Of a stretch of DNA of 64,000 bases, positions 1 to 64,000 are shown piece by piece (within the stretch, counting starts at the first letter, position 1; each line of letters opens with the position of its first letter). The notes under the pieces were generated by a model. It was not told where the DNA came from. It was given only the letters and a program-made list of their open reading frames with translations, and did not search any database. The stretch lies in contig JAKAQP010000003.1 in assembly GCA_021822485.1 (NCBI GenBank), positions 1 through 64,000 of the forward strand, read 5' to 3'. This DNA comes from a bacterium (lineage in GTDB: Bacteria > SZUA-79 > Acidulodesulfobacterales > Acidulodesulfobacteraceae). The translations under genes and the position numbers were made by a program.

Positions 1-314
1 TTAGATATACAATATAATACGGCTTTGCATTTTTAGCAAGATTAAAATATAAATTACCGATTTAATAAATTTTACCAAAGAAATGTTAATAAAAAATATA
101 TGTTTTATAAACGACAATATATTTTTTTACGCAATAAAACTATAAAAATAAAAATTTAATCGTTTACGTAATATTTATTTTAAATTAACATTAATGAGAT
201 ATAATTATTTCATGAATAATTTTAGTCCGTTTCATTTAAATATTGCCTGCCGAAATTATTCATTTATTTTTAATTTAACTTTATTTAACTTTTAATTTAA
301 AGGAGAGATTTAAA
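1..314. other. AT-rich intergenic region with candidate promoter for the Spy-like gene
   Basis: No open reading frame of convincing length is seen on either strand. A TATAAT hexamer at 200-205 could be the -10 element for the gene starting at 315, but no clear -35 lies at the right distance. A strong ribosome binding site (AAGGAGAG) precedes that gene. No CpxR-like GTAAA direct repeat was recognised. Confidence 0.4.
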
Positions 315-863
315 ATGAAAAAGTCTAAATTTTTTTTCCTGTTTATGTTTTTGTTGGCATTTGTCTTTACGGGAACGTATTTTGCGGGAAAAGCTTTTGC
401 ATTTCAAGGCATGCAAAAACACAATTTTATGGGGCATAAATTTATGCGCCGCGGTAAAATGAATATGTGGATGAGAATAGGTATGTTTAATGTTTTTACG
501 CTCAAAAAGAAATTGCATTTAAATAAAAATCAGTTTCATCAAATTATGCTGTTTAAACGCCAGGAATTTAAAACTTTTAAGTCTAATATGGGAAACTTTG
601 GAAATCCGCTGCTTGCGGCAATGAAATCCGGTACGTTCGACAAAAGCGTTTTCGTATCGGGTATTACGAATAAAGTTAAAAATATGGCCGAAATTAAAGC
701 AAACTTTTTTCAAAAATTCTTTAGCGTTTTAACGCCGAAACAGAGAAACGAATTTGTGCAAATGATGAAGAACAGAATTGCCGATAAAATTAAACGCCTT
801 GAGTTTATGAAAAAAATGTTGGACAAAAAAATTAAGGCAATGAAAGAAAATATGTCCGAATAA
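315..863 (+). CDS. Spy/CpxP-like periplasmic protein
   Basis: A 182-residue secreted protein. The N-terminus is a clear signal peptide (KK, then a hydrophobic stretch ending near AFA at about residue 30). The mature part is very basic, Met- and Phe-rich and predicted helical. It carries an LTPKQRNEF segment, the LTxxQ motif typical of the Spy/CpxP family of periplasmic chaperones and stress adaptors. The ATG follows an AAGGAGAG ribosome binding site at good distance. A response regulator and a histidine kinase follow on the same strand, the arrangement of cpxP-cpxR-cpxA-like modules, so a role in sensing or buffering envelope or metal stress is inferred. The family call rests on one short motif plus context. 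Confidence 0.6.
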   Translation: MKKSKFFFLFMFLLAFVFTGTYFAGKAFAFQGMQKHNFMGHKFMRRGKMNMWMRIGMFNVFTLKKKLHLNKNQFHQIMLFKRQEFKTFKSNMGNFGNPLLAAMKSGTFDKSVFVSGITNKVKNMAEIKANFFQKFFSVLTPKQRNEFVQMMKNRIADKIKRLEFMKKMLDKKIKAMKENMSE

Positions 864-1116
864 TATCTTTTTTTTGAATATCGATTGGCATTATTAGTAT
901 TAATCGGCATCCTGAACGGTTAATTTTAAATTTTGCGAAGCGGTTGCGTTATTTGTTATCATCATATTAATGTGGCCGCTTCCGCCGTCTTATTTATCAA
1001 ATTAATATAGTAATGCAATTTAATTCGATATTTATTATATTATATCCTTTATGGCATGCGAAGTTTTAACAATTTTTTTATTTTACATACTATCATTATA
1101 AATATTATTAAATATT

Positions 1117-1821
1117 ATGACAAAAGTTATAATGATTGAAGACGACAAAGAAATCGCCGAACTCTTAAAAGAATATCTTTATAAATTTAATATAGAACTG
1201 GTAAATTTTGAAACAGCGGAAGGCGGACTTAACGCTTTAAAAGAGAATGCAGACGGCTTTGACCTTTTAATTTTAGACCTGACGTTACCGGACTCCGACG
1301 GATTAGAAGTATGCAAATCTGTTTCTCAGTTATACGCTCTTCCGATAATTATATCTTCGGCAAGGGGCGATTATTCCGACATAGTAACGGGACTTGAAAT
1401 AGGCGCAGACGATTACGTCGCAAAACCTTACAATCCGCGAGAGCTTGTCGCGCGGATCAGGGCGATAACCAGAAGAAAAGCGTCTAATAAAAGCAAGGTT
1501 ACCGGCAATAATGAGGTTGATAACGGCGGCGGCTTTGAAATAGACGAAAACAAAATGCTTATTAAAAAAAATGGGAAAACCGTCGACTTAACCTCTGCGG
1601 AATACGAGCTTTTTTTGCTTTTATATAAAAATAAAGGAAACGTTATTACAAGAGACTATATTTTGGAAAATATTAAAACTATGAGCTATGAAAGCATAGA
1701 CAGGACAGTCGACGTTTTGATAGGAAGAATAAGAAAAAAAATAGGGGACGATCCGCGAAATCCAAAATACATTAAGTCCATAAGGGGTTATGGATATAAA
1801 TTTTACTATGATGAAAATTAA
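1117..1821 (+). CDS. OmpR/PhoB-family response regulator (CpxR-like)
   Basis: A 234-residue two-domain transcription regulator. The receiver domain (about 3-115) shows the acidic pocket IEDD (8-10), phosphoacceptor Asp54 in LLILDLTLPDSDG and Lys103 in ADDYVAKPY. The C-terminal winged helix (about 135-230) has the family pattern TSAEYELFLLLYKNKGNVITRD and SIRGYGYKF. It overlaps the downstream kinase gene by a few bases, so the two are almost certainly one transcriptional unit. CpxR-like function is inferred from the upstream Spy/CpxP-like gene; another OmpR-family specificity is possible. No good Shine-Dalgarno is seen before the ATG. Confidence 0.88.
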   Translation: MTKVIMIEDDKEIAELLKEYLYKFNIELVNFETAEGGLNALKENADGFDLLILDLTLPDSDGLEVCKSVSQLYALPIIISSARGDYSDIVTGLEIGADDYVAKPYNPRELVARIRAITRRKASNKSKVTGNNEVDNGGGFEIDENKMLIKKNGKTVDLTSAEYELFLLLYKNKGNVITRDYILENIKTMSYESIDRTVDVLIGRIRKKIGDDPRNPKYIKSIRGYGYKFYYDEN

Positions 1822-3055
1822 CAGACACTCCGTATTGTTTAAAATAAATATAGTTTTTATTCTGTCTTTTGCGGTATTGCTGTTTTTCTATTTATTTGCG
1901 CATAAAATAATAAACCGCGTCGAAACTTTCAAATTTCTTAGAAAAGCCGTGTTTCTCGTTAAAAAAAATAAATTAAAAGACGCCGAAATGTTCGGCGTTA
2001 ATTTAATAAAAAATACAAAAAATATCGATAAGATTTTAAAAAACGGCAAAATTATATTAAAAAGAAATCCTCCCCGCCTTAATTATACGCTTAATTTACT
2101 AAGCCTAGACGGAAATAAGTATTTATATTTCAAGTCTAAAACGGGAACAACTAATCTTTTATTAAAAAGAATTTCCGGCATAAACGAAAGGCAGAACATT
2201 TTATTAGCCGCATGGATAGGTTTAAACGTTATACTTATTCTCTTGTATATTAGTATATTCCGCTCTATAAGGCCTCTTAAAAAATTAAGGGACAATATTG
2301 AAGAATTTAAAAACGGAAATATATACGTCGATTTAAGCGGCTATGCTTCAAGAAAGGATGAGATAGGATTTTTGGCGAAAGAATTTAAAGAAGCTGTAGA
2401 TAATCTTAAAAAAACCATGAATACTAGAGTTTGGTTTATTAGAAACATAGCACACGAATTAAAAACGCCTATTACTAAAGGAAAAATTGCCCTCGAATTA
2501 TTAAAAGACGAAGACGAAAATAAAAAAAGAATATTTTCGGACATATTTAACAGGCTTGAAATGCTTATAAACGAACTTTTCGCCGCGGAAAAAATAGCGG
2601 CGGGAAGCGAAATTTTAAATATGACCGCCTGCAGTTTAAAAGACGTAATCGACAGGGCAACCGAACTGCTTTTCGTAAAAAACGACGGCGTTATAAGCGT
2701 TATTTCCGATAATACGAATTATACGGTTAAAGCGGATTGCGAACTGCTTAGCATAGCTATAAAAAATTTATTGGATAATGCGGTTAAATTTAAAACTAAC
2801 GAGGAATCGGCCGTCACCGTAAACATAGAAAAAGGCGTTTTGAACATAATAAACGAAGGAGCAAAACCTTCTATTTCAGAAGACGCTATGTTTGAGCCTT
2901 TTGCAAAAGATATTAACGCAAAAAATAAAGACGGCTTCGGACTCGGTTTGTATATAACAAAACAAATAATAGAAAAACATGGATTAAAAATTATATACGA
3001 ATATACGGGCGGCAAAAATATTTTTAAAATAGATTTAAATAAAATTCAAATTTGA
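1808..3055 (+). CDS. HAMP-domain sensor histidine kinase (CpxA-like)
   Basis: Membrane histidine kinase partner of the preceding regulator. Two transmembrane segments (about residues 9-30 and 135-157) enclose a periplasmic sensor of roughly 100 residues. HAMP, dimerisation and ATPase domains follow. The phosphoacceptor is in HELKTPITKGK, the N box in NLLDNAVKF and the G box in GFGLGLYI. The ORF track starts at 1790, but the ATGATG at 1808/1811 overlapping the regulator stop gives the usual coupled start and I prefer it. The substrate or stress sensed cannot be read from the sequence. Confidence 0.85.
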   Translation: MMKINRHSVLFKINIVFILSFAVLLFFYLFAHKIINRVETFKFLRKAVFLVKKNKLKDAEMFGVNLIKNTKNIDKILKNGKIILKRNPPRLNYTLNLLSLDGNKYLYFKSKTGTTNLLLKRISGINERQNILLAAWIGLNVILILLYISIFRSIRPLKKLRDNIEEFKNGNIYVDLSGYASRKDEIGFLAKEFKEAVDNLKKTMNTRVWFIRNIAHELKTPITKGKIALELLKDEDENKKRIFSDIFNRLEMLINELFAAEKIAAGSEILNMTACSLKDVIDRATELLFVKNDGVISVISDNTNYTVKADCELLSIAIKNLLDNAVKFKTNEESAVTVNIEKGVLNIINEGAKPSISEDAMFEPFAKDINAKNKDGFGLGLYITKQIIEKHGLKIIYEYTGGKNIFKIDLNKIQI

Positions 3056-3086
3056 TTATTATTTAAATTCGTTGTATATTAAATAA

Positions 3087-3608
3087 ATGGGGTTATTTGG
3101 AAAAATTTTTTTTGCAATAGTTATAGATATATTTTTAGAAATTTACGTATTTATAGAAATAGCCGAAAGATTGGGCTATGCCGAAACAGCCGGCCTTTTG
3201 ATATTATTTAGTATAGCCGGTTACGTAATAACTAAAAGAATTAAATATGCCGCTTTTCAAAATGCGCTATCCGATTTTTCAAAAGGAAAAATTTTAAATA
3301 AAAATTTTATTAAATCGGCGGCTTACTTTATCGCCGGAGTGCTGTTTTTTATTCCCGGATTTATAACCGACTGCATAGCGGTTCTTTTTTTGATTCCGTT
3401 TTTAAATTATTTTCTAATATATCTGATATTTAAATACTTCAAAAATAAATTGAAAGGCAATTTTACTTATTATTATCATAACGTACATAACGAAGCCGAA
3501 GACGGCATGGATGTATTTACGACGGAAGCCGGAGAGGCTGAAGATCCCGACGCTGATGAAAAACCGCATAAGACTAATTTAATCTCCCTGCCTTTTAAAA
3601 AACACTAA
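3087..3608 (+). CDS. fxsA: FxsA-family inner-membrane protein
   Basis: A 173-residue membrane protein. It matches the FxsA pattern: an N-terminal hydrophobic segment with DIFLEIYVFIEIAERLG, then helices around 33-50 and 90-125 and an acidic-to-basic cytoplasmic tail. Escherichia coli FxsA relieves phage T7 exclusion by the F plasmid when overproduced; its normal job is unknown. It follows the kinase gene by about 30 bases, possibly as the last gene of that unit. It ends facing the convergent complex-I-like cluster. Confidence 0.75.
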   Translation: MGLFGKIFFAIVIDIFLEIYVFIEIAERLGYAETAGLLILFSIAGYVITKRIKYAAFQNALSDFSKGKILNKNFIKSAAYFIAGVLFFIPGFITDCIAVLFLIPFLNYFLIYLIFKYFKNKLKGNFTYYYHNVHNEAEDGMDVFTTEAGEAEDPDADEKPHKTNLISLPFKKH

Positions 3609-3671
3609 AATAAATAAAATACTGCTTTTTTATCGTTTCGTTTTGAAACTGTCCCTCCTGCATTATAAATT

Positions 3672-5774
3672 TTACAAGGGTATCATAACGATTATAAAAA
3701 AAGCCGCGATAAAGACGAAGAATATATAAAATATGTACAAATTTAAAGAACCGTTCTGCATAAGTTCGGTCGTTACGGAACTGATTTTTTCGAACAGTTT
3801 TATCAGGGGCAGATATAGATAATATTCGATAAGCGGAAATATATAAGAGCCGTAACCGCTTGAATTATGATAATAAGACGAGTAAGGAAAAGGGTTTTTA
3901 AGTTCGTGAGGATGTTTTGATGTTTCGCTTTGAACATGTACCCTGCTTCTTTTTTTATAAACAAGATTAAACATAATTCTTAAAGCATTGGAAAAACCCA
4001 GCGCCGATACCTGCGCATGCGGATTTATTAAATTTTTGCTTCCGCCGCCTGTCCATGCGTAATCCACGAAACGCTGCTTGGGTTTTACTATAGTTTTATA
4101 TAAAATATAAAGGATTAATATAAACGCGATCGATACGAAAAACAGGTAAACAGGGCTTGACGCAGAAAACGAGCTGTAATAAGGTATAAATATATAATTT
4201 TTTAATATTTTACCGCTAATATTAATGTGATATATAGACTGCGATACTTTTGACAGAACCGGAGTATATAAAAACATAAAGCCCGCCAACGATATGCCGA
4301 TAAGCGCCGGTATTAAAAGGGCTATATTCATAGAAAACGGAACTTCTTTCGCTTGTTTTGCTTCCTTTGACTTCGGCAAACCGAGAAACGTAAGTCCGTA
4401 TAATTTTACGTAAGTCGAAACAGCAACGGCCATACTTAAAGCCATTATGGCTCCTACCGTAAAAATAAGTATCCTTGGAAGAACGGAACTTATATGAAAA
4501 CCTAAAAAAACAACCTCGAGATTGAGCCATTCGGAAACGAACCCGTTAAGCGGCGGAATTCCGGCGGCGGATAAAATCCCTATAAATATAAGCACTCCGG
4601 TCAAAGGCATGCCTTTTAAAATTCCTCCGAATTTATCGATATCGTGGCTTCCCGTTTCATATTCTATATTTCCCGAACCCATAAATAAAAGGCTTTTAAA
4701 AAACGCATGATTTATTAGAGCATATAGCGAGGCGACGAGAGCAAGCGCTGAGAGACCGGCCAAACCGAAATAATTATAATAAAGCGATGCGCCTATTCCG
4801 GTTAATATCAAACCCATATTATCGACGGTAGAATATGACAACAGCACTTTAATATCATGCGTCTGAGACATATATAAAACGCCGAAAAACATCGTTGACG
4901 CCGCAATAATCAATACGATTGAACCAAGCATTAACGCAGTGTTTAGCGGATGAAGAACATAAAGTCCAAACCTGATGACCCCGTAAACTCCGCAGGACGT
5001 CAACACGCCGCTTAAAACTCCGGACACTCCCGAAGGCGACGCGGGATGAGCCTCAGGCAGCCATATATGAAGTGGAACTATGCCCATTTTTGCCCCGAAA
5101 CCGAATAAAAACAACAGAAAAACTATTTCTTTTACATAAGCCGGCATCGTTAAACTTTTAAGCGTTTCGAAATTAAAACTATTTGCATGCAAATATAAAA
5201 TTATTAAACCGACTATTATAAGCATTGCGCCTATTTCCATTATGACCGCCATTAAAAAAGCTGCCCTCTTGGTTCCCTTGACATAATGTTTGGTCATTAC
5301 AAGAAAATAGGAAGATACCGCCATAATTTCCCAAAAAATTATGAATATAAAGCCGTTAAAAGAAATAATGACGTAATAAACGCTGATAAGCATTATGCCG
5401 AACAGGAACGAAAAAAGCGGCGTATTTATCTCTCGCCCTATCTTTTCGATATATTTTATCTGGTAGAGGGCTATATAAAAAAATACCGAAAAAATAAACA
5501 GTATAAAAAAATCGCTTAGCGGGTCGAATTTTAATATTATTCTGCCTGCCGGAAAAAATCTTCCAATCTGAAACGACAGGTTTAAAAGATTTCCCGCTTC
5601 CATAAACGAAATTACCGAATATAAAACAGCCGTAAAGGAAGCCGCCATATATAGAATGTTTGAAAAAACGAAGGGTATGGATTTAAATCTATCCCCCGAA
5701 ATCAAACCTATCATCGAAACAATAACGCCGGATAACGAAAAAAGTAAAAATAGATAATAATAATTATACGTCAT
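3672..5774 (-). CDS. HyfB/NuoL-like proton-conducting antiporter subunit of Ehr-like complex
   Basis: A 700-residue polytopic membrane protein of the Mrp/NuoL antiporter family, closest in style to HyfB/HycC. It has about 15 hydrophobic helices, the conserved core WLPEAHPASPSGVSGVLSG (about 235-255), and a C-terminal extension with additional helices. It should form a proton- or sodium-translocating channel in the membrane arm. It is the last gene of the six-gene unit and overlaps the fusion gene upstream by ATGA (5771-5774), so translation is coupled. In known hyf operons hyfB comes first; here it is last. Confidence 0.85.
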   Translation of the reverse strand: MTYNYYYLFLLFSLSGVIVSMIGLISGDRFKSIPFVFSNILYMAASFTAVLYSVISFMEAGNLLNLSFQIGRFFPAGRIILKFDPLSDFFILFIFSVFFYIALYQIKYIEKIGREINTPLFSFLFGIMLISVYYVIISFNGFIFIIFWEIMAVSSYFLVMTKHYVKGTKRAAFLMAVIMEIGAMLIIVGLIILYLHANSFNFETLKSLTMPAYVKEIVFLLFLFGFGAKMGIVPLHIWLPEAHPASPSGVSGVLSGVLTSCGVYGVIRFGLYVLHPLNTALMLGSIVLIIAASTMFFGVLYMSQTHDIKVLLSYSTVDNMGLILTGIGASLYYNYFGLAGLSALALVASLYALINHAFFKSLLFMGSGNIEYETGSHDIDKFGGILKGMPLTGVLIFIGILSAAGIPPLNGFVSEWLNLEVVFLGFHISSVLPRILIFTVGAIMALSMAVAVSTYVKLYGLTFLGLPKSKEAKQAKEVPFSMNIALLIPALIGISLAGFMFLYTPVLSKVSQSIYHINISGKILKNYIFIPYYSSFSASSPVYLFFVSIAFILILYILYKTIVKPKQRFVDYAWTGGGSKNLINPHAQVSALGFSNALRIMFNLVYKKRSRVHVQSETSKHPHELKNPFPYSSYYHNSSGYGSYIFPLIEYYLYLPLIKLFEKISSVTTELMQNGSLNLYIFYIFFVFIAAFFIIVMIPL

Positions 5775-6583
5775 TTTAAACCGCCATTTTTTATTAACAG
5801 CAAAACGTTTAATATTTCAAAAGGATTTGGCGGACAGTGCGGCAGCATAATTACGTTTTCGTTATCGAGTAAAGCAAGCAGGTTTGAATCCTCCGCCCCC
5901 TTTGCCGTTTCGTTCTCGAAAATGCCGCCGAAAATAGCGCATGAACCTGCCAAAACGATAAACCTCGGTTTCGGAATATTATCTAAAACATTTAAAAATA
6001 CCTCCTTCATTCGTTCCGTAAAAGTTCCGGTCGCAAGCAAAACATCGGCAAACCTTGGACTTGGCGTAATAAATATTCCTAACCTGTGCATATTGTAATA
6101 CGGATTGTTTAACGCGTTTATTTCCGATTCGCACGCCCCGCAAGAACCCGTATCTATATGTTTAACAAATAACGATTTTTTAAAAATTTTTTTATCGGCC
6201 GTATAATTTTGCGGACATATATTGAAATCTAATCCTGCTGCATAACTTATTGCGCCGATACCTCCTGAGCCGTTAACATCGATACAAACGTCTATGCACA
6301 ATCCGCAAAAAATACACCTTTCCGCATCGATAACTTTTAACGGCGCACATTCCTTTATTTCTTCTTCATCGGATAAATTACTCAGGTTTATTGCTTTCGT
6401 CGGACAAACAAGTTCGCACTCCCTGCATTTCCGTTCCCGCTCGTTGTCTTTTTTTGTCAAATTTAAACATTTCCGTTCATTTATTTTTATCGATGAGATA
6501 AACCCGTCGTAAAAATCGTTTTCTTTAGGAAATTTAACCGATTTTATTCCGAATTTTAATCCGTTATAAGTCCAGAAAGCCAT
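5771..6583 (-). CDS. Ferredoxin fused to NuoB/HyfI-like small subunit
   Basis: A 270-residue fusion of two proteins that are separate in known hydrogenase-4 and complex I operons. Residues about 30-105 are a 2x[4Fe-4S] ferredoxin-like (HyfH/NuoI) domain. The second cluster motif is complete (Cys90, 93, 96, 100). The first lacks the usual first cysteine (CRECELVCP gives Cys53, 56, 60), and Cys39 might substitute. Residues about 135-270 are the NuoB/HyfI-like subunit with the proximal cluster ligands Cys148, Cys151, Cys214 and Cys250 (CGAC, AGSCAIFGG, PHCPPNP). It should pass electrons inside a membrane-bound complex. It sits between the hyfG-like and hyfB-like genes and overlaps the latter. 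Confidence 0.85.
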   Translation of the reverse strand: MAFWTYNGLKFGIKSVKFPKENDFYDGFISSIKINERKCLNLTKKDNERERKCRECELVCPTKAINLSNLSDEEEIKECAPLKVIDAERCIFCGLCIDVCIDVNGSGGIGAISYAAGLDFNICPQNYTADKKIFKKSLFVKHIDTGSCGACESEINALNNPYYNMHRLGIFITPSPRFADVLLATGTFTERMKEVFLNVLDNIPKPRFIVLAGSCAIFGGIFENETAKGAEDSNLLALLDNENVIMLPHCPPNPFEILNVLLLIKNGGLK

Positions 6584-6653
6584 TATGCTTTAATCCTTAT
6601 ATTATAATTCATTATTATATTGATTTTTTTAACTTTATTGTTTTTGTTCCGCT

Positions 6654-7826
6654 TCATTTATCCAATGCCGCAACGGAAAAATTATAACTCGTCTCGTTTA
6701 TGTTAAAATCCATCATCATCGTATTTTTTGTACCGCAGGCAAACAATTTATAATTATTTTCAAACGGATATTTTATGCTTATTTTTTTAAAAATAGTACC
6801 GTCAAAATCTTTTATATAACAAAAAATTGCTCCTTCGGACGATTCCGCGTATCCAAAACCGTGCTTTGACTTTTCGTCTTTAAAATATCGGTTTTCCAAA
6901 TCCTTCGACTCTTCAAATTCTTCCTGCTTCGATAAATAATCCGCCGTGTAACGAAATCCATTTCGTTTAAGCATATCGCGACAGTATTCAAGTATATTTA
7001 AAGACTGCCCTATTTCTTCAATTCTGACCATATATCTCGAAAAAGCATCTCCGTCTTCAAATACGACGGGTTTAACGTTTATTTTACCGTATAAAAGATA
7101 CGGCCTGTTTATTCTTAAATCTGATGAAATACCTGCGCTTTTTGCTGCAACTCCTTTTGCGCAGAACCGCTTTGCCGTTTTTAAATCTATTTTTCCGGTA
7201 GTCTTCAATCTGTCTATGTGGGATTTTGTTTCCATATTTTTTTTAATTATTTCCTGAACTTTATTTACGATTAATCTTACGGAATTAAAAATATTTTCGA
7301 TATCTTCGAGCGATAAATTTACTCTGATTCCGCCTATTTCGTTAATGCCCATAAAATAACGGGATTTTAAATACTTATGAGACAACTGTTTTAACGCCTC
7401 CGCATGATAGGCATATAAAGCGGAAGGAACCTGAATATAGGTGGACTCGGCTATTTCCGATAAATTTTCTATATGGTTTCTGATTCTTTCAAATTCTGCA
7501 AAAAACATTCGCAGAATTTTAATATTATTATGTATTTTATCCTTAAGCCCTAAGAAATCTTCAACGCCGAGGCAGCAGCTCAGGGAAGCGGAAAAAGCGT
7601 GAAGTCCCGATATTCTCTCTATAAGCAAAATCTGTTCGTATAAATTTCTTTTTCCGGCAAGAATGGTTTTAACATTTCTTGTCTTATAACCTGCCGTAAT
7701 TTCTAAATTATGAAGCTCTTCCCCCGACGACAGAAAATTAAATAAAATAGACTCGGAAACGCCTTTTCTTACCGGACCCCAGATAAACTCGTAATCTCCC
7801 AAAAATTTATATTTGCCGTGATTCAT
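6654..7826 (-). CDS. NuoD/HyfG-like large subunit lacking Ni-Fe ligands (Ehr-type)
   Basis: A 390-residue homologue of the group 4 hydrogenase large subunit/NuoD, without an N-terminal NuoC-like domain. The residues that bind the Ni-Fe centre are gone. The N-terminal motif RICGIC reads RISGLH (Ser73, His76), and the C-terminal DPCxSC reads NFSVAA (Ser384, Ala387). The protein ends without the usual protease-cleaved tail. This is the signature of Ehr complexes, described as links between complex I and group 4 hydrogenases. So it should not make or use hydrogen; the electron donor/acceptor or ligand is unknown. Framed by hyfF-like and ferredoxin/hyfI-like genes. Confidence 0.85.
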   Translation of the reverse strand: MNHGKYKFLGDYEFIWGPVRKGVSESILFNFLSSGEELHNLEITAGYKTRNVKTILAGKRNLYEQILLIERISGLHAFSASLSCCLGVEDFLGLKDKIHNNIKILRMFFAEFERIRNHIENLSEIAESTYIQVPSALYAYHAEALKQLSHKYLKSRYFMGINEIGGIRVNLSLEDIENIFNSVRLIVNKVQEIIKKNMETKSHIDRLKTTGKIDLKTAKRFCAKGVAAKSAGISSDLRINRPYLLYGKINVKPVVFEDGDAFSRYMVRIEEIGQSLNILEYCRDMLKRNGFRYTADYLSKQEEFEESKDLENRYFKDEKSKHGFGYAESSEGAIFCYIKDFDGTIFKKISIKYPFENNYKLFACGTKNTMMMDFNINETSYNFSVAALDK

Positions 7827-7851
7827 AACTTTTGTAAATTTTTATTTTATT

Positions 7852-9345
7852 TTATTTTATTTTAAAATTTATGATATGGACTATCCCAATTAATAAATTA
7901 TGCAGACCGCTTGGAATATAAAATCCTAAAATTAACGATGCCGCGAGCGGCAGTAACATAGGCACATATGAAAACGGCGAAAAATCGCCTCTTTCCTCGT
8001 TAAAATTTTCGTCCGCTTTACCGAAAACAATAGAACCCGTTTTCGACAACAGGCTCACAAACGCCGCAATTAAGAGGCTTATCAACAAAACCGTCATCCA
8101 GTAATAGCCGTTTTTTAAACTCTGGAGTATTATTAAAAATTCACCGATAAATATTATAGAAGGCGGGGCGCCGATTAACGCCAGCACGCCGGCAGAAAAT
8201 AAAAAAGCGGTCTTAGGCATAACATAAAAAGCCCCTTTAATTTTTTTAATATCTTTTGTTTTATATTTGTGTAAAAAATTGCCGGAACCGAAAAACATAA
8301 CCGGCTTTATCAGGCTGTGTCCCAGCATTTGCAAAAGCGCGCCAAAAGTTCCGAATATTCCACCCAAACCGAACCCCAAACTAATTATGCTCATATGTTC
8401 TATGCTAGAATACGCGAAAAGCCTCTTCGTAGTTTTTTGATTGATAATTCCCATTACGCCGATAAATAAAGAAAAAAGACCGATTATAATCATAATAGTC
8501 TGAGGGAAGTTAAAACCCAAATTTTTCCCGGTAATATTAAAATACCTCATTATGCCGTACATTGCCGTATTTAAAAGGGAAGCCGAAAGCATGCTTGAAA
8601 TAGGAGAAGGAGCTTCGGAATGGGCATCGGGAAGCCACGTATGCATTGGAGCAAAACCGACTTTAGTGCCCAAACCGATTACTATTAAGACAAATGCGAA
8701 TCTTACTATATCCTTATTGAGATAAACTGCGTTTAAGCTTAAATTAGTCCAATCCATAGATGTAGCAATATTTCCGCTTCCCGGAATATTCCCCGAAAGA
8801 TAAAAAAGTACAGTGCCTAAAAGAGCAAGGGAAATTCCCGCAGAAACTATCACTATGTACTTCCATGCGGCTTCTATAGACTTTTCCGTAACTTCCGCGA
8901 TAACTAAAAAAGCGCTCGTTATCGTCGTAAGTTCGATATCTATAAGATAAACCGCCATGTTATTAATCATGGGGGCAACCAGCATACTCAACGCAAAAAG
9001 ATTTAAAAAAAAATAATACCTGAAAAATTCTCCGTCGGTTATCTGTTCGTCTTCAATTGCAAGCCTCATATATGAAATTCCGTACATAGAAGACAAAAAA
9101 TACACGATGCCGACCAGCAGTATTATATAAGAGCTAAATTTATCTATTACTATCGCCCCGTTAAAAATCGAGACGGTTTTCAGGGTTATCGAAAAGTAAA
9201 GAATAATAAACGCGCCGGCAAGGTCTAAAGAAGAAGAAAAAAGACTTGCATATTCGACAAATCTTTTATTTTTTAAAATAAAAGAACTTAAAGAAACAAA
9301 TAGCGGAATTATCAAAAATATAACGATAAAAAGTTTCATATTCAT
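7852..9345 (-). CDS. HyfF/NuoN-M-like antiporter subunit of Ehr-like complex
   Basis: A 497-residue membrane protein with about 13-14 hydrophobic helices. It has the antiporter-family core HTWLPDAHSEAPSPISSMLS (about 235-255) and the later HSLIKPVMFFGSGN segment carrying a conserved Lys. It is the second ion-channel subunit of the cluster besides the HyfB-like protein. Two such subunits imply at least two ion-translocation paths. It begins just after the hyfE-like stop (spacing 6 bases), within the same unit. Confidence 0.85.
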   Translation of the reverse strand: MNMKLFIVIFLIIPLFVSLSSFILKNKRFVEYASLFSSSLDLAGAFIILYFSITLKTVSIFNGAIVIDKFSSYIILLVGIVYFLSSMYGISYMRLAIEDEQITDGEFFRYYFFLNLFALSMLVAPMINNMAVYLIDIELTTITSAFLVIAEVTEKSIEAAWKYIVIVSAGISLALLGTVLFYLSGNIPGSGNIATSMDWTNLSLNAVYLNKDIVRFAFVLIVIGLGTKVGFAPMHTWLPDAHSEAPSPISSMLSASLLNTAMYGIMRYFNITGKNLGFNFPQTIMIIIGLFSLFIGVMGIINQKTTKRLFAYSSIEHMSIISLGFGLGGIFGTFGALLQMLGHSLIKPVMFFGSGNFLHKYKTKDIKKIKGAFYVMPKTAFLFSAGVLALIGAPPSIIFIGEFLIILQSLKNGYYWMTVLLISLLIAAFVSLLSKTGSIVFGKADENFNEERGDFSPFSYVPMLLPLAASLILGFYIPSGLHNLLIGIVHIINFKIK

Positions 9346-9351
9346 ATGGTT

Positions 9352-10026
9352 TTAACCTACCAACCTGTTTAACATAGTAGTAGAAAATGAACCTGTCTGT
9401 ATCTTCATAAACATAGAAAGAATCAGCATTGCCGTTACCGTCACCAGAATATCGAATAAAACTACCAGTTCTACTATGAGCGGAAGAGTCGGAACTACGA
9501 CGACCGATAAAAGAAATATTCCGTTTTCTATGACAAGAAGTCCAAGAATATGCGTTATCGTAGTAAATCTCGAGATAATCATAAAAAACCCTACGAATAT
9601 TAAACTTAATGCAATCGAAGAAGCGTTTACGACTATTTTAGAAGAAAACGGGGAAATCAATCTGTATATCAAAAAATAGGCAAAAACCGTTAAAACAACG
9701 CCTGAAATAATAGAAAACGGTATTTTAAGGGTCAATTTTACTTCTTCTTTAATGTTAAATTTTTTTATCATTTTTAAAAGAATGTAAGGAACAAATATAG
9801 TTCTTACGAAAAGCGTTAAAAAAGCGACAAGATACAAATCTACGCTTTGCGCTTCTATTCCCAGAATCAGGGTAAGGACGAATATTAAAAACGACTGGAA
9901 ACCGTAAGCGTGTATATAAAACGAAATCCATCTAGAACTCAGCATTACGAACGAGGACAGAAGAACCAGCGAAACCAGGAGGTCTTCGATAACGTAAATG
10001 TAAAGCGGCATTGAGTATCCAAGCAT
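9352..10026 (-). CDS. HyfE/NuoK-like membrane subunit
   Basis: A 224-residue membrane protein with about six to seven hydrophobic helices, in the position and size of HyfE. The C-terminal part (about 135-220, LGLLVIENGIFLLSVV) shows the NuoK-like pattern with an intramembrane Glu (VIENG). It would link the channel subunits of the membrane arm. It starts 3 bases after the hyfC-like gene ends, so the two are tightly coupled. Confidence 0.8.
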   Translation of the reverse strand: MLGYSMPLYIYVIEDLLVSLVLLSSFVMLSSRWISFYIHAYGFQSFLIFVLTLILGIEAQSVDLYLVAFLTLFVRTIFVPYILLKMIKKFNIKEEVKLTLKIPFSIISGVVLTVFAYFLIYRLISPFSSKIVVNASSIALSLIFVGFFMIISRFTTITHILGLLVIENGIFLLSVVVVPTLPLIVELVVLFDILVTVTAMLILSMFMKIQTGSFSTTMLNRLVG

Positions 10027-10029
10027 TTT

Positions 10030-11001
10030 TTAAAACCCTTTGTATTGAAAAGTCATTATGGCAAGCACGCTTAAAACGAACGCGGCGCCGAAATATTCCT
10101 GATATCTGAAAAACCTTAATCTTGAAATTGCCGTATCTATCACGGCGGCGATTACCCCGATTGCAAGCATTTTTATAATAAGGCTTGCTATAGCTATAAT
10201 AAGAGAGAAGGGGGTATGATTCACGGCTAAACCCCATGGAAACACTAAAACATTAATAAAAATCACCAAAAGTAAAAACTGCTTCATGTATCCCGCCCAT
10301 TTTAATAATGCCAGATACGGTCCGGAGTATTCTAAAATCCTTGCTTCCTCAATCATGCTCATCTCGGCATGGGTGGAAGCGTTAATAGGTCTCCTGTCCG
10401 TATCGGCTAAAAATAACAGGAAAAAGGCGGCAATTATCATAAAATGCGGCGAACTGAAATAAAGAGGCAGGGACGCGGTTATAGTATGAAGCATAACATA
10501 AGGAAGAGTCGATTTTGCGATTAAAGCAACGCCTACAAAAACAAGAATTAGGGTAGGTTCGGAAAGAATGGCAAGAAGGGTGGAGCGCGAAGAACCTAAC
10601 CCGCCGTAGCTTGTGCCGAGGTCAAGGGACGCAATATTTATAAAAAACGATGAAAGAGAAAACAGAAACGCTCCGCCCAGCATATCGCCCATAAACCCGA
10701 GAGGAAGCGGATATGCCGTTAAAACAGGAATCAGAAGGGTTATGAGTATCATCGAAATAAAAGAAACAAACGGAGCCGACCTAAAGACAAACGATGCATC
10801 CTTCGGTATTAAAATTTCTTTATGGAAAAGTTTATAGAGGTCGTAATATGGCTGAAAAACCGACGGTCCCGTCTTGCCTTCTATGATTTCTTCTGCTTTC
10901 GATATAAACCCTGCGATAAAAGGAGAACATACAATAACCGTTAAAACCTGAAAGACTTGAAAAACGGTCGAATTTAGGTATAAATTTAGATAGCCGTTCA
11001 T
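10030..11001 (-). CDS. HyfC/NuoH-like membrane anchor subunit
   Basis: A 323-residue protein with about eight hydrophobic helices. Features of the NuoH/HyfC/HycD family are visible: GPSVFQPYYDLYKLFHKE after the first helix and HAEMSMIEEARILEYSGPYLALLKWA on a cytoplasmic loop, close to the HycD pattern. It anchors the soluble arm to the membrane arm. It is the first gene of the cluster. The nearest Shine-Dalgarno (AAGGAG, 11017-11022) lies an unusually long 15 bases from the ATG, and that sequence can be masked by the upstream leader, so expression is probably controlled at translation initiation. Confidence 0.85.
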   Translation of the reverse strand: MNGYLNLYLNSTVFQVFQVLTVIVCSPFIAGFISKAEEIIEGKTGPSVFQPYYDLYKLFHKEILIPKDASFVFRSAPFVSFISMILITLLIPVLTAYPLPLGFMGDMLGGAFLFSLSSFFINIASLDLGTSYGGLGSSRSTLLAILSEPTLILVFVGVALIAKSTLPYVMLHTITASLPLYFSSPHFMIIAAFFLLFLADTDRRPINASTHAEMSMIEEARILEYSGPYLALLKWAGYMKQFLLLVIFINVLVFPWGLAVNHTPFSLIIAIASLIIKMLAIGVIAAVIDTAISRLRFFRYQEYFGAAFVLSVLAIMTFQYKGF

Positions 11002-11011
11002 TATAATAAGC

Positions 11012-11100
11012 CAATACTCCTTTTTCTACATTGCGTTTAATCAATAAATTGTGCCACGCTTACAATACTGCGTCAACCAATATGCGATGTAGGAGTTATT
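11012..11100 (-). promoter_or_regulatory. Riboswitch expression platform: alternative pairing that masks the ribosome binding site
   Basis: The strand ACTCC-TACATCGC contains the 3' half of the aptamer pseudoknot. It can instead pair with GCAATGTA (7 of 8 bases) and, across a GAAAAA bulge, with GGAGT, the Shine-Dalgarno core of the hyfC-like gene. Pseudoknot and anti-Shine-Dalgarno helix exclude each other. Ligand binding should therefore free the ribosome binding site and switch the cluster on. The pairing is seen in the sequence; the switching is inferred. Confidence 0.6.
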
Positions 11101-11142
11101 AGCTTGTTATTTATACAAAGCGTTTAGGCAAACCCCATTGCC
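11088..11142 (-). promoter_or_regulatory. Fluoride (crcB) riboswitch aptamer
   Basis: Read on the minus strand, a 55-base element fits the crcB/fluoride aptamer as I recall it. P1 is GGC...GCC, followed by the AAACGC joint. P3 is GCTTTGT/ACAAGC with a one-base bulge. The 3' part is GCTAATAACTCCTACA, matching the family GCTGATG...CCTACA. The key pseudoknot forms: GGGGTT in the first loop pairs over six bases with AACTCC (one G-U). It begins about 6 bases after the predicted transcription start of the complex-I-like cluster. No covariance search could be run. Confidence 0.8.
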
Positions 11143-11154
11143 ATAATTTTTATA

Positions 11155-11183
11155 ATTTTGGCATATTACGAAAAATTTGTCAA
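11155..11183 (-). promoter_or_regulatory. Sigma70-type promoter of the Ehr-like cluster
   Basis: Minus-strand TTGACA (11178-11183), a 17-base spacer and CAAAAT (11155-11160). The predicted start is near 11148, just 5' of the riboswitch. The -10 region sits in an imperfect inverted repeat GCCATAATT...AATTTTGGC, which could be an operator. Confidence 0.65.
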
Positions 11184-11241
11184 GAAAAAAGTAACAGAAC
11201 ACCGCCTTAAATGAACCTTAATTTAATTTTAGCAGAATAAT

Positions 11242-11695
11242 TCAAGCAATTATCTTTTTATATTTAAGATATTTAATTATGTTTAAATAAACATTACAAA
11301 TATCTTCGAAGACCGTCGCCGCCAGCTTTATATCTTTTACGATTTCATCTTCATTAAGAGGATATTCATGCGATAAACCGTTCCTTAATTCCCTATATAA
11401 TCATTCCATTTATCTGAGCTGTCTATTATTTCTAATTTTTCCATTTTATCAAAAATGTCTATAAAAGACATATTTCTTTTATATTCTCCTAAACTCGCCA
11501 AAACTTCTTTAAAAAGCTTTTCGCCCATTAAGTCCTGAATTTTAATAAACGAAAAATAAAAGAATCTATAACGCGCCTTTTGTTATCGTCGTCAAAAAAT
11601 TGCGGCGTTAACGCATTCCAAGATTTTATTTCTTTATAATCGCTTTCGGCTCTTTTTATATTAATATCTATAATTTCGAGCGTTTCTTCTAGCAT
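11242..11695 (-). pseudogene. HepT-like HEPN RNase toxin remnant, two frameshifts
   Basis: Absent from the ORF track because it is broken. From the ATG at 11695 the reading is MLEETLEIIDINIKRAESDY... to RRVIDSFIFR. A missing base shifts frame, after which FIKIQDLMGEKLFKEVLASL... continues to WNDYI. A second missing base shifts it again into RELRNGLSHEYPLNEDEIV... and a stop at 11242. Joined, this is a helical HEPN protein of about 150 residues with the RNGLSH (RX4H) catalytic signature of HepT-type toxins. Its start overlaps the end of the nucleotidyltransferase remnant, as in intact hepT/mntA pairs. Neither shift lies in a long homopolymer, so decay is more likely than sequencing error. Confidence 0.75.
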
Positions 11696-11986
11696 AGTAA
11701 AATTCCCTCGTTCTTAGCCGTTTCCTGAATAGGCTTAAATTGAGAAAAAGGAGTTTTTACTATTAAATCCACTTTTCTGTCTGCCGCAAGCCTGCGAAAG
11801 CTTGTTAAAAACTTAAGTTCGGCAAGTTTTTCGACATCTTTGTCCGTTTCAATAAATATATCTATATCTCCGCCCTTCTTATCGTCGTATATTCTGCTTC
11901 CGAAAAGATAAACCTTAGCATTATTGCCGAAGTATTTTTTTTGCCTGTTCTATCAATACCCTTTTTTCTAAATCGGAAAGTCTCAT
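11689..11986 (-). pseudogene. MntA-like minimal nucleotidyltransferase (antitoxin) remnant, one frameshift
   Basis: From the ATG at 11986 the reading is MRLSDLEKRVLIEQAKK, then a frameshift in a run of eight A. Removing one A restores YFGNNAKVYLFGSRIYDDKKGGDIDIFIETD through to KNEGILLC. The GSR...DIDIF motif is that of MNT-fold nucleotidyltransferases, which act as antitoxins by AMPylating HepT toxins. It overlaps the HEPN remnant by 7 bases. The homopolymer location means this shift alone could be a sequencing error, but the partner gene has two further shifts. Confidence 0.75.
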
Positions 11987-12141
11987 TGTTTTTTGACATA
12001 TTTACTGTGAAAAAGATTAATTTATTTGTATTTTATCATAAAATCTAATATTTTTAACAAAATTTGTTTTGACATGATGAATTTGATTAAATAATAAAAT
12101 AGTCGTACGTATTTAGAAAATAAAGAGGATTCTAATAAAAA

Positions 12142-12870
12142 CTAGATTGCCGTATTGGATATTGCCTTATTCTGCAATTCCGTGATTTTTGCGACCGCCT
12201 TTTTAGAAAGGTTATAAAGTTTGTCGAGAACTTCAAATTCTATGGGCGTTTTTTCGGCGCATCCCTGAATTTCGATAATTTTTTGGCTGCCCGTCAGTAT
12301 AAAATTAAAATCCAGATCGGCGGTCGAATCTTCCGAGTAATCTAAATCTACCAGAATTTCTCCGTTTACTATGCCTATGCTTATTGCGGCGACGGAGTCG
12401 TAAAACGGCATTTTTTCAATTTTTTCCTCTTTTATAAGATTTAAAAACGCTAAGTATGCGGCTACGTAAGCGCCGGTTATTGATGCCGTTCTCGTTCCGC
12501 CGTCGGCGCTTATAACGTCGCAGTCTATAAGAATAGTTATGCCGGGAAAATATGAAAAATTAATAACCGACCTAAGCGACCTGCCGATTAACCTCTGTAT
12601 CTCCTGCGCCCTTCCGTTTACTTTTCCTTTTGACGAATCCCTCGGTATTCTGCTTTGCGTAGACCTTGGGAGCATCGAATATTCCGCCGTAAGCCATCCC
12701 TCTTCTTTGTCTTTTAAAAACGGCGGCACCTTATAATCTACGGATGCGGTGCATATTACCTTGGTATCCCCGACTTCTACTAGGCAGGAGCCCTCGGCAT
12801 ATTTCATGTAACCGGAAGTAATAACCATAGGCCTCATTTCATCGGCAACCCTGTTATTATTTCTTAACAT
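12142..12870 (-). CDS. rph: Ribonuclease PH
   Basis: A 242-residue phosphorolytic 3'-5' exoribonuclease of full family length that trims tRNA 3' ends. Recognisable blocks are RPMVITSGYMKYAEGSCLVEVGDTKVICTASV at the N-terminus, GWLTAEYSMLPRSTQSR, GRAQEIQRLIGRSLRSV and the acidic SADGGTRTASITGAY with the active-site aspartate region. It is the last gene of the long minus-strand block, directly after the Sec-TusA-like gene. The facing intergenic region holds only a possible promoter pointing the other way. Confidence 0.95.
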   Translation of the reverse strand: MLRNNNRVADEMRPMVITSGYMKYAEGSCLVEVGDTKVICTASVDYKVPPFLKDKEEGWLTAEYSMLPRSTQSRIPRDSSKGKVNGRAQEIQRLIGRSLRSVINFSYFPGITILIDCDVISADGGTRTASITGAYVAAYLAFLNLIKEEKIEKMPFYDSVAAISIGIVNGEILVDLDYSEDSTADLDFNFILTGSQKIIEIQGCAEKTPIEFEVLDKLYNLSKKAVAKITELQNKAISNTAI

Positions 12871-12876
12871 TTTTAT

Positions 12877-13134
12877 TTATTCCCAGTTTTTATTTTTTAT
12901 GAAAAATACGTAGAGGTCTTTTAAGTCTACCGCATTTAGCAACTGCACGCCCATTAAAGAACATAATGCGGGTATATCGTTTAATAAAGAATCCTTATCC
13001 GAAATTACGGTTAAGATATCGTTTTGTTTCAAAGTTTTAAGTTTACGGACGACCGCCCATACCGGAGGGCCTCAGCAAAGCCCCCTGATGTCGAGTACGT
13101 TAACGCCGTAATTTAATAGTTGTTTGTTCTCCAT
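12877..13134 (-). CDS. TusA/SirA-like protein with probable selenocysteine (in-frame TGA)
   Basis: Not in the ORF track because codon 21 is TGA (13072-13074). Read through, it gives an 85-residue protein starting MENKQLLNYGVNVLDIRGLC-U-GPPVWAVVRKL, the size and pattern of TusA-family sulfur carriers. The TGA lies exactly where the family has its single catalytic cysteine (GLxCPxP). An AGGAG ribosome binding site sits 7 bases before the ATG, and the frame stays open to a TAA next to rph. A SECIS-like hairpin follows the TGA. Inferred function is a selenol-based sulfur or selenium transfer protein. A nonsense-mutated pseudogene is the alternative, but open frame, position and hairpin argue against it. 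Confidence 0.8.
13044..13061 (-). promoter_or_regulatory. Bacterial SECIS-like hairpin downstream of the TGA
   Basis: Seventeen bases after the TGA the minus strand reads TATGGGC-GGTC-GTCCGTA. This is a seven-pair stem (two G-U) with a GGUC apical loop. A GGUC loop and a 16-37 base distance from UGA are features of bacterial SECIS elements such as that of fdhF, which SelB binds. The hairpin lies inside the coding region, as in other bacteria. Confidence 0.75.
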
Positions 13135-13184
13135 TTTTACTCCTTTCTAATTTGATTAGTTAAGTTTTTATAAGCCGAATTAAC

Positions 13185-13646
13185 TTATTTAACCTTTATC
13201 GCCGCATCTAAAATACCGTTTATAAATGCCGGAGATTCGTCGTTTCCGAATTTTTTTGCGATTTCTACCGCCTCGTTAATAACGACGTTTTTGGGAGTTT
13301 CAGGTGCAAAAATAATCTCGTAAATAGAAAGTCTCAACAAATTTCTGTCCACGCGGGACATTCTTTCTATACTCCAGTTTTTGGAAATATTTTTTATTAC
13401 TTCGTCGATTTTTTTTAAATTTATCAGCGTTCCCTTAACTATGGAAGAAAAAAAATCGAATATTTCCGCGGTATCTTTCTTTTTATTTAAATCTTCTTTT
13501 GTTTTTATAAATCCGTCTCTCTTTAGGCTTTCCACGGCAAAATCGTTATAAAATCTGTTTATTTTATAATCCAAATTGCTTATATCGCCGTCTTCTTCAT
13601 ATAAAAATTGCAGCGCCAGCTCTCTTGCTTTTCTTCTTTTGGTCAT
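13185..13646 (-). CDS. nusB: Transcription antitermination factor NusB
   Basis: A 153-residue all-helical RNA-binding protein of the NusB family, acting with NusE/S10 in rRNA antitermination. The N-terminus KRRKARELALQFLYEED is the conserved RNA-binding arm. The C-terminal half has NWSIERMSRVDRNLLRLSIYEI and VVINEAVEIAKKFGNDESPAFINGILD, both strong family signatures. The linker around 40-85 is slightly long. It follows ribH by 18 bases, the usual ribH-nusB order. Confidence 0.95.
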   Translation of the reverse strand: MTKRRKARELALQFLYEEDGDISNLDYKINRFYNDFAVESLKRDGFIKTKEDLNKKKDTAEIFDFFSSIVKGTLINLKKIDEVIKNISKNWSIERMSRVDRNLLRLSIYEIIFAPETPKNVVINEAVEIAKKFGNDESPAFINGILDAAIKVK

Positions 13647-13664
13647 ATACGGCTTATTTTATTT

Positions 13665-14150
13665 TCAGCTCTTCTTAATTTTTGCGTAAAGACTTGCCAT
13701 TTCGACCGCAGACATTGCGGCATCGAAACCTTTGTTACCCATCTTAGTTCCTGCGCGCGATATAGCCTGTTCGATTGATTCCGCGGTTATAATTCCGTAA
13801 CTTACCGGAACGTTATAATGAATCGAAAGTTCGGAAATTAATTTCGTAACTTGATTAGATAAAAGGTCAAAGTGGGTAGTTTCGCCTCTTATCAAAGTTC
13901 CTAAGCATATTACGGCGTCATATTTTTTTGTTTCCAGCAGCATTTTTACCGCCATAGGAATTTCAAACGCTCCGGGAACTTTTACTACAGAAACGCTATC
14001 ATCCGCAGCGCCGGCTCTTTTAAGATAATCTAAGGCTCCGGACAAAAGTTTGCCGTTAATAAAATCGTTAAATCTCGATATAACTATGCCGAATTTAAAA
14101 CCGGCGGCTTTAAGCTCTCCTTCAATCAAATTAAAACCGTGCATTCCCAT
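13665..14150 (-). CDS. ribH: 6,7-dimethyl-8-ribityllumazine synthase
   Basis: A 161-residue protein, normal length for the family. It condenses the ribityl-uracil amine with dihydroxybutanone phosphate in the penultimate riboflavin step. Seen motifs: SRFNDFINGKLLSGAL, the substrate-binding VPGAFEIP, ICLGTLIRGETTHFDL with the catalytic His, and GTKMGNKGFDAAMSAVEMASL at the C-terminus. It lies between ribBA and nusB in the rib block. Confidence 0.96.
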   Translation of the reverse strand: MGMHGFNLIEGELKAAGFKFGIVISRFNDFINGKLLSGALDYLKRAGAADDSVSVVKVPGAFEIPMAVKMLLETKKYDAVICLGTLIRGETTHFDLLSNQVTKLISELSIHYNVPVSYGIITAESIEQAISRAGTKMGNKGFDAAMSAVEMASLYAKIKKS

Positions 14151-14193
14151 TGCATACTCCCTTAAATTAAATAATTAAATTATAATTATAGTT

Positions 14194-15399
14194 TTACTTA
14201 ATTTTCAACAGATGTCCCATTTTTTCTTTTTTAGTTTCAAGATAGTGTTTATTGGTTTCGTTAGGACATATCTCTATGGGAACCCTTTCTACTACGCTTA
14301 GTCCGTATCCTTCAAGCCCTATTATTTTTTTAGGATTATTAGTCATAAGCCTCATTTTCCCTACTCCTATATCGACCAAAATTTGAGCGCCTACGCCGTA
14401 TTCCCTTAAATCGGCTTTAAATCCTAATTTTTCATTGGCTTCTACCGTATCGTAGCCTTCGTCTTGCAGGTTATATGCCTTTAATTTATTTACCAAGCCG
14501 ATTCCCCTGCCTTCCTGCATTAAATAAAGTATTACGCCTTTACCTTCCTCGTCTATCATTTTCATAGCCGCCTTTAACTGGTCTCCGCAGTCGCACCTCA
14601 TAGATCCGAAAATATCTCCGGTAAGACACTGCGAATGAACTCTTACCAAAACTGGCTCATTCTTGTTAATTTCTCCCTTAACTAAAGCAACATGTTCTTC
14701 AAAGTCTATATCGTTAGAATAAGCTATAATTTTAAAATCCCCTGCAAATTCGGTAGGAATTTTAGATTCGACAAGCCGCTTAACGTGTTTTTCATGCTTA
14801 AGCCTGTAATTTATCAAATCTTTAATGGTTAAAATTTTAATATCGAATTTTTTTGAAAACTCTATTAAATCAGGCATTCTCGCCATAGTTCCGTTGTCGT
14901 GCATTATTTCGCATATAACTCCGTATGGCTTTAAACCTGCTATTCTGGCTATATCTATAGAGCCTTCCGTCTGTCCGGTTCTTGTTAGTACGCCGCCGTT
15001 TTTACCCCTAAGAGGGAAAATATGGCCGGGTCTTACCAGGTCTGAGGGTTTTGCGTCGTCCTTTATAGCCGTTAATATAGTTTTCGCCCTGTCGTGCGCA
15101 GAGATGCCGGTCGTAACTCCCTCTTTAGCCTCAATAGAAATGGTAAACGCCGTAGTAAATTTTGACTCGTTATTAACCACCATAGGCGGGAGATCTAAAC
15201 TGTCGGCTTTTTCTTCGGTAAGCGTAAGGCATATTAAGCCTCTGGCATATTTCGTCATAAAGTTTATAATTTCAGGGGTGGTATGCTCGGCCGCTACTAC
15301 TAAATCTCCTTCGTTTTCCCTGTCCTCGTCGTCGACGAGTATAATCATTTTACCTTCTTTTATATCTGCAGCCGCCTCTTCTACGGTAGCTAAACTCAT
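14194..15399 (-). CDS. ribBA: Bifunctional DHBP synthase / GTP cyclohydrolase II
   Basis: A 401-residue fusion. Residues 1-200 are RibB, which makes 3,4-dihydroxy-2-butanone 4-phosphate ([33 protein letters not shown]). Residues about 205-400 are RibA, GTP cyclohydrolase II, with the zinc site [15 protein letters not shown] and the catalytic region [17 protein letters not shown]. It supplies both entry substrates of riboflavin synthesis. Both domains look intact. No FMN riboswitch is seen upstream. Confidence 0.96.
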
Positions 15400-15466
15400 A
15401 ATATGTCGTCTCCTTTTTTTTAATGCAATCGCACAATACTATATTTAGCATATATGCGCTATAATT

Positions 15467-16168
15467 TTAAATAAACCCGTTTTCGGTTAAAAATTCCATC
15501 GTCACGCCTCCCGCTTTGCCGTAGCCGTTTCCTTCTTTGACCGCATTACCTTCGCCGCCGCGGATAAGTTTCGACGCTCCTAAATCGTTTAAACGGCTGA
15601 CGACCGTTCTTTCTATTATATCGGATTCGATATTTACGTAATCGCCGGTAGTTTTATAATTAAGATTAGTTTCTCTATACGTTAACGGAATAATGCTGAC
15701 TAAAAATGTATCGCTTTTAACTTCGTTAACCGTAAGGCTGATTCCGTCAATAGACGCCGAACCTTTTGCGATTATGTATTTTTCTAAATTATCGTCTATC
15801 GAATACGTTATTTTTATGCCGATTATTATAGAGTTGCCGAGTTTTTTAGTTTCGGTTATTTTCCCTATGCCGTCTATGTGTCCTAGAACAAAATGTCCCG
15901 AGATATCCGAATTAACCGAAAGAGCCGGTTCTATATTTACGGCTTCGTTAATTTTCAAATATTTTAACGCGGACGCATTAAACGTCGCAGGCGTATAATC
16001 GAAAGATAAAACCGGATAAGCTATTTTCTTCACCGTAAGACATACTCCGTTGACCGAAATACTCTGCCCTATATATGCGCTTTTTCCTGCGCTTTTTGCG
16101 GCTATCGAAATAACGCCTCCGCTTATAGATTTAACTTTACCAAGCTCTTTTATGATGCCTGTAAACAT
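15467..16168 (-). CDS. ribE: Riboflavin synthase, alpha subunit
   Basis: A 233-residue protein made of two lumazine-binding repeats. The first starts MFTGIIKELGKVKSI with GQSISVNGVCLTV; the second has GHFVLGHIDGIGKI and GSASIDGISLTV. It dismutates two lumazines to riboflavin and the pyrimidine that is recycled. The C-terminal 30 residues are Gly-rich and longer than usual. It lies between ribD and ribBA. Confidence 0.95.
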   Translation of the reverse strand: MFTGIIKELGKVKSISGGVISIAAKSAGKSAYIGQSISVNGVCLTVKKIAYPVLSFDYTPATFNASALKYLKINEAVNIEPALSVNSDISGHFVLGHIDGIGKITETKKLGNSIIIGIKITYSIDDNLEKYIIAKGSASIDGISLTVNEVKSDTFLVSIIPLTYRETNLNYKTTGDYVNIESDIIERTVVSRLNDLGASKLIRGGEGNAVKEGNGYGKAGGVTMEFLTENGFI

Positions 16169-16226
16169 AAAATATACATTATCTTAAATTTAATATATTT
16201 ATACTTCTTATACAAAATATAACGGT

Positions 16227-17405
16227 CTAAGTAAATTCGGGATAATACGATAAGAATGCATCGTCTTTAATTTTTTTTATGCTTAAACCTGAAAAATTAA
16301 TTTTTTCTTTAAATTCTAAATTCAGCCGTCCAAACAGGTCTAATCCGTTTTTTCTTCCTAAAAAATAAGGAGTAAAGTTAAAAATTATCTTATCGCAAAA
16401 TCTTTCTTTTATTAGCGAACTAAAAAGTTCCGGACCGGCTTCGACTAATATTCCGGTTATTTTTAATTCCCCACATTTTTTAAATACATATTCCAAGTTT
16501 AATAATTTTTTACCTTCTTTAATATTATAATATACATCTGTTATAATTGCACCTTTTTCTTCTAAATGCTTTTTTCTTTCTACTTTTGCTTTATCGTAAT
16601 CATTTGAAGCAAAAATTAAAACATCGCCGTGACTTTCAAAAATTTTTGAGCTTGGAGGGGTATTTAAATAAGAATCTAAAACTATTTTAGTCCACCTTTT
16701 TTTTAGAAATTTTTCTTTCATATTAGATTTATTTATTCTAACGTCTAACGAAGAATCGTCTTTTATAAGGGTTTTTGCCGATATCATCACGGCATCGTTG
16801 ATAAATCTAGTATAATGCGTATATTCTAAAGATTTAGGCGACGAGAGATATACTTTTTCGGTATCGGTTTTATAGCCCAAATTTCCGTCTAAAGTTACGG
16901 CCTCTTTAACGGTTATAAAAGGCATACCCGTAGTTATGTATTTAAAAAAAATTTCGTTAATCCGATTAGCTTCTTTTGATAGAACTCCGTCTTTTACTTC
17001 AATACCGTTATTTATTAAATATTCCAATCCTTTTCCCGATACCAAAGGGTTTGGGTCTTTAATAGCCGATACTACTCTTTTTATTCCCGACTCTTTAATT
17101 TTATGAACGCACGGAGGGGTTTTTCCGAAATGGCTGCACGGCTCTAACGTTACGTATATAGTAGCGCCTTCGGCGTCTTTTCCCGCATTATTTAAAGCTA
17201 TAACTTCCGCATGGGGCTGTCCGGCTTTTTCGTGAAATCCTTCGCCGACTATAATACCGTTTTTAACTACTACGGCTCCGACGGCGGGATTGGGAGAAGT
17301 TAATCCTTGTCCTTTTTTTGCAAGATTTAAGGCTCTTGCTATAAAATATTCGTCTTTGCCGTCTGTATGTTTACTAAGATTTTTTTTTGATGAGTTCGGA
17401 GACAT
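16227..17405 (-). CDS. ribD: Bifunctional riboflavin deaminase/reductase
   Basis: A 392-residue protein. The N-terminal deaminase (about 20-160) has zinc ligands in HAEVIALNNAG and EPCSHFGKTPPC. The C-terminal reductase (about 165-385) has TVKEAVTLDGNLGY and GILVEAGPELFSSLI. It performs the second and third steps from GTP towards riboflavin. The start region overlaps the end of nrdR by about 30 bases. A start at the listed ATG gives a 20-residue polar leader before the deaminase, so the true start could be a little further in. Confidence 0.94.
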   Translation of the reverse strand: MSPNSSKKNLSKHTDGKDEYFIARALNLAKKGQGLTSPNPAVGAVVVKNGIIVGEGFHEKAGQPHAEVIALNNAGKDAEGATIYVTLEPCSHFGKTPPCVHKIKESGIKRVVSAIKDPNPLVSGKGLEYLINNGIEVKDGVLSKEANRINEIFFKYITTGMPFITVKEAVTLDGNLGYKTDTEKVYLSSPKSLEYTHYTRFINDAVMISAKTLIKDDSSLDVRINKSNMKEKFLKKRWTKIVLDSYLNTPPSSKIFESHGDVLIFASNDYDKAKVERKKHLEEKGAIITDVYYNIKEGKKLLNLEYVFKKCGELKITGILVEAGPELFSSLIKERFCDKIIFNFTPYFLGRKNGLDLFGRLNLEFKEKINFSGLSIKKIKDDAFLSYYPEFT

Positions 17406-17832
17406 TTTCGTATAACTCGTTTATATCTTTAAAGGAAAGATAGACGGAAGCAAATCGGACGTAACTTATTGCATCCAAATTTTTTAATTTATTTAAGACA
17501 TGCTTTCCTATTTCTTCGCTTTTTATCTCTTTTAAATTCGTTTCCTCGAACCATTTCTCTATTGAAATGACTATTTCTTCTATGTTGTAGTACGGAACGG
17601 GCCTTTTCTCGCATGCTTTTATTAAACCGTTGAGAACTTTTTGCCTGTCGAACGATTCTCTTCTTCCGTCTTTTTTAATTATTAAAGGAGATGAAGAAAT
17701 AACGGTTTCTAAAGTAGTAAACCTTTTTCCGCAGACGTTACACTGTCTTTTTCGTTTAGTAGATCTACCGTCTTTAGATATTCTAGAATCTACTACTTTG
17801 TCATCGTCGTTAAGGCAAAAAGGGCATTTCAT
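17374..17832 (-). CDS. nrdR: Transcriptional repressor NrdR
   Basis: A 152-residue repressor of ribonucleotide reductase genes. It has the N-terminal zinc ribbon ([20 protein letters not shown]...[12 protein letters not shown]) and the ATP-cone (about 45-135, [29 protein letters not shown]). Normal family length. Its start overlaps the glyA stop by 4 bases; the glyA-nrdR-ribD order is common in deltaproteobacteria-like genomes. Confidence 0.96.
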
Positions 17833-19097
17833 AATAATGTTTCATACAGAGGGAACTTGGAGCATAAAGCATGTACTTCTTGTTTGATATCGTTTTTGAC
17901 TGTTTCGTCGCCGGGATTTTTTAAAACTTCTACTATAAATTCGCCTATTTTTACCATCTCGTTTTCCTTCATGCCTCTTGTCGTTACCGCCGGAGTACCT
18001 ATCCTTATTCCGCTTGTAACGAAAGGAGACCTTTCGTCGAAAGGAACCTTGTTTTTATTTACGGTTATGCTTACTTCGTCGAGTAATGCCTCCGCCTGTT
18101 TGCCTGTCATTTCCGATTTTCTAAAATCAACAAGCATTAGGTGATTATCAGTACCGCCTGATATCAAGGAAAAACCGTTATTTTGAAGCGTATTGGCAAG
18201 GGCCGCGGCATTAAACACGACCTGCCTCTGATAATTTTTAAAATTTTCGCTTAAAGCTTCCTTGAAAGCCACCGCTTTTCCGGCAATTACATGCTCAAGA
18301 GGACCGCCCTGAATTCCGGGAAATATTGCGGAGTTAAGCTCCTTTTCGTATTTAGCCTTTGCAAGTATGATTCCTCCTCTGGGACCCCTTAGCGTCTTAT
18401 GCGTCGTAGTAGTTACAAAATCGGCATAAGGCACGGGATTCGGATGCAGATCGGCCGCTATCAATCCGGCTATATGCGCCATGTCCACCATAAGATAGCA
18501 TCCAACTTCATCGGCTATATCCCTGAATTTTTTAAAATCTATAATTCTGGGATAGGCGCTTGCGCCTGCTATTATCATTTTAGGTTTATTTTCTAAGGCT
18601 ATTTTTCTTAATTCTTCATAGTCTATAGTCTCCGTAGATTTATTTACTCCGTAAGGAATAATATTGAAATATTTACCGGAAAAATTTACGGGACTCCCGT
18701 GGGTTAAATGTCCTCCGTGGGATAAATCCATTCCGAGAACGGTATCGCCGGGTTTTAAAAAAGCGTAAAATATAGCCATATTTGCCTGAGATCCGGAATG
18801 AGGCTGAACGTTTGCATATTCGGCGTTAAATATTTTTTTAATTCTGTCTATTGCAAGCTGTTCTATATCGTCTATATAACCGCATCCCCCGTAATATCTT
18901 TTTTTTGGATATCCTTCCGCATATTTGTTAGTTAAAACGGAACCCTGCGCCTGCATAACCGCAGGAGATACAAAATTTTCCGAAGCTATCAATTCCAATG
19001 AATTTCTCTGCCTGTCCGCCTCTTTTTTTATAAACTCGTAAACTTCGATATCTGTTTCTTCAAGATTTTTAAAATCCAATTTTTTCACCTTTTTCAA
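17829..19097 (-). CDS. glyA: Serine hydroxymethyltransferase
   Basis: A 422-residue PLP enzyme that converts serine and tetrahydrofolate to glycine and methylene-tetrahydrofolate. Clear signatures: [42 protein letters not shown] and the PLP lysine in [14 protein letters not shown]. Complete. It sits between rpiB and nrdR, 5 bases after rpiB. Confidence 0.97.
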
Positions 19098-19102
19098 TAT
19101 TT

Positions 19103-19552
19103 TTATATATTTAGTTTCTCTATAGAACTTATTTTATTAATTCTGTTTTCATGTCTGCCACCTTCATATTTTGCAGACACAAACCTATCTATAAATCTTA
19201 AGGCTTCAGTCGGGGTAGTAGTCCTTCCGCCCATAGTTATTATATTGGCATTATTATGCTCTTTCGCAACCTGAGAAGTATATTCGTCGTGAACTAATGC
19301 CGCCCTGATCCCGTCAACTTTATTCGCCGTTATTTCCATTCCTATTCCGGTACCGCATACTAATATTCCGAAAGAATTTTTATCTTTATCTTCTTTGACT
19401 TTTTTGGCTACTTTCAGCGCATAATCCGGATAATCCACACTCTTTAAAGAATCCGTCCCAAGATCGAGATACTTTACGCCTTTTTTTTCAAGCGCATCTT
19501 TTATAGATTCTTTTAATTCAAAACCGGCATGGTCAGAACCTAAATATATCAT
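19103..19552 (-). CDS. rpiB: Ribose 5-phosphate isomerase B
   Basis: A 149-residue RpiB/LacAB-family isomerase interconverting ribose 5-phosphate and ribulose 5-phosphate, the latter a riboflavin precursor made nearby by RibBA. Motifs: [47 protein letters not shown] with the catalytic Cys, and [12 protein letters not shown]. It lies between fabF and glyA. Confidence 0.95.
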
Positions 19553-19559
19553 GTATGTA

Positions 19560-20816
19560 TCAACCCTCCCATTTTTTAAAGACTAACGTAGCGTTGGTTC
19601 CGCCGAAACCGAAAGAATTCGATATGGCAAACTTTATGTCCCCTTTTTGAGCCGTATTAGGAACATAATCGAGATCGCATTCTTCGTCTCTTTCTTCCAG
19701 ATTAATAGTCGGCGGTATAATTCCCGTTTTAACGGTCAGCACGGTAGCAACCGCCTCTATTCCTCCTGCGGCCCCCAAGGAGTGCCCTATCATAGATTTA
19801 ATAGAACTTATTTTAAGTTTATACGCCTTATCTCCAAAAAGCTGTTTTATAGCTTTTGTTTCATTTAAATCATTATAATACGTCGACGTCCCATGGGCAT
19901 TTACATAATCAACATCGTCCGGATTTATCCCTCCGTCTTCAATCGCATTTTTCATGCTGTAATACGCCCCTTTCGCTTCGGGATCCGGCGTAGATAAATG
20001 ATATGCGTCCGAAGACACTCCGTATCCTACTATCTCGGCATATATTTTTGCTCCTCTTTCAAGCGCGGAATTCATTTCTTCCAAAATTAATATACCTGCG
20101 CCTTCGCTTACTACGAAACCGTCTCTTTGGTTATCAAACGGCCTTGAAGCCTTAGCCGGTTCGTCGTTCCTTGTGGAAAGAGCTTTCATTGCGTTAAAAC
20201 CCGAAATACACAGAGGCGATATAGTCGATTCGGCTCCTCCGGCTATCATCGCGTCGGCATCGCCTCTTGCGACAATTTTATAAGCGTCTCCGATAGAATT
20301 TGTACCCGTTGAACAAGCCGATACCGTACTTGCGTTAGGCCCTTTTGCTCCGGTCATTATAGAAACCTGCCCCGGAGCAAGATTTATCAAAAGCATCGGT
20401 ATAAAAAACGGAGAAATCTTTTTGGGTCCGCCCTCTAAAAGCATAGAATGATATTTTTCTATAGTCATAAGACCGCCTATGCCGGCTCCAATCCAAACGC
20501 CTATCTTGTGGGCGTTAGCATCGTTAATTTGAAGCCCCGACATATCTAAAGCCATCTTAGACGCTGCTACGGCATAGTGTATGAACTGATCCATCTTTTT
20601 AACTTCTTTTTTTTCTATAAATTTTTCCGGATCAAATCCTTTAACTTCGCCGGCTATCTTTGTTGCATAGCCTTCGGTATCGAATCTTGTAATATGTCCT
20701 ACGCCGCTTTCTCCTTTGGTCATTCTTTCCCATGAAGTTTCTGCGTCGTTGCCGAGCGCCGTAATCATGGAATATCCTGTTACGACGACCCTTCTTTTGC
20801 AATTAATTTTTTCCAT
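19560..20816 (-). CDS. fabF: 3-oxoacyl-ACP synthase II
   Basis: A 418-residue condensing enzyme for fatty-acid elongation. The catalytic Cys is in STVSACSTGTNSIGDAY and the two His in NAHGTSTYYNDLNE and SMIGHSLGAAGG. The C-terminal SNSFGFGGTNATLVF glycine loop is present. It follows acpP in the standard acpP-fabF order. Confidence 0.97.
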   Translation of the reverse strand: MEKINCKRRVVVTGYSMITALGNDAETSWERMTKGESGVGHITRFDTEGYATKIAGEVKGFDPEKFIEKKEVKKMDQFIHYAVAASKMALDMSGLQINDANAHKIGVWIGAGIGGLMTIEKYHSMLLEGGPKKISPFFIPMLLINLAPGQVSIMTGAKGPNASTVSACSTGTNSIGDAYKIVARGDADAMIAGGAESTISPLCISGFNAMKALSTRNDEPAKASRPFDNQRDGFVVSEGAGILILEEMNSALERGAKIYAEIVGYGVSSDAYHLSTPDPEAKGAYYSMKNAIEDGGINPDDVDYVNAHGTSTYYNDLNETKAIKQLFGDKAYKLKISSIKSMIGHSLGAAGGIEAVATVLTVKTGIIPPTINLEERDEECDLDYVPNTAQKGDIKFAISNSFGFGGTNATLVFKKWEG

Positions 20817-20852
20817 AATAAGAATAATTTAGTACATTGTAAATAAATTATA

Positions 20853-21086
20853 TTATTTTGTATGTTCGTCGATATATGAAACGGCATCCTGAACCGTTTT
20901 AATTTTTTCGGCATCTTCGTCGGATATTTCTATTCCGAATTCTTCCTCGAAAGCCATTACTAATTCGACGGTATCTAAAGAATCTGCTCCTAGATCCTCA
21001 ACGAAAGAAGCTTCGTTTGTAACTTCATCGGGCGTAACTCCCAACTGCTCGACGATAATCTCTTTTACCTTGCTCTCCACTGACAT
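20853..21086 (-). CDS. acpP: Acyl carrier protein
   Basis: A 77-residue acidic helical protein. The phosphopantetheine serine is in [20 protein letters not shown]. Full length. A good Shine-Dalgarno (AGGAGGTG) precedes the ATG on the minus strand. The 100 bases upstream, between acpP and fabG, hold two REP-like repeat copies. Confidence 0.98.
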
Positions 21087-21116
21087 TTCTTTTCACCTCC
21101 TCCTTGTTATATTATA

Positions 21117-21183
21117 GTGCCAGAATTCAATTCTGTCCCCATCACAAATTTGACAACGGTGCCAGAATTCAATTCTGTCCCTG
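21117..21183. repeat. REP-like palindromic repeat, two copies
   Basis: GTGCCAGAATTCAATTCTGTCCC occurs at 21117-21140 and again at 21158-21183, separated by ATCACAAATTTGACAACG. The core CAGAATT-C-AATTCTG is palindromic; the outer arms are imperfect. Relatives occur at 28829-28890 and 33784-33810. The repeats fill the acpP-fabG gap and abut the fabG stop, so they may end up in the operon mRNA as a hairpin. Confidence 0.75.
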
Positions 21184-21185
21184 GA

Positions 21186-21938
21186 CTACATATACATCCC
21201 GCCGTTAACGTTTAAAACGGTGCCGGTAATATAGGCTGAAAGTTCCGAGCATAGAAAGAGAACGGCGTTTGCTATCTCCTCCGGTTCGGCTATTTTATTT
21301 AAAGGAATACTTTTTTTAATAGCATCTTTTACGTCTTCAGGCAGTTTATCCGTCATTACCGTCCTTATAAATCCGGGGGCTATCGCATTTGCGAGTATTC
21401 CTCTCGCCGCATATTCTTTTGCTATAGATTTTGTAAAAGCTATAATTCCTGCTTTAGAAGCAGCATAGTTAGCCTGTCCCGTATTGCCTATTTCTCCTAT
21501 AACCGAGGCTATGCTTATTATTCTTCCGGACTTTGCCTTAAACATATGTTTTAATACATTTTTGGTAATATAGAACATACCGTTAAGATTAACGTCTATA
21601 ACGTCTAACCAGTCTTCGTCGCTCATCCTTATAAGCAGGCCGTCTTTAACTATTCCGGCATTATTGACGAGAATATCTATTTTAGATTCTTTTGATACAA
21701 CTGCATTAACCGTATCGGAAATTTTTGCTGAATTTTTAACGTTTGAAGTATAAAAATCAAAATCGGCTGATATTTTTTTAATTTCATCCTTAACGGTTTC
21801 AAATTTTTTATCGTCTATATCGATTATTATAACTCTTGCGCCTGCATTAAGCAAAACCTTAGATATAGACAGCCCTATTCCGGAAGAACCTCCGGTCACA
21901 ACAGCTATTTTACCTTTTAGGTCTATTTTAACGGACAT
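21186..21938 (-). CDS. fabG: 3-oxoacyl-ACP reductase
   Basis: A 250-residue short-chain dehydrogenase. The NADPH-binding GGSSGIGLS, the NNAG motif and the catalytic Ser-Tyr-Lys (IASVIGEIG...YAASKAG) are all present. It reduces 3-oxoacyl-ACP in the elongation cycle. Position between fabD and acpP supports FabG over other SDR members. Confidence 0.95.
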   Translation of the reverse strand: MSVKIDLKGKIAVVTGGSSGIGLSISKVLLNAGARVIIIDIDDKKFETVKDEIKKISADFDFYTSNVKNSAKISDTVNAVVSKESKIDILVNNAGIVKDGLLIRMSDEDWLDVIDVNLNGMFYITKNVLKHMFKAKSGRIISIASVIGEIGNTGQANYAASKAGIIAFTKSIAKEYAARGILANAIAPGFIRTVMTDKLPEDVKDAIKKSIPLNKIAEPEEIANAVLFLCSELSAYITGTVLNVNGGMYM

Positions 21939-21965
21939 AAATCGCTCCTGTATTTAATAAATTTA

Positions 21966-22946
21966 TCAATTTTCTAATTTTATTTTATCGAATTCTTTAA
22001 GCGAATCTACGGAATTAATAGAGACGGCATCTGCATTTTTATCTATTCTTTTAATTAATCCGCTTAATACGTTTGACGGTCCAATTTCTATAAACTTAGT
22101 AATTCCGGATATTTTCTCCATATTTATCACTAAATCTTTCCACATAACCGGCGACGTTATCTGCTCTAAAAGAAATTTGACGGCATCGTCTTTTTTAAAA
22201 TAATTAAGCGACGTTGCGTTGGAAAATATTTCAAAACGGGCATCGCTGAAACGGCTTGGGTCTATAAACGAAGATAGGTTTTCTTTTGCTTTAGCCATAA
22301 AAGGCGTATGAAACGGGGCGCTTACGGGAAGCGTAACTATTTTTTTTGCTCCTTTTTCCTTAAGCAGTGCGCACGTATCGTCTATAAAAGACGAAATTCC
22401 GGATATCACCGTCTGAATCGAAGAGTTTAAGTTTGCTATAAAAACCCCTTCTTCATTTTTTGAAGCATTGACTTCTTTTATAACGTTTTTTATTATGCCG
22501 TCGTCAAGGCCTATAACTGCCGCCATTTTGCCGAAACCTACCGGACAAGCCGTCTGCATAAACAATCCTCTTTTCTTGACTATTAAAAGAGCATAATTAA
22601 AGTCGATGCTTCCTGCCGAAACATTTGCCGTATATTCCCCCAAACTATGCCCAGATACGCATTTCGGCTTTAAGCCGAATTCTTTTTCTATCACTCTGAG
22701 AATGGCAATACTGACGGTCAAAAGTGCCGGCTGAGTATTTTCCGTCAAGTTCAACTCGCTTTCGTTGCCGCCGAGAATTAAATCTTTCATATCCTGCTTT
22801 AAGATGTCCGAAGATTCTTCCAAGATATGGCGAGCTTCGTTAAAATTTTCAAAAAAATCTTTCCCCATCCCTATATGCTGAGAACCTTGACCGGGAAAAA
22901 CAAAAGCAATATTTGAATTTAAATTTAAAGATTTTTCTATTTCCAT
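21966..22946 (-). CDS. fabD: Malonyl-CoA:ACP transacylase
   Basis: A 326-residue acyltransferase that loads malonyl units on ACP. It shows FVFPGQGSQHIGMGKDF near the N-terminus, the nucleophile in GHSLGEYTA, and catalytic His in SAPFHTPFM. The N-terminal ten residues before AFVFPGQG are a short polar extension. It lies between fabK and fabG. Confidence 0.96.
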   Translation of the reverse strand: MEIEKSLNLNSNIAFVFPGQGSQHIGMGKDFFENFNEARHILEESSDILKQDMKDLILGGNESELNLTENTQPALLTVSIAILRVIEKEFGLKPKCVSGHSLGEYTANVSAGSIDFNYALLIVKKRGLFMQTACPVGFGKMAAVIGLDDGIIKNVIKEVNASKNEEGVFIANLNSSIQTVISGISSFIDDTCALLKEKGAKKIVTLPVSAPFHTPFMAKAKENLSSFIDPSRFSDARFEIFSNATSLNYFKKDDAVKFLLEQITSPVMWKDLVINMEKISGITKFIEIGPSNVLSGLIKRIDKNADAVSINSVDSLKEFDKIKLEN

Positions 22947-22970
22947 AAATTTTATATAAACAAAATATAA

Positions 22971-23918
22971 TTAATTCGTTACAAACTTTCCTGCGTTTTT
23001 AAAAAACGCTTCCGTCTGCGAAACAATTTCGTCGATAACTTCTTTTACCGTTTTTTCTTCTTTTATAAGGCCTGCTATCTGCCCGCTCATTAAAGAACCC
23101 ATTTCCGCATCTCCGTCAACCGATGCCGCTTTTAATTTTCCTGTTCCAAGTTTTTCGTATTCTTCTATAGGCGCGCATTTTTCTTCAAGCTCAAGAAACA
23201 TTTTTGCAAGCTTGTTTTTTAAAACTCTGACGGGATGGCCGGTCGGCCTTCCCGTAACGACGGTATCTCTGTCTGACGCTTTTATAACGGAATTTTTCCA
23301 GTTCTGATGTATATGGCACTCCTTAGTCGCAAGAAACCTCGTTCCCATTTGAATGCCGCTTGCGCCGAGACATAACGCCGCCGCAAAACCCCTATAATCG
23401 GCAATACCGCCTGCGGCTATTACCGGAATATTAACGGCGTCGGCAACCTGCGGAACCAAAGCCATAGTAGTAATTTCGCCTATATGTCCTCCCGATTCCA
23501 TGCCTTCCGCAATTACGGCATCCGCTCCGGCTTTTTCCATTCTTTTTGCAAGAGCCGTAGAAGGTATAACGGGTATAACCTTTATTCCGGCATCATGAAA
23601 CCTTTTTATGTAAGGGCCCGCATTGCCCGCCCCTGTCGTAACTATCGCGACTTTTTCTTTTATTACCGCATCTATAAGCTCTTCGATATAGCTTAAATAT
23701 AATATAAGATTAACCCCGAACGGTTTGTCCGTACTTTCTTTTGCCTTTCTTATTTCCTGCACGACAATATCCGGCGGCATCTGTCCGGCGCCTATAATAC
23801 CCAAACCTCCCGCATTTGAAACGGCCGCGGCAAGCCTGTGGTTTGACGCCCATGCCATACCGCCCTGAAATACCGGATATTTTATTCCAAGAATATCGCA
23901 GACAGGAGATTTTATCAT
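22971..23918 (-). CDS. fabK: FabK-type enoyl-ACP reductase (nitronate monooxygenase family)
   Basis: A 315-residue flavin TIM-barrel protein. Seen: YPVFQGGMAWASNHRLAAAVSNAGGLGIIG, the FMN loop VPVIAAGGI-like stretch (IPVIAAGGIADYRG), GASGIQMGTRFLATKEC and GGHIGE. The family also includes 2-nitropropane dioxygenases. Its place between fabH and fabD, with no FabI in the block, makes the enoyl-ACP reductase role most likely. Confidence 0.85.
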   Translation of the reverse strand: MIKSPVCDILGIKYPVFQGGMAWASNHRLAAAVSNAGGLGIIGAGQMPPDIVVQEIRKAKESTDKPFGVNLILYLSYIEELIDAVIKEKVAIVTTGAGNAGPYIKRFHDAGIKVIPVIPSTALAKRMEKAGADAVIAEGMESGGHIGEITTMALVPQVADAVNIPVIAAGGIADYRGFAAALCLGASGIQMGTRFLATKECHIHQNWKNSVIKASDRDTVVTGRPTGHPVRVLKNKLAKMFLELEEKCAPIEEYEKLGTGKLKAASVDGDAEMGSLMSGQIAGLIKEEKTVKEVIDEIVSQTEAFFKNAGKFVTN

Positions 23919-23924
23919 TTTATT

Positions 23925-24908
23925 CTACCACCTTATTATAGAAGAAGCCCATGTTAAACCTGCGCCTATAGCATCTATAAGCACTATGTCGTTTTCTTTA
24001 ATTCTGCCCGACGAATAAGCTTCGTCGAGAGCAATCGGTATCGACCCGCTTGAAGTATTTCCGTATTTTTCCACGTTAACGAAAACTCTTTCCATAGGAA
24101 ATTTTAATTTCTTTGCCGTAGCTTCTATAATTCTGACGTTGGCCTGGTGCGGAACGAATAAATCTATATCTTCCGGTTTAAGTCCGTTAAAATCTATCGC
24201 TTCCTGGGCTATATCTTTAAGATAATTTACGGCATACCTGAACAGTTCGGAACCTTTCATTTTTATATAATGCTCGCGGCCGTTGACGCTTTCGTGACTG
24301 GCCGGCATCAAAGAGCCGCCGGCTTTAAGCATTAAAATATCGTCGTGTCCGCCTTCGGAATGCATATGCGTAGAAAGAATACCGCGGTTATTTTGAATAT
24401 TTGCCGTCAACACCGCGGCGCCCCCGCCGTCTCCGAATAAAACGCAGGTCGACCTGTCTTCGTAGTCCGTAATTCTTGAAAGCAGATCGGCTCCTATAAC
24501 TAAAATATTTTTATATTTTCCGGATTTGATAAAACTGTCGGCTACGGACAACGAATATATAAAACCGCTGCAACCCGCACTGATATCGAAAGCCGCCGCA
24601 TTCTTAAGTCCCAATTTGTTCTGCACTATACAGGACGTCGACGGAAAAATCATATCGGGAGTTATAGTTCCGACAAGTATAAGCTCTATGTCTTCCGGTT
24701 TTAAACCTGAAATATCTAATGCTTTTTTTGCCGCAGCCGCCGCAATGTCGGAGGTCGTCAAACCTTTTTCCGCAATTCTCCTTTCTTTTATGCCCGTCCT
24801 GGAAATAATCCATTCGTCGGACGTGTCCACTATATTGCACAATTCTTCGTTAGTCAAAACTTTTTCCGGAACAAAAGAACCAATCCCGACAATTTTTGAA
24901 TATATCAA
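23925..24908 (-). CDS. fabH: 3-oxoacyl-ACP synthase III
   Basis: A 327-residue initiating condensing enzyme joining acetyl-CoA and malonyl-ACP. Catalytic triad: Cys in FDISAGCSGFIYSL, His in VPHQANVRIIEA and Asn in YGNTSSGSIPIAL. N-terminal GIGSFVPEKVLTNEEL and TGIKERRIAE also match. Between plsX and fabK. Confidence 0.97.
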   Translation of the reverse strand: MIYSKIVGIGSFVPEKVLTNEELCNIVDTSDEWIISRTGIKERRIAEKGLTTSDIAAAAAKKALDISGLKPEDIELILVGTITPDMIFPSTSCIVQNKLGLKNAAAFDISAGCSGFIYSLSVADSFIKSGKYKNILVIGADLLSRITDYEDRSTCVLFGDGGGAAVLTANIQNNRGILSTHMHSEGGHDDILMLKAGGSLMPASHESVNGREHYIKMKGSELFRYAVNYLKDIAQEAIDFNGLKPEDIDLFVPHQANVRIIEATAKKLKFPMERVFVNVEKYGNTSSGSIPIALDEAYSSGRIKENDIVLIDAIGAGLTWASSIIRW

Positions 24909-24931
24909 CTTAAATTAAACTCCGTAATTAA

Positions 24932-25945
24932 TTAATTTGGGATATTTTGGGCATTTGCTTCGATTTTATTGCTTATATTATGTATTATTCCTTTTTCAAC
25001 GAAATGCTTTGCTACCAATATTGCGCTCGTTAAAGCTTTTGGACTTGCTCCTCCGTGCGCTATAAAAGCGGCTCCGTTAACGCCCAGTAACGGGGCGCCG
25101 CCGTATTCGTTATGGTCCACTAGCTTTTTAAATTTTTTTAAAGATTTTCTTGCCATAAAAAAACCGCACTTTGCCATAAAACTTTTGTTTATCTCTTCCC
25201 TTAAAAGATTAAAAATGGTCTCCGCCAATGTTTCCGCCGCTTTCAATATAACGTTTCCCGTAAAACCGTCGCAAACGACTACATCTACTTTGCCGTTAAA
25301 CACTTCCCTTCCTTCCACGTATCCGTAAAAATTTAAATCTGTATTTTTAATTATAGCAAATGCTTCCCTTGTAAGGTCGTTTCCTTTAGAGGCCTCTTCG
25401 CCGTTGCTTAATAATCCTACCTTTGGATTGTCGATTCCCTTCATAAACGAGGCATATTCCGAACCCATTATGGCAAATTCCGCAAGATGATAAGGTTTAA
25501 CGTCAACGTTAGCCCCAGCATCTATTAAAACGGTATATCCTCCGACTGCCGGCATAATCGTTGCGATAGCAGGTCTGTCTATTCCGTTAATTCTTTTAAA
25601 AACAAACATGGCGATAGCCAGAGAGGCTCCGCTGTTACCCGCGCTGATAATTGCATCGGCTTCATTCTTTTTTACTAATTCGTAAGCGACGCGCATTGAA
25701 GAATTTTTTTTATTTCTTACTATAGCCGAAGGCGAATCTTCCATCGTTATGCGTTCAGGCGCATGAACTATTTTAATTCTGGAGCCGTCATAATTATTTT
25801 TTTTAAGAGCATCTCTTAAGACGGTTTCATCGCCGGTTATAGTTATTTCTATATCCTTATTTGATTCAACTGCGGCTATAGCTCCAATAACTTCAGGTTC
25901 GGGCGCCTTGTCCGAGCCGAAACCGTCTAAAGCGATTCTAATCAT
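24932..25945 (-). CDS. plsX: Phosphate acyltransferase PlsX
   Basis: A 337-residue protein that makes acyl-phosphate from acyl-ACP for phospholipid synthesis. Signatures: IALDGFGSDKAPEPEVIGA, ISAGNSGASLAIAMF, DAGANVDVKPYHLAEFAIMGS, and HNEYGGAPLLGVNG. Follows rpmF, the very common rpmF-plsX-fabH order. Confidence 0.96.
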   Translation of the reverse strand: MIRIALDGFGSDKAPEPEVIGAIAAVESNKDIEITITGDETVLRDALKKNNYDGSRIKIVHAPERITMEDSPSAIVRNKKNSSMRVAYELVKKNEADAIISAGNSGASLAIAMFVFKRINGIDRPAIATIMPAVGGYTVLIDAGANVDVKPYHLAEFAIMGSEYASFMKGIDNPKVGLLSNGEEASKGNDLTREAFAIIKNTDLNFYGYVEGREVFNGKVDVVVCDGFTGNVILKAAETLAETIFNLLREEINKSFMAKCGFFMARKSLKKFKKLVDHNEYGGAPLLGVNGAAFIAHGGASPKALTSAILVAKHFVEKGIIHNISNKIEANAQNIPN

Positions 25946-25982
25946 TAACAGTCTCCAAGTTAACGCATAGGCGTCCGCTTAT

Positions 25983-26174
25983 TTAAGATTTTTCCTGCGC
26001 TTTTTCCGCCGTTATTTTTCTGCCTTTATAAGTTTTACAGCTGGGACACATCCTGTGAGGAAGAATAGGTTCGCCGCAATTAGGGCATTTTGAATAATTA
26101 ACGGGCGTAAGTCTGTCATGCGTCCTCCTTTTATCCCTTCTGCATTTTGAATGTCTTTTCTTTGGATTTGCCAT
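25983..26174 (-). CDS. rpmF: 50S ribosomal protein L32
   Basis: A 63-residue ribosomal protein with N-terminal MANPKKRHSKCRRDKRRTH and the zinc-binding pattern CPNCGEPILPHRMCPSC. First gene of the lipid block. A Shine-Dalgarno (AGGAGA) precedes it. Confidence 0.96.
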   Translation of the reverse strand: MANPKKRHSKCRRDKRRTHDRLTPVNYSKCPNCGEPILPHRMCPSCKTYKGRKITAEKAQEKS

Positions 26175-26257
26175 TTGAAATTCTCCTATTTATCTTTGTA
26201 TAAAAAATTATAAAAATCTATGCTATATTATTAAATTAAAATTATAAAAAGTCAATT

Positions 26258-28759
26258 TCATTTTTCTAACGCTATTAAAATATTATCGTCGGAGGTCTTA
26301 AAATCTGCTTTATCGGAAAAGATTAAACGCTCGGCCCTGACTGCCGACCTTATATCGCCGGAAATATCATTTACGATTTCTATATAGTCCTGATTTAACG
26401 CCTGAATTAAGATTTTATGAACTTTATGATTCTGGTGAAGATTTAAATTAGTGCGCAGTTTCCTGGAAGCATCAAGAATATTCAGCAATATAGTCGAGTA
26501 TTTTAAAGAATCTTTAAAAACTAAATCGTTTCTAAACTCCGGCCAAAAAGATTTATGTATGCTTTTATCTTTTTCATATCTTTTATAGAACGACAGATAG
26601 AGTTCCTCGGTTATAAAAGGCATAAAAGGCGCAAACATTTTAACGGCATTTAAAGAAATAAAATACATAATATTCAGCAGAGGTTTTTTTCTTTCGGTGC
26701 TTTCTTCGTTTTCGTCCCAAAACACGTTTTTTATAATTTCAAGATAGTTATCGCAGTATGAATTATAGAAAAAATCCTGCAGAGCTCTCATGCACAGAGA
26801 ATATTCGTAAGACTCCATATAATTGCAGCAAGATTTCAGCGTGTTTTCGAATTCCGTCAATATCCATTCGTCTATGCGGCTAAGTTTAAGGTCTTTTATA
26901 TTTTTTTCGTAAGGATTAAAATCGGATTCTACGTTTGTTATCAAAAATCTTGCGGCGTTCCATATTTTAATAGTCAATCTTCTGCCGTTTGCAACGTCTT
27001 CTTCGCTGAAACGAAGGTCTTGCCCTAAATTTGCCTTAGATGCCCAGTATCTTAGGGCATCTGCCGAGTACTTGACGGTTATCTCTTCGGGGCTTACAAA
27101 ATTTCCCAAGCTTTTAGACATCTTCTTTCCGTTTTTGTCTAAACCCCATCCGCTTATCATTACGTCTTTGAAAGGTATGTCTCCCGTATGGTAAACTGAT
27201 TTTACGACCGTATAAAAAAGCCATGTGCGTATAATTTCCTGCGCCTGCGGACGCAGCCCCATAGGATAAATAATATTATAAAGTTTTTTGCTCTCTGCGT
27301 CTTCATATGACCATAATGAATTTATAAGAGGCGTAAGCGACGACGTCATCCATGTATCCATAACGTCGTTTTCGGGAGTCAATTTGCTTCCGCCGCATTT
27401 TTTGCATTTCATGTTTACCGGCATACTTACTGCGGGATCCACGGGAAGTTCTTTTTCTGAAGCGACGACGACTTCTCCGCATTCCGCACAGTACCAGACC
27501 GGAAACGGAACTCCGTAAAATCTCTGCCTCGAAATATTCCAGTCCCATTTAAGATTATTAATCCATTCATCGTATCTGGTTTTCATAAACTGAGGATGCC
27601 AGGACATTCTGTTGCCTGCATCTATAAATTTTTCTTTATTTTCTAAAATTTTTATAAACCACTGTTCTGCTAAAATAAATTCGACCGGAGTCGAACATCT
27701 GTCGTGAACTCCGACGTTATGATTCAGAGGCTTTTCCGACTTTATCAGTAACATTTTTCTTAAATCTTCGACTATGCCTTTTTTAGCGTCCCTAACGTTT
27801 AATCCTTTATAGCCGCCGGATAATTCGTTTAATCTTCCCGACCTGTCTATTATAATTGCCGTGTCTAAACTATGTTCTTTCCATTTCTTAACGTCTTCCG
27901 CATCGCCCCACGTACAGACCATCATAAGACCCGAACCGTAAGACATATCTACGGACTCGTCGTATTTAACCGGAACATTTTTATTGTACAGCGGAGTTTT
28001 GACGCTCTTTCCTTCCAGAAAACGATATCTTTCGTCCGACGGATTAGCGTAAACGGCGACGCATCCTCCGAGCAGTTCGGGACGCGTCGTAGATATAATA
28101 AGGCTTTTGCCTTCGTCTGATTTAAATTCTATATCGTACAGTACGCCTGCAAATTCTTCCAGTACTACGTCCGCCTGGGCAAGAGAAGTCCTGCACTGCG
28201 GACACCAAAGTATAGGTTCGTTGCGCCTCTCGATAAGGCCTTTGCCGTAAAGGCCGAGAAAAGATTTCTGAGCGGTCTTTCTGCATCTTTCGTCTATAGT
28301 GGAATACGATAAACTATAGTCGGCGCTTATTCCTACCGATCTCCATAGCGATTTGTATATATCTATTCCTATTTTTGTTTCTTTAAGGCATAAATCTATA
28401 AATTCTTCTCTCGTAATTTTAGATTTATTGATTTTATATTTTTTTTCTACGTAACGTTCGGTCGGAAGACCGTTGTCGTCGAAACCCATGGGATAGAAAA
28501 CGTTAAAACCTTTCATCCTTTTATATCTTATAATAAATTCCGCCTGCGAGTAACTCATTACGTGTCCGACATGCAGATGCGCCGACGAAACATAAGGAGG
28601 CGGAGTATCGACCGAATAAACGTCTCTTCCATTATCTTCCGAAGAAAATTTATAAATATCGTTGTCTTCCCAATATTTAGATATTTTTTCCTCTACCGAT
28701 TTGTGATCGTAATTTTTAGGAAAATCTTTGAAGTTTGCAAAATCGTTTTTTTCTTGCAT
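26258..28759 (-). CDS. valS: Valyl-tRNA synthetase (archaeal/rickettsial type)
   Basis: An 833-residue class I synthetase. The HIGH motif is HLHVGH and KMSKS is KKMSKSLGN. The sequence GFDDNGLPTERYVEKKY after HIGH resembles archaeal and rickettsial ValS, not the longer E. coli type (TDHAGIATQ). Two zinc-ribbon-like Cys sets are seen (CPQC; CAECG...CKKCGG). It lacks the long C-terminal coiled coil of the bacterial type, explaining its shorter length. Faces dnaX divergently. Identity as ValS and not IleS is supported by a separate ileS in the window. Confidence 0.9.
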   Translation of the reverse strand: MQEKNDFANFKDFPKNYDHKSVEEKISKYWEDNDIYKFSSEDNGRDVYSVDTPPPYVSSAHLHVGHVMSYSQAEFIIRYKRMKGFNVFYPMGFDDNGLPTERYVEKKYKINKSKITREEFIDLCLKETKIGIDIYKSLWRSVGISADYSLSYSTIDERCRKTAQKSFLGLYGKGLIERRNEPILWCPQCRTSLAQADVVLEEFAGVLYDIEFKSDEGKSLIISTTRPELLGGCVAVYANPSDERYRFLEGKSVKTPLYNKNVPVKYDESVDMSYGSGLMMVCTWGDAEDVKKWKEHSLDTAIIIDRSGRLNELSGGYKGLNVRDAKKGIVEDLRKMLLIKSEKPLNHNVGVHDRCSTPVEFILAEQWFIKILENKEKFIDAGNRMSWHPQFMKTRYDEWINNLKWDWNISRQRFYGVPFPVWYCAECGEVVVASEKELPVDPAVSMPVNMKCKKCGGSKLTPENDVMDTWMTSSLTPLINSLWSYEDAESKKLYNIIYPMGLRPQAQEIIRTWLFYTVVKSVYHTGDIPFKDVMISGWGLDKNGKKMSKSLGNFVSPEEITVKYSADALRYWASKANLGQDLRFSEEDVANGRRLTIKIWNAARFLITNVESDFNPYEKNIKDLKLSRIDEWILTEFENTLKSCCNYMESYEYSLCMRALQDFFYNSYCDNYLEIIKNVFWDENEESTERKKPLLNIMYFISLNAVKMFAPFMPFITEELYLSFYKRYEKDKSIHKSFWPEFRNDLVFKDSLKYSTILLNILDASRKLRTNLNLHQNHKVHKILIQALNQDYIEIVNDISGDIRSAVRAERLIFSDKADFKTSDDNILIALEK

Positions 28760-28796
28760 AGTTTTTCAAGTTTAGCAATTTTTTATTAAAAAATCA

Positions 28797-28826
28797 ACTT
28801 TCCTTATAGAACACTTTCCTTATAGA
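28797..28826. repeat. Two direct copies of ACTTTCCTTATAGA
   Basis: A 14-base sequence at 28797-28810 is repeated exactly at 28813-28826, two bases apart, in the valS-dnaX divergent region. It may be an operator or a slipped duplication; nothing more can be said. Confidence 0.6.
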
Positions 28827-28828
28827 TA

Positions 28829-28890
28829 CGGGGACATAATTAAATTCTGTCCCCGTCACAAAATGGAATAAGGTGACAGAAGGAAATTAA
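28829..28890. repeat. REP-like palindromic repeat
   Basis: CGGGGACA...TGTCCCCG forms an eight-pair stem around AT-rich ATTAAATTC (28829-28855). GTCACAAAATGG and a partial second arm GGTGACAGAAGGAAATT follow. Same family as the acpP-fabG and recR-ffh repeats. It lies just before dnaX. Confidence 0.7.
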
Positions 28891-28909
28891 ATATGATATA
28901 ATTATTAAA

Positions 28910-30433
28910 ATGTACCAGGTGCTTGCACGAAAATATAGACCCGGGATTTTCGACGAGATAATAGGGCAGGATGCAATCGTTCAAACCCTGAAAAATGCGG
29001 TAATAAACGACAGGCTTTCTCACGCATATATATTTACCGGAACCAGAGGCGTAGGCAAAACATCTATTGCCAGAATACTCGCAAAATCCATCAACTGCGA
29101 AAACGGTCCGACGGCTAATCCTTGCGGCGTGTGTTCGGCCTGCGTCCAAATTCAGAACGGAAGTTCGGTGGACGTCATAGAAATAGACGGTGCATCGAAT
29201 ACCGGAGTCGATTCGGTAAGAGAGTTAAAAGAAAACATAATATATTCGCCGCAAAGTTTAAGATTTAAAATCTATATAATAGACGAAGTCCATATGTTAT
29301 CCAACAGTGCGTTTAACGCTCTGTTAAAAACTCTGGAAGAACCTCCGGCTCACGCAAAATTTATCTTTGCCACTACCGAAATTCATAAAGTTCCGGAAAC
29401 TATTTTATCGAGATGCCAGAGATTCAACTTTAAACGGATACCGACGAAAATAATATTCGAAAAATTGAAGGATATCGCCAAAGCCGAAAACATTAACGCT
29501 GCTGACGAAAATCTAATGATTATAGCGTCTCTTGCCGACGGTTCGCTGAGAGATTCGCTTTCAATTTTCGACACGGTTATATCTTATTTCGGAAACGATA
29601 TTAAAGAAGACGTATCCGGCGTTCTGGGACTTACGTCTAAATCGATAACTTCAAAACTCATATCTTCTATATTCGATAAAGATTATGAAGGGTCGCTGAA
29701 AGCGGTAAAAGAAATTTACGATTCCGGAGCGGACTTAAGACAGTTCATGAAACAGGCGGCGCATTATATAAGAAACATAATAATCGTTAAATTGCGCTAT
29801 AAAGACCTTATATACGACTTAACCGACGAAGAAATTAAAACTATAGAACCCCTTGCGGAGCAAAAATCCCTTGAAGAGCTTTTAGATATGCTCGACGCAA
29901 TGATTAACGCCGACGTCAAATTTCAAAGAATTTCTTCGCCTTTATTAATGATGGAATTGACTATTTTCAGGCTGTTTAACGTTCCGGATAAAAAAAACGT
30001 GACCGAACTTATTTTAAAAATCAATGAATTAAAAAATCAAACTAAACATAATTACGGAACGGCAGAATCAATAAAACCTTATATGCCTATTGAAACGAAG
30101 TCTGCCGAAAAACAGAATACTATTATAAATAACCGGCTGAACGAAGAAAGATACGTTCAAGCTAAACCGGTCGAAGCGTTTAAGCAAATCGAGCCAAAAA
30201 AAGATTCCGGACAGTTTTTTGAACATGAAAAACTATTCGAACATTTTTCAAAAATGGACGAAAAGATAAATGAAAAAGAAAAAATAACAAAACCAAAAAA
30301 TTTTCAAACGGAAGAACTGCATCAGAAAGATTTTCAAAAAGACTTCCCCGAAAAAACAATAACGGGCGATAAAATAATAGAAAGTATAAAAGAAGTATTC
30401 GGCGACAGTATTAAAAGAATAGATAAAATATAA
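28910..30433 (+). CDS. dnaX: DNA polymerase III subunits gamma/tau
   Basis: A 507-residue clamp-loader ATPase. Walker A is GTRGVGKTS, the zinc module CENGPTANPCGVCSAC, Walker B DEVHMLS and the SRC motif ILSRCQRF. Domain III ends near residue 360. A charged, low-complexity tau tail follows, ending in a short conserved-looking segment (IIESIKEVFGDSIKRI). Starts the dnaX-ybaB-recR unit. No clear frameshift slippery sequence was recognised. Confidence 0.95.
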   Translation: MYQVLARKYRPGIFDEIIGQDAIVQTLKNAVINDRLSHAYIFTGTRGVGKTSIARILAKSINCENGPTANPCGVCSACVQIQNGSSVDVIEIDGASNTGVDSVRELKENIIYSPQSLRFKIYIIDEVHMLSNSAFNALLKTLEEPPAHAKFIFATTEIHKVPETILSRCQRFNFKRIPTKIIFEKLKDIAKAENINAADENLMIIASLADGSLRDSLSIFDTVISYFGNDIKEDVSGVLGLTSKSITSKLISSIFDKDYEGSLKAVKEIYDSGADLRQFMKQAAHYIRNIIIVKLRYKDLIYDLTDEEIKTIEPLAEQKSLEELLDMLDAMINADVKFQRISSPLLMMELTIFRLFNVPDKKNVTELILKINELKNQTKHNYGTAESIKPYMPIETKSAEKQNTIINNRLNEERYVQAKPVEAFKQIEPKKDSGQFFEHEKLFEHFSKMDEKINEKEKITKPKNFQTEELHQKDFQKDFPEKTITGDKIIESIKEVFGDSIKRIDKI

Positions 30434-30528
30434 CGCTATTAAAAGTTAAACGTTTGCAAAAAAATAAAAAATTAAATAAAATATATTAAAATTTAAAAAT
30501 CTATTAAAATAAATTGGAGGCTCATAAA

Positions 30529-30843
30529 ATGTCGAAAAATATCGCCGGAATGTTAAAACAGGCGCAGAAACTTCAATCCGATATGCTTAAAATGCAGGAA
30601 GAATTAGGTTCTAAAACGGTAGAAGCAAGCGCCGGCGGAGGAATGGTTACTGCAAAAGTAAACGGAAAGCAGGAACTGCTTGAAATAAATATAGATAAAA
30701 CGGTCGTAAATCCCGACGACGTCGAAATGCTTCAGGACCTTATAGTAGCTTCCATTAACGAAGCCCTTAATAAATCTAAAGATATGGTAACCGGAGAAAT
30801 GTCTAAATTAACGGGCGGGCTTAATATACCCGGTCTTTTTTAA
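30529..30843 (+). CDS. ybaB: YbaB/EbfC nucleoid-associated protein
   Basis: About 104 residues, a DNA-binding dimeric tweezer protein usually found between dnaX and recR. Motifs: MLKQAQKLQSDMLKMQEEL and VEASAGGGMVTAKVNGKQELLEI. The track start at 30514 is a TTG that overlaps the ribosome binding site (TTGGAGG), so I use the ATG at 30529 which follows it at 8 bases. Confidence 0.94.
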   Translation: MSKNIAGMLKQAQKLQSDMLKMQEELGSKTVEASAGGGMVTAKVNGKQELLEINIDKTVVNPDDVEMLQDLIVASINEALNKSKDMVTGEMSKLTGGLNIPGLF

Positions 30844-30854
30844 CGGGTTGCTTT

Positions 30855-31460
30855 ATGTCTTTAAACCATTCTGATTACGTTAAAGATATAGTATTCGCAT
30901 TTAAAAAACTCCCCGGCATAGGCGAAAGATCTGCAAGAAGGCTTGCATTTTACTTATTGTCACAGAACGAATCCGTAGCTTACGGTCTTGCGGATGCAAT
31001 AAAAAATGCCAAACAAAACATAAAATTATGCCAAAAATGTTTTAATCTAAGCTCCGACGATATCTGCCATATATGCGGCAACCCGTCGAGAAACGGAAAA
31101 CAGCTTTGCATAGTAGAAAATCCCGAAATAATATACGTATTTGAAAAGAGCGGAAATTATAACGGTTATTATCATGTATTGCACGGTTTAATAAATCCGC
31201 TGGAAGGGGTAACGCCGTCCGATTTAAAGCTTAAAGAGCTTGCGAGCAGAGTAGAAATCGGCGGTTTTGAAGAGATTATACTTGCGCTTAATCCAAACTC
31301 CAACGGGGAAGCTACCTCTATATATATACAGAAAATTTTATCGCCTTATAACGTCCGCATTTCCGCTTTGGCAAGAGGGATACCCATAGGCTCCGATTTA
31401 GAATATGTGGACAAAGACACTCTCTCGGAAGCCATTAATTATAGAAAAAAATTCGATTAA
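30855..31460 (+). CDS. recR: Recombination protein RecR
   Basis: A 201-residue recombinational-repair protein of normal length. N-terminal helix-hairpin-helix KKLPGIGERSARRLAFYLL, zinc finger CQKCFNLSSDDICHICGNPSR and Toprim domain (LCIVENPEIIYVFEKSG...YHVLHGLINPLEGVTPSDL). Twelve bases after ybaB. Confidence 0.97.
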   Translation: MSLNHSDYVKDIVFAFKKLPGIGERSARRLAFYLLSQNESVAYGLADAIKNAKQNIKLCQKCFNLSSDDICHICGNPSRNGKQLCIVENPEIIYVFEKSGNYNGYYHVLHGLINPLEGVTPSDLKLKELASRVEIGGFEEIILALNPNSNGEATSIYIQKILSPYNVRISALARGIPIGSDLEYVDKDTLSEAINYRKKFD

Positions 31461-31461
31461 G

Positions 31462-33771
31462 ATGAACAATAAGGTTTTACTTATATCGATTGACAACCTC
31501 AGATACGACTGTGTAAGTTATATTAAGAACAGGCCTCATCTTAAACAATTTTACGTCGAAAATTTAGTCGATACACCCACGTTAGACAAAATCGCCGAAA
31601 ACTCAACGGTTTTTACGGATTTTTTTTCAACATCGAGCTATACTACCGCTGCGCATGCTTCTTTATTCACCGGATTGCTACAGCCCAAGCACGGTTTAAG
31701 GCCTTTTTTTTATAAAAAAATGAGGGCAGACTGTGCGACTCTCGCGGAAATTTACAAGAATAACGGCTATAAAACCATATTCTATTCCGACGTTATAGAA
31801 CTTTTTCAGCCTCTGGGACTGACCAAAGGATTTGATTTTATATGCGCAAACGATATTAATCCGCTTTTTAAACAAATTTCTCTTTTAGAAAACGAAAAGG
31901 TGTTCTGTTTTATACATCTTTTCGACATTCACGAACCTTATATTTTTTCGCAAAATTATAACGAAAACCATTATAACGACGACTATTTTGCATTCATCAA
32001 CAAAATGTCATCTTTATATAAAATACCAGTTCAGAACAATAATCCTTTCACTCTCTGGAATAATTTTTCCGGAAAAGTAAATTACGGGGTACAAATTATG
32101 CTTCCCCCATATATTTACGGCGTCAATAAATTCGACAAAGGACGATTTAGGCTTATATATGGTTTTTTAAAAAATACGGGGTATTTTAACGATGAAAATA
32201 TCTATTCTATTTTTGCCGACCACGGAGAAGGCAGAATAGTTTTCTACGATATGCCTGTTTTCGGACACATGGGCGAACTTTTCGACGAAGTTATAAAAAT
32301 ACCGCTGATACTGCATGCGCCGCAATTAGAAAAAGGCGTTAATAATAAATTAGCTTCAATAGTTGATTTATTTCCCACGCTAATGTCTTTATCCGGTTTT
32401 AACGCTGTTTCCGACGATAAAAACGCCGCCGCAGTAAATAAAGTTACAAATTTAATTAAAACGGACGGATTATCTTTGTTGGGAGAAAAAGAAAGGGAAT
32501 ACTGCTATTCGGAATTTTGCACGCAAAATATGTATAACGAAATAATGCAATTTTCCGCAGGCGTTTATGACAGAAGCAAAAACGGCGCCTCTTCTAAAGA
32601 CAAATATTTCCTGTCTCAACGCTCAATAAGAACTAAAGACCGTAAATATTTATTTATTCCGGATAATATTTTGCAGTCGGAAGCAAAAAAAATCATAGAA
32701 AACATAAATCTTTCCGATGAAGACTTTATAATAGAAATGTTTAACTCAGTTATGAGAAAAAGGGTCAGCAAACCCGAATACCTGTTTCTCCTCAATTCGC
32801 TTAAATCGAAACAGACTGCGAGACAAAACATTTATCAAAGCATGATAACTTCGGAAATTTATAACAGGCCTAAAAATTATTTCTTTGACCTTATAAACGA
32901 TCCGCTCGAAGAAAATTTTAACTTGCTAAATATCTCTCTTTCGGATTCAATAAAATATATAGAAATATTAAACGAAATAGAAAGCCATTCATTTATAAGC
33001 GAAAACTTATTCGACGATAAAAGTGCAACCGGCAAAAACGGCGCACGCATTATATTTAACCAGCCGGAATCCGATAAAAACATAGCGGCTGAATCTCTTG
33101 CGCTTCTTGAACAAAAAATTTCGCTCGGTATAGAAATTATTAAAGAAGCGGAAGACAGATATGGAGATAAAATCGGCATAGCATTCACGGGCGGTAAAGA
33201 TTCAACCGTTTTATTAGACTTGATAAGACGTTCGAAAAATGGGAAAATACCTTTTAAGGTTATTACCATAGATACGTCGGCAGAATTCCCCGAAATTAAA
33301 GAATTTATGGAAAAATTAAAATCCGCTTGGAACTTCGAAATTGTAAAATACTCAAACAATGAAGCGCTTCGGCAAAAATATCCTATAGCTAAAGATAAAA
33401 CCGACTGCTGCAACACTCTTAAAACTATTCCTCTTAAGGAGTCTATTAAAGATCTTCATCTTAAAGCTATGTTTACCGGAATAAGAAGGGATGAAAACGA
33501 AGCAAGGGCAAACGAATCATTTTTTTCTAAAAGAAAAGACCCCCACCATTTCAGAGTCCATCCTTTGCTTCATTTTACGGAAAAAGATATATGGGATTAT
33601 ATTAAGTTTAATAATCTTCCATACTGCAATCTGTATGAACAGGGTTACAGATCTTTAGACTGCGCGCCTTGCACTCATATAACGGCAGAAAAAGATGCCG
33701 CCGAGCGCTCCGGGCGCTCACAGGATAAAGAAGCCGCTATGGACAAACTGCGTCAGCTTGGATATTTTTGA
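31462..33771 (+). CDS. Fusion: alkaline-phosphatase/sulfatase-fold domain plus CysH/CysD-like PP-loop domain
   Basis: A 769-residue cytoplasmic protein (no signal peptide). The ORF track starts inside recR at 31405; the ATG at 31462 right after the recR stop fits the sulfatase domain start. The N-terminal part (about 1-370) is alkaline-phosphatase fold: SIDNLRYDC metal Asp, YTTAAHASLFTG nucleophile region, and ADHGEG. The nucleophile position is Thr, not the Cys/Ser of formylglycine sulfatases. The C-terminal part (about 555-769) is PAPS/APS-reductase-like: PP-loop FTGGKDSTVLL, RRDENEAR, and CC...CAPC spaced by 83 residues as for a 4Fe-4S cluster. The catalytic ECGLH tail of APS reductases is absent. 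Substrate unknown; a sulfur or phosphate ester is guessed. Confidence 0.75.
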   Translation: MNNKVLLISIDNLRYDCVSYIKNRPHLKQFYVENLVDTPTLDKIAENSTVFTDFFSTSSYTTAAHASLFTGLLQPKHGLRPFFYKKMRADCATLAEIYKNNGYKTIFYSDVIELFQPLGLTKGFDFICANDINPLFKQISLLENEKVFCFIHLFDIHEPYIFSQNYNENHYNDDYFAFINKMSSLYKIPVQNNNPFTLWNNFSGKVNYGVQIMLPPYIYGVNKFDKGRFRLIYGFLKNTGYFNDENIYSIFADHGEGRIVFYDMPVFGHMGELFDEVIKIPLILHAPQLEKGVNNKLASIVDLFPTLMSLSGFNAVSDDKNAAAVNKVTNLIKTDGLSLLGEKEREYCYSEFCTQNMYNEIMQFSAGVYDRSKNGASSKDKYFLSQRSIRTKDRKYLFIPDNILQSEAKKIIENINLSDEDFIIEMFNSVMRKRVSKPEYLFLLNSLKSKQTARQNIYQSMITSEIYNRPKNYFFDLINDPLEENFNLLNISLSDSIKYIEILNEIESHSFISENLFDDKSATGKNGARIIFNQPESDKNIAAESLALLEQKISLGIEIIKEAEDRYGDKIGIAFTGGKDSTVLLDLIRRSKNGKIPFKVITIDTSAEFPEIKEFMEKLKSAWNFEIVKYSNNEALRQKYPIAKDKTDCCNTLKTIPLKESIKDLHLKAMFTGIRRDENEARANESFFSKRKDPHHFRVHPLLHFTEKDIWDYIKFNNLPYCNLYEQGYRSLDCAPCTHITAEKDAAERSGRSQDKEAAMDKLRQLGYF

Positions 33772-33783
33772 TTAAATTTGTGA

Positions 33784-33810
33784 CGGTGACAGAATTGAAT
33801 TCTGTCACCG
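33784..33810. repeat. REP-like perfect palindrome GGTGACAGAATT-G-AATTCTGTCACC
   Basis: Thirteen-base arms (CGGTGACAGAATT / AATTCTGTCACCG) pair perfectly around one central base, just after the stop of the fusion gene and upstream of the ffh promoter. It is preceded by AAATTTGTGA, the reverse complement of the TCACAAATTT next to the acpP-fabG copy, so a larger unit is shared. It could also act as a terminator-like hairpin, though no T tract follows. Confidence 0.8.
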
Positions 33811-33819
33811 TATTTATAA

Positions 33820-33857
33820 TTGACATATTTTAAAAAAACTAATAAAATATTAGTTTT
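33820..33857 (+). promoter_or_regulatory. Promoter of the ffh-rpsP operon with overlapping palindrome
   Basis: TTGACA (33820-33825), 17 bases, TAAAAT (33843-33848): near-consensus sigma70. The -10 sits inside a perfect inverted repeat AAAACTAAT-AAAAT-ATTAGTTTT (33835-33857), which may be an operator or a chance AT-rich palindrome. The leader to ffh is about 100 bases. Confidence 0.65.
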
Positions 33858-33955
33858 CAATTATAAAATCTTTATTAATTATTAATTAAGATATTGAATA
33901 AGCTAAAAGCCTGTTCGGTATTTTTAAAAAATTATTTAAATTTTAAATTAACGCA

Positions 33956-35332
33956 ATGTTTGACGGACTTAGTTCAAAACTCGAAAAAGTTTTTAAAAAC
34001 CTTAAAGGTTACGGAAAACTGTCGGAAAAAAATATAGAAGACAGCCTTAAGGAAGTAAGGCTGTCTTTGCTTGAAGCCGACGTAAACTACCTTATAGTAA
34101 AAGAATTTATCGAATCCGTAAAAAATAAGGCCATAGGCGAAAAAGTAGCCGACAGCCTAACCCCTGCCCAGCAGATTATTAAAATAATCAGGAACGAATT
34201 GGTCGAACTGTTGGGAAACAACGAGCCTTTAAATATTAAGGCAAAGCCTCCCGTTATCATAATGCTAATAGGGCTTCAGGGTTCGGGTAAAACGACTACG
34301 GCGGGAAAACTTGCGCTTTATCTTCACAGAATGAAACGGAGCGTATATCTTGTTCCCGCGGACGTTTACAGGCCCGCCGCTATACTTCAGCTTAAAAAAA
34401 TTGGGGCAAGCATAAATATTCCCGTTTACGAAACACCGGAAGAAAACGGTAAAATCATGCAAAAGCCCGACGAAATAGTTAAAAGCGCTATAGAAATTGC
34501 CGAAAAACATGCTTATGATACCATAATAATCGATACTGCGGGAAGGCTTGAAATCGACGAACCTTTAATGGACGAACTTAAACTTCTTAAAAATAAATTT
34601 AATCCAAACGAAATTTTATTCGTGGCAGATTCAATGTTAGGACAGAGCGCGGTTACCGTCGCAAAAACTTTTAACGACGCATTAGGCATATCCGGAGTCG
34701 TACTCACGAAAGTTGACGGCGACGCAAGAGGCGGAGCGGCTCTTTCTATTAAAAAAACCGTCGCTAAACCGATTAAATTCATAGGCATCGGCGAAAAACT
34801 CAGCGATTTAGAAGTCTTTTACGGCGACAGGATAGCCGACAGGATACTCGGCATGGGCGACATATTAAGCCTTATCGAAAAAGCTCAAGAATCCGTAGAC
34901 GAACAATCCGCTAAATCGATAGAAGAATCGCTTAACAAAAAAGATTTTACGGTTAAAGATTTTGCCGAACAGCTGAAAATGATGTCAAAAATAGGGGGGA
35001 TTACACAGATTGCAGGTATGATACCCGGCTTTTCCAAAATAAAGGATAAATTTAATCCTGAAGCGGCGGAAAAAGAGATAGTTAAAATTAAGGCTATTAT
35101 TAATTCTATGACGGAAAAAGAAAGGCTGAACCCCGACATATTAAACGGCGGAAGGCGCAAAAGAATCGCTTTCGGAAGCGGCACTACCGTCAATGACGTT
35201 AATATCTTTATAAATAAATTTGAAGAAGTAAAAAAAATTATGAAGTCTTTCAAAAAGAACAAAATGGGTTCTTTAAAAAATATCAATAATATTAAAAACA
35301 TGTTTAACAAAGGAGATTTCAAGTGGCGGTAA
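33956..35332 (+). CDS. ffh: Signal recognition particle protein
   Basis: A 458-residue SRP54 GTPase. N domain, G domain with GLQGSGKTTTAGKLA, DTAGRLEIDEPL, TKVDGDARGGAAL, and M domain with GMGDILSLIEKAQE...MIPG and SGTTVNDVNIFINKFEEVKK. It targets membrane proteins with 4.5S RNA (not found in this window). The ATG has no obvious Shine-Dalgarno. Ends overlapping rpsP. Confidence 0.97.
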   Translation: MFDGLSSKLEKVFKNLKGYGKLSEKNIEDSLKEVRLSLLEADVNYLIVKEFIESVKNKAIGEKVADSLTPAQQIIKIIRNELVELLGNNEPLNIKAKPPVIIMLIGLQGSGKTTTAGKLALYLHRMKRSVYLVPADVYRPAAILQLKKIGASINIPVYETPEENGKIMQKPDEIVKSAIEIAEKHAYDTIIIDTAGRLEIDEPLMDELKLLKNKFNPNEILFVADSMLGQSAVTVAKTFNDALGISGVVLTKVDGDARGGAALSIKKTVAKPIKFIGIGEKLSDLEVFYGDRIADRILGMGDILSLIEKAQESVDEQSAKSIEESLNKKDFTVKDFAEQLKMMSKIGGITQIAGMIPGFSKIKDKFNPEAAEKEIVKIKAIINSMTEKERLNPDILNGGRRKRIAFGSGTTVNDVNIFINKFEEVKKIMKSFKKNKMGSLKNINNIKNMFNKGDFKWR

Positions 35333-35565
35333 AAATCAGATTATCTAGAATCGGTTCTCACAAAAAACCTTTTTACAGAATCGTAGCGGCTTCAGGAGAA
35401 AAAGCCGTGCAGAAAAAATTTATCGAAATACTGGGGACTTACAATCCATGCGCTGATAAAGACGTCCAGTTTAATATCGATAAGGACAAATTCGACAAGT
35501 GGGTAAGTTTGGGGGCAAAACCGAGCGATACCGTTATGACGTTAGTAAAAAAACAGGCTAAATGA
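35323..35565 (+). CDS. rpsP: 30S ribosomal protein S16
   Basis: An 80-residue ribosomal protein: VKIRLSRIGSHKKPFYRIVAASG and LGTYNPCA. The start is GTG at 35323, overlapping the last codons of ffh; AAGGAG lies 7 bases upstream and supports it. Overlaps rimM by 4 bases. Confidence 0.97.
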   Translation: MAVKIRLSRIGSHKKPFYRIVAASGEKAVQKKFIEILGTYNPCADKDVQFNIDKDKFDKWVSLGAKPSDTVMTLVKKQAK

Positions 35566-36065
35566 ATTTCGTTTATATAGATATAGGGGAATTTATAAAA
35601 CCGCACGGCATATTAGGCGAACTTTTATTTAATCTATATAACCCCTTGTCTAACGTTATGGATTCGGGCTGCGAACTTTTTATTAAAGAAAACGGAACAT
35701 ATAAAAAATTAGAAATCGAAAAAATCAGACGGGTAAATAAAGGTTATCTCATTAAATTAAACGGCACAGATTCAATAGAATCTGCGGAAAAATTTAAAAA
35801 GACTTCCGTTTATATTAATAAAGCCGATATTAAATTGGATAAAGACGAATTTTTAATTTCCGATTTAATCGGTTTAAACTGTTATAACGAAAAAAAAATT
35901 AACATAGGAGCGGTTTCGGAAATTTACGGCGGAGAAACCGACGTGATGGAAATAAAATCCAATTCGGCGGTTTACTTGATTCCTATGACGGCTGAAAATA
36001 TCGAAACTATAGATATTAAAAGTTCAAAAATATCGGTTAAAAACGAAAATAATTATAGAATATAA
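35562..36065 (+). CDS. rimM: Ribosome maturation factor RimM
   Basis: A 167-residue protein. N-terminal RimM domain (IGEFIKPHGILGELLFNLYNPLS) and PRC-barrel-like C-terminal domain (ISDLIGLNCYNE...VMEIKSNSAVYLIPMTAENIETID). It assists 30S maturation. ATG overlaps the rpsP stop. Position between rpsP and trmD is standard. Confidence 0.93.
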   Translation: MNFVYIDIGEFIKPHGILGELLFNLYNPLSNVMDSGCELFIKENGTYKKLEIEKIRRVNKGYLIKLNGTDSIESAEKFKKTSVYINKADIKLDKDEFLISDLIGLNCYNEKKINIGAVSEIYGGETDVMEIKSNSAVYLIPMTAENIETIDIKSSKISVKNENNYRI

Positions 36066-36069
36066 AAAT

Positions 36070-36774
36070 ATGAAAAAGGTAATAGACGTTATATCTATAA
36101 TGCCGGAATATTTCGATTCGTTTTTAAAAACCGGTCTTATAGGAAAGGCTTTAAAAACCGGATTAATGGAAATAAATATTATTAATCCAAGAGACTTTTC
36201 AAGCGGTAAATATAGAAGGGTGGACGATAAAATTTACGGCGGAGGCGCGGGGCAGCTGTTAATGGCAGAGCCCATTATTAAGGCCTGCGAATATTCCGTA
36301 GAAAATTTTAAAGAAAAGTATAAAAGCGAAAAAAGGGCGGTAGTTATAATGTCACCTTCCGGAAAATTGCTCGACTCGGATGCCGCTTCGGAAATGTCCG
36401 ATTTTGACCATATTATAATAATTTGCGGAAGATACGAAGGCATAGACGCAAGGGTGGCCGATTTAACGGGAGGAATAGAAATATCGATAGGCAGTTATAT
36501 ACTGTCCGGAGGCGAAATAGCTTCGATAGTTTTTATAGAATCGGTAAGCAGATATTTTAAAGGTTTTTTGGGTAATCAAGAATCGCTTAAAGAGGAAAGC
36601 CTTTCCGGCGATTTTAAAAAAATATTGGAATATCCCCAATATACTAAACCAAAAACGTTTAAAAATTTATCCGTTCCCGAAATACTGCTTAGCGGAAATC
36701 ATAAACTGATTGAAAAGTGGAGAATGGAAAAAGCATTAAAAAAAACGGAACAAATAAGAAAAATTAAAATATAA
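36070..36774 (+). CDS. trmD: tRNA (guanine-37-N1)-methyltransferase
   Basis: A 234-residue SPOUT methyltransferase. Seen: ISIMPEYFDSFLKTGLIGKA, YRRVDDKIYGGGAGQLLMAEPI, ICGRYEGIDARV and SIGSYILSGGEIAS (the knot). Slightly short of the E. coli enzyme at the C-terminus but complete in motifs. Confidence 0.96.
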   Translation: MKKVIDVISIMPEYFDSFLKTGLIGKALKTGLMEINIINPRDFSSGKYRRVDDKIYGGGAGQLLMAEPIIKACEYSVENFKEKYKSEKRAVVIMSPSGKLLDSDAASEMSDFDHIIIICGRYEGIDARVADLTGGIEISIGSYILSGGEIASIVFIESVSRYFKGFLGNQESLKEESLSGDFKKILEYPQYTKPKTFKNLSVPEILLSGNHKLIEKWRMEKALKKTEQIRKIKI

Positions 36775-36792
36775 ACAAAAGGAGAGACCTAA

Positions 36793-37149
36793 ATGAATAT
36801 CGTAGAAAAAATCGAAAATGCCTCGTTAAGAACGGATGTTCCCCAATTTAAATCGGGCGACACCGTCAAAGTATATCAAAAAATAAAAGAAGGCGACAAA
36901 GAAAGAATTCAGGTTTATGAAGGAGTGGTTATTGCGAGAAAAGGCAGCGGCATCAGGTCGGCTTTTACGGTAAGAAAAAATTCTTACGGCGTGGGAGTCG
37001 AAAAAACTTTTTTGACTAATTCTCCCTTAATCGATAAAATTGAACTTCTTTATCGAGGAAAGGTAAGGAGAGCGAAATTATATTACTTAAGAAAGAAAAA
37101 AGGGAAAGACGCAAAAATAGAAAGGCTCGATATGGTTCAGCAGCAGTAA
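36793..37149 (+). CDS. rplS: 50S ribosomal protein L19
   Basis: A 118-residue ribosomal protein: [38 protein letters not shown] and [39 protein letters not shown] ribosome binding site. Last of the ffh-rpsP-rimM-trmD-rplS unit. Confidence 0.97.
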
Positions 37150-37275
37150 GTTAAAATGAAAGCCGAATTAAGTTTGCGGTATATTTAATTAACTTTTTTA
37201 AATATTAATGATATACTTATAATATTAAACGACTTATCGTAAGTATAATTATAATTAATATTTAAAGGAGGTTTT

Positions 37276-37659
37276 ATGGAATCGCAAAAAACGGCTGTCG
37301 ATAAATTTACTGAATTTATAGGAGCGGCACTTGGGGTTACCGAGGATAGATTTCAGAAGATTTTAGACGAATTTATAGTCAGCCATAATTTCGGTAAAAA
37401 AGAATCCGAAGTGTTTTCGCAAAAAATGAAAGATATATACGATGCGAATAAGAAAAAATTGATGTCTATAGTCGACGAATCCGTAAAAAAAGCCCTTAGC
37501 AAAGCCGATATAGCCAGAAGTTCCGAAGTAAAAGGATTAGAAGAAAAGATTAATATCCTTGAAGAAAAAATTAATAAACAGTCTGCCGCACATTCTAAAC
37601 ATAAAGACGCTTCTCATTCAGCTAAAACTAAAAGCAGCAGTCACAGCCTTAAAAAATAA
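37276..37659 (+). CDS. Phasin-like coiled-coil protein
   Basis: A 127-residue soluble protein. Residues 1-75 are amphipathic helices, 83-105 a Leu/Glu/Lys coiled coil (KGLEEKINILEEKINKQ) and 106-127 a Lys/Ser/His-rich tail. The layout resembles short phasin-like proteins bound to polyhydroxyalkanoate granules or to DNA, but no motif is decisive and no PHA genes are nearby. AAGGAGG ribosome binding site. Confidence 0.5.
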   Translation: MESQKTAVDKFTEFIGAALGVTEDRFQKILDEFIVSHNFGKKESEVFSQKMKDIYDANKKKLMSIVDESVKKALSKADIARSSEVKGLEEKINILEEKINKQSAAHSKHKDASHSAKTKSSSHSLKK

Positions 37660-37719
37660 TAAAGAAAAATAAATTATAAAATTGCCTGCAATCAATCTGA
37701 AATACCATAATTATTAGTT

Positions 37720-38004
37720 ATGTTTATGGCTTTAAAATCTTACAGGGTTATTATAAAAGGAATAGTTCAGGGCGTAAATTTCAGAAATTTTACAAAACTC
37801 GAAGCTGAAAGAATCGGCATAAAGGGTTATGTAATGAATACCTATGACGGCCATGTAGAGGCATTTTTCGAGGGCGAAGAAGAAAAAATTAAGGAAATGA
37901 TTGCTTCGGTGCATGTCGGTCCGCCTTCTTCAAGAGTCAAAGAAGTTAAACTATATGAACAGGACGGGCTTTCTAATTTCAACGATTTTAAAATATTAAG
38001 ATAA
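37720..38004 (+). CDS. acyP: Acylphosphatase
   Basis: A 94-residue protein of the acylphosphatase fold, hydrolysing acyl phosphates. The phosphate loop with catalytic Arg is GIVQGVNFRNF, and Asn in GYVMNTYDGHVEAFFEG. Starts at ATG 37720 or the in-frame ATG at 37726. It ends 3 bases from the convergent rsmI. Confidence 0.9.
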   Translation: MFMALKSYRVIIKGIVQGVNFRNFTKLEAERIGIKGYVMNTYDGHVEAFFEGEEEKIKEMIASVHVGPPSSRVKEVKLYEQDGLSNFNDFKILR

Positions 38005-38007
38005 TTC

Positions 38008-38700
38008 TCAGTCTGTTTCTGCAATAGGCATCGGATCGACTATAACGGTTAACTCGCCCTTAGTCAATTCAGGCCTGTTTTTAATTTCTTCGATTATAGT
38101 TTTTACGTCTTTCGTTTCTATAAATTCGTATATTTTAGTAAGCTCTTTTGCGTAGCATATTTTAACGCTGCCCAAAATTTCGTTTATATCCGCAAGCAGT
38201 TTTTCGACGCTTCTGCCTGGTTCAAAAAGTATAAAAACCCTTTTTTCATCCTTTAATTTTGCAAGTATTTTTTTTCTTTTTCCTTCTTTTTTAGGCAAAA
38301 AACCGATAAAAGTAAATTCCGAAGTATTCAGTCCTGATGCCGATATTGCTGTTAATACGCTTGAAGGACCGGGAATCGGAACTACTTTTATTCCTTTTTC
38401 AATACACAAGCGGACTAAATAAAAACCAGGGTCGGATATTAAAGGCGTCCCGGCTTCGCTGACTAAAACGTAATCTCTGCCTTTCATTATACCGCCGGCG
38501 ATAGCGTCGGCAGCCGATTTTTTATTATATTCGTGATATGGAATTAAGCGGGTTTTAATATGGTATTTCGAAGTTAATATCCTTGTTTTCCTGGTATCTT
38601 CGCAGGCTATAAAGTCCGCTTCCCTCATTATTTTTAACGCTCTTATAGTAATATCTTCGAGGTTTCCAATGGGCGTTGCCACGACGTATAATGCGCTCAT
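38008..38700 (-). CDS. rsmI: 16S rRNA 2'-O-ribose C1402 methyltransferase
   Basis: A 230-residue tetrapyrrole-methylase-fold enzyme. Motifs: LYVVATPIGNLEDITIRAL, ACEDTRKTRIL, LVSEAGTPLISDPGF and PIPGPSSVLTAISASGL. It lacks the C-terminal extension of the E. coli enzyme, as many bacteria do. Downstream of nadE by 5 bases. Confidence 0.94.
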   Translation of the reverse strand: MSALYVVATPIGNLEDITIRALKIMREADFIACEDTRKTRILTSKYHIKTRLIPYHEYNKKSAADAIAGGIMKGRDYVLVSEAGTPLISDPGFYLVRLCIEKGIKVVPIPGPSSVLTAISASGLNTSEFTFIGFLPKKEGKRKKILAKLKDEKRVFILFEPGRSVEKLLADINEILGSVKICYAKELTKIYEFIETKDVKTIIEEIKNRPELTKGELTVIVDPMPIAETD

Positions 38701-38705
38701 AAAAA

Positions 38706-39587
38706 TTATGACCAGTCCCTTAAATATCTGAAATCAATATTTATGGTCCGTTCCGAAACTTTTGCTATTAAAGGCATTCGTCTTTTATACTGCGATTTTT
38801 TTATTCTTTTGTATATGTTGTTTACGATATTTTCTTCAAATCCTAAAGAAATTACTACTTCGGGCTTGTACATTTTATCTATTAAAAGATACATTATATC
38901 GTCGGCAGTTTTATAAGTAAAACCCAGTTCCGATTCATCCGACTGTCCTTCCCATAAATCCGCCGACGGCGGTTTATTTATAATAGTTTTTGGGATGCCG
39001 AGATGCTCCGCAAGCTGATAAATCTGAGTTTTATAAATATCTCCTATAGGATTTAAAGCCGAAGCCGTATCGCCGTATAAAGTTCCATAGCCCAGAAGCA
39101 GTTCCGATTTATTGCTTGTGCCGAGGACTAAGGAATTTAACTTATATGAATAATCATAGAGAATAGACATCCTTTCCCTAGCCATTTTATTGCCTTTTCT
39201 CAGTTTTAAGACGATACCGTCTGTCGCATCGGCATTTTCGCTTCTCTCGGTCTCGTCAGTCTCATTCTTAAAATATTCGTTAATCTGGTTAGATATATCT
39301 GAAACGTAATATTTAATTCCGAGGGTGTTTACGACTTTTAAAGCATCCTCAATGCTCGACTTGGAACTGCTTTCATAAGGCATTATTAAAGCCGTTACGT
39401 TATCTTTCCCAAGCGCGCTTACAGCCAAAAAGCAGGACGCAGCCGAATCTATGCCTCCCGACAAGCCCAAAACTACGCTTTTTAACCCCGCCTTTAAAAC
39501 CTCGCTTTTTATAAAATTACCGAGATGTTTATAAATTAAAGGAAAATTTAATTCGTCTATTTTCGGCAGTTCAATTTTATGATTCAT
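38706..39587 (-). CDS. nadE: NAD synthetase, synthetase half
   Basis: A 293-residue PP-loop enzyme amidating deamido-NAD. ATP loop LGLSGGIDSAASCFLA, MPYESSS, LGTSNKSELLLGYGTLYGD and GDIYKTQIYQLAEHLG. The short form normally uses ammonia, but the next upstream gene is a nitrilase-superfamily protein, so the two probably act together as a glutamine-dependent enzyme. Confidence 0.93.
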   Translation of the reverse strand: MNHKIELPKIDELNFPLIYKHLGNFIKSEVLKAGLKSVVLGLSGGIDSAASCFLAVSALGKDNVTALIMPYESSSKSSIEDALKVVNTLGIKYYVSDISNQINEYFKNETDETERSENADATDGIVLKLRKGNKMARERMSILYDYSYKLNSLVLGTSNKSELLLGYGTLYGDTASALNPIGDIYKTQIYQLAEHLGIPKTIINKPPSADLWEGQSDESELGFTYKTADDIMYLLIDKMYKPEVVISLGFEENIVNNIYKRIKKSQYKRRMPLIAKVSERTINIDFRYLRDWS

Positions 39588-39597
39588 ATAAATCTTT

Positions 39598-40488
39598 TCA
39601 CTTAACTTTATTATTATCTATTATGCTTTCTAATTCTTTAAGGGTCAGGTTTAAATTTTCGTCGCGTAAAAGAGGCGTTTTAAATCTTTCGTTATTAAGC
39701 AGATTTAAATTTAATTCCGTTATAATTTCCTCTGCTTCTATATAATCCATTTTGCTTTCGATATTGCCGGAAGGATTTATTACGCACGAACCTCCGGAAA
39801 ATCCTATACCGTCTTCAAAACCGACTCTGTTTACGTATATAACGTAACATTTATAATAAAAAGCGATAACGGAAAGCAGCTCCTCCCACATATTAGTCGA
39901 ATTAAATTTATTAAGCCCGGCGGTTATACCTCTCGCCGGAGAAGCGGAATTGATTATAATTATATGGGCACCCTTGTTAACGGCGATGTAAGACGACGAA
40001 AGATGCCAGGCATCTTCGCATGTCAAGACTGAAATTTTAACGCCGTTTAAATCGAAAACGTCGAAACCGTCTCCCTGCTTAAAATACCTTAATTCTTCAA
40101 ACATGCCGTACGTGGGCAGATAAACCTTTCTGTGAACGTTAATAAGTTTTCCGTTAGAAACGCAAAAAGTCGAATTATAAAAATTAAAATCTGCGTCTTT
40201 TTCTACAAAACCTGCAATAACAGTAATATTTAGTTCTTCCGAAATTTTATAAAGAGGTTGGAAAACGGCGGCTTCATCGGAATTAATATCGACGCCTAAA
40301 TCGTAAACGGAGTCTTTTAAAAAATACCCGGTAAGAGAAAGTTCCGGAAAAATTACTATTTCCGCCCCTTTGTTTTTTGCGGAGGAAATAATATTAATAT
40401 GGTTTTCTATATTTTTTTCTAAATCCCCCATTTTGGGGTCTGTCTGCGCTAAGCAGACGTTTATCCGGCTATTGCTTTTATTTATCAT
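39598..40488 (-). CDS. Nitrilase-superfamily amidase, likely glutaminase partner of NadE
   Basis: A 296-residue carbon-nitrogen hydrolase. Catalytic Glu is in FPELSLTGY, Lys in HRKVYLPTYGMFEE and Cys in LTCEDAWH. The TCEDAWH and LPTYGMFEE (P-Y-G-x-F-E/D-E) patterns resemble the N-terminal glutaminase domain of fused NAD synthetases. It ends 10 bases before nadE. I infer a split glutamine-dependent NAD synthetase. Confidence 0.85.
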   Translation of the reverse strand: MINKSNSRINVCLAQTDPKMGDLEKNIENHINIISSAKNKGAEIVIFPELSLTGYFLKDSVYDLGVDINSDEAAVFQPLYKISEELNITVIAGFVEKDADFNFYNSTFCVSNGKLINVHRKVYLPTYGMFEELRYFKQGDGFDVFDLNGVKISVLTCEDAWHLSSSYIAVNKGAHIIIINSASPARGITAGLNKFNSTNMWEELLSVIAFYYKCYVIYVNRVGFEDGIGFSGGSCVINPSGNIESKMDYIEAEEIITELNLNLLNNERFKTPLLRDENLNLTLKELESIIDNNKVK

Positions 40489-40907
40489 TCGAGAATATTT
40501 TCAAAAAAAATTAATTTAATCGAACAGCGTTCTATATATTCAATAGAAATTACACCATAATATATAGTTTTATTGTCGTATTTTATATTTGACGCAGACG
40601 ACTGCATCAAAAAAAAATTAGATACGTCTATAATAGTCGAAAGTTTCCTTTTGTTAACCGCTTCGTATGGTTTACCGAACCTGCTTTTAAATCGCGTTTT
40701 TACTTCTATAAAATTTAAATTGCCGTTTTCGTTTTCGGCAATAATGTCTATTTCGCGTCTGCCTTTTTTGAAATTTTTTTTAATAATTCTGTATCCTATT
40801 TTTTCTAAAAACTCTGCCGCAACCGCTTCTCCTTCGTCTCCTTTAGCTTTATTTAAGAACTTGCTGTTCATCGTTTTATCGTCTATATTTAAATTCATTT
40901 TATGCAT
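40485..40907 (-). CDS. yraN: YraN/UPF0102 family endonuclease-like protein
   Basis: A 140-residue member of UPF0102. It shows KGDEGEAVAAEFLEKIGYRIIKKNFK and the nuclease-like RREIDIIAENENGNLNFIEVKTR (D-ExK). Role in DNA or RNA processing unknown. Its ATG overlaps... its end overlaps the nitrilase gene start by 4 bases; rnhB lies upstream, the usual neighbourhood. Confidence 0.9.
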   Translation of the reverse strand: MHKMNLNIDDKTMNSKFLNKAKGDEGEAVAAEFLEKIGYRIIKKNFKKGRREIDIIAENENGNLNFIEVKTRFKSRFGKPYEAVNKRKLSTIIDVSNFFLMQSSASNIKYDNKTIYYGVISIEYIERCSIKLIFFENILE

Positions 40908-40995
40908 TAATTAATTTACGTATTAATATAACATATATTATATGGCTATTATATAATAATCATCTTTAAATATATATATTAAATCTTATTAAATA

Positions 40996-41559
40996 TCAAA
41001 ATTTAAAGGTTTTCCTGTGAATTTCCGTTAAACCGTATTTTCTAATATTTTTTTTATGTTCGACGGTCGCGTAACCTTTGTGTTTTTTAAAACCGTATTC
41101 CGGATATTTTTCATCGATGTCCGCCATTAGTCCGTCCCTAAAAACCTTAGCAATTACTGAAGCGCAGGAAACGACTTTTACCCTGTCGTCGCCTTTTATT
41201 ACCGGTATTACTTTTAATCCCGAAATATCCGATAAACCATCCGGCGCTACCGGACCGTCTATAATTACGATGTCGGGCTTTACCGATAAACCGTCAAAAG
41301 CTCTTTCCATCGAAAGCATAGCCGATTTAAGAATATTAATTTTATCTATTTCTAAATTGGAAGCAATGCCTATCGAATAAGATACGGCGGAACTTAAAAT
41401 AATCTTATAGAACTCATTTCTTTTTAACTCGGTTAACTGTTTGGAATCCTTTATACCGGAAGGAATTTTATTTTTATCTATTATCACCGCCGCCGATACC
41501 ACGGGACCTGCAAGGCAGCCTCTGCCGGCTTCGTCTATTCCACATATTGTTAACGGCAT
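40996..41559 (-). CDS. rnhB: Ribonuclease HII
   Basis: A 187-residue nuclease removing RNA from RNA-DNA hybrids. The active-site acidic residues are in CGIDEAGRGCLAGPVVSAAV and VIIDG, plus DGLMADIDEKYPEYGFKKHKGYAT and GLTEIHRKTF near the C-terminus. Complete. Confidence 0.96.
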   Translation of the reverse strand: MPLTICGIDEAGRGCLAGPVVSAAVIIDKNKIPSGIKDSKQLTELKRNEFYKIILSSAVSYSIGIASNLEIDKINILKSAMLSMERAFDGLSVKPDIVIIDGPVAPDGLSDISGLKVIPVIKGDDRVKVVSCASVIAKVFRDGLMADIDEKYPEYGFKKHKGYATVEHKKNIRKYGLTEIHRKTFKF

Positions 41560-41614
41560 AAAAATATAATTAATTTTAAATTAAATAATTAAATTTGCAC
41601 AGTACATAATTCGG

Positions 41615-43081
41615 TCAATTTTTTATGCCCGAAAGAAAATCTAAAAAAGCATCAATTCTTTCAACGCATCTTTTTTTTCCGAGTGAAAATATCATCTCGT
41701 ATATAGGAGGGCTGACTTTTTCTCCGGTAAAAGCAAGCCTTATTATCATGGCTTTTTCTTTCATCGTCCATCCGTTTTGCGAAAGAAAATCGTTAAACGA
41801 GTTTTTTATAGATTCTATAGATGTTTTTAGTCCGTCGATATTTTTTTCGTTTATAAAAATTTTATCGTCAAGAGCAATTATAAAATCCTTAAAGGCCGAC
41901 AGAAAATCTGCATCATTTTGATTGCAATTAAACTCGTTAATAACGCCGACATTATACTCAATGGTTTTATTTAAGAAAAAATCTAATTTATGCCTTAATT
42001 CGACCAAAGTTTTGGAACGTGTTTTAAGGGAATCGACGAGCGCCGCCGTTTTTACGTCTTCGTTCAGCCTGGCTTGCGAATCTTCCAATATATCATTTAT
42101 AAGGCTTATTAAGGCAAAGGGGTTTTTAGATTTTATATAATGGGAATTAAGCCATAATAATTTTTCGGTATTAAAAATAGCGGCGGACTTGCTTATGTTT
42201 TTTAAATCGAAAAATTTTATAATTTCATCCATAGAAAGTATTTCGTCGTTACCGTGGGACCAGCCGAGCCTTATAAGGTAATTAACTAAAGCTTCCGGTA
42301 AAAATCCTTCTTTTTTGTACTGAATGACGGAGGTAGCGCCGTGCCTTTTAGAAAGCCTTTTACCGTCGGGACCTAGTATCATGGAAACATGTGCAAATTC
42401 CGGCGTTTTAAAACCTAATGCGTTATATAGCATTATCTGTTTAGGCGTATTGCTGACATGGTCGTCGCCTCTTAGTACATGCGTTATTCCGGACAGAGCA
42501 TCGTCTATAACTACCGCAAAGTTATAAGTAGGAATTCCGTCTTCCCTCACTATTACGAAATCGTCTATTTCTTTGTTTTCTATGGTTATAACCTGATTTC
42601 TTATTAAGTCTTTAAAAAACGCGGCGGATCCGGTTTCTCTGTTCACTTTAAACCTTATAACGTGCGGCGTTTTTAAAATTTCGGCGTCAGGCTTTAATTC
42701 CCGGCATCTGCCGACGTACATAGGTTTTTTATTTTCGGCTATAAGTTTATTTCTGTCTTCTTCCAACAGCTCTTTTGAGCAAAAACAGTAATAAGCCTTT
42801 CCTTCTTTTAAAAGTTTATCGACGTAAGAATTATAAATGTTAAGACGTTCCGATTGATGCAATATTTCTTCGTCAGGTATAATAGACATCCACTTAAGGC
42901 TTTCTATTATATCTTCTTCAAATATTTTTTCGGAACGCTCAAAATCCGTATCTTCAATTCTTAAAACAAATTTTCCGCCGTTATGTTTAGCATAAACATA
43001 GTTAAAAAGAGCCGTCCTTGCTCCGCCTATATGCAGATAGCCCGTAGGACTCGGAGCAAATCTTGTTTTTATTGTATCCAT
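41615..43081 (-). CDS. gltX: Glutamyl-tRNA synthetase
   Basis: A 488-residue class I synthetase. HIGH region is FAPSPTGYLHIGGARTALFN and KMSKS is KRLSKRHGATSV. The zinc-binding cysteines are partly present (YYCFCSKELL, CRELKPD). Discriminating or not (GlnRS absent?) cannot be judged; a tRNA-Gln is present in the window. Confidence 0.95.
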   Translation of the reverse strand: MDTIKTRFAPSPTGYLHIGGARTALFNYVYAKHNGGKFVLRIEDTDFERSEKIFEEDIIESLKWMSIIPDEEILHQSERLNIYNSYVDKLLKEGKAYYCFCSKELLEEDRNKLIAENKKPMYVGRCRELKPDAEILKTPHVIRFKVNRETGSAAFFKDLIRNQVITIENKEIDDFVIVREDGIPTYNFAVVIDDALSGITHVLRGDDHVSNTPKQIMLYNALGFKTPEFAHVSMILGPDGKRLSKRHGATSVIQYKKEGFLPEALVNYLIRLGWSHGNDEILSMDEIIKFFDLKNISKSAAIFNTEKLLWLNSHYIKSKNPFALISLINDILEDSQARLNEDVKTAALVDSLKTRSKTLVELRHKLDFFLNKTIEYNVGVINEFNCNQNDADFLSAFKDFIIALDDKIFINEKNIDGLKTSIESIKNSFNDFLSQNGWTMKEKAMIIRLAFTGEKVSPPIYEMIFSLGKKRCVERIDAFLDFLSGIKN

Positions 43082-43112
43082 ATAAATGTTAAGGGAGTTT
43101 ATTTAAATATAT

Positions 43113-43934
43113 TTAATATATAACGATAGAAGAATATCCGACTACGCTTGAATAATCGCCGGTAACTTCTCCAGAATTGGTATATCCTATAAGTTTTGCT
43201 TTGGTTCGTCCGGCCATTTTGGCAACATTAAGCATTATAGACGCTGGAATAAAACCGCACATCGTAATATCGTTTAATCTGACTTTTTCGTACAGTCCCT
43301 GAGAATTTAAATCCAGTATTTCTTTTATTGCGATATCGTCTTTATATTTTGCCGACTCGGCCGGTTCGTAATGAGTCATATCGGAACTTGCGACTATTAA
43401 AACATCGTCTATTAAATCTAATTTTTTTAAAGCGTTATATATAGCTTTTGAAGCGTTAATAACGTCGTTGTATCTGATAAACGAAATAACTATGGGGACT
43501 ATTGAAAAATCCTTTTTAAAATTGTATAAGAGCGGAATCTGAACTTCGACGGAATGCTCCCTTAAATGAGCCTGCTCGTCGGCAATAAAAGGACTGTCTG
43601 CATCGTCGATAATAGCGTCGGCGAGTTTTGAATTAATCGGAACGGAAAAATCTTTAAAATCGTATTTTCCTTTATTCATTACCGAATAGTCAGCTCCCAT
43701 ACCGGTATGGTTCGGACCTATAATGATTATATTGTTTTTTATGCCGATACTGGAATAACCCTCGTAAGCAATTTTTCCAGAATATACGTAACCGGCGTGC
43801 GGCGATATAATGCCGAATGCGTCTATTTTTTTGCCTGCAACCGGTATATCGGCTTTAAAGGAATCTATGAAATTATTTATGTTATTTAATCCTTCCGGAT
43901 AAAAATAACCCATTGCCACGGCTTTTCTAATCAA
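43113..43934 (-). CDS. amrB: MEMO1 family protein (AmmeMemoRadiSam protein B)
   Basis: A 273-residue protein of the MEMO/LigB-like metal-binding fold. Conserved histidines are seen in SPHAGYVYSGKIAYEGY, GPNHTGMG, LREHSVEVQIPLL and SSDMTHYEP. In many genomes it co-occurs with an AMMECR1 protein and a radical SAM enzyme; the radical SAM member is at 60043-61095 in this window. The biochemical role of this system is still unsettled. Between pycB and gltX. Confidence 0.9.
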   Translation of the reverse strand: MIRKAVAMGYFYPEGLNNINNFIDSFKADIPVAGKKIDAFGIISPHAGYVYSGKIAYEGYSSIGIKNNIIIIGPNHTGMGADYSVMNKGKYDFKDFSVPINSKLADAIIDDADSPFIADEQAHLREHSVEVQIPLLYNFKKDFSIVPIVISFIRYNDVINASKAIYNALKKLDLIDDVLIVASSDMTHYEPAESAKYKDDIAIKEILDLNSQGLYEKVRLNDITMCGFIPASIMLNVAKMAGRTKAKLIGYTNSGEVTGDYSSVVGYSSIVIY

Positions 43935-43981
43935 TTTAAAACACCTTCCTATATAAATTATACCGCAAATTTATAAGTTTA

Positions 43982-45880
43982 CTACTCAACGTAAATCAAA
44001 GTTTCGTCAGGATTTACGCTGTCCCCTTCTTTTATGTATATCTCTTTAACCGTTCCGTCTATGGGAGTATGTATTTCGTTTTCCATCTTCATCGCTTCTA
44101 CTATTAAAACCGTATCGCCGGCTTTAACCGTATCACCGGCTTTAACCATAACTTTAGTAATTCTTCCGGGCATAGGCGCATAAACGTCGCCTTCTCTTTT
44201 AGGCGAAGGTCTTTTTGACCTCGCTATGCTTTCGCCCACTATTTCGCCGCCGGCGCTTGGAACTATTTCGGTAAGAGATTCTATTACGACTTCTTCGAGG
44301 GTGCCGTCCACGTTTAAAAAGAATGGCCTTTTTTGATCTGATTTATGGCCGACTCCGGCAATTTTTATTTTATAACTTTCGCCGTGAACGGTAACGATAA
44401 ATTCGCTCGGAGCCAGTCCTCCGTCTTTTGCAAGAATATAAGAATCTGAAACTTCAGGCGTTATATTATTGCCTTCGGATAAATTTTTTAAAGCATCCGC
44501 ATCGGTGGGCTTTGAATAATCGGGAAGACTGCCTTCTTTTCTTGCTTTAAAAAATTCTAAAGCTATATTCGGAAATAATACGTAAGACAAGAAATCCTCT
44601 TCGCTTATATCGAACTCTTTTATATCTTTATATTCCTTCGACATTTCCGGTTCTAATAAATCTGCAGGCCTTACGGTTACAACTTCCTCGTTTCCCAGCA
44701 CCTTTTTCTGTATATCGGGATTAATTGCGGCGGGCGGTTTGCCGTAATAACCTTTTAGATAGTTTTTAGTTTCGCTAGTAACAACTTTATATTTTTCTCC
44801 CGTTATTACATTAAGAGCGGCTTGGGTTCCTACAATCTGCGAGGAAGGAGTTACTAACGGCGGATAACCGAAATCTTCCCTGACCTGAGGCACTTCATAA
44901 AGCACCTCTTCCATTTTATCGAGGGCATTCTGATCCTTAAGCTGGCTTGCCAAATTTGACATCATTCCGCCGGGAACCTGAGTAACGATAACATCGGTAT
45001 TAATATTTGTATATTCGCTTTCTAAAGAAGCGTATCTTTTCCTGATGATTCTAAAATAATCTGCAACTTCTTTTAGTTTTTCAAAATCAAGGTCGACGTC
45101 ATAACCCATCTCTAATAAAGTAAAAGCTATCGACTCGGTAGGAGGATGCGAAGTTCCGCAAGACATAGAAGATATTGCCGTATCTATAATATCCGCTCCC
45201 GCTTCTACTGCTTTAAGAAGCGACATTGAAGCAAAACCTATAGTGGAATGGGAATGAACGTGAATGGGCAGACTTATTTTTTTCTTTATCATAGATACCA
45301 AGTTATAAGCGTTTGCAGGAGAAAGCAATCCAGCCATATCTTTTATGCATATAGTGTCTGCGCCCATATTTTCAAGTTCGACTGCCATTTGGGTAAAAAG
45401 CTCGTTTGTATGAACGGGGCTAGTAGTATAGCATATTGTAGCTTCTACTATCTTTTTTTTCTTTTTTGCGACTTCTACCGCCTTTTTAATGTTTCTGAAA
45501 TCATTTAGGGAATCAAAAATTCTAAATACGTCTATACCGTTATCGGCGCTTAAAGAAACAAATCTTTCTACTACGTCGTCGGCATAATGCCTGTATCCTA
45601 CTAAATTTTGACCTCTTAAAAGCATCTGAAGCCTTGAATTTTTATAAGATTTCCTTAATCTTCTAAGCCTTTCCCACGGGTCCTCCTTTAAAAACCTTAG
45701 ACACGAATCAAAGGTTGCTCCTCCCCATACCTCAAGCGACCAGAATCCTATATTGTCCAAAACGTTAGCTATCCCAAGTATATCCGGCGTAATCATTCTT
45801 GTAGCTAAAAGAGACTGGTGCGCATCTCTTAAAACTGTTTCCATAACGCCTATTTTTCTTATGTAAGTTTTTTCTTCCAT
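43982..45880 (-). CDS. pycB: Pyruvate carboxylase subunit B / oxaloacetate decarboxylase alpha-type
   Basis: A 632-residue protein. An N-terminal carboxyltransferase TIM barrel (about 10-300: METVLRDAHQSLLATRM, WGGATFDSCLRFL, DSLNDFRN, HVHSHSTIGF) is followed by the PycA-type conserved domain and a C-terminal biotinyl domain with EAMKMENEIHTP. With PycA it would carboxylate pyruvate to oxaloacetate. No beta/gamma sodium-pump decarboxylase genes are adjacent, which favours carboxylase over decarboxylase. Confidence 0.9.
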   Translation of the reverse strand: MEEKTYIRKIGVMETVLRDAHQSLLATRMITPDILGIANVLDNIGFWSLEVWGGATFDSCLRFLKEDPWERLRRLRKSYKNSRLQMLLRGQNLVGYRHYADDVVERFVSLSADNGIDVFRIFDSLNDFRNIKKAVEVAKKKKKIVEATICYTTSPVHTNELFTQMAVELENMGADTICIKDMAGLLSPANAYNLVSMIKKKISLPIHVHSHSTIGFASMSLLKAVEAGADIIDTAISSMSCGTSHPPTESIAFTLLEMGYDVDLDFEKLKEVADYFRIIRKRYASLESEYTNINTDVIVTQVPGGMMSNLASQLKDQNALDKMEEVLYEVPQVREDFGYPPLVTPSSQIVGTQAALNVITGEKYKVVTSETKNYLKGYYGKPPAAINPDIQKKVLGNEEVVTVRPADLLEPEMSKEYKDIKEFDISEEDFLSYVLFPNIALEFFKARKEGSLPDYSKPTDADALKNLSEGNNITPEVSDSYILAKDGGLAPSEFIVTVHGESYKIKIAGVGHKSDQKRPFFLNVDGTLEEVVIESLTEIVPSAGGEIVGESIARSKRPSPKREGDVYAPMPGRITKVMVKAGDTVKAGDTVLIVEAMKMENEIHTPIDGTVKEIYIKEGDSVNPDETLIYVE

Positions 45881-45907
45881 ATATTAATACCTTCCTTTTA
45901 ATTTCAT

Positions 45908-47332
45908 TTAAATTCCGTAATAAGCCGCAATAGCAGCCGATATTGCAAGTATTCTGTCGAAAGGATCTTTCTGCAGTTTATAATCCCTTAAATAAAGTCT
46001 TTCGTCTATGAAGTGCGTATCGAAATTTCCTTTTAAAAAATCATCGTCCTGAACTATCCTTAGCTGAAAAGGTATAGTAGTTTTAACGCCTTTAATAACA
46101 TATTCGTCTAAAGCCCTCTGCGCTCTCCGCACGGTTTCTTCCCAGGTTCTGCCACTCACTGTAAGTTTTGCAATCATAGAATCATAAAAAGGCTGAATTA
46201 CGTAATCCTTATAAACCGCACCGTCTATTCTTACTCCAATTCCGCCCGGAGAATAATAAGCCGTGACTTTTCCTGTGCTCGGAACAAAATCTTTTCTGGG
46301 ATTTTCTGCGTTGATGCGGCATTCTATGGCATAACCCCTCATAGAAACGTCTTCCTGCTTAATGTCGAGTTCTTTGCCCATAGCTATCTGAATCTGTTCG
46401 CCGACTATATCGACTCCCGTAACTATTTCGGTGACGCTGTGCTCAACCTGTATTCTGGTGTTCATTTCCATAAAATAGTAATTACCGTTTTTATCGACGA
46501 TATATTCTATCGTTCCGGCATTGCGGTAGTTACAGGCTCGAGCGGCTTTTATAGACGATTCGCCCATTTTTCTGCGGGTTTCTTCGGTAAGTATAAGGGA
46601 CGGTGCTATTTCTATAAGTTTTTGATGCCTTCTCTGTATCGAACAGTCTCTTTCGCCGAGATGTATAATATTTTCATAATTATCCGCCAATATTTGAAAC
46701 TCGATATGGTGGGGTTTTTCTATATATTTTTCTATGAATACTTCCGGATTGCCGAACGCTTTTTCGGCCTCGGAACGAGATAAAGAAAAATTTTTAACAA
46801 GCTCGCCGTCGTTAAAACATATCCTTATTCCTTTTCCGCCGCCGCCCGCCGAAGCTTTTATCATTACCGGATAACCTATCTTGTTTGCTACGGCAACCGC
46901 CTCTTCTTCCGATTCTACGCCACCTTCGGATCCTTCGACTACCGGCACGCCTACAGACCTCATAAGCCTTTTTGATTCTATCTTATCTCCCATCATCGCT
47001 ATAGTTTTAGATGAAGGACCTATGAATATTACCCCTCGTTTTTCGCAAACTTCCGGAAATTTTGGATTTTCCGATAAAAATCCGTACCCGGGATGTATGG
47101 CATCTGCGCCTGTATTTATAGCTAAATCTACTATCCTGTTAATATTCAAATAACCCGATATAGGTCCAGGTCCGACTAAGTAAGCTTCATCCGCCTTTTT
47201 TACGTGAAGAGCCTGACCGTCTGCTTCCGAATAAATAGCAACGGTTTTAATTCCAAGCTCTTTGCAAGCCCTGATGATTCTGGAAGCGATTTCTCCCCTA
47301 TTGGCTATCAATACTTTTTTAAACTGTTTCAT
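45908..47332 (-). CDS. pycA: Pyruvate carboxylase subunit A (biotin carboxylase)
   Basis: A 474-residue ATP-grasp biotin carboxylase. Motifs: VLIANRGEIASRIIRACKELG, HPGYGFLSENP, KASAGGGGKGIRI, GERDCSIQRRHQKLIE, EMNTRIQVEHSVTE. Because pycB follows by 27 bases, it most likely serves pyruvate carboxylase; an AccC role in fatty-acid synthesis cannot be excluded. The C-terminus ends AISAAIAAYYGI, hydrophobic like archaeal/deltaproteobacterial PycA. Confidence 0.88.
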   Translation of the reverse strand: MKQFKKVLIANRGEIASRIIRACKELGIKTVAIYSEADGQALHVKKADEAYLVGPGPISGYLNINRIVDLAINTGADAIHPGYGFLSENPKFPEVCEKRGVIFIGPSSKTIAMMGDKIESKRLMRSVGVPVVEGSEGGVESEEEAVAVANKIGYPVMIKASAGGGGKGIRICFNDGELVKNFSLSRSEAEKAFGNPEVFIEKYIEKPHHIEFQILADNYENIIHLGERDCSIQRRHQKLIEIAPSLILTEETRRKMGESSIKAARACNYRNAGTIEYIVDKNGNYYFMEMNTRIQVEHSVTEIVTGVDIVGEQIQIAMGKELDIKQEDVSMRGYAIECRINAENPRKDFVPSTGKVTAYYSPGGIGVRIDGAVYKDYVIQPFYDSMIAKLTVSGRTWEETVRRAQRALDEYVIKGVKTTIPFQLRIVQDDDFLKGNFDTHFIDERLYLRDYKLQKDPFDRILAISAAIAAYYGI

Positions 47333-47467
47333 AGAATTTTTATAGACTTATCTTCTATATTAATTATCGAAATATTTTAATTAGAAAAACGATTAAGGCT
47401 GTATTCGCGGAAGCGGTTTGTATTATAAGAAATCAGTTAAATTTTTACAAACAGCGGTCGATGATTA

Positions 47468-47496
47468 ATTTTAAACCATTATTTTAAAAAAGTCAA
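47468..47496 (-). promoter_or_regulatory. Promoter of the pycA-pycB unit
   Basis: Minus-strand TTGACT (47491-47496), 17 bases, TAAAAT (47468-47473). The leader to pycA is about 130 bases and contains an inverted repeat GTTTGTA (47446-47452) / TACAAAC (47416-47422), loosely like a BirA box (TTGTAA...TTACAA) but not convincing. Confidence 0.6.
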
Positions 47497-47521
47497 ACTA
47501 ATTAGGGATTTAATATGTATT

Positions 47522-48277
47522 TTAGAGAATTTTACTGCCCTGCAAAATAGAACCGTTCAGTTCTTTTTTATAATTTCTCCAGAGAGGAATAAATTTATCC
47601 ATAATTTCTTTAAATCTTTTATTATGATTTATCTCGATAAGATGCGTCAGTTCATGAACTACAATGTATTCTATACAATAAACAGGTTTTTTAATCAGTT
47701 CTAAATTTATCCATATTCTTTTTGCTTTAATATTGCAGGTGCCCCATTTAGTCTTCATGCGTTTTATTCTTATCTCATTAGCAGAAACTCCCATTATTTC
47801 CTGCCATTTATTAAATATGCCGAAAAGTTCTTTTGCTAATTCTTCCCTCTGCCAGCGTAAAAAAACTTTTTTCTTTTCCTCTAAATCTGCATTTTTTTTT
47901 ACGTAAAAATCTATATTTTTATTATTATTTATAATTATATAAGGTTTTCCGCTATATTCGATAACGTTAAGCAAATATATTTCTCCTTTAAAATAATGGC
48001 CTTCTCCCGAAACATATTCCTTCGGAGTTTCCCTCGGCCGTTCTTTAAAGCTGTTTACGTGTTTTTCTATCCAGGGCAGTTTTGATATTATAAAAACGCG
48101 GACGGAACTGTCGTCCATTCTCTTGGGCGCCGAAACCCTTATCTTTCCGTCAGGCGGAAGAATGTTTAAATGAAGATTTTTAATATCTTTTTTTAAAACG
48201 GTTATATTAAAACCGCTTATTATTATTTCCGATTTTATAACGGTTTTATCGCGCTTTTTTTTAAAAAATTTAAACAT
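47522..48277 (-). CDS. YgjP-like M48-type metallopeptidase (DUF45)
   Basis: A 251-residue protein with the zinc motif VVHELTHLIEINHNKRFKEIMDKFIP near the C-terminus, the DUF45/YgjP pattern, plus KTKWGTCN, WINLELIKKP. Substrate unknown; members are often linked to restriction-modification or stand alone. No signal peptide. Convergent or divergent neighbours give no clue. Confidence 0.87.
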   Translation of the reverse strand: MFKFFKKKRDKTVIKSEIIISGFNITVLKKDIKNLHLNILPPDGKIRVSAPKRMDDSSVRVFIISKLPWIEKHVNSFKERPRETPKEYVSGEGHYFKGEIYLLNVIEYSGKPYIIINNNKNIDFYVKKNADLEEKKKVFLRWQREELAKELFGIFNKWQEIMGVSANEIRIKRMKTKWGTCNIKAKRIWINLELIKKPVYCIEYIVVHELTHLIEINHNKRFKEIMDKFIPLWRNYKKELNGSILQGSKIL

Positions 48278-48306
48278 AATATTTTAACATTTTTGGTCAG
48301 CATTTA

Positions 48307-48336
48307 TTTACATAAATTTTATATTTATTGTATAAT
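48307..48336 (+). promoter_or_regulatory. Promoter for the small membrane protein gene
   Basis: TTTACA (48307-48312), 18 bases, TATAAT (48331-48336), about 25 bases before the TTG start at 48363. Confidence 0.55.
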
Positions 48337-48362
48337 AAATCAAATAAAAAATAGGGGAAACT

Positions 48363-48902
48363 TTGAAAACAATTACTAGCAAATGGATTATATTAACACA
48401 AGCGTCCATAATTTCCATAGGAGTTATTTTTTTAATCTGCGCAGTTATATTTAACTTACCGGCGACAAACGACGAATCGCTTGTAGGACTTAAGGGAATA
48501 ATGTTTATGATATTATTTGTCATAAACACTTCGTCGCATTCTCTTTATACGAGCGAATTTTTTTACGTAAATAATAAATGTTCGGATAAAATCTGCGATT
48601 TAAATTTAAATTACGAAAACGAGAAATCAAACGTAAATAAGGAAGAAAAACGTTATAGAAAAAATTCGGCAGTTAGAAATATTTTCACTTTTAACATATT
48701 TATATTAAACAGCTCATATTTTTTAATTTTTTCAATTTTAATAAATATTTTACAGGCAACAGGAATAGCGGCGGCTAATAAAATTTTAATAATTCTTTCT
48801 TTTTATTCGTTTTTAATTTTTTTGGTAGTAGTTTCGATAAATTATCTGCTGTTTAACTATCTTCTGTATAATTCGCTCAAAAAAATAATAGACGAAGATT
48901 AA
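48363..48902 (+). CDS. Hypothetical four-helix membrane protein
   Basis: A 179-residue protein that I do not recognise. Hydrophobic segments at about 10-30, 42-62, 108-131 and 140-168 suggest four transmembrane helices with a charged, Asn/Glu/Lys-rich loop (about 70-105). The start is TTG at 48363, with AGGGG eight bases upstream and a promoter just before. It has its own promoter between two minus-strand genes, so it is likely expressed alone. Confidence 0.65.
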   Translation: MKTITSKWIILTQASIISIGVIFLICAVIFNLPATNDESLVGLKGIMFMILFVINTSSHSLYTSEFFYVNNKCSDKICDLNLNYENEKSNVNKEEKRYRKNSAVRNIFTFNIFILNSSYFLIFSILINILQATGIAAANKILIILSFYSFLIFLVVVSINYLLFNYLLYNSLKKIIDED

Positions 48903-48915
48903 ATTTAAAATTTAA

Positions 48916-50274
48916 CTAACGTAAAATTTCAACCAAATCTTCCGCCGCAGATAACTTTTCTTCTCTGGTTTTAAGATTTTTTAAGGTAAGTTTTTGTTCC
49001 GCGGCTTCTCTTTCGCCTATTATGGCTATATATTCTATTTTTTTCTTATCGGCGTATTTTATCTCTTTACCTATGTTCGGTTCGGACGAAACGCAAATTT
49101 CGGCGCTTATTCCTTTTGAACGGAGAAATTTGGCTGTTTTGTACGCAAAAGGCTTTTCTTTTTCAGTTAAATAAACTATATATAATTTTACGGGCGAAGA
49201 AACGGACTGAATGACGTCTGCATTTTTTTGGATTATGATGTCTATTATTCTTTCTACGCCGAACGATATTCCGCACGCGCCTTCGGGACGGGCGCCGTAA
49301 AGTTCTACGAGATTATCGTATCTGCCGCCTGCGGCAAAACTTCCTATGGCGAGGTCTTTCGATTTTATCTCGAAAATAGGACCTGTATAATATCCTAAAC
49401 CCCTGACTAAAAGCGGGTCGAATTTTATAACCTCGGCAGCGTCAGGGGTAGCTGCTACGCCGTTTCCAACTTTTCGCCCGTTTTCTATAACGGAATTAAG
49501 CTCTTCTATACCTTCGACGGCTCTTTGTTTAATGGATTCTTCTTTTATTTCTGCTATAAGGCGCTCTTTTAAAATAGATAATTTGTTAGCGTTCTCGGCT
49601 GCCGGGTCTAAATCGATAATGCGCATAAACGAACCATAATTTTCTTCGCTTATGCCGTTCTCTTTAAATTCTTTAATTACTCCCGCTTCTCCTATTTTCG
49701 CCGTTTTATCTAAAGCTCTCAGCGCCGCGTCTTTTTTGATTTCGTCTATGCCTGCGGCGTTAATAATACCGTCGAGTATTTTTCTGTTATTTATAATTAT
49801 TTCGTAATCTCCCATGCCTAATTTTTCAAGAGTAAAAACGGCTAAATCTATAAGTTCGCTCTCGACGTTCATGGAATATGAGCCGATTATATCGGCATCG
49901 GCCTGATAAAATTCCCTGTATCTTCCCGCCTGGGTATTTTCGTACCTGTAAACTTTGCCTATTATGTATCTTTTAAAAGGTTTTGTAAGCTTTTCTGCAT
50001 TAGTAGCGTAATACCGCCCTAAAGGAGAAGTAAATTCAAATCTTAACCCAAGTTTACGTTTTGCCTTATCTTCAAAAACATAAATTTCTTTTTCTACTTC
50101 GCTTCCGCATTTTCGGGAAAGAAGCTCGAAATATTCAAAAACGGGAGAATCTATTTCTACAAAACCGTAAAGGACAAAACATTCCCTTATGGTTTCGATA
50201 ACCTTTCTTCTTAAAATCATCTCTTCCGGAAGAAAATCCTTTGTTCCTTTAGGCGGCTGGACTAATTTGCTCAT
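48916..50274 (-). CDS. hisS: Histidyl-tRNA synthetase
   Basis: A 452-residue class II synthetase. Signatures: PPKGTKDFLPEEM, RFEFTSPLGRYYATN, FYQADADIIGS, VRGLGYYTGPIFEI and SFAAGGRYDNLV (histidine-A loop), and a C-terminal anticodon domain (KLYIVYLTEKEKPFAYKTAKFLRSKG). Length normal. Directly after the DsrE-like gene. Confidence 0.93.
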   Translation of the reverse strand: MSKLVQPPKGTKDFLPEEMILRRKVIETIRECFVLYGFVEIDSPVFEYFELLSRKCGSEVEKEIYVFEDKAKRKLGLRFEFTSPLGRYYATNAEKLTKPFKRYIIGKVYRYENTQAGRYREFYQADADIIGSYSMNVESELIDLAVFTLEKLGMGDYEIIINNRKILDGIINAAGIDEIKKDAALRALDKTAKIGEAGVIKEFKENGISEENYGSFMRIIDLDPAAENANKLSILKERLIAEIKEESIKQRAVEGIEELNSVIENGRKVGNGVAATPDAAEVIKFDPLLVRGLGYYTGPIFEIKSKDLAIGSFAAGGRYDNLVELYGARPEGACGISFGVERIIDIIIQKNADVIQSVSSPVKLYIVYLTEKEKPFAYKTAKFLRSKGISAEICVSSEPNIGKEIKYADKKKIEYIAIIGEREAAEQKLTLKNLKTREEKLSAAEDLVEILR

Positions 50275-50283
50275 ATCATCATA

Positions 50284-50613
50284 TTAAAGCGCTATATACA
50301 CGCACCCTTCCTTTGAAAGTTTTCCTATTTTTTCCACGCCTGCAGGCACTATTTTTGCGTAATCCGGTATGTCGCCGTCTTTGAGTTCAAACATATTCAT
50401 AGCGTTGCGGCAGACGTAAATATTTACTTTATCGTTCAAAACGGCTCTTAACTGCTCTTTAAGCTGGGAATGATGCAGGAGTGCGACTACCGCCGGACCT
50501 ATAGCTACCACGTTTATTTCTTCCGTTTCGCTTATAGCGCTTGTATTTTTAATGACGCTCATTAAAAGACCCGGGTTAATAGTTCCGTTTGAGACCTGAA
50601 TAACGTATTTCAT
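50284..50613 (-). CDS. DsrE/DsrF-like family protein
   Basis: A 109-residue protein of the DsrE/F sulfur-relay fold. It has a beta-alpha start (YVIQVSNG), a hydrophobic stretch VAIGPAVVALLH and Cys68 in IYVCRNAMNMF, the position of the reactive Cys in many DsrE-like proteins. Partners may include TusA-type carriers such as the Sec-TusA-like protein at 12877-13134. Function unproven. A good Shine-Dalgarno (AAGGAGG) precedes it. Confidence 0.75.
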   Translation of the reverse strand: MKYVIQVSNGTINPGLLMSVIKNTSAISETEEINVVAIGPAVVALLHHSQLKEQLRAVLNDKVNIYVCRNAMNMFELKDGDIPDYAKIVPAGVEKIGKLSKEGCVYIAL

Positions 50614-50633
50614 AATTTACCTCCTTTTTTAGT

Positions 50634-50658
50634 CGGGACAGGTTTAAAATCTGCCACC
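50634..50658. repeat. Possible diverged REP-like repeat
   Basis: GTCGGGACAGGTTTAAAATCTGCCACC in the tpiA-DsrE gap keeps the outer GGGACAG...CTGCCACC arms of the REP-like family with a changed centre. Weak similarity only. Confidence 0.35.
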
Positions 50659-50660
50659 TA

Positions 50661-51449
50661 TTAATTAATATTCGCTGAAAGCCTAAATATATTATAAAAA
50701 CTTTGCGGGTCTAAACTTGCTCCGCCTACCAAAACGCCGTCTATATGCGGCTTCTCCATAAGCTCTTTAATGTTTTTTTCGGTTACGCTGCCGCCGTATA
50801 TAACCCTTATTTCGTCTATAGAATAAACAGACTTCAAATAATCGTAAATAAAACCGTGCATAGCTTCGCCGTCTTCGGCTTTTATAGGCATTCCCGTGCC
50901 TATAGCCCATACCGGTTCATAGGCGACTATTAAAGATTTTATATCGGTTCCTTTAACATATTTAAGCGCATTCAAAAGCTGATTTTCAACAAATTTTTCC
51001 TGACCGTCGTTCTTTCTTATTTCTAAGTTTTCTCCTACGCATAATATAGGCGTCAGCCTTCCGTCTTTATAAACCGATTCTATTTTTTTACCTATTAATT
51101 CATCGCTTTCCTTCATTATGTTTCTTCTTTCGCTATGACCTATAATTGTATATTCGCATCCGCAAGATACCAGCATATCTATGGAAATCTCTCCGGTATA
51201 TGCGCCGCTTTTTTCAAAATAAACATTTTGAGACGATAGTTTTATAAAATCATTGCAAGTTTTAATGATTTTATAAGTTTCGGCAAGAGATGTAAAAGGC
51301 GGAGCAAATATAAGGTCGGAATCTAAACTGCTTAAATTAGAACTGCTTTTCAATCCGTTAATGAGGTCGAGAAAAACGGCAAAATATTTCTTAATATCTT
51401 CATCCGTTTTATTCATTTTAAAATTTGCCGCAATTATTTGCTTTCTCAT
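50661..51449 (-). CDS. tpiA: Triosephosphate isomerase
   Basis: A 262-residue TIM barrel. NFKMNKT, catalytic His in IIGHSERRN, Glu in AYEPVWAIGTG and the phosphate loop IRVIYGGSVTEKN with DGVLVGGASL. It interconverts the triose phosphates of glycolysis. Confidence 0.97.
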   Translation of the reverse strand: MRKQIIAANFKMNKTDEDIKKYFAVFLDLINGLKSSSNLSSLDSDLIFAPPFTSLAETYKIIKTCNDFIKLSSQNVYFEKSGAYTGEISIDMLVSCGCEYTIIGHSERRNIMKESDELIGKKIESVYKDGRLTPILCVGENLEIRKNDGQEKFVENQLLNALKYVKGTDIKSLIVAYEPVWAIGTGMPIKAEDGEAMHGFIYDYLKSVYSIDEIRVIYGGSVTEKNIKELMEKPHIDGVLVGGASLDPQSFYNIFRLSANIN

Positions 51450-51620
51450 AATATCCCCTAATAATATTATTAGATAGTTTAAATCATAAATTAATTGAAA
51501 TTACGGTTATAAAAAAATAGATCGTAGTTTCTTTATTAATCGGGATTAATTAGATTAATTAGAAAAGACTGCCCCGCTAATGTTCCGACAACTTCACATA
51601 TAATTATAGAATGATTTTGC

Positions 51621-54419
51621 TTAACGCATAATTTCGGAAACTACGCTATGGCATCTTCCGCAAACATCGGGATAATCTTCATAAGTTCCGACCGCGGCAT
51701 CATACTTCCAGCACCTTGCGCATTTTTCGCCTTCTGCTTTTTCGACTTCCGCTTCCGTTATATCGGCTTCGGAAGATTCCTTTTTTTGCAGAGCTATACC
51801 CGATACTATAAACAAGTCTTTCAATTCGTCGCCGTTGATTTTACTCAGCATGCCATAGTCTTCATTGCTTGCCTTTAAAACAATCTTCGCCTCTAAAGAA
51901 CTTCCTATAACTTTTTTATCCCTTGCTTTTTCTAATGCGGATAAAACTATATTTCTTATTTCTATTAATTTATCGAACTTTTCTTCTATATCAAAATTTT
52001 CTAAATTTTCGTCGGGTTCATCAAAATTTTCAAAAAATAAACTTTCAGGTTTTAAAGACTTTTTAAAATATCCCCAAGTTTCAGAAGCCGTAAACGGTAT
52101 AATAGGCGCAAGGAACTTAATAAACGAATTTAATGCATAATTCAATACGGTTTGAACGGAACGTCTTTTTATCGAATTTTTTCCTTCTACATACAACATG
52201 TCTTTTACTATATCTAAATAAAAAGAGGAAAATTCTATAAGAAATTTATAAATACCCTGATATACGAGATGAAAATCGTAATTTTCGTAATATCTTAAAA
52301 TATCCTGCGAAATAAGGGTAATCCTGTGCAGCGCGTATTTATCCAATTCCGATAAATTTTCGTATTTTACGGAATTCTCCGTTTCTTGAAAATCGTATAT
52401 ATTTCCCAGCATAAAACGCAAGGTATTTCTTATCTTTCTGTATCCTTCCGAAAGCCTGAGTATTATTTCCTGCGATATCCTCATATCGTTTTTATAGTCT
52501 TCGGATGCCGCCCATAATCTTAAAATATCGGCACCGTATTTATTGATTATTTCATTCGGACTCATCACATTGCCCAGAGACTTCGACATTTTTTTGCCGG
52601 AGCTGTCGACTACAAAGCCATGCGTCAAAACCGTTTTATAAGGAGTCCCATCGTCTGTTCCCACCCCTATTAAAAGGCTTGAATGAAACCATCCCCTGTG
52701 CTGGTCGGAACCTTCAAGGTACAAATCTGCCGGGAATCCCACGGATTTAATCTCTTCGTCGTTTTTAAGAACGCAGTAATAGCTGACGCCGCTGTCAAAC
52801 CATACGTCGAGTATATCTTCTTCTTTTTCAAAATCTTTTGAACCGCACTTTTTGCATTTAACTTCTTTTTTGCTTAAATTTATAAAATATTCGGCGGGCT
52901 TGTCGAACCATACGTCTGCGCCGTATTTATCGAATTCTCCGGCTATTTTAAGCGTAAGGTCGTAATCTATATATGCTTCGCCGCAGTTTTTGCAGTAAAA
53001 TGCCGTTATAGGAACTCCCCACGACCTCTGCCTCGAAACGCACCAGTCGGGTCTTGTTTCAAGCATACCTGAAATTCTGTCTATGCCCCACTTCGGTATC
53101 CACTGTACTTTTTCTATCTCTTCCAACGTTCTTTTTCTTAAATTATTTATTTCCATAGAAACAAACCACTGCTTGGTAGATCTTAAAATTACCGGTTTTT
53201 TGCATCTCCAGCAATGGGGATAGGAATGATCTATTTTTTCTTCCAGAACTAACGCTCCGACTTCTTTAAGTTTTTCTATTACGTGCGGATTAGATTCAAA
53301 TACGTGCATTCCCGCAAACGTTTCTACATCGGCTAAAAACCTGCCTTCGTTGTTTATAGGAGCATAAGCCGGAAGATTATACTTAAGCCCTACGGCATAG
53401 TCGTCGTCTCCATGACCCGGCGCGGTATGCACTAAGCCGGTTCCTGCGTCTTTTTTAACGTGCGTGCCGAGTATCAGAAGCGAATCTCTATCTATAAAAG
53501 GATGCCTGGCTTTTTTATTTTCCAGATTTTTACCGCTGGTTTTGGCTATAATTTTAAAATCGCCGTAGCCGAATTTTTTCATTAATTCTTCGGCAAGGCT
53601 TTCCTCCAGAATAAAAATTTCATCGCCTTTATCGACGAAAACATATTCAAAATCGGGATGCAAAGATATCGCAAGATTTGAGGGCAATGTCCACGGCGTG
53701 GTAGTCCATATTACCGCAAAAACGTCTTTGCCGCCGGTTTTAAAGCTACCTAATATTTCGGAAATATCGGAATTAATCCTGAATTTTACGAAAATAGACG
53801 GCGAAGATTTTTCGGCATATTCTACTTCGGCTTCCGCAAGAGCGGTTTTGCAGGACGAACACCAGTATATAGGTTTGTTTGCCCTATAGAGTCCGCCGTT
53901 TTTTATGAAATCGGCAAGTTTTCTTACTGTATTGGCTTCATAGGCATAATTCATAGTCAGGTAAGGGTCGTCGTATCTTCCTATGCTTCCAAGCCTTTTA
54001 AATTCCTGTTTCTGAATATCGACAAACTTTGCCGCATACTCTCTGCAAAGTTTCCTCTTTTCGCTTTTAGAGATAGAGTCTTTAGATTTTAAAGTCTTAT
54101 CTACGTTGTGTTCTATGGGCAGTCCGTGACAGTCCCAGCCCGGAATAAAAGGAGTATGGTAACCGGACATCAGTTTAAATCTGACTATAATATCCTTTAA
54201 TATTTTATTTAAAGCCGTTCCAAGATGAATGTGTCCGTTTGCGTAAGGAGGTCCGTCATGAAGGATAAAAGTTTTATGCCTGCTTTTCGTTTTCTCCGTT
54301 ATGTTTTTATAAAGTCCGCTTTCCTCCCATTCTTTAAGAAATTTTTCTTCCGTAGCTTTTAAATTAGCCTTCATCGGAAAATCGGTTTTAGGCAGATTCA
54401 GCGTGTCTTTATATTCCAT
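51621..54419 (-). CDS. ileS: Isoleucyl-tRNA synthetase
   Basis: A 932-residue class I synthetase. HIGH region DGPPYANGHIHLGTALNKILKDI, editing domain TTPWTLPSNLAI, KMSKS in GKKMSKSLGN and C-terminal zinc finger CARCWKYDAAVG...CGRCHSVV. Bacterial type 1, full length. No T-box leader was seen in the 160 bases around its start. Confidence 0.97.
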   Translation of the reverse strand: MEYKDTLNLPKTDFPMKANLKATEEKFLKEWEESGLYKNITEKTKSRHKTFILHDGPPYANGHIHLGTALNKILKDIIVRFKLMSGYHTPFIPGWDCHGLPIEHNVDKTLKSKDSISKSEKRKLCREYAAKFVDIQKQEFKRLGSIGRYDDPYLTMNYAYEANTVRKLADFIKNGGLYRANKPIYWCSSCKTALAEAEVEYAEKSSPSIFVKFRINSDISEILGSFKTGGKDVFAVIWTTTPWTLPSNLAISLHPDFEYVFVDKGDEIFILEESLAEELMKKFGYGDFKIIAKTSGKNLENKKARHPFIDRDSLLILGTHVKKDAGTGLVHTAPGHGDDDYAVGLKYNLPAYAPINNEGRFLADVETFAGMHVFESNPHVIEKLKEVGALVLEEKIDHSYPHCWRCKKPVILRSTKQWFVSMEINNLRKRTLEEIEKVQWIPKWGIDRISGMLETRPDWCVSRQRSWGVPITAFYCKNCGEAYIDYDLTLKIAGEFDKYGADVWFDKPAEYFINLSKKEVKCKKCGSKDFEKEEDILDVWFDSGVSYYCVLKNDEEIKSVGFPADLYLEGSDQHRGWFHSSLLIGVGTDDGTPYKTVLTHGFVVDSSGKKMSKSLGNVMSPNEIINKYGADILRLWAASEDYKNDMRISQEIILRLSEGYRKIRNTLRFMLGNIYDFQETENSVKYENLSELDKYALHRITLISQDILRYYENYDFHLVYQGIYKFLIEFSSFYLDIVKDMLYVEGKNSIKRRSVQTVLNYALNSFIKFLAPIIPFTASETWGYFKKSLKPESLFFENFDEPDENLENFDIEEKFDKLIEIRNIVLSALEKARDKKVIGSSLEAKIVLKASNEDYGMLSKINGDELKDLFIVSGIALQKKESSEADITEAEVEKAEGEKCARCWKYDAAVGTYEDYPDVCGRCHSVVSEIMR

Positions 54420-54466
54420 AATAGTATTGTCCTCTTTATTTCCTCATTATTGACGTCAGTATAACT

Positions 54467-55462
54467 TCATTGTGAGCGTATCTCATCTTTATTTACGCAG
54501 TTGATTAAGTCTCCGTTATCTATCCACCCTTTTATATTTTGGGCGCATATGCGCGAAATATCCGCAATAGATTCAAAAGTCGCTCCGCCTATATGAGGAG
54601 TAGCGATAACGTTAAAATGAAAAATTTCATCGCTTATATGAACAGGCTCTTCCCAGAATACGTCAAGGCCTACCCCTTTAATTTTTCCGCTTTTCAACCC
54701 TTTTATCAAAGAATCTTTATTTATTAATCCTGCTCTTCCTACGTTCACGATGCATGCGCCTTTTTTCATCAAATCTACAGTTTCGTCGTTAATTAAATTT
54801 TCCGTATTTTTTTGAAGCGGAACGGCGAGTATAACATAATCCGCCGACGGTAAAATTTTTTTGAAATCTTCGTCGACGGTACCCGCAAACTTAATGCCGC
54901 GTTTTTCCGCATAGCCGGCATCCGGCTTACTGTGCTTCAAACCGTAAATTTCAGGATTAAAAGGTTTTAAAATCTTTATTAATTCCTGCCCTATGCCGCC
55001 CAATCCGACGATTGCAAATTTCTTGTTCGTAATACTGCCGCCTATAGGACGATTTGCAATAGCGTGATTTATAGAATCGACGCATCCGTTGTAATCCCTT
55101 GCTAAGGCTAAAATAAAAAACAGCGATAATTCTGCGACCGAAACGGCGTTAAAAGTACCGGCAGTCGGCACGTTAAACACTAAAACGCCTTTCTTAGACG
55201 CATAATTTATATCGACGTTTTCGTATCCTATGCCGAACTGCTGGATAACTTTTATATCGGAAAAAGATAAAACGTCTTCTCCCACTGGAATTCCCGCATT
55301 AACTATTAAAGCTAAATTTTCTGCGTCTTTAGTGCCGCCCGACTCCTTAATCCAGTTTAAAAAATCTTCTTTATTTGAATAATGCCGCACATTATGGCCG
55401 GCAAGAAAAGGCTTTAAAATATCGTACATTTCCCTTGACCTTAATATTACGGCAATATTCAT
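54467..55462 (-). CDS. D-2-hydroxyacid dehydrogenase
   Basis: A 331-residue NAD-dependent 2-hydroxyacid dehydrogenase. Features: QFGIGYENVDINYASKKGV, NAD-binding VGLGGIGQELIKIL, VNVGRAGLINKDSL, GLDVFWEEPVH and the catalytic His in TPHIGGAT. It is related to phosphoglycerate and hydroxypyruvate dehydrogenases; the substrate is not clear. Not in an obvious operon. Confidence 0.85.
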   Translation of the reverse strand: MNIAVILRSREMYDILKPFLAGHNVRHYSNKEDFLNWIKESGGTKDAENLALIVNAGIPVGEDVLSFSDIKVIQQFGIGYENVDINYASKKGVLVFNVPTAGTFNAVSVAELSLFFILALARDYNGCVDSINHAIANRPIGGSITNKKFAIVGLGGIGQELIKILKPFNPEIYGLKHSKPDAGYAEKRGIKFAGTVDEDFKKILPSADYVILAVPLQKNTENLINDETVDLMKKGACIVNVGRAGLINKDSLIKGLKSGKIKGVGLDVFWEEPVHISDEIFHFNVIATPHIGGATFESIADISRICAQNIKGWIDNGDLINCVNKDEIRSQ

Positions 55463-55522
55463 AATAATTTATTATTTTAAGCTATTCTTAATTTATTAAA
55501 ATAATTTATGTATTATTTTTAA

Positions 55523-55897
55523 CTACTTTTTTGCAGATTTAACTTTCTTATTTGATTTTTTTGAAATTTTTACGGCGAGATTTAAAGTTTTAACCGTCGG
55601 CTGTGCGGTACTGCCTTTTAAAGTACCTTCGCCAATACATAACTGTAATTTTTTATCGTAAGTATATTTATCGGGGCAAATATATATATGATGTTTACTC
55701 TCAAATTTATTAATTTTAGTTGCGGGTAAAGCATCATATCCTTTTAAATTGCCTTTACCGACGCAAAGCTGTAGTTTAGGATTAAACGAATATCCTAGCG
55801 GACAGTAATAATGTCTTGCATATGATATTCCCGAAAAAAAAGATATTGTAAAAATAGAAAGCAATGCCGAAATAGCTAATAACTTAAAACTTTTCAT
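55523..55897 (-). CDS. Secreted protein with two tandem Cys-containing repeats
   Basis: A 124-residue protein that I cannot name. Signal peptide about 1-27 (cleavage after ISYA). The mature part holds two repeats: YYCPLGYSFNPKLQLCVGKGNLKGYDALPATK and YICPDKYTYDKKLQLCIGEGTLKGSTAQPTVK. Each has a CP...LC pair that could form a disulfide. The last 20 residues are Lys/Ser-rich. It may bind a surface ligand or another envelope component; the repeats look like an internal duplication. Confidence 0.65.
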   Translation of the reverse strand: MKSFKLLAISALLSIFTISFFSGISYARHYYCPLGYSFNPKLQLCVGKGNLKGYDALPATKINKFESKHHIYICPDKYTYDKKLQLCIGEGTLKGSTAQPTVKTLNLAVKISKKSNKKVKSAKK

Positions 55898-56049
55898 AAA
55901 TTTACCCCCGTTTAAATTTAATTTTAATTATTATAACACTTAAGGTTTTATTTGTGAAGATTTTTATAAATATCCCAATAAATGCCGCATTGAAAGAAAT
56001 TGCAGGAAATTGCGTTGAAAATAAAAAGTATATAAATTATAATAATAAC

Positions 56050-56436
56050 ATGAAATTAATACATTCCGCCATAAGGACTCGCGATCTTAATAAATCGCTC
56101 GATTTTTACGTTAAAGTTTTTGGATTTGCCGTTAGGGAAAAAAGATATATAGAGGCACATAAAACCACTTTAGTTTTTCTCAAAAGCCGGAATGCTGACT
56201 TTGAAATAGAACTTATCGCCGACGACAATCCGAAACTTCTTAACGATTGTGAAAATTCTTTTGCTCATCTCGCTTTTCAATCCGAAAACATAGACGAAGA
56301 CGCAAAAAAAATAAAAGAAGCCGGCGTAACCTTTTCCAGAGAACCTTTTCTTTCTATGGACAAAAGCATGAAAATCGCTTTTCTTAACGACCCCGACGGT
56401 ATTATGATAGAAATTATAGAATACCTGAAAAAATAA
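56050..56436 (+). CDS. Glyoxalase/VOC-family metalloenzyme (lactoylglutathione lyase-like)
   Basis: About 128 residues of the vicinal-oxygen-chelate fold: LIHSAIRTRDLNKSLDFYVKVFGF, metal-ligand His at residue 6-like position, SFAHLAFQSENIDED, and DPDGIMIEIIEYL with the terminal Glu. It probably detoxifies methylglyoxal or a relative. The track starts at GTG 55954, adding 32 residues unrelated to the family; the ATG at 56050 begins exactly with the domain, though neither start has a strong ribosome binding site. Confidence 0.82.
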   Translation: MKLIHSAIRTRDLNKSLDFYVKVFGFAVREKRYIEAHKTTLVFLKSRNADFEIELIADDNPKLLNDCENSFAHLAFQSENIDEDAKKIKEAGVTFSREPFLSMDKSMKIAFLNDPDGIMIEIIEYLKK

Positions 56437-56475
56437 AGAGGATTTACGGAATATTATAATATCCCGCATAATTTA

Positions 56476-57102
56476 TTATATACCGATACGCCCCATTATT
56501 TCCAAAGCCTCTTCATCTGAAACATCGTACCAATTCTCATAAACCTGGGCAACGGCATGAAAATCATACGGCATCTCTAGAACTACCGTTTCATCGGCTA
56601 ATTTACTTATCTGCACGGCAATATCCCTGCCCGCAACTGGAACGGCTACTACTATCTTTTTAACCCGCTGTTTTTTGCACAACATTATCGCCGCTCTGAC
56701 CGTTGAACCTCCGGCAATTCCGTCGTCTATAAGAATAACCGTTTTATCGGCAAGATTAGGGAGCGGTTTCCCTTTTCTTAAAACAAGAATCCTTCTTTTA
56801 ATTTCATTTTTTTGGGCGGATATTATGCCGTTTATTTCTTTTTCGGAAAGATACCATGACGACTGCCTGTTTATATAAATACTTCCGTCTTCCGCCACTG
56901 CGCCGAAACCGGCTTCGGTATTATCGGGAAAAGGCAGTTTTCTCACGATGATAATCGAAAATTCCGCATTTAAATATTTTGCAACCTCAAAAGCAACCTC
57001 AATTCCCCCTTTCGGAAGGGCAATCACTGTTACATTTTCGCCTTTATATTTTCTTAATGCTATAGCAAGTTTTTCTCCGGCTTCTTTTCTATTTTTAAAC
57101 AT
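56476..57102 (-). CDS. Phosphoribosyltransferase-family protein
   Basis: A 208-residue type I PRTase. The PRPP-binding loop is VILIDDGIAGGSTVRAAI, preceded by VIALPKGGIEVAFEVAKYL and a long insert (AGFGAVAEDGSIYINR...). This subgroup is often found with hydrolases or erythromycin-esterase domains and its substrate is unknown. Convergent with the glyoxalase gene. Confidence 0.82.
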   Translation of the reverse strand: MFKNRKEAGEKLAIALRKYKGENVTVIALPKGGIEVAFEVAKYLNAEFSIIIVRKLPFPDNTEAGFGAVAEDGSIYINRQSSWYLSEKEINGIISAQKNEIKRRILVLRKGKPLPNLADKTVILIDDGIAGGSTVRAAIMLCKKQRVKKIVVAVPVAGRDIAVQISKLADETVVLEMPYDFHAVAQVYENWYDVSDEEALEIMGRIGI

Positions 57103-57460
57103 TTAAAATGGATGGTTTATTAAATACTTCACTTAATTTAAGAATATCCCGTTTATCTGAAAAGTCAAGTTAGATTGCACTTATTTACACGGAATTTTAA
57201 ATTGTCTGCAATAAATCTATGAATAAATTTTATTATGAGATAATCATACAAGATAATACAATTATATATAATTTGGAGTTGCGTTGATAAACGATATAAA
57301 CAAGCATATTGTTGTGTCGTCTCTTTTTATTTAATATGTTTTATGCCTTAAACGGACAAAAAAATGTTTCATATGGTATAATTAAAACATAGATAGAACA
57401 TCAAACATAACTATATTATTATTAATTTTAGGTTGTCAGGATTAAAAGGGGGTAAATAAA
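57103..57460. other. Intergenic region with an extended -10 promoter
   Basis: No gene seen. On the plus strand CGGACA (57353-57358), 18 bases and TGGTATAAT (57374-57382) form a plausible extended -10 promoter for the next gene, which also has a good AAAGGGGG ribosome binding site at 57446-57453. Confidence 0.5.
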
Positions 57461-57988
57461 ATGACGGATGAAAAGAGATGGAATCCTGCGAATATAAAAA
57501 AACATTCGGCAAATGACGAATCCGATGCCTATAAAAACAATTTGTCTTATAAAGATATGTCCGTATGCAAAAGTTGCCATAATATTTATCACAATAAAAG
57601 ATGGGTAAAAGACGAAGAACTTTATAAATCTGTCTTAAAGAAGAAAGAAAATATAAATTATACTATTTGCCCGGCATGTTTAAAAATAAAAACAAAATTT
57701 TACAATGGAGTCGTCGAGTTAAGCGGCGGTTTTTTATTCGAACATAAAAGCGATATTTTAAATCTTATAAATAATACTGCAGAAAAAGCGGATTATATAG
57801 ACCCTTTGGAAAAAATCGAAAATATTGAAGAAAACGAAAAAGAAAAAACTATTACAATATATACTACAAGCGAAGACCTTGCCCAAAGAATCGGAAGAAA
57901 CATAGAAAAAGCATATAAAGGCGAAGTAGATTATTCATTTTCCGAAAGAGATTTATTGTTAAGGGTTTACTGGAAAAGAGAGTCATAA
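57461..57988 (+). CDS. BCAM0308-family zinc-ribbon protein
   Basis: A 175-residue protein resembling the uncharacterised BCAM0308/NMD3-like family. A two-CxxC zinc ribbon (CKSCHNIYHNKRW ... CPACLKIKTKFYNG) is followed by GGFLFEHKSDILNLINN and a C-terminal region SEDLAQRIGRNIEKAYKGEVDYSFSERDLLLRVYWKR. The latter resembles ribosome-associated NMD3-type domains, so a ribosome or translation link is possible. Family name from memory. Confidence 0.65.
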   Translation: MTDEKRWNPANIKKHSANDESDAYKNNLSYKDMSVCKSCHNIYHNKRWVKDEELYKSVLKKKENINYTICPACLKIKTKFYNGVVELSGGFLFEHKSDILNLINNTAEKADYIDPLEKIENIEENEKEKTITIYTTSEDLAQRIGRNIEKAYKGEVDYSFSERDLLLRVYWKRES

Positions 57989-58000
57989 AAATAATTTATT

Positions 58001-58184
58001 TTACTGATTTTTTCGTTCATATGCTTCTATTCCCGAAAAATAATTAATTGCTTTGCATGAGTCCTGTTGACTAAAGACCGGTAAAGAAATATCCACACTT
58101 AACCCTTCGCTTATATCTTTAGACCTAAACTCAGAATTTATTTCAATGTTAATTTTTTCAAAACTTATTTTGTCAAAACTTATT
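58001..58184 (-). pseudogene. Possible gene remnant (C-terminal fragment)
   Basis: An open minus-strand frame without a start codon reads ISFDKISFEKINIEINSEFRSKDISEGL to a TAA at 58001. It contains ISFDKISFEKI, a small direct repeat. It follows the HEPN gene remnant. I do not recognise it; it may be the tail of a deleted gene or chance. Confidence 0.3.
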
Positions 58185-58570
58185 CTATTTTATATTTATT
58201 TTTTTTAAAGCAAATAATTTTACATATTCGGCTATGGCAATAGCTTCTTCTGCATCTTTCTTAGACGGTTCTATAATATCATCATATCTAACTATAACCG
58301 CATAATTTGTTATATCGTCTATATTTAATCTTTCAAGTTCGCTAAAAGCATTATCTATATTTTGCAGGCTTGTAATAATTCCGATATATCATGCGTTTTA
58401 TTAATTTCTTTATTGTTATAAACCAAGTAAGTTTTTAAAAATTTTTCAACCGCCTGTTGACAGTGAAAACAAATTCCTTCTGCGGATGCTTCATTGCTAT
58501 TATATAATATTTTAGCATCTTTTAAATCGTTTTCAGCTTTTTTTAATAAAACGACAACGGATTCTTTCAT
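58185..58570 (-). pseudogene. HEPN-domain protein, frameshifted
   Basis: The track shows a 71-residue ORF ending THDISELLQACKI. Restoring one base near GCCTGC continues LQNIDNAFSELERLNIDDITNYAVIVRYDDIIEPSKKDAEEAIAIAEYVKLF to a stop at 58185, giving a normal HEPN protein of about 128 residues (COG2250-like, with ICFHCQQAVEKFLKTYL). It overlaps the nucleotidyltransferase gene by 4 bases, the usual pair layout. No RX4-6H RNase motif was noticed, so it may be the non-toxic HEPN type. Confidence 0.75.
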
Positions 58571-58902
58571 ATATTTACGCCTTCTTTATTAACGTAATAC
58601 GATAAAAATCCTGTATCGTTTTTTTGATTTTTATATATATCTTTAGATTTAATAACAATATCGTTCGATATGTTATTAACAGCCATTCTTCTACGAATAT
58701 TGCGCAAAATCATTTTCATATCTTCTTTAAATATATTTTTATCAATTACTACAAAAAAATCCCAATCACTGCCTTCTTTATAATCCCCTCTTGCCCTTGA
58801 ACCGAATAAAATTATCCTCTCCACCTCATAGCCGGCTTTTTCGACTTCTTCCATAATTATTTTTTTTGCGATTTCAAGGTTTTTATCTAATGCCTTTTCC
58901 AT
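58567..58902 (-). CDS. MNT-type minimal nucleotidyltransferase
   Basis: A 111-residue nucleotidyltransferase-fold protein with ILFGSRARGDYKEGSDWDFFVVID, the GSR...DxD signature of the MNT/HI0073 group. It is intact, unlike the copy at 11689-11986. Its HEPN partner directly downstream is frameshifted, so an antitoxin or modifier may remain without its partner. Confidence 0.85.
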   Translation of the reverse strand: MEKALDKNLEIAKKIIMEEVEKAGYEVERIILFGSRARGDYKEGSDWDFFVVIDKNIFKEDMKMILRNIRRRMAVNNISNDIVIKSKDIYKNQKNDTGFLSYYVNKEGVNI

Positions 58903-58951
58903 AATTTTATTATAGCATATTTTAATTTATGAAATATTTGTTGGGTCTTGA

Positions 58952-58985
58952 AGCCGCTTACGGACTCCGCCGCGCGGAATCGGCT
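58952..58985. repeat. GC-rich nested hairpin in AT-rich intergenic DNA
   Basis: AGCCG...CGGCT (58952-58956/58981-58985) encloses TCCGC-CGC-GCGGA (58966-58978). The GC content is strikingly different from the flanks. It could be an insertion-sequence end, a small RNA part or a terminator stem; no T tract was noticed. Confidence 0.5.
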
Positions 58986-59094
58986 CACTTTTCAATAAAG
59001 GCGATAAGAGGGTAGATTAATTTATTTTATAATATTTTAAACCTAAACATAATAAATCTTTTTATGTTGTCATTTATAAGTTTTACTTATTTTT

Positions 59095-59619
59095 TTAAAA
59101 CCTCATCATCTCTTCTAACTTTATCCCGTTAAGCACATATACAAATACCGTCCCGACGTAAGCTCCAGTCTTTGCTATTATTCTGTATCCGTAATAATTA
59201 GCGGTCGCTTTGCCGTATTGTCTTGCCTGTTGGATAGTATTATTGATAACAGGTTTAATGCCTTTTGGCAAATTATCCCAGCCAGCCATATTGGTGTTTT
59301 TAACCTCTGCGATATTACCGCCGCATATCTTGTAATTTTCGATAGCCCAATATGCAGGTTTCGGAAAACCCTGCGTGCGTCTTATAATGCTTATGAGTTT
59401 ACAGCCCGACATAGTCGTAGTTAAAGGCAAAGCGTTATAGGTATAAGCTCCGCTGACATAAGTATAAGGACTGCCGGTATTATACACCCGCATCGCAAGT
59501 TTATTAAAATTATGGTCGGACTGGTTGTAGGGCGGGCTTAGGACGGAAAAAGCGCAAACAGAGTTTGCGGAAAATATGACAAGCGAAAGTATTAATATTT
59601 TTATTTGCTTTTTAATCAT
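59095..59619 (-). CDS. Secreted protein of unknown function
   Basis: A 174-residue protein not recognised. Signal peptide about 1-23 (ILSLVIFSANSVCAFS). The mature part is Tyr/Asn/Thr-rich with two cysteines (SGCKLISIIRRTQGFPKPAYWAIENYKICGGN) and a C-terminal hydrophobic stretch. Likely periplasmic or exported. Stands alone, between the HEPN/MNT pair and tRNA-Gln. Confidence 0.6.
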   Translation of the reverse strand: MIKKQIKILILSLVIFSANSVCAFSVLSPPYNQSDHNFNKLAMRVYNTGSPYTYVSGAYTYNALPLTTTMSGCKLISIIRRTQGFPKPAYWAIENYKICGGNIAEVKNTNMAGWDNLPKGIKPVINNTIQQARQYGKATANYYGYRIIAKTGAYVGTVFVYVLNGIKLEEMMRF

Positions 59620-59863
59620 ATCTATCCTATTCCTATACTAATATATGCGATTGCCGGTCGGACTGACTTATATTACTTTACCAATAATATATAATATCAA
59701 ATTTTTAATTAAAAGAACCGATTATTTAAAAAAAAATAAAAATAAAACGATTATCTTTTCCGTATTGAATATCTTGCCGTAAAGAATATTAAAATCGGTT
59801 GATTTAGAAATTACGTCAATGTAGGATATTGCTTGAAATGCCTTAAATAATGCGGTTTTTAAA

Positions 59864-59937
59864 TGGCTGGGGGAGAAGGATTCGAACCTCCGTAATGGGA
59901 GTCAGAGTCCCAGGTCCTGCCGCTAGACGATCCCCCA
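59864..59937 (-). tRNA. tRNA-Gln (anticodon CUG), CCA encoded
   Basis: Minus strand gives TGGGGGA...TCCCCCA acceptor stem, discriminator G and an encoded CCA. Anticodon arm is TGGGA-CTCTGAC-TCCCA with anticodon CTG, and the T loop is GGTTCGAATCC. All four arms fold. Located between two unrelated genes; such tRNAs are common phage or island attachment sites, but no integrase is in the window. Confidence 0.95.
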
Positions 59938-60042
59938 ATTTAAATTTCTTGGAATGAATAGCTGAATAATATTTACAAAATAGATTATATAATATTGCGG
60001 CACTTTAATTCAAGAAAATTTTATGTTAACGATAATTTTATG

Positions 60043-61095
60043 TTAAAATACGCCGTAAATTTTATATCCGCAGAATTTGCATTTTCCTTCGCCTACTTCG
60101 CCGGTCGCTTTAATCACGTTATTTTCCATAATATTATAACCCTGCCTCTTTATTAAAAGTTTTCCGCAGGAAGGACAGGATGTATCTTCATAGCCGTTCA
60201 AACGTATATTTCCGGCATAAATATAACTCAATCCTGCCGACTTACCGATATTATAGGCATTTATTATCGTTTCTTCCTCGGTTACGCGTCCGTCCTGCAT
60301 CTTGTATAAAGGAAAAAACCGCGAAATATGCCACGGCAGATTTTTATCTACCGAAACTATAAAATCCGCTATTTTTTTAATTTCTTCATCATTGTTATTG
60401 TATTCGTCTATTAAAAGGGTAGTCAGCTCTAAATGCACGCCGTTTTTATGAAACAGTTTTACCGATTCAAGCACCGGCTCGAGTCTTCCGCCGCATATTC
60501 TCCTGTAGCTCGTATCGTTAAAAAATTTGATATCGACGTTTGCGGCATCTAAAAGTCCTTTTGCCGCATTTATGGATTCTTCCGTATAATATCCGTTGGT
60601 AACGAAAATATTTTTTAATCCTTTTTTATGGGCTATCTCCATGACGTCTAAACTATAATCGAAAAAAACAGCGGGATCGGTATAGGTGTATGAAATCGAT
60701 TTACAGTTTGCTTTTAATGCATTTTCTACGACGTCTTCAGGCGGCGTCTTTTGCAGTCCATTAAAATATTCGAGATACGACTCAAAATTTTCGTCCCTGT
60801 ATGTTTGAGATATGTCTGCGTTCTGACAGCCTAAACACCTGAAGTTGCATCCTGGGGAAGCGATTGAATACGAATCAGTCCCCGGCATAAAATGAAAAAG
60901 CGGCTTTTTTTCTACCGGGTCTACGCTCTTTGCCACTAAAATACCGTAATTTATAGTATATAAAACGCCGTCTATGTTTGCGATTGTTTTGCAAACGCCC
61001 GTCATGCCATTTTTAATTTTACATTTATGGGCGCATATAAGACATTGCACAAAATCGCCGGATTCTAATTTATGATAAAGCCTGATAGCATTCAT
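60043..61095 (-). CDS. amrS: AmmeMemoRadiSam system radical SAM protein
   Basis: A 350-residue radical SAM enzyme related to pyruvate-formate-lyase activating proteins. The cluster motif is SPGCNFRCLGCQN (CxxxCxxC). N-terminal CLICAHKCKIKNGMTGVC and C-terminal CPSCGKLLIKR...GKCKFCGYKIYG supply extra Cys sets. A MEMO1-family partner lies at 43113-43934; an AMMECR1 protein is not in the window. The reaction is unknown. Confidence 0.88.
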   Translation of the reverse strand: MNAIRLYHKLESGDFVQCLICAHKCKIKNGMTGVCKTIANIDGVLYTINYGILVAKSVDPVEKKPLFHFMPGTDSYSIASPGCNFRCLGCQNADISQTYRDENFESYLEYFNGLQKTPPEDVVENALKANCKSISYTYTDPAVFFDYSLDVMEIAHKKGLKNIFVTNGYYTEESINAAKGLLDAANVDIKFFNDTSYRRICGGRLEPVLESVKLFHKNGVHLELTTLLIDEYNNNDEEIKKIADFIVSVDKNLPWHISRFFPLYKMQDGRVTEEETIINAYNIGKSAGLSYIYAGNIRLNGYEDTSCPSCGKLLIKRQGYNIMENNVIKATGEVGEGKCKFCGYKIYGVF

Positions 61096-61309
61096 TTTTA
61101 ATTAATTATCAATTAATTTATAATTTAATTTTAACCGATTACTATTATATCATAGCGTCTTAAACTAATTATCCTATATTAATTATACATTAAATTTTTA
61201 AATTATTTCTTAGATATATATTTTAAAATTGCATTTTATTTTTTATTTATGTAAAATTAATTTCAAGTTTAATTTAATAAAATTTATTTAAAAGATTAAA
61301 GGTGCAAAT

Positions 61310-62116
61310 ATGCTTAATAATAATAAAAAAAAGGATAAAACAAATTATCTCATTAAAACGGTTTTAAATTCTTTAGATTTATTAGAAGCATTTAAAGGAG
61401 ATAAGTCCGAACTCGGGGTAAGCGAACTGAGTAAAATCCTAAAACTCCACAAAAATAAAATTTTCAGGCTTCTTGCTACTTTAGAATATATGGGTTATAT
61501 AGAACAGGACCCGTTCACGGAAAATTACCGTTTAGGTCTTAAAAGTTTAGAGTTAGGCCAGTCGTTCATTAATCACCTTAGACTTTTGAGTATAGCAAAA
61601 CCGGTACTGAAAGAATTGGTCGATAAAATAAAAGAATCTGCTTACGTAGGAGTAATCAGGGAAAAAAATCTTATTTATCTCGATATAGTAGAAGCAGACC
61701 AGGTTTTAAGGGTAGCATCAAGGGTAGGCAATATGCTTCCCGTTTATGCTTCGGCTATAGGCAAATGTCAAATAGCTTTTGAGTCGAGAGAAAATATTGA
61801 AAAAATTTTACCCGAAAAACTTAAATCTTTTACTAAAAATACTATAACCGATAAAGAAAAACTGTTCAAAGAATTAGAAAAAGTAAAGGTTCAAGGTTAT
61901 GCGATCGACAACGAAGAGCTTGACGAAGGCATTATCTGCATCGGCGCTCCGTTGAGAGATTATACCACTCATATAATAGGCGGAATATCTATTTCCGCTC
62001 CTGTAATAAGAACTACGCCGGAAAAACTCAAAAGTCTGTTTATTCCGCTAACCGTCGAAGCAAGCAATAAGATTTCCGAAAAATTAGGCTATGAAATAGG
62101 TAAAAAATACATTTAA
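61310..62116 (+). CDS. IclR-family transcriptional regulator
   Basis: A 268-residue regulator. Winged helix about 18-85 (LNSLDLLEAFKGDKSELGVSELSKILKLHKNKIFRLLATLEYMGYI) and IclR effector domain about 95-265 (VASRVGNMLPVYASAIGKC, GYAIDNEELDEGIICIGAPLRD). Usually controls catabolic or secondary pathways; no target gene is adjacent. Confidence 0.93.
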   Translation: MLNNNKKKDKTNYLIKTVLNSLDLLEAFKGDKSELGVSELSKILKLHKNKIFRLLATLEYMGYIEQDPFTENYRLGLKSLELGQSFINHLRLLSIAKPVLKELVDKIKESAYVGVIREKNLIYLDIVEADQVLRVASRVGNMLPVYASAIGKCQIAFESRENIEKILPEKLKSFTKNTITDKEKLFKELEKVKVQGYAIDNEELDEGIICIGAPLRDYTTHIIGGISISAPVIRTTPEKLKSLFIPLTVEASNKISEKLGYEIGKKYI

Positions 62117-62231
62117 TTCATAAATCATTTTATTTTTTATTTATTATCCGCTATGCAATTTGAATTTTAATCCGATTAGGTTTATAATATTTATATAAGG
62201 ATAATTAAATGTATTGAATATGGAGGTTAAA

Positions 62232-62492
62232 ATGTTTTCAAGAGACGAAAAATCTTTCAGGGAAAAAAGATCCGAACTTAGACATAAAATCGTTGATGGA
62301 GTATACGACTGGATTCCGGTGGATGTCGTAGAACATCTCGGTAATGCAAATAAAGAATTCATATTTGCTATCGAAGGAGTTTTTAACGGTTTTGTTAAAA
62401 GAATAGACGACAGAATCGCAAAAACAAAAGAACGCAGATCTAACGCAGAAAAGAGTGAAAACAAAGAAGAAAACGGTGAAGACAACGATTAA
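62232..62492 (+). CDS. Small charged protein, unknown
   Basis: An 86-residue protein I do not recognise. Start chosen at ATG 62232 because GGAGG lies 6 bases before it; the track start at 62214 is a TTG upstream of that site. It is helical and charged (RDEKSFREKRSELRHKIVDGVYDWIPVDVVEHLGNANKEFIFAIEGVFNGFVKRI) with an acidic/Lys tail. It may be a cytoplasmic helper or coiled-coil protein. A long-loop inverted repeat follows. Confidence 0.6.
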   Translation: MFSRDEKSFREKRSELRHKIVDGVYDWIPVDVVEHLGNANKEFIFAIEGVFNGFVKRIDDRIAKTKERRSNAEKSENKEENGEDND

Positions 62493-62501
62493 TAATAAAA
62501 A

Positions 62502-62550
62502 CGGCAATACGTTTTAATTTTTTCATATATATAATAAAAACGTATTGCCG
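62502..62550. terminator. Inverted repeat, possible bidirectional terminator
   Basis: CGGCAATACGTTTT (62502-62515) and its exact complement AAAACGTATTGCCG (62537-62550) flank a 21-base AT-rich loop. The arms end in T/A runs on both strands. It separates two small convergent genes, so termination in both directions is plausible. Confidence 0.55.
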
Positions 62551-62593
62551 GTATCCGCCGTACGGCTTAAAAGCAAAAATCGCAAAAGTTATG

Positions 62594-62662
62594 TTATTTG
62601 CTTTTTGATTTTGCAGGTTTGCTTTTAGATGTAGAAGCGGCTTTTTTGGATGCGCATGCCAT
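62594..62662 (-). CDS. Very small Lys/Ser/Ala-rich protein
   Basis: A 22-codon frame, MACASKKAASTSKSKPAKSKSK, preceded by a perfect GGAGGTGAT Shine-Dalgarno at good spacing on the minus strand. It is too short for the ORF track. The composition is like small histone-H1-like or basic tails. It may be a real micro-protein or a leader; the convincing ribosome binding site is the main support. Confidence 0.45.
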   Translation of the reverse strand: MACASKKAASTSKSKPAKSKSK

Positions 62663-62784
62663 TTTTTATCACCTCCGTAAGTTATCTATTTATTAAACGG
62701 AATATTTAATAATTATCTTTAATAATTATTAACTTTTAAATAGATTATACCACATTAAAATAGAAATATTTAATCCGAAACAAA

Positions 62785-64000
62785 TTAAATCTCTGTAATC
62801 ATAGGGAAGATAAAAGGATGCCTGTCGATATTTTTATTTAAATATTTTTTCAAGGCCTTTCTAATATCGTCTTTAACCTTTACCCAATCTATATTCTCTT
62901 TTTCTTTTTTTTGATTTTCTTCGATAACGTTCATAACCAATTTATGAAGAATTTCGTTTAATTCCTTAAAGTAGTCTTCAAAAACGAAACCTTTGGAAAC
63001 GATATCCGGACCGGAAATTATATTAGACGTTTTGGAGTCCACTACAAGCTGGACTATAATCATTCCGTTTTCGGAAAGATGCGCCCGCTCTTTAAGAGTA
63101 TGTGCGCCGACGTCGCCGATTCCTTTGCCGTCCACGAAAATTCTGCCGGCATAAACGTCTTTGCCTCTTCCGCATTTCGATTCTTCATTAAATTCAAGGC
63201 TGTTACCGTTCTCGAGGACAAAAACGTTTGCCGCCGGAATTCCCGAATTAACGGCAAGTTTTTTATGCTGATATAGGTGTTTTAATTCTCCGTGAACGGG
63301 AATAAAAAATTTCGGCTTAACTATATTTATCATAAATTTAAGTTCTTCTTTGCTGGCATGCCCGGATACATGTATCTCCGATATGTTTTCGTAATAAACT
63401 TCGGCTCCTCTTTTATAAAGATTATTTATTATTTTGGATATAGCTTTTTCGTTTCCGGGAATAAACTTAGAAGACATTAAAACAAGGTCGTTAGGTCTAA
63501 TTTTTACATATTTATGGTCGTCGACGGAAATCCTTGATAACGCCGACATTGCCTCGCCCTGAGTACCTGTAGTAAGTATTAAAAGTTCTTCCGGTTTATA
63601 ATAGCCGATAGTTTCTTCGTCTATTAAAATTTCTTCGGGAATGCTTAAATAGCCCAATTTTCTGGCTACCTTCGTGTAGGTCATAAGGCTTCTGCCGCTG
63701 AATATAACCTTTTTATTAAATTCGACGGCGAGCGAAAGAAGTTCCGAAATCCTGTGAATATTGGAAGCAAATAAAGCCACTATAATTCTTGCGTTATTAT
63801 CCCTGAAAATATTTCTGAAAGTTTTTTTTATATCGTTTTCCGATATCGTAAACCCTTCCTTCTCTATATTTGTAGAATCCGAAAATAATGCTAAAACTCC
63901 GCTGTCTCCATAATGGGCAAGCCTGTTTATATCGGTTACGGCATCTTTTTCTAGGGTCTGGTCGAGCTTAAAATCTCCCGTATGTATTATGGTTCCTACC
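62785..64000 (-). CDS. rnj: Ribonuclease J (5' end beyond the window)
   Basis: The track lists only 331 residues from 63780, but the frame stays open to the right edge. It reads GTIIHTGDFKLDQTLEKDAVTDINRLAHYGDSGVLALFSDSTN before VALFASNIHRI. This is a metallo-beta-lactamase/beta-CASP nuclease of the RNase J type: HTGDFKLD, FSDSTN, beta-CASP region GTQGEAMSALSRI, VSGHAS and PVHGE. The N-terminal part with HxHxDH is outside. It degrades and processes RNA. Confidence 0.93.
   Translation of the reverse strand, partial: VGTIIHTGDFKLDQTLEKDAVTDINRLAHYGDSGVLALFSDSTNIEKEGFTISENDIKKTFRNIFRDNNARIIVALFASNIHRISELLSLAVEFNKKVIFSGRSLMTYTKVARKLGYLSIPEEILIDEETIGYYKPEELLILTTGTQGEAMSALSRISVDDHKYVKIRPNDLVLMSSKFIPGNEKAISKIINNLYKRGAEVYYENISEIHVSGHASKEELKFMINIVKPKFFIPVHGELKHLYQHKKLAVNSGIPAANVFVLENGNSLEFNEESKCGRGKDVYAGRIFVDGKGIGDVGAHTLKERAHLSENGMIIVQLVVDSKTSNIISGPDIVSKGFVFEDYFKELNEILHKLVMNVIEENQKKEKENIDWVKVKDDIRKALKKYLNKNIDRHPFIFPMITEI

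Follow-up and report, generated by a model that had tools for sequence, protein, structure and literature searches.

What does a hydrogenase-like complex do once its large subunit has lost every residue that would hold nickel and iron? The question is raised by an operon of an acid-mine bacterium of the phylum SZUA-79, located in a 64,000-nucleotide stretch of contig JAKAQP010000003.1 (assembly GCA_021822485.1; hereafter, the window). Below we describe the large subunit and its five partner genes, the RNA leader that precedes them, and their relatives in the phylum and on plasmids: together these suggest a role in defence against fluoride.

The large subunit and its former active site

An initial annotation placed a large hydrogenase-like subunit at positions 6654–7826. 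The open reading frame is real, but lies on the minus strand (7826–6654; 390 aa; P0001), the plus strand of the interval having no open frame. The product belongs to the Complex1_49kDa family (Pfam, E = 4.8e-28). In an alignment of 45 sequences the four ligands of E. coli HycE – C241, C244, C531 and C534 – correspond to S73, H76, S384 and A387 of P0001, which bears out the annotation's reading that all four Ni-Fe ligands are replaced and that RISGLH and NFSVAA occupy the former ligand motifs. Its further statement, that the rest of the protein is conserved, holds only in part: the N-terminal 30-kDa (HycE/NuoC) domain, though present in plasmid relatives, is absent from P0001, and the histidine of the GPxH motif is arginine.

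Cysteines that might rebuild the site from elsewhere in the protein were looked for and not found. C85, C282 and C336 are invariant among close orthologues of P0001 but missing from the rest of the clade, and the alignment contains no cysteine common to the wider clade that could replace the Ni-Fe ligands; a rebuilt metal site was thus rejected. A pseudogene, or a decaying hydrogenase, was rejected because dN/dS for the large subunit is 0.10–0.16 and the replacement motifs barely vary: the stretch NTMMMDFNINE[TA][ST]YNFSVAA is nearly invariant among proteins that are otherwise 57–94% identical to P0001. Retention of the replacements in orthologues, combined with this dN/dS, indicates that the loss of the Ni-Fe ligands is old and that P0001 is under selection.

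The quinone-site residues of NuoD, which the annotation had proposed for comparison, are likewise gone. By alignment the histidine of GPxH – a quinone ligand in NuoD – corresponds to Arg20, and the tyrosine of the DY motif to Gly74; with both ligands absent, the idea that quinone is reduced where complex I reduces it was rejected. An AlphaFold2 model built from 12 orthologues was poor (pLDDT 47), and its PDB matches, the complex I 49-kDa subunit and HycE, are in line with the sequence. Large subunits from the Ca. Acididesulfobacter lineage (L016–L021, L043–L046) carry long Asn/Ser-rich insertions, with the former active-site motifs unaltered.

The operon and its leader

P0001 is encoded by the fourth of six minus-strand genes that run from 11001 to 3672 in the order HyfC-like, HyfE-like, HyfF-like, large subunit, ferredoxin-NuoB fusion and HyfB-like (Table 1). 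All six products are identifiable as group-4-type large and small subunits and antiporter-like membrane subunits; the HyfB-like subunit also matches the NCBIfam model for hydrogenase 4 subunit B (E = 3.6e-146, under the curated cut-off). The six genes include neither a formate dehydrogenase, a maturation protease or an NADH module, nor a dehydrogenase or other substrate-binding subunit.

Table 1. Features of the operon and its leader, in window coordinates.
Feature	Position	Strand	Basis
HyfB-like antiporter-type subunit, 700 aa; E149, K229, K360 and E415 retained	3672..5774	-	Pfam Proton_antipo_M, E = 7.3e-46
Two-[4Fe-4S] ferredoxin domain fused to NuoB/HycG-like subunit, 270 aa	5771..6583	-	Pfam Fer4_7 and Oxidored_q6, E = 2e-20
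EhrL, large subunit of hydrogenase type with no Ni-Fe ligand, GPVR for GPxH, no 30-kDa domain, 390 aa	6654..7826	-	Pfam and alignment
HyfF-like antiporter-type subunit, 497 aa; E138, K228, K347 and E402 retained	7852..9345	-	Pfam Proton_antipo_M, E = 1.8e-44
HyfE-like membrane subunit, 224 aa; Glu167 and Glu186 retained	9352..10026	-	NCBIfam hydrogenase 4 membrane subunit, E = 8.8e-18, under curated cut-off
NuoH/HycD/HyfC-like membrane subunit, 323 aa	10030..11001	-	Pfam NADHdh, E = 7.6e-30
AGGAGUAUUGGCUU, ribosome-binding site of the first gene, partner of aptamer 3' strand	11008..11021	-	Minimum-energy fold and leader comparison
Aptamer 3' strand AAGCUAAUAACUCCU, predicted partner of the ribosome-binding region without fluoride	11091..11105	-	Minimum-energy fold
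Fluoride riboswitch aptamer (crcB motif, RF01734)	11083..11151	-	Rfam cmscan, 46.7 bits, E = 8.3e-10 over the window

Comparison of individual residues shows that the proton-channel residues of HyfF, HyfB, HyfE and HyfC are retained, and comparison of cysteines that all four of the proximal cluster are present in the ferredoxin-NuoB fusion. The annotation had the membrane partners as conserved: this is true of the proton channels, but not of the HyfC-like subunit, where two changes are specific, or nearly so, to the group of riboswitch-linked relatives defined below (the fluoride clade). The glutamate that follows the conserved Arg139 is serine here and serine or alanine in the clade, and an aspartate in a loop is deleted in all SZUA-79 members and in three of the four plasmid members. 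Judged from these residues, the membrane pumping arm is intact and the catalytic interface rebuilt.

What the annotation missed is a fluoride riboswitch at the head of the operon. The aptamer, at 46.7 bits against an Rfam gathering score of 34, ends 82 nt upstream of the first gene. The predicted pairing recurs in related genomes: across eight distinct leaders, 97% of cells in the pairing between the aptamer 3' strand and the ribosome-binding site are paired (17–50% in slid controls), and one compensatory change alters both sides of a pair. We infer that the leader is a translational ON switch, in which the binding of fluoride would free the ribosome-binding site.

Other features of the window deserve a brief record. 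Just upstream of the riboswitch (~11340–11990, minus strand) are broken remnants resembling a nucleotidyltransferase (MNT/HEPN-type) gene pair; an intact nucleotidyltransferase is found at 58567–58902 (minus strand). A 788-aa fusion of sulfatase (PF00884) and PAPS reductase (PF01507) domains, encoded at 31405–33771 (plus strand), would couple sulfate-ester hydrolysis with sulfonucleotide chemistry in one protein. At 315–3055 (plus strand) a small periplasmic-looking protein precedes a response regulator and a histidine kinase, a set that by reading alone resembles a Cpx-type envelope stress system.

Relatives, phylogeny and CrcB

The distribution of the operon was examined in 30 genomes of SZUA-79, a phylum that includes Ca. 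Acididesulfobacter (e.g. Ca. Acididesulfobacter diazotrophicus). The large subunit is found in 17 of these; in three more, the riboswitch and a portion of the first genes lie at the edge of a contig. All but one of the 18 fluoride riboswitches in the 30 genomes precede the operon's first gene, at distances of 43–224 nt, while the remaining riboswitch is upstream of crcB. Every operon whose upstream DNA is present has a riboswitch (14/14, counting two under the Rfam cut-off and one, in G005, recognised by conserved motifs only), whereas the ordinary Ehr paralogue (type B) that occurs in many of the same genomes has none. Among the crcB genes found in the phylum, a fluoride riboswitch was detected only at that of G027; apart from this gene, the fluoride-switched gene set of the phylum is the Ehr-like operon. 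A contig scan with family-specific motifs, which would miss distant members, matched only SZUA-79, and a scan of viral contigs gave no match.

Beyond SZUA-79 the survey covered plasmid records. Fluoride riboswitches also precede relatives on plasmids of Burkholderia cenocepacia, B. multivorans, Caballeronia, Mycobacterium branderi and Alicyclobacillus, and are absent at 14 plasmid loci taken for comparison, which comprise ordinary Ehr, FHL and further group 4 relatives. On those plasmids that are annotated, crcB, mutS and genes for pyrophosphatase, enolase and DUF190 are among the neighbours; in M. branderi the riboswitch is separated from the genes of the complex by a NUDIX gene. The window's gene order and ferredoxin-NuoB fusion are common to Burkholderiaceae and Mycobacterium; at the Alicyclobacillus locus the large subunit alone was found.

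Phylogenetic analysis unites the window family and five plasmid sequences in one clade (support 99/98), the fluoride clade. This is sister to ordinary Ehr (92/87), and the joint clade (100/100) excludes Hyc/Hyf, NuoD and an aldehyde-oxidoreductase-linked group 4 protein. In this sample of plasmids and one phylum, the fluoride clade is sister to all ordinary Ehr and not nested within it. A long-branch artefact was rejected: rebuilding the tree with type A, L081/L082 or Burkholderiaceae left out in turn gave the clade a support of 97–100. Four alignment columns mark the fluoride clade, R20 and E378 most clearly. Position 20 is Arg or Lys in 15/15 members (GPV[RK]) and His (GPxH) in 30/30 other sequences, and position 378 is Glu or Asp in 15/15 members and never in the others.

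Phylogeny does not place P0001 inside the active group 4 hydrogenases. The Ehr pattern that had been recognised here stands as regards group-4-type subunits, missing Ni-Fe ligands and a position outside active hydrogenases, but the fluoride-linked clade is distinct from ordinary Ehr. That the complex is simply an Ehr of the ordinary kind, as the annotation took it to be, and is not specifically connected with fluoride is in our judgement highly improbable: it has the same subunit set and the same ligand loss, but the riboswitch, present at all 14 operons, is found at none of the ordinary Ehr paralogues of the same genomes, and the tree sets the two apart.

A second reading comes from the literature. 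In 2010 'formate hydrogen lyase' genes were reported to lie downstream of the fluoride motif (PMC2864571), and a 2024 review, which places formate hydrogen lyase among the commonest riboswitch-associated enzymes, reads the association as a change to anaerobic oxidation of formate and as a means of making ATP from it (PMC11139923). Taken at its word, the label would make this a genuine formate hydrogenlyase induced by fluoride, for which we see almost no chance. The Ni-Fe ligands are absent; the operons contain no gene for formate dehydrogenase, HycI or any Hyp protein; in the tree, four genuine Hyc/Hyf sequences fall in other places; and two plasmid FHL loci that were scanned have no riboswitch. 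In addition, HypD was not found in five genomes with the operon, among them the window's own (90% complete) and G012 (100% complete), which implies that no Ni-Fe maturation is needed. Indeed, since every riboswitch-linked member examined, in SZUA-79 and on plasmids, is without a Ni-Fe site, the label does not fit any of them. Ehr complexes have for their part been judged improbable as hydrogenases, with their partners or function still to be established (PMC6349859, PMC10284858); a literature search, with most subscription papers outside its reach, found none that joins Ehr with the fluoride-riboswitch 'formate hydrogen lyase'.

CrcB occurs in 2 of the 20 genomes with the operon compared to 6 of the 10 without it (Fisher p = 0.007 over all genomes and 0.13 within the genus, shared ancestry being ignored), and the CLC-F signature (as quoted in PMC11139923) is absent from the six CLC proteins of the phylum that were checked. 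From its distribution the operon would appear largely to take CrcB's place in SZUA-79, though plasmid members of the clade co-occur with CrcB. Both observations also suit the main rival to the reading we develop below: that the complex is itself the fluoride exporter, its remodelled cavity (Arg/Lys20, Glu378) and membrane arm moving F- or HF out, driven by electrons or by H+ antiport, and so replacing CrcB directly. One basic and one acidic residue are, after all, fixed only in the fluoride clade; furthermore, acidophiles often hold an inside-positive membrane potential, with which a passive Fluc channel would be useless. However, subunits of the antiporter type are known to carry H+ and Na+ rather than anions, R20 and E378 belong to the peripheral large subunit and not to the membrane, and the Burkholderia members of the clade adjoin CrcB. 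Direct export is, on balance, unlikely.

Function of the complex and comparison with known systems

The explanation we favour, and hold to be probably correct, is that the six subunits form a complex-I-like ion pump that defends the cell against fluoride: a non-hydrogenase, induced by fluoride and derived from the group 4 hydrogenase/Ehr lineage. What the sequences themselves show is the riboswitch, the loss of the Ni-Fe ligands, the clade, a conserved gene order, retained proton-channel residues in the membrane arm and the scarcity of CrcB where the operon occurs in SZUA-79; the steps of the mechanism are inferred from these. As fluoride accumulates in the cell the leader RNA would refold, freeing the ribosome-binding site and allowing translation of the operon. 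Low-potential electrons would then pass through the pair of ferredoxin-type clusters and that of NuoB to where the active site once was, and the energy released would drive H+ (or Na+) out through HyfB, HyfF, HyfE and HyfC. Such pumping would offset the acid load and the loss of proton-motive force that follow entry of HF, both of which would be severe at acid-mine pH. Protons are unlikely to be the electron acceptor, there being no Ni-Fe site, and quinone at the usual site is unlikely also, given the loss of both ligands. Ion pumping is favoured because fluoride, which crosses into the cell as HF, makes the cytoplasm more acid and reduces the proton-motive force, and because Na+/H+ antiporters are common among fluoride-riboswitch targets; fluoride stress is tied in general to pH homeostasis (PMC11139923).

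Not all members need be driven by redox chemistry. While the FeS cysteines are retained in the window family and in Burkholderiaceae, the NuoB-like subunit on the M. branderi plasmid (L082:10111–10902) has lost all four proximal-cluster cysteines along with several of the ferredoxin domain, and probably carries no electrons through the proximal cluster. This loss argues against redox drive being needed by every member of the clade, some of which may carry ions without any redox chemistry. On a plasmid of Allomeiothermus silvanus (L084:10065–10943), an Ehr-like complex that has no riboswitch has also lost all NuoB cluster cysteines and is apparently a second redox-dead case.

The same cysteines bear on a further alternative, in which the complex is an oxidoreductase for a soluble substrate, induced as a fluoride-tolerant stand-in for respiration when fluoride blocks enolase, pyrophosphatase and ATP synthase. 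The intact FeS relay of the window and Burkholderiaceae would serve such an enzyme, and replacements for inhibited enzymes are frequent in fluoride-riboswitch operons (PMC11139923). We nevertheless think it improbable, as none of the six genes supplies a dehydrogenase or substrate-binding subunit and the relay is lost in M. branderi. A more ambitious version of the ion-pump proposal, which we advance tentatively and with more doubt than belief, is that this branch of the complex I/hydrogenase superfamily is a dedicated primary-transport machine for fluoride defence. It would expel fluoride, or the protons that accompany it into the cell, would stand in for CrcB in a phylum of acidophiles, and in certain members (M. 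branderi) would have shed its redox chemistry entirely.

The annotation took the substrate of such complexes to be unknown; more can now be said from the riboswitch, the fluoride-linked clade and the apparent replacement of CrcB in the phylum. Through the conserved riboswitch, one Ehr branch is tied to a physiological signal, and its function can be put directly to the test. A label in use since 2010 is also corrected, the riboswitch-linked 'formate hydrogen lyase' members examined being without the catalytic site. Our comparisons suggest that one branch of the Ehr class of membrane complexes, until now called 'formate hydrogenlyase', serves in defence against fluoride; should it prove to replace CrcB in acidophiles, the complex would represent a previously unrecognised route to fluoride resistance.

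Among known systems the closest is ordinary Ehr, the sister group in the tree, with which the complex shares a group-4-type subunit set, Mrp-like antiporter subunits and the absence of CxxC ligands. It differs in having the fluoride riboswitch, the GPV[RK] and [ED] signature and a ferredoxin-NuoB fusion; in the order of its genes (H-E-F-D-[Fd-B]-HyfB, whereas in ordinary Ehr HyfB is first); and, in the window's family, in the missing 30-kDa domain. E. coli Hyc/Hyf has homologous subunits and the same conserved antiporter Glu and Lys residues, but belongs to another clade, and has the Ni-Fe ligands (two CxxC), formate dehydrogenase and maturation protease that the window complex does not; the genuine FHL loci L129 and L130 carry fdhF and hycI. 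Complex I (NuoD/NuoB/NuoH) is allied to it by the Pfam 49-kDa family and the nearest PDB chains, but not by the two quinone-site ligands or the NADH module. With the fluoride-riboswitch regulon (crcB, CLC-F, eno, ppa, mutS) it shares the riboswitch and, among plasmid members, also the gene islands, although it is a multi-subunit complex-I-like machine and not an exporter or replacement enzyme. Archaeal Mbs/Mbx (PDB 6u8y) is, finally, of Ehr type, with altered Ni-Fe ligands and an antiporter arm, and gives a weak match (41 bits); Mbs, in contrast to the window complex, keeps part of the cysteine set and reduces sulfane sulfur.

Follow-up and report, generated by a model that had tools for sequence, protein, structure and literature searches.

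A predicted fluoride riboswitch heads the operon of a distinct clade of Ehr-type, complex I-like complexes and points to a role in fluoride stress

In a 64,000-nucleotide stretch of a bacterial contig (JAKAQP010000003.1, positions 1 to 64,000, assembly GCA_021822485.1; hereafter the window), we identified a fluoride riboswitch aptamer at the head of a six-gene operon for an Ehr complex. We assign a probability of roughly 60% to the reading that a translational fluoride ON riboswitch governs here a six-subunit Ehr complex of a specialised cross-phylum clade, and that this complex is a redox-driven ion pump dedicated to fluoride stress. If fluoride induction, which is inferred, is real, it provides a specific inducer and a testable function for a widespread class of complex-I-like complexes that have been orphans so far.

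The Rfam covariance model of the fluoride riboswitch (RF01734) matched the window at 11151-11083 on the minus strand over its full length, with 46.7 bits (gathering cut-off 34, E 8.3e-10), and this was the only match in the 1.6-Mb assembly. A first-pass annotation of the same letters had placed a crcB-type aptamer with its pseudoknot at the head of a six-gene transcript and had proposed this covariance-model search; the score above the gathering cut-off and the co-directional operon behind the match bear it out. P1 is formed by 11142-11139 and 11130-11127, and the two pseudoknot strands, GGGGT (11136-11132) and ACTCC (11096-11092), pair with one G-U pair included and are intact. In sequence, P1/P3, pseudoknot and 5' UTR placement, the element agrees with RF01734 members, and the leader is like translational fluoride riboswitches in that ligand binding and access by the ribosome exclude each other. 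What sets this case apart is the controlled target, an Ehr complex, and, among relatives in the window's family, very long P3 loops, with one aptamer missed by Rfam. The promoter-like sequence that adjoins the aptamer (Table 1) puts the predicted transcription start at the 5' edge of the aptamer and not downstream of 11088, which would have refuted the first-pass reading. Since promoter-like sites in this region are about as frequent as expected from shuffled sequence, the support for this promoter is only positional.

An important question is how the aptamer could act on the operon. The ACTCC strand of the pseudoknot can alternatively pair with GGAG at 11020-11017, as the first-pass annotation had suggested, and the helix proved longer than it had noted: positions 11104-11082 are near-complementary to 11037-11008 (-19.4 kcal/mol; 1 of 1000 shuffles was as low), and the computed fold of the window leader is this OFF hairpin. 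The hairpin was observed in all ten leaders compared, which come from three genera. Pairing holds in 79 of the 80 cells of its lower stem, where one pair has changed on both sides from A-U to G-C, and one pair of the upper stem occurs as A-U, G-U and G-C. For 11 of 13 leaders, 0-3 of 1000 shuffled sequences attained the pairing energy; the remaining two leaders gave counts of 17 and 43 (mononucleotide shuffles, one strand). A terminator-like site was looked for on the operon strand and none was found; this absence and the retained pairing support a translational switch. The leader therefore indicates a translational fluoride ON riboswitch as judged from sequence, with fluoride binding and the change in expression both inferred. 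Without fluoride, the 3' strand of the aptamer would fold onto the Shine-Dalgarno region and the operon would be poorly translated; bound Mg-fluoride would lock the pseudoknot and free the Shine-Dalgarno sequence. The distance from GGAG to the ATG of the first gene is 15 nt, longer than usual, and the switch model does not explain this spacing.

The operon behind the aptamer consists of six co-directional genes in the order H-E-F-D-I-B, which overlap or are separated by gaps of at most ~70 nt (Table 1). Subunits were assigned with Pfam and NCBIfam; all six score far under the curated cut-offs of NCBI equivalogs and are thus left unnamed by any existing NCBIfam equivalog. The set is group-4-like with antiporter-type subunits, and the cysteine ligands of a Ni-Fe site are missing, as is typical of Ehr complexes, which are described as probable ion pumps with unknown partners (PMC6349859). 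The window operon contains no NuoEFG (NADH module) and so does not qualify as complex I. Its core subunits are homologous by sequence to those of complex I and of the Pyrococcus Mbh/Mbs-type complexes, with which it shares antiporter-type subunits, but it has no separate Mrp module, Ni site or NADH module, and the quinone-site histidine is mostly lost in its clade. No genes for an electron donor or acceptor were identified. A second Ehr/group-4-type cluster is present in the same genome (G000:C66:49305-50246; L156 11270-12265), without an aptamer and in the ordinary B-H-E-F order.

Table 1 Features of the leader, the operon and the flanking genes in the window
Feature	Position	Strand	Evidence
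RNase PH-like gene rph, right edge of slot	12142..12870	-	synteny; name from reading the sequence
Sigma-70-like promoter TTGACA-17-(TG)CAAAAT, adjoining the 5' side of the aptamer	11155..11183	-	10/12 consensus matches
Fluoride riboswitch aptamer (RF01734)	11083..11151	-	Rfam match; kept in 17 family loci
3' strand of aptamer, also 5' arm of putative OFF-state hairpin	11082..11104	-	pairing analysis
3' arm of putative OFF-state hairpin with GGAG Shine-Dalgarno (11020-11017)	11008..11037	-	pairing and fold
H, NuoH/HycD-like membrane subunit, first operon gene	10030..11001	-	PF00146; nearest solved relative 7z0s_D; tree
E, HyfE-like membrane subunit	9352..10026	-	NF008556 below its cut-off; order conserved
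F, HyfF-like antiporter-type subunit	7852..9345	-	PF00361; E138, K228, H343, K347, E402 conserved
D, NuoD/large-subunit-like, without Ni-Fe cysteines	6654..7826	-	PF00346
I/B fusion, ferredoxin domain and NuoB-like domain with N2-type cysteines	5771..6583	-	PF01058, Fer4
B, HyfB-like antiporter-type subunit	3672..5774	-	PF00361; E149, K229, H356, K360, E415 conserved
fxsA, left edge of slot holding crcB in sister genomes	3087..3608	+	PF04186; synteny

Alignments across the clade specify which functional residues have been kept. The window D subunit has neither Ni-binding cysteine pair, and none of 51 aligned clade members has the CxxC/CxxC ligands, all four of which are present in the hydrogenase control (G126). 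This observation confirms the Ehr nature that the first-pass annotation had assigned to the complex. Where ordinary members have the quinone-site histidine (HKG/HRG motif), the clade mostly has an aromatic or some other residue, which makes quinone doubtful as the acceptor and is a further departure from complex I. Counted by alignment, the first three N2-type cysteines are present in 35 of 36 members, and the fourth in 22, being unaligned in the remaining 14; one ferredoxin-type cluster is general in the clade, and a second is mostly restricted to the window's family. Among the antiporter-type subunits (50 F and 40 B proteins compared), the Glu, Lys and His residues hardly vary, as would be required of an ion pump.

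To what extent is the association of aptamer and operon a property of a wider group? H homologues and Rfam aptamers were searched independently in 386 genomes; outside the family, an aptamer immediately precedes each of the four best H homologues (36-44% identity), and such cases number seven in all. A scan of GTDB contigs was then seeded with aptamer-linked H sequences, the best 80 of 489 relatives were retained, and aptamers were located with a custom covariance model built from the 18 aptamers found by Rfam; a sample of its matches was confirmed by Rfam. Among these best 80, 61 of 65 non-family loci have an aptamer in the same orientation as H and no more than 1.2 kb upstream of it, so the survey of other genomes proposed at first pass came out positive. 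The four exceptions comprise one truncated contig, two loci with aptamers farther upstream and one without a convincing aptamer. In 41 control loci (ordinary Ehr, hydrogenase and complex-I H genes), the custom model gave nothing above 13.5 bits. Because the scan was seeded by aptamer-linked sequences and only the best 80 were kept, 61/65 describes the clade and not all 489 relatives.

In a maximum-likelihood tree of 80 H subunits (quick search, some controls on long branches), the 40 subunits from aptamer loci fall on one side of a single branch with SH-aLRT 100, and 13 named phyla are represented among them. Four of the 40 lack an immediately adjacent upstream aptamer, two because the locus is truncated (G012 and L234) and two because the aptamer is 1.6-3.4 kb away (L192 and L199). 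The clade loci share the arrangement aptamer-H-E-F-D-I-B, whereas ordinary Ehr and hydrogenase loci show B-H-E-F without an aptamer. Ordinary Ehr complexes have, like the clade, HyfB/F/E, NuoH, NuoD and NuoB-like subunits and no Ni-Fe ligands (PMC6349859); they differ in their order B-H-E-F-D-I, in lying outside the clade's branch and in the absence of the fluoride riboswitch. The C-terminus of D reads DFPII.A.F / MMMDFNINE in the clade and NIVPDFPLxNKSFN in ordinary Ehr, and the H motif also differs. On this sequence evidence, the aptamer with this operon is the mark of one distinct branch of predicted complex-I-like pumps whose carriers belong to over a dozen bacterial phyla. A relic aptamer, or one that acts on the operon merely by an accident of proximity, is hardly credible when the leader pairing and the aptamer are conserved across diverged loops and the aptamer-operon pairing recurs in at least 13 phyla. 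The first-pass suggestion of a little-studied fluoride-resistance system is much strengthened by these comparative data, and its scope had been underestimated.

These data bear on a label already in print. 'Formate hydrogen lyase' was named among crcB-motif targets (Weinberg 2010, PMC2864571) and is also listed as a common fluoride-riboswitch target in a review (PMC11139923), which substantiates the link mentioned in the first-pass annotation. This clade very probably lies behind the label, as inferred from annotation: H and E resemble FHL/hydrogenase-4 subunits as annotated, and the nearest relative of H among solved chains, subunit 4 of FHL (7z0s_D), explains the name. The published reading, in which a formate hydrogenlyase or group 4 [NiFe] hydrogenase is triggered by fluoride as part of a fermentation shift, draws on that structural proximity and on the literature label itself. 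We regard it as very improbable, because the four Ni cysteines are absent from all 51 D subunits and present in the true hydrogenase of the same alignment, the gene order is different, and the H tree separates the aptamer-linked subunits from the control hydrogenase H. Formate hydrogenlyase or hydrogenase identity was ruled out on these three grounds. No formate dehydrogenase subunit is found among the six genes of the window operon or annotated beside that of Mycobacterium branderi; other loci were not screened systematically. Without a NiFe site, the complex is neither FHL nor hydrogenase and the fermentation reading is unsupported, so that the 'formate hydrogen lyase' label of the fluoride-resistance literature is corrected. 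The evidence points to the clade as an unrecognised fluoride-stress machine so far filed under that name. Baker et al. 2012 is said to be the primary survey of fluoride-riboswitch genes, and we infer, again from annotation, that the entries named 'formate hydrogenlyase' there belong to this clade. In the open-access literature searched for fluoride riboswitches together with Ehr, hydrogenase or NADH dehydrogenase, no paper describing the clade was found.

Within the window's family, whose relatives are named SZUA-79 and Candidatus Acididesulfobacter in the genome collection, Rfam found the aptamer in 18 of 30 genomes. Seventeen of these aptamers precede the H gene, and one precedes crcB; the H subunits behind the 17 are 82-97% identical (100% in the window). 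At one more Ehr locus (G029), Rfam missed the aptamer, whose P3 loop is long, and another locus (G012) begins at a contig end, leaving its leader unreadable. Every family Ehr locus with a readable leader thus has the aptamer, and the order H-E-F-D-I-B is retained in all loci long enough to show it.

Like the operon, the fluoride channel gene crcB is a fluoride-riboswitch target and, in sister genomes, occupies the same chromosomal slot; CrcB/Fluc is a small passive channel, whereas the operon encodes a six-subunit redox-type complex. Among 29 genomes on the marker tree, 17 have the operon only, 7 CrcB only, 1 both and 4 neither. CrcB is therefore missing from 17 of 18 operon-bearing genomes, and the only one with both (G009) is a 59%-complete bin, in which the coexistence may be real or a binning artefact. 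The raw Fisher test gives p = 0.0014 and ignores kinship; after correction for relatedness, the exclusion keeps the expected direction but is not significant, with only ~3 informative independent pairs. The near mutual exclusivity is thus no more than suggestive. More telling is the synteny between fxsA and rph. G001, G003 and G005 show the order nusB-rph-> <-crcB-fxsA; the window has the operon in the fxsA-rph slot and no crcB there; in G004 and G008, the slot lacks crcB and the operon lies a few genes off. An acid-dwelling lineage thus carries such a complex where its sisters have the standard fluoride channel gene.

The replacement of crcB in the same slot, and the lack of CrcB in 17 of 18 operon-bearing genomes, could also mean that the complex itself extrudes fluoride, a membrane subunit having become a redox-driven F- (or F-/H+) path in place of passive Fluc. 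The inside-positive potential of acidophiles would drive a passive F- channel the wrong way, which counts in favour of this idea. We nevertheless consider it improbable: the antiporter subunits have kept their proton-channel residues intact, crcB co-occurs with the operon elsewhere, and a CLC protein of unclear type, found in most family genomes examined (G000-G018) though not in the window's own, could export fluoride there. Direct extrusion is accordingly less likely than an ion pump, but it is not excluded, given that most operon-bearing family genomes are without CrcB; if true, it would be a new transport principle. CLC-F was considered as an alternative exporter and set aside: within G000-G018, genomes with the operon and genomes with crcB both have CLC proteins, and the motifs of these proteins gave no chloride/fluoride typing. 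In the family CLCs of ~620 aa (L097-L109), GREGP is normal, but an unusual GHGTD stands in place of the GSGIP of most CLCs.

Outside the family, the clade operon often shares an island with crcB, so it is no general crcB substitute. Many clade loci contain two to seven aptamers, and the genes behind the others, named from reading the sequences, include crcB, enolase, antiporter-like and DUF190-like genes. The aptamer-controlled crcB, enolase and antiporter-like neighbours are known fluoride genes and count for a fluoride-stress reading. Cultured carriers are Caballeronia sp. SBC1 (plasmid pSBC1_2) and M. branderi (plasmid pJCM12687). In the former, a soil carrier, the aptamer occupies 7685-7755 of L325 and H is at 8001. 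In the latter, the subunits carry piecemeal annotations, and near the operon are genes for enolase, a mismatch-repair protein and a universal stress protein. Ordinary B-first clusters on other plasmids showed no aptamer.

Does the complex then serve energy metabolism or ion homeostasis? It is possible, though unlikely, that it mainly re-oxidises ferredoxin when fluoride blocks enolase and other enzymes, with pumping as a by-product. The retained redox arm and the aptamer-controlled enolase adjoining the operon in some loci speak for this, while the exchange with crcB in the window's family fits transport better, and antiporter genes, the second most common fluoride-riboswitch class (PMC11139923), favour ion homeostasis. 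HF entry acidifies the cell and lowers the proton-motive force on which fluoride export depends (PMC11139923). Most likely, the role of the complex is that of a redox-driven ion pump countering this acidification. A fluoride-induced pump is in line with what is known of how fluoride regulons work and with the retention of the pump residues. Ion pumping against HF acidification had been put forward at first pass; conservation of those residues favours it, while activity, pumping and physiological role remain inferred. The complex would oxidise a low-potential donor, probably ferredoxin, and transfer its electrons via one or two [4Fe-4S] clusters plus an N2-type cluster to an unidentified acceptor, expelling protons or cations. 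Such expulsion would offset the acid load of HF and the loss of proton-motive force and so keep fluoride extrusion possible; in the acid-dwelling family of the window, the operon may stand in for crcB. If the complex does pump, cells' defence of their proton-motive force against HF would be explained.

Several further observations were made at these loci. L143/L144 (G155:C1 3458-3484 kb) form a dense island with six fluoride-aptamer matches in 26 kb, one of them ahead of H. Directly behind the aptamer-headed Ehr operon of G124, on the same strand, lies a molybdenum-cofactor riboswitch (RF01055, 87 bits; L146 10799-10918). In L199, L206, L237 and L192, aptamers also precede frames of ~580-610 aa that by eye appear to be of the dynamin/GTPase type. 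Elsewhere in the window, a 788-aa frame on the plus strand (31405-33771) combines, in appearance and by eye, a sulfatase-type N-terminus with a PAPS-reductase-type C-terminus.
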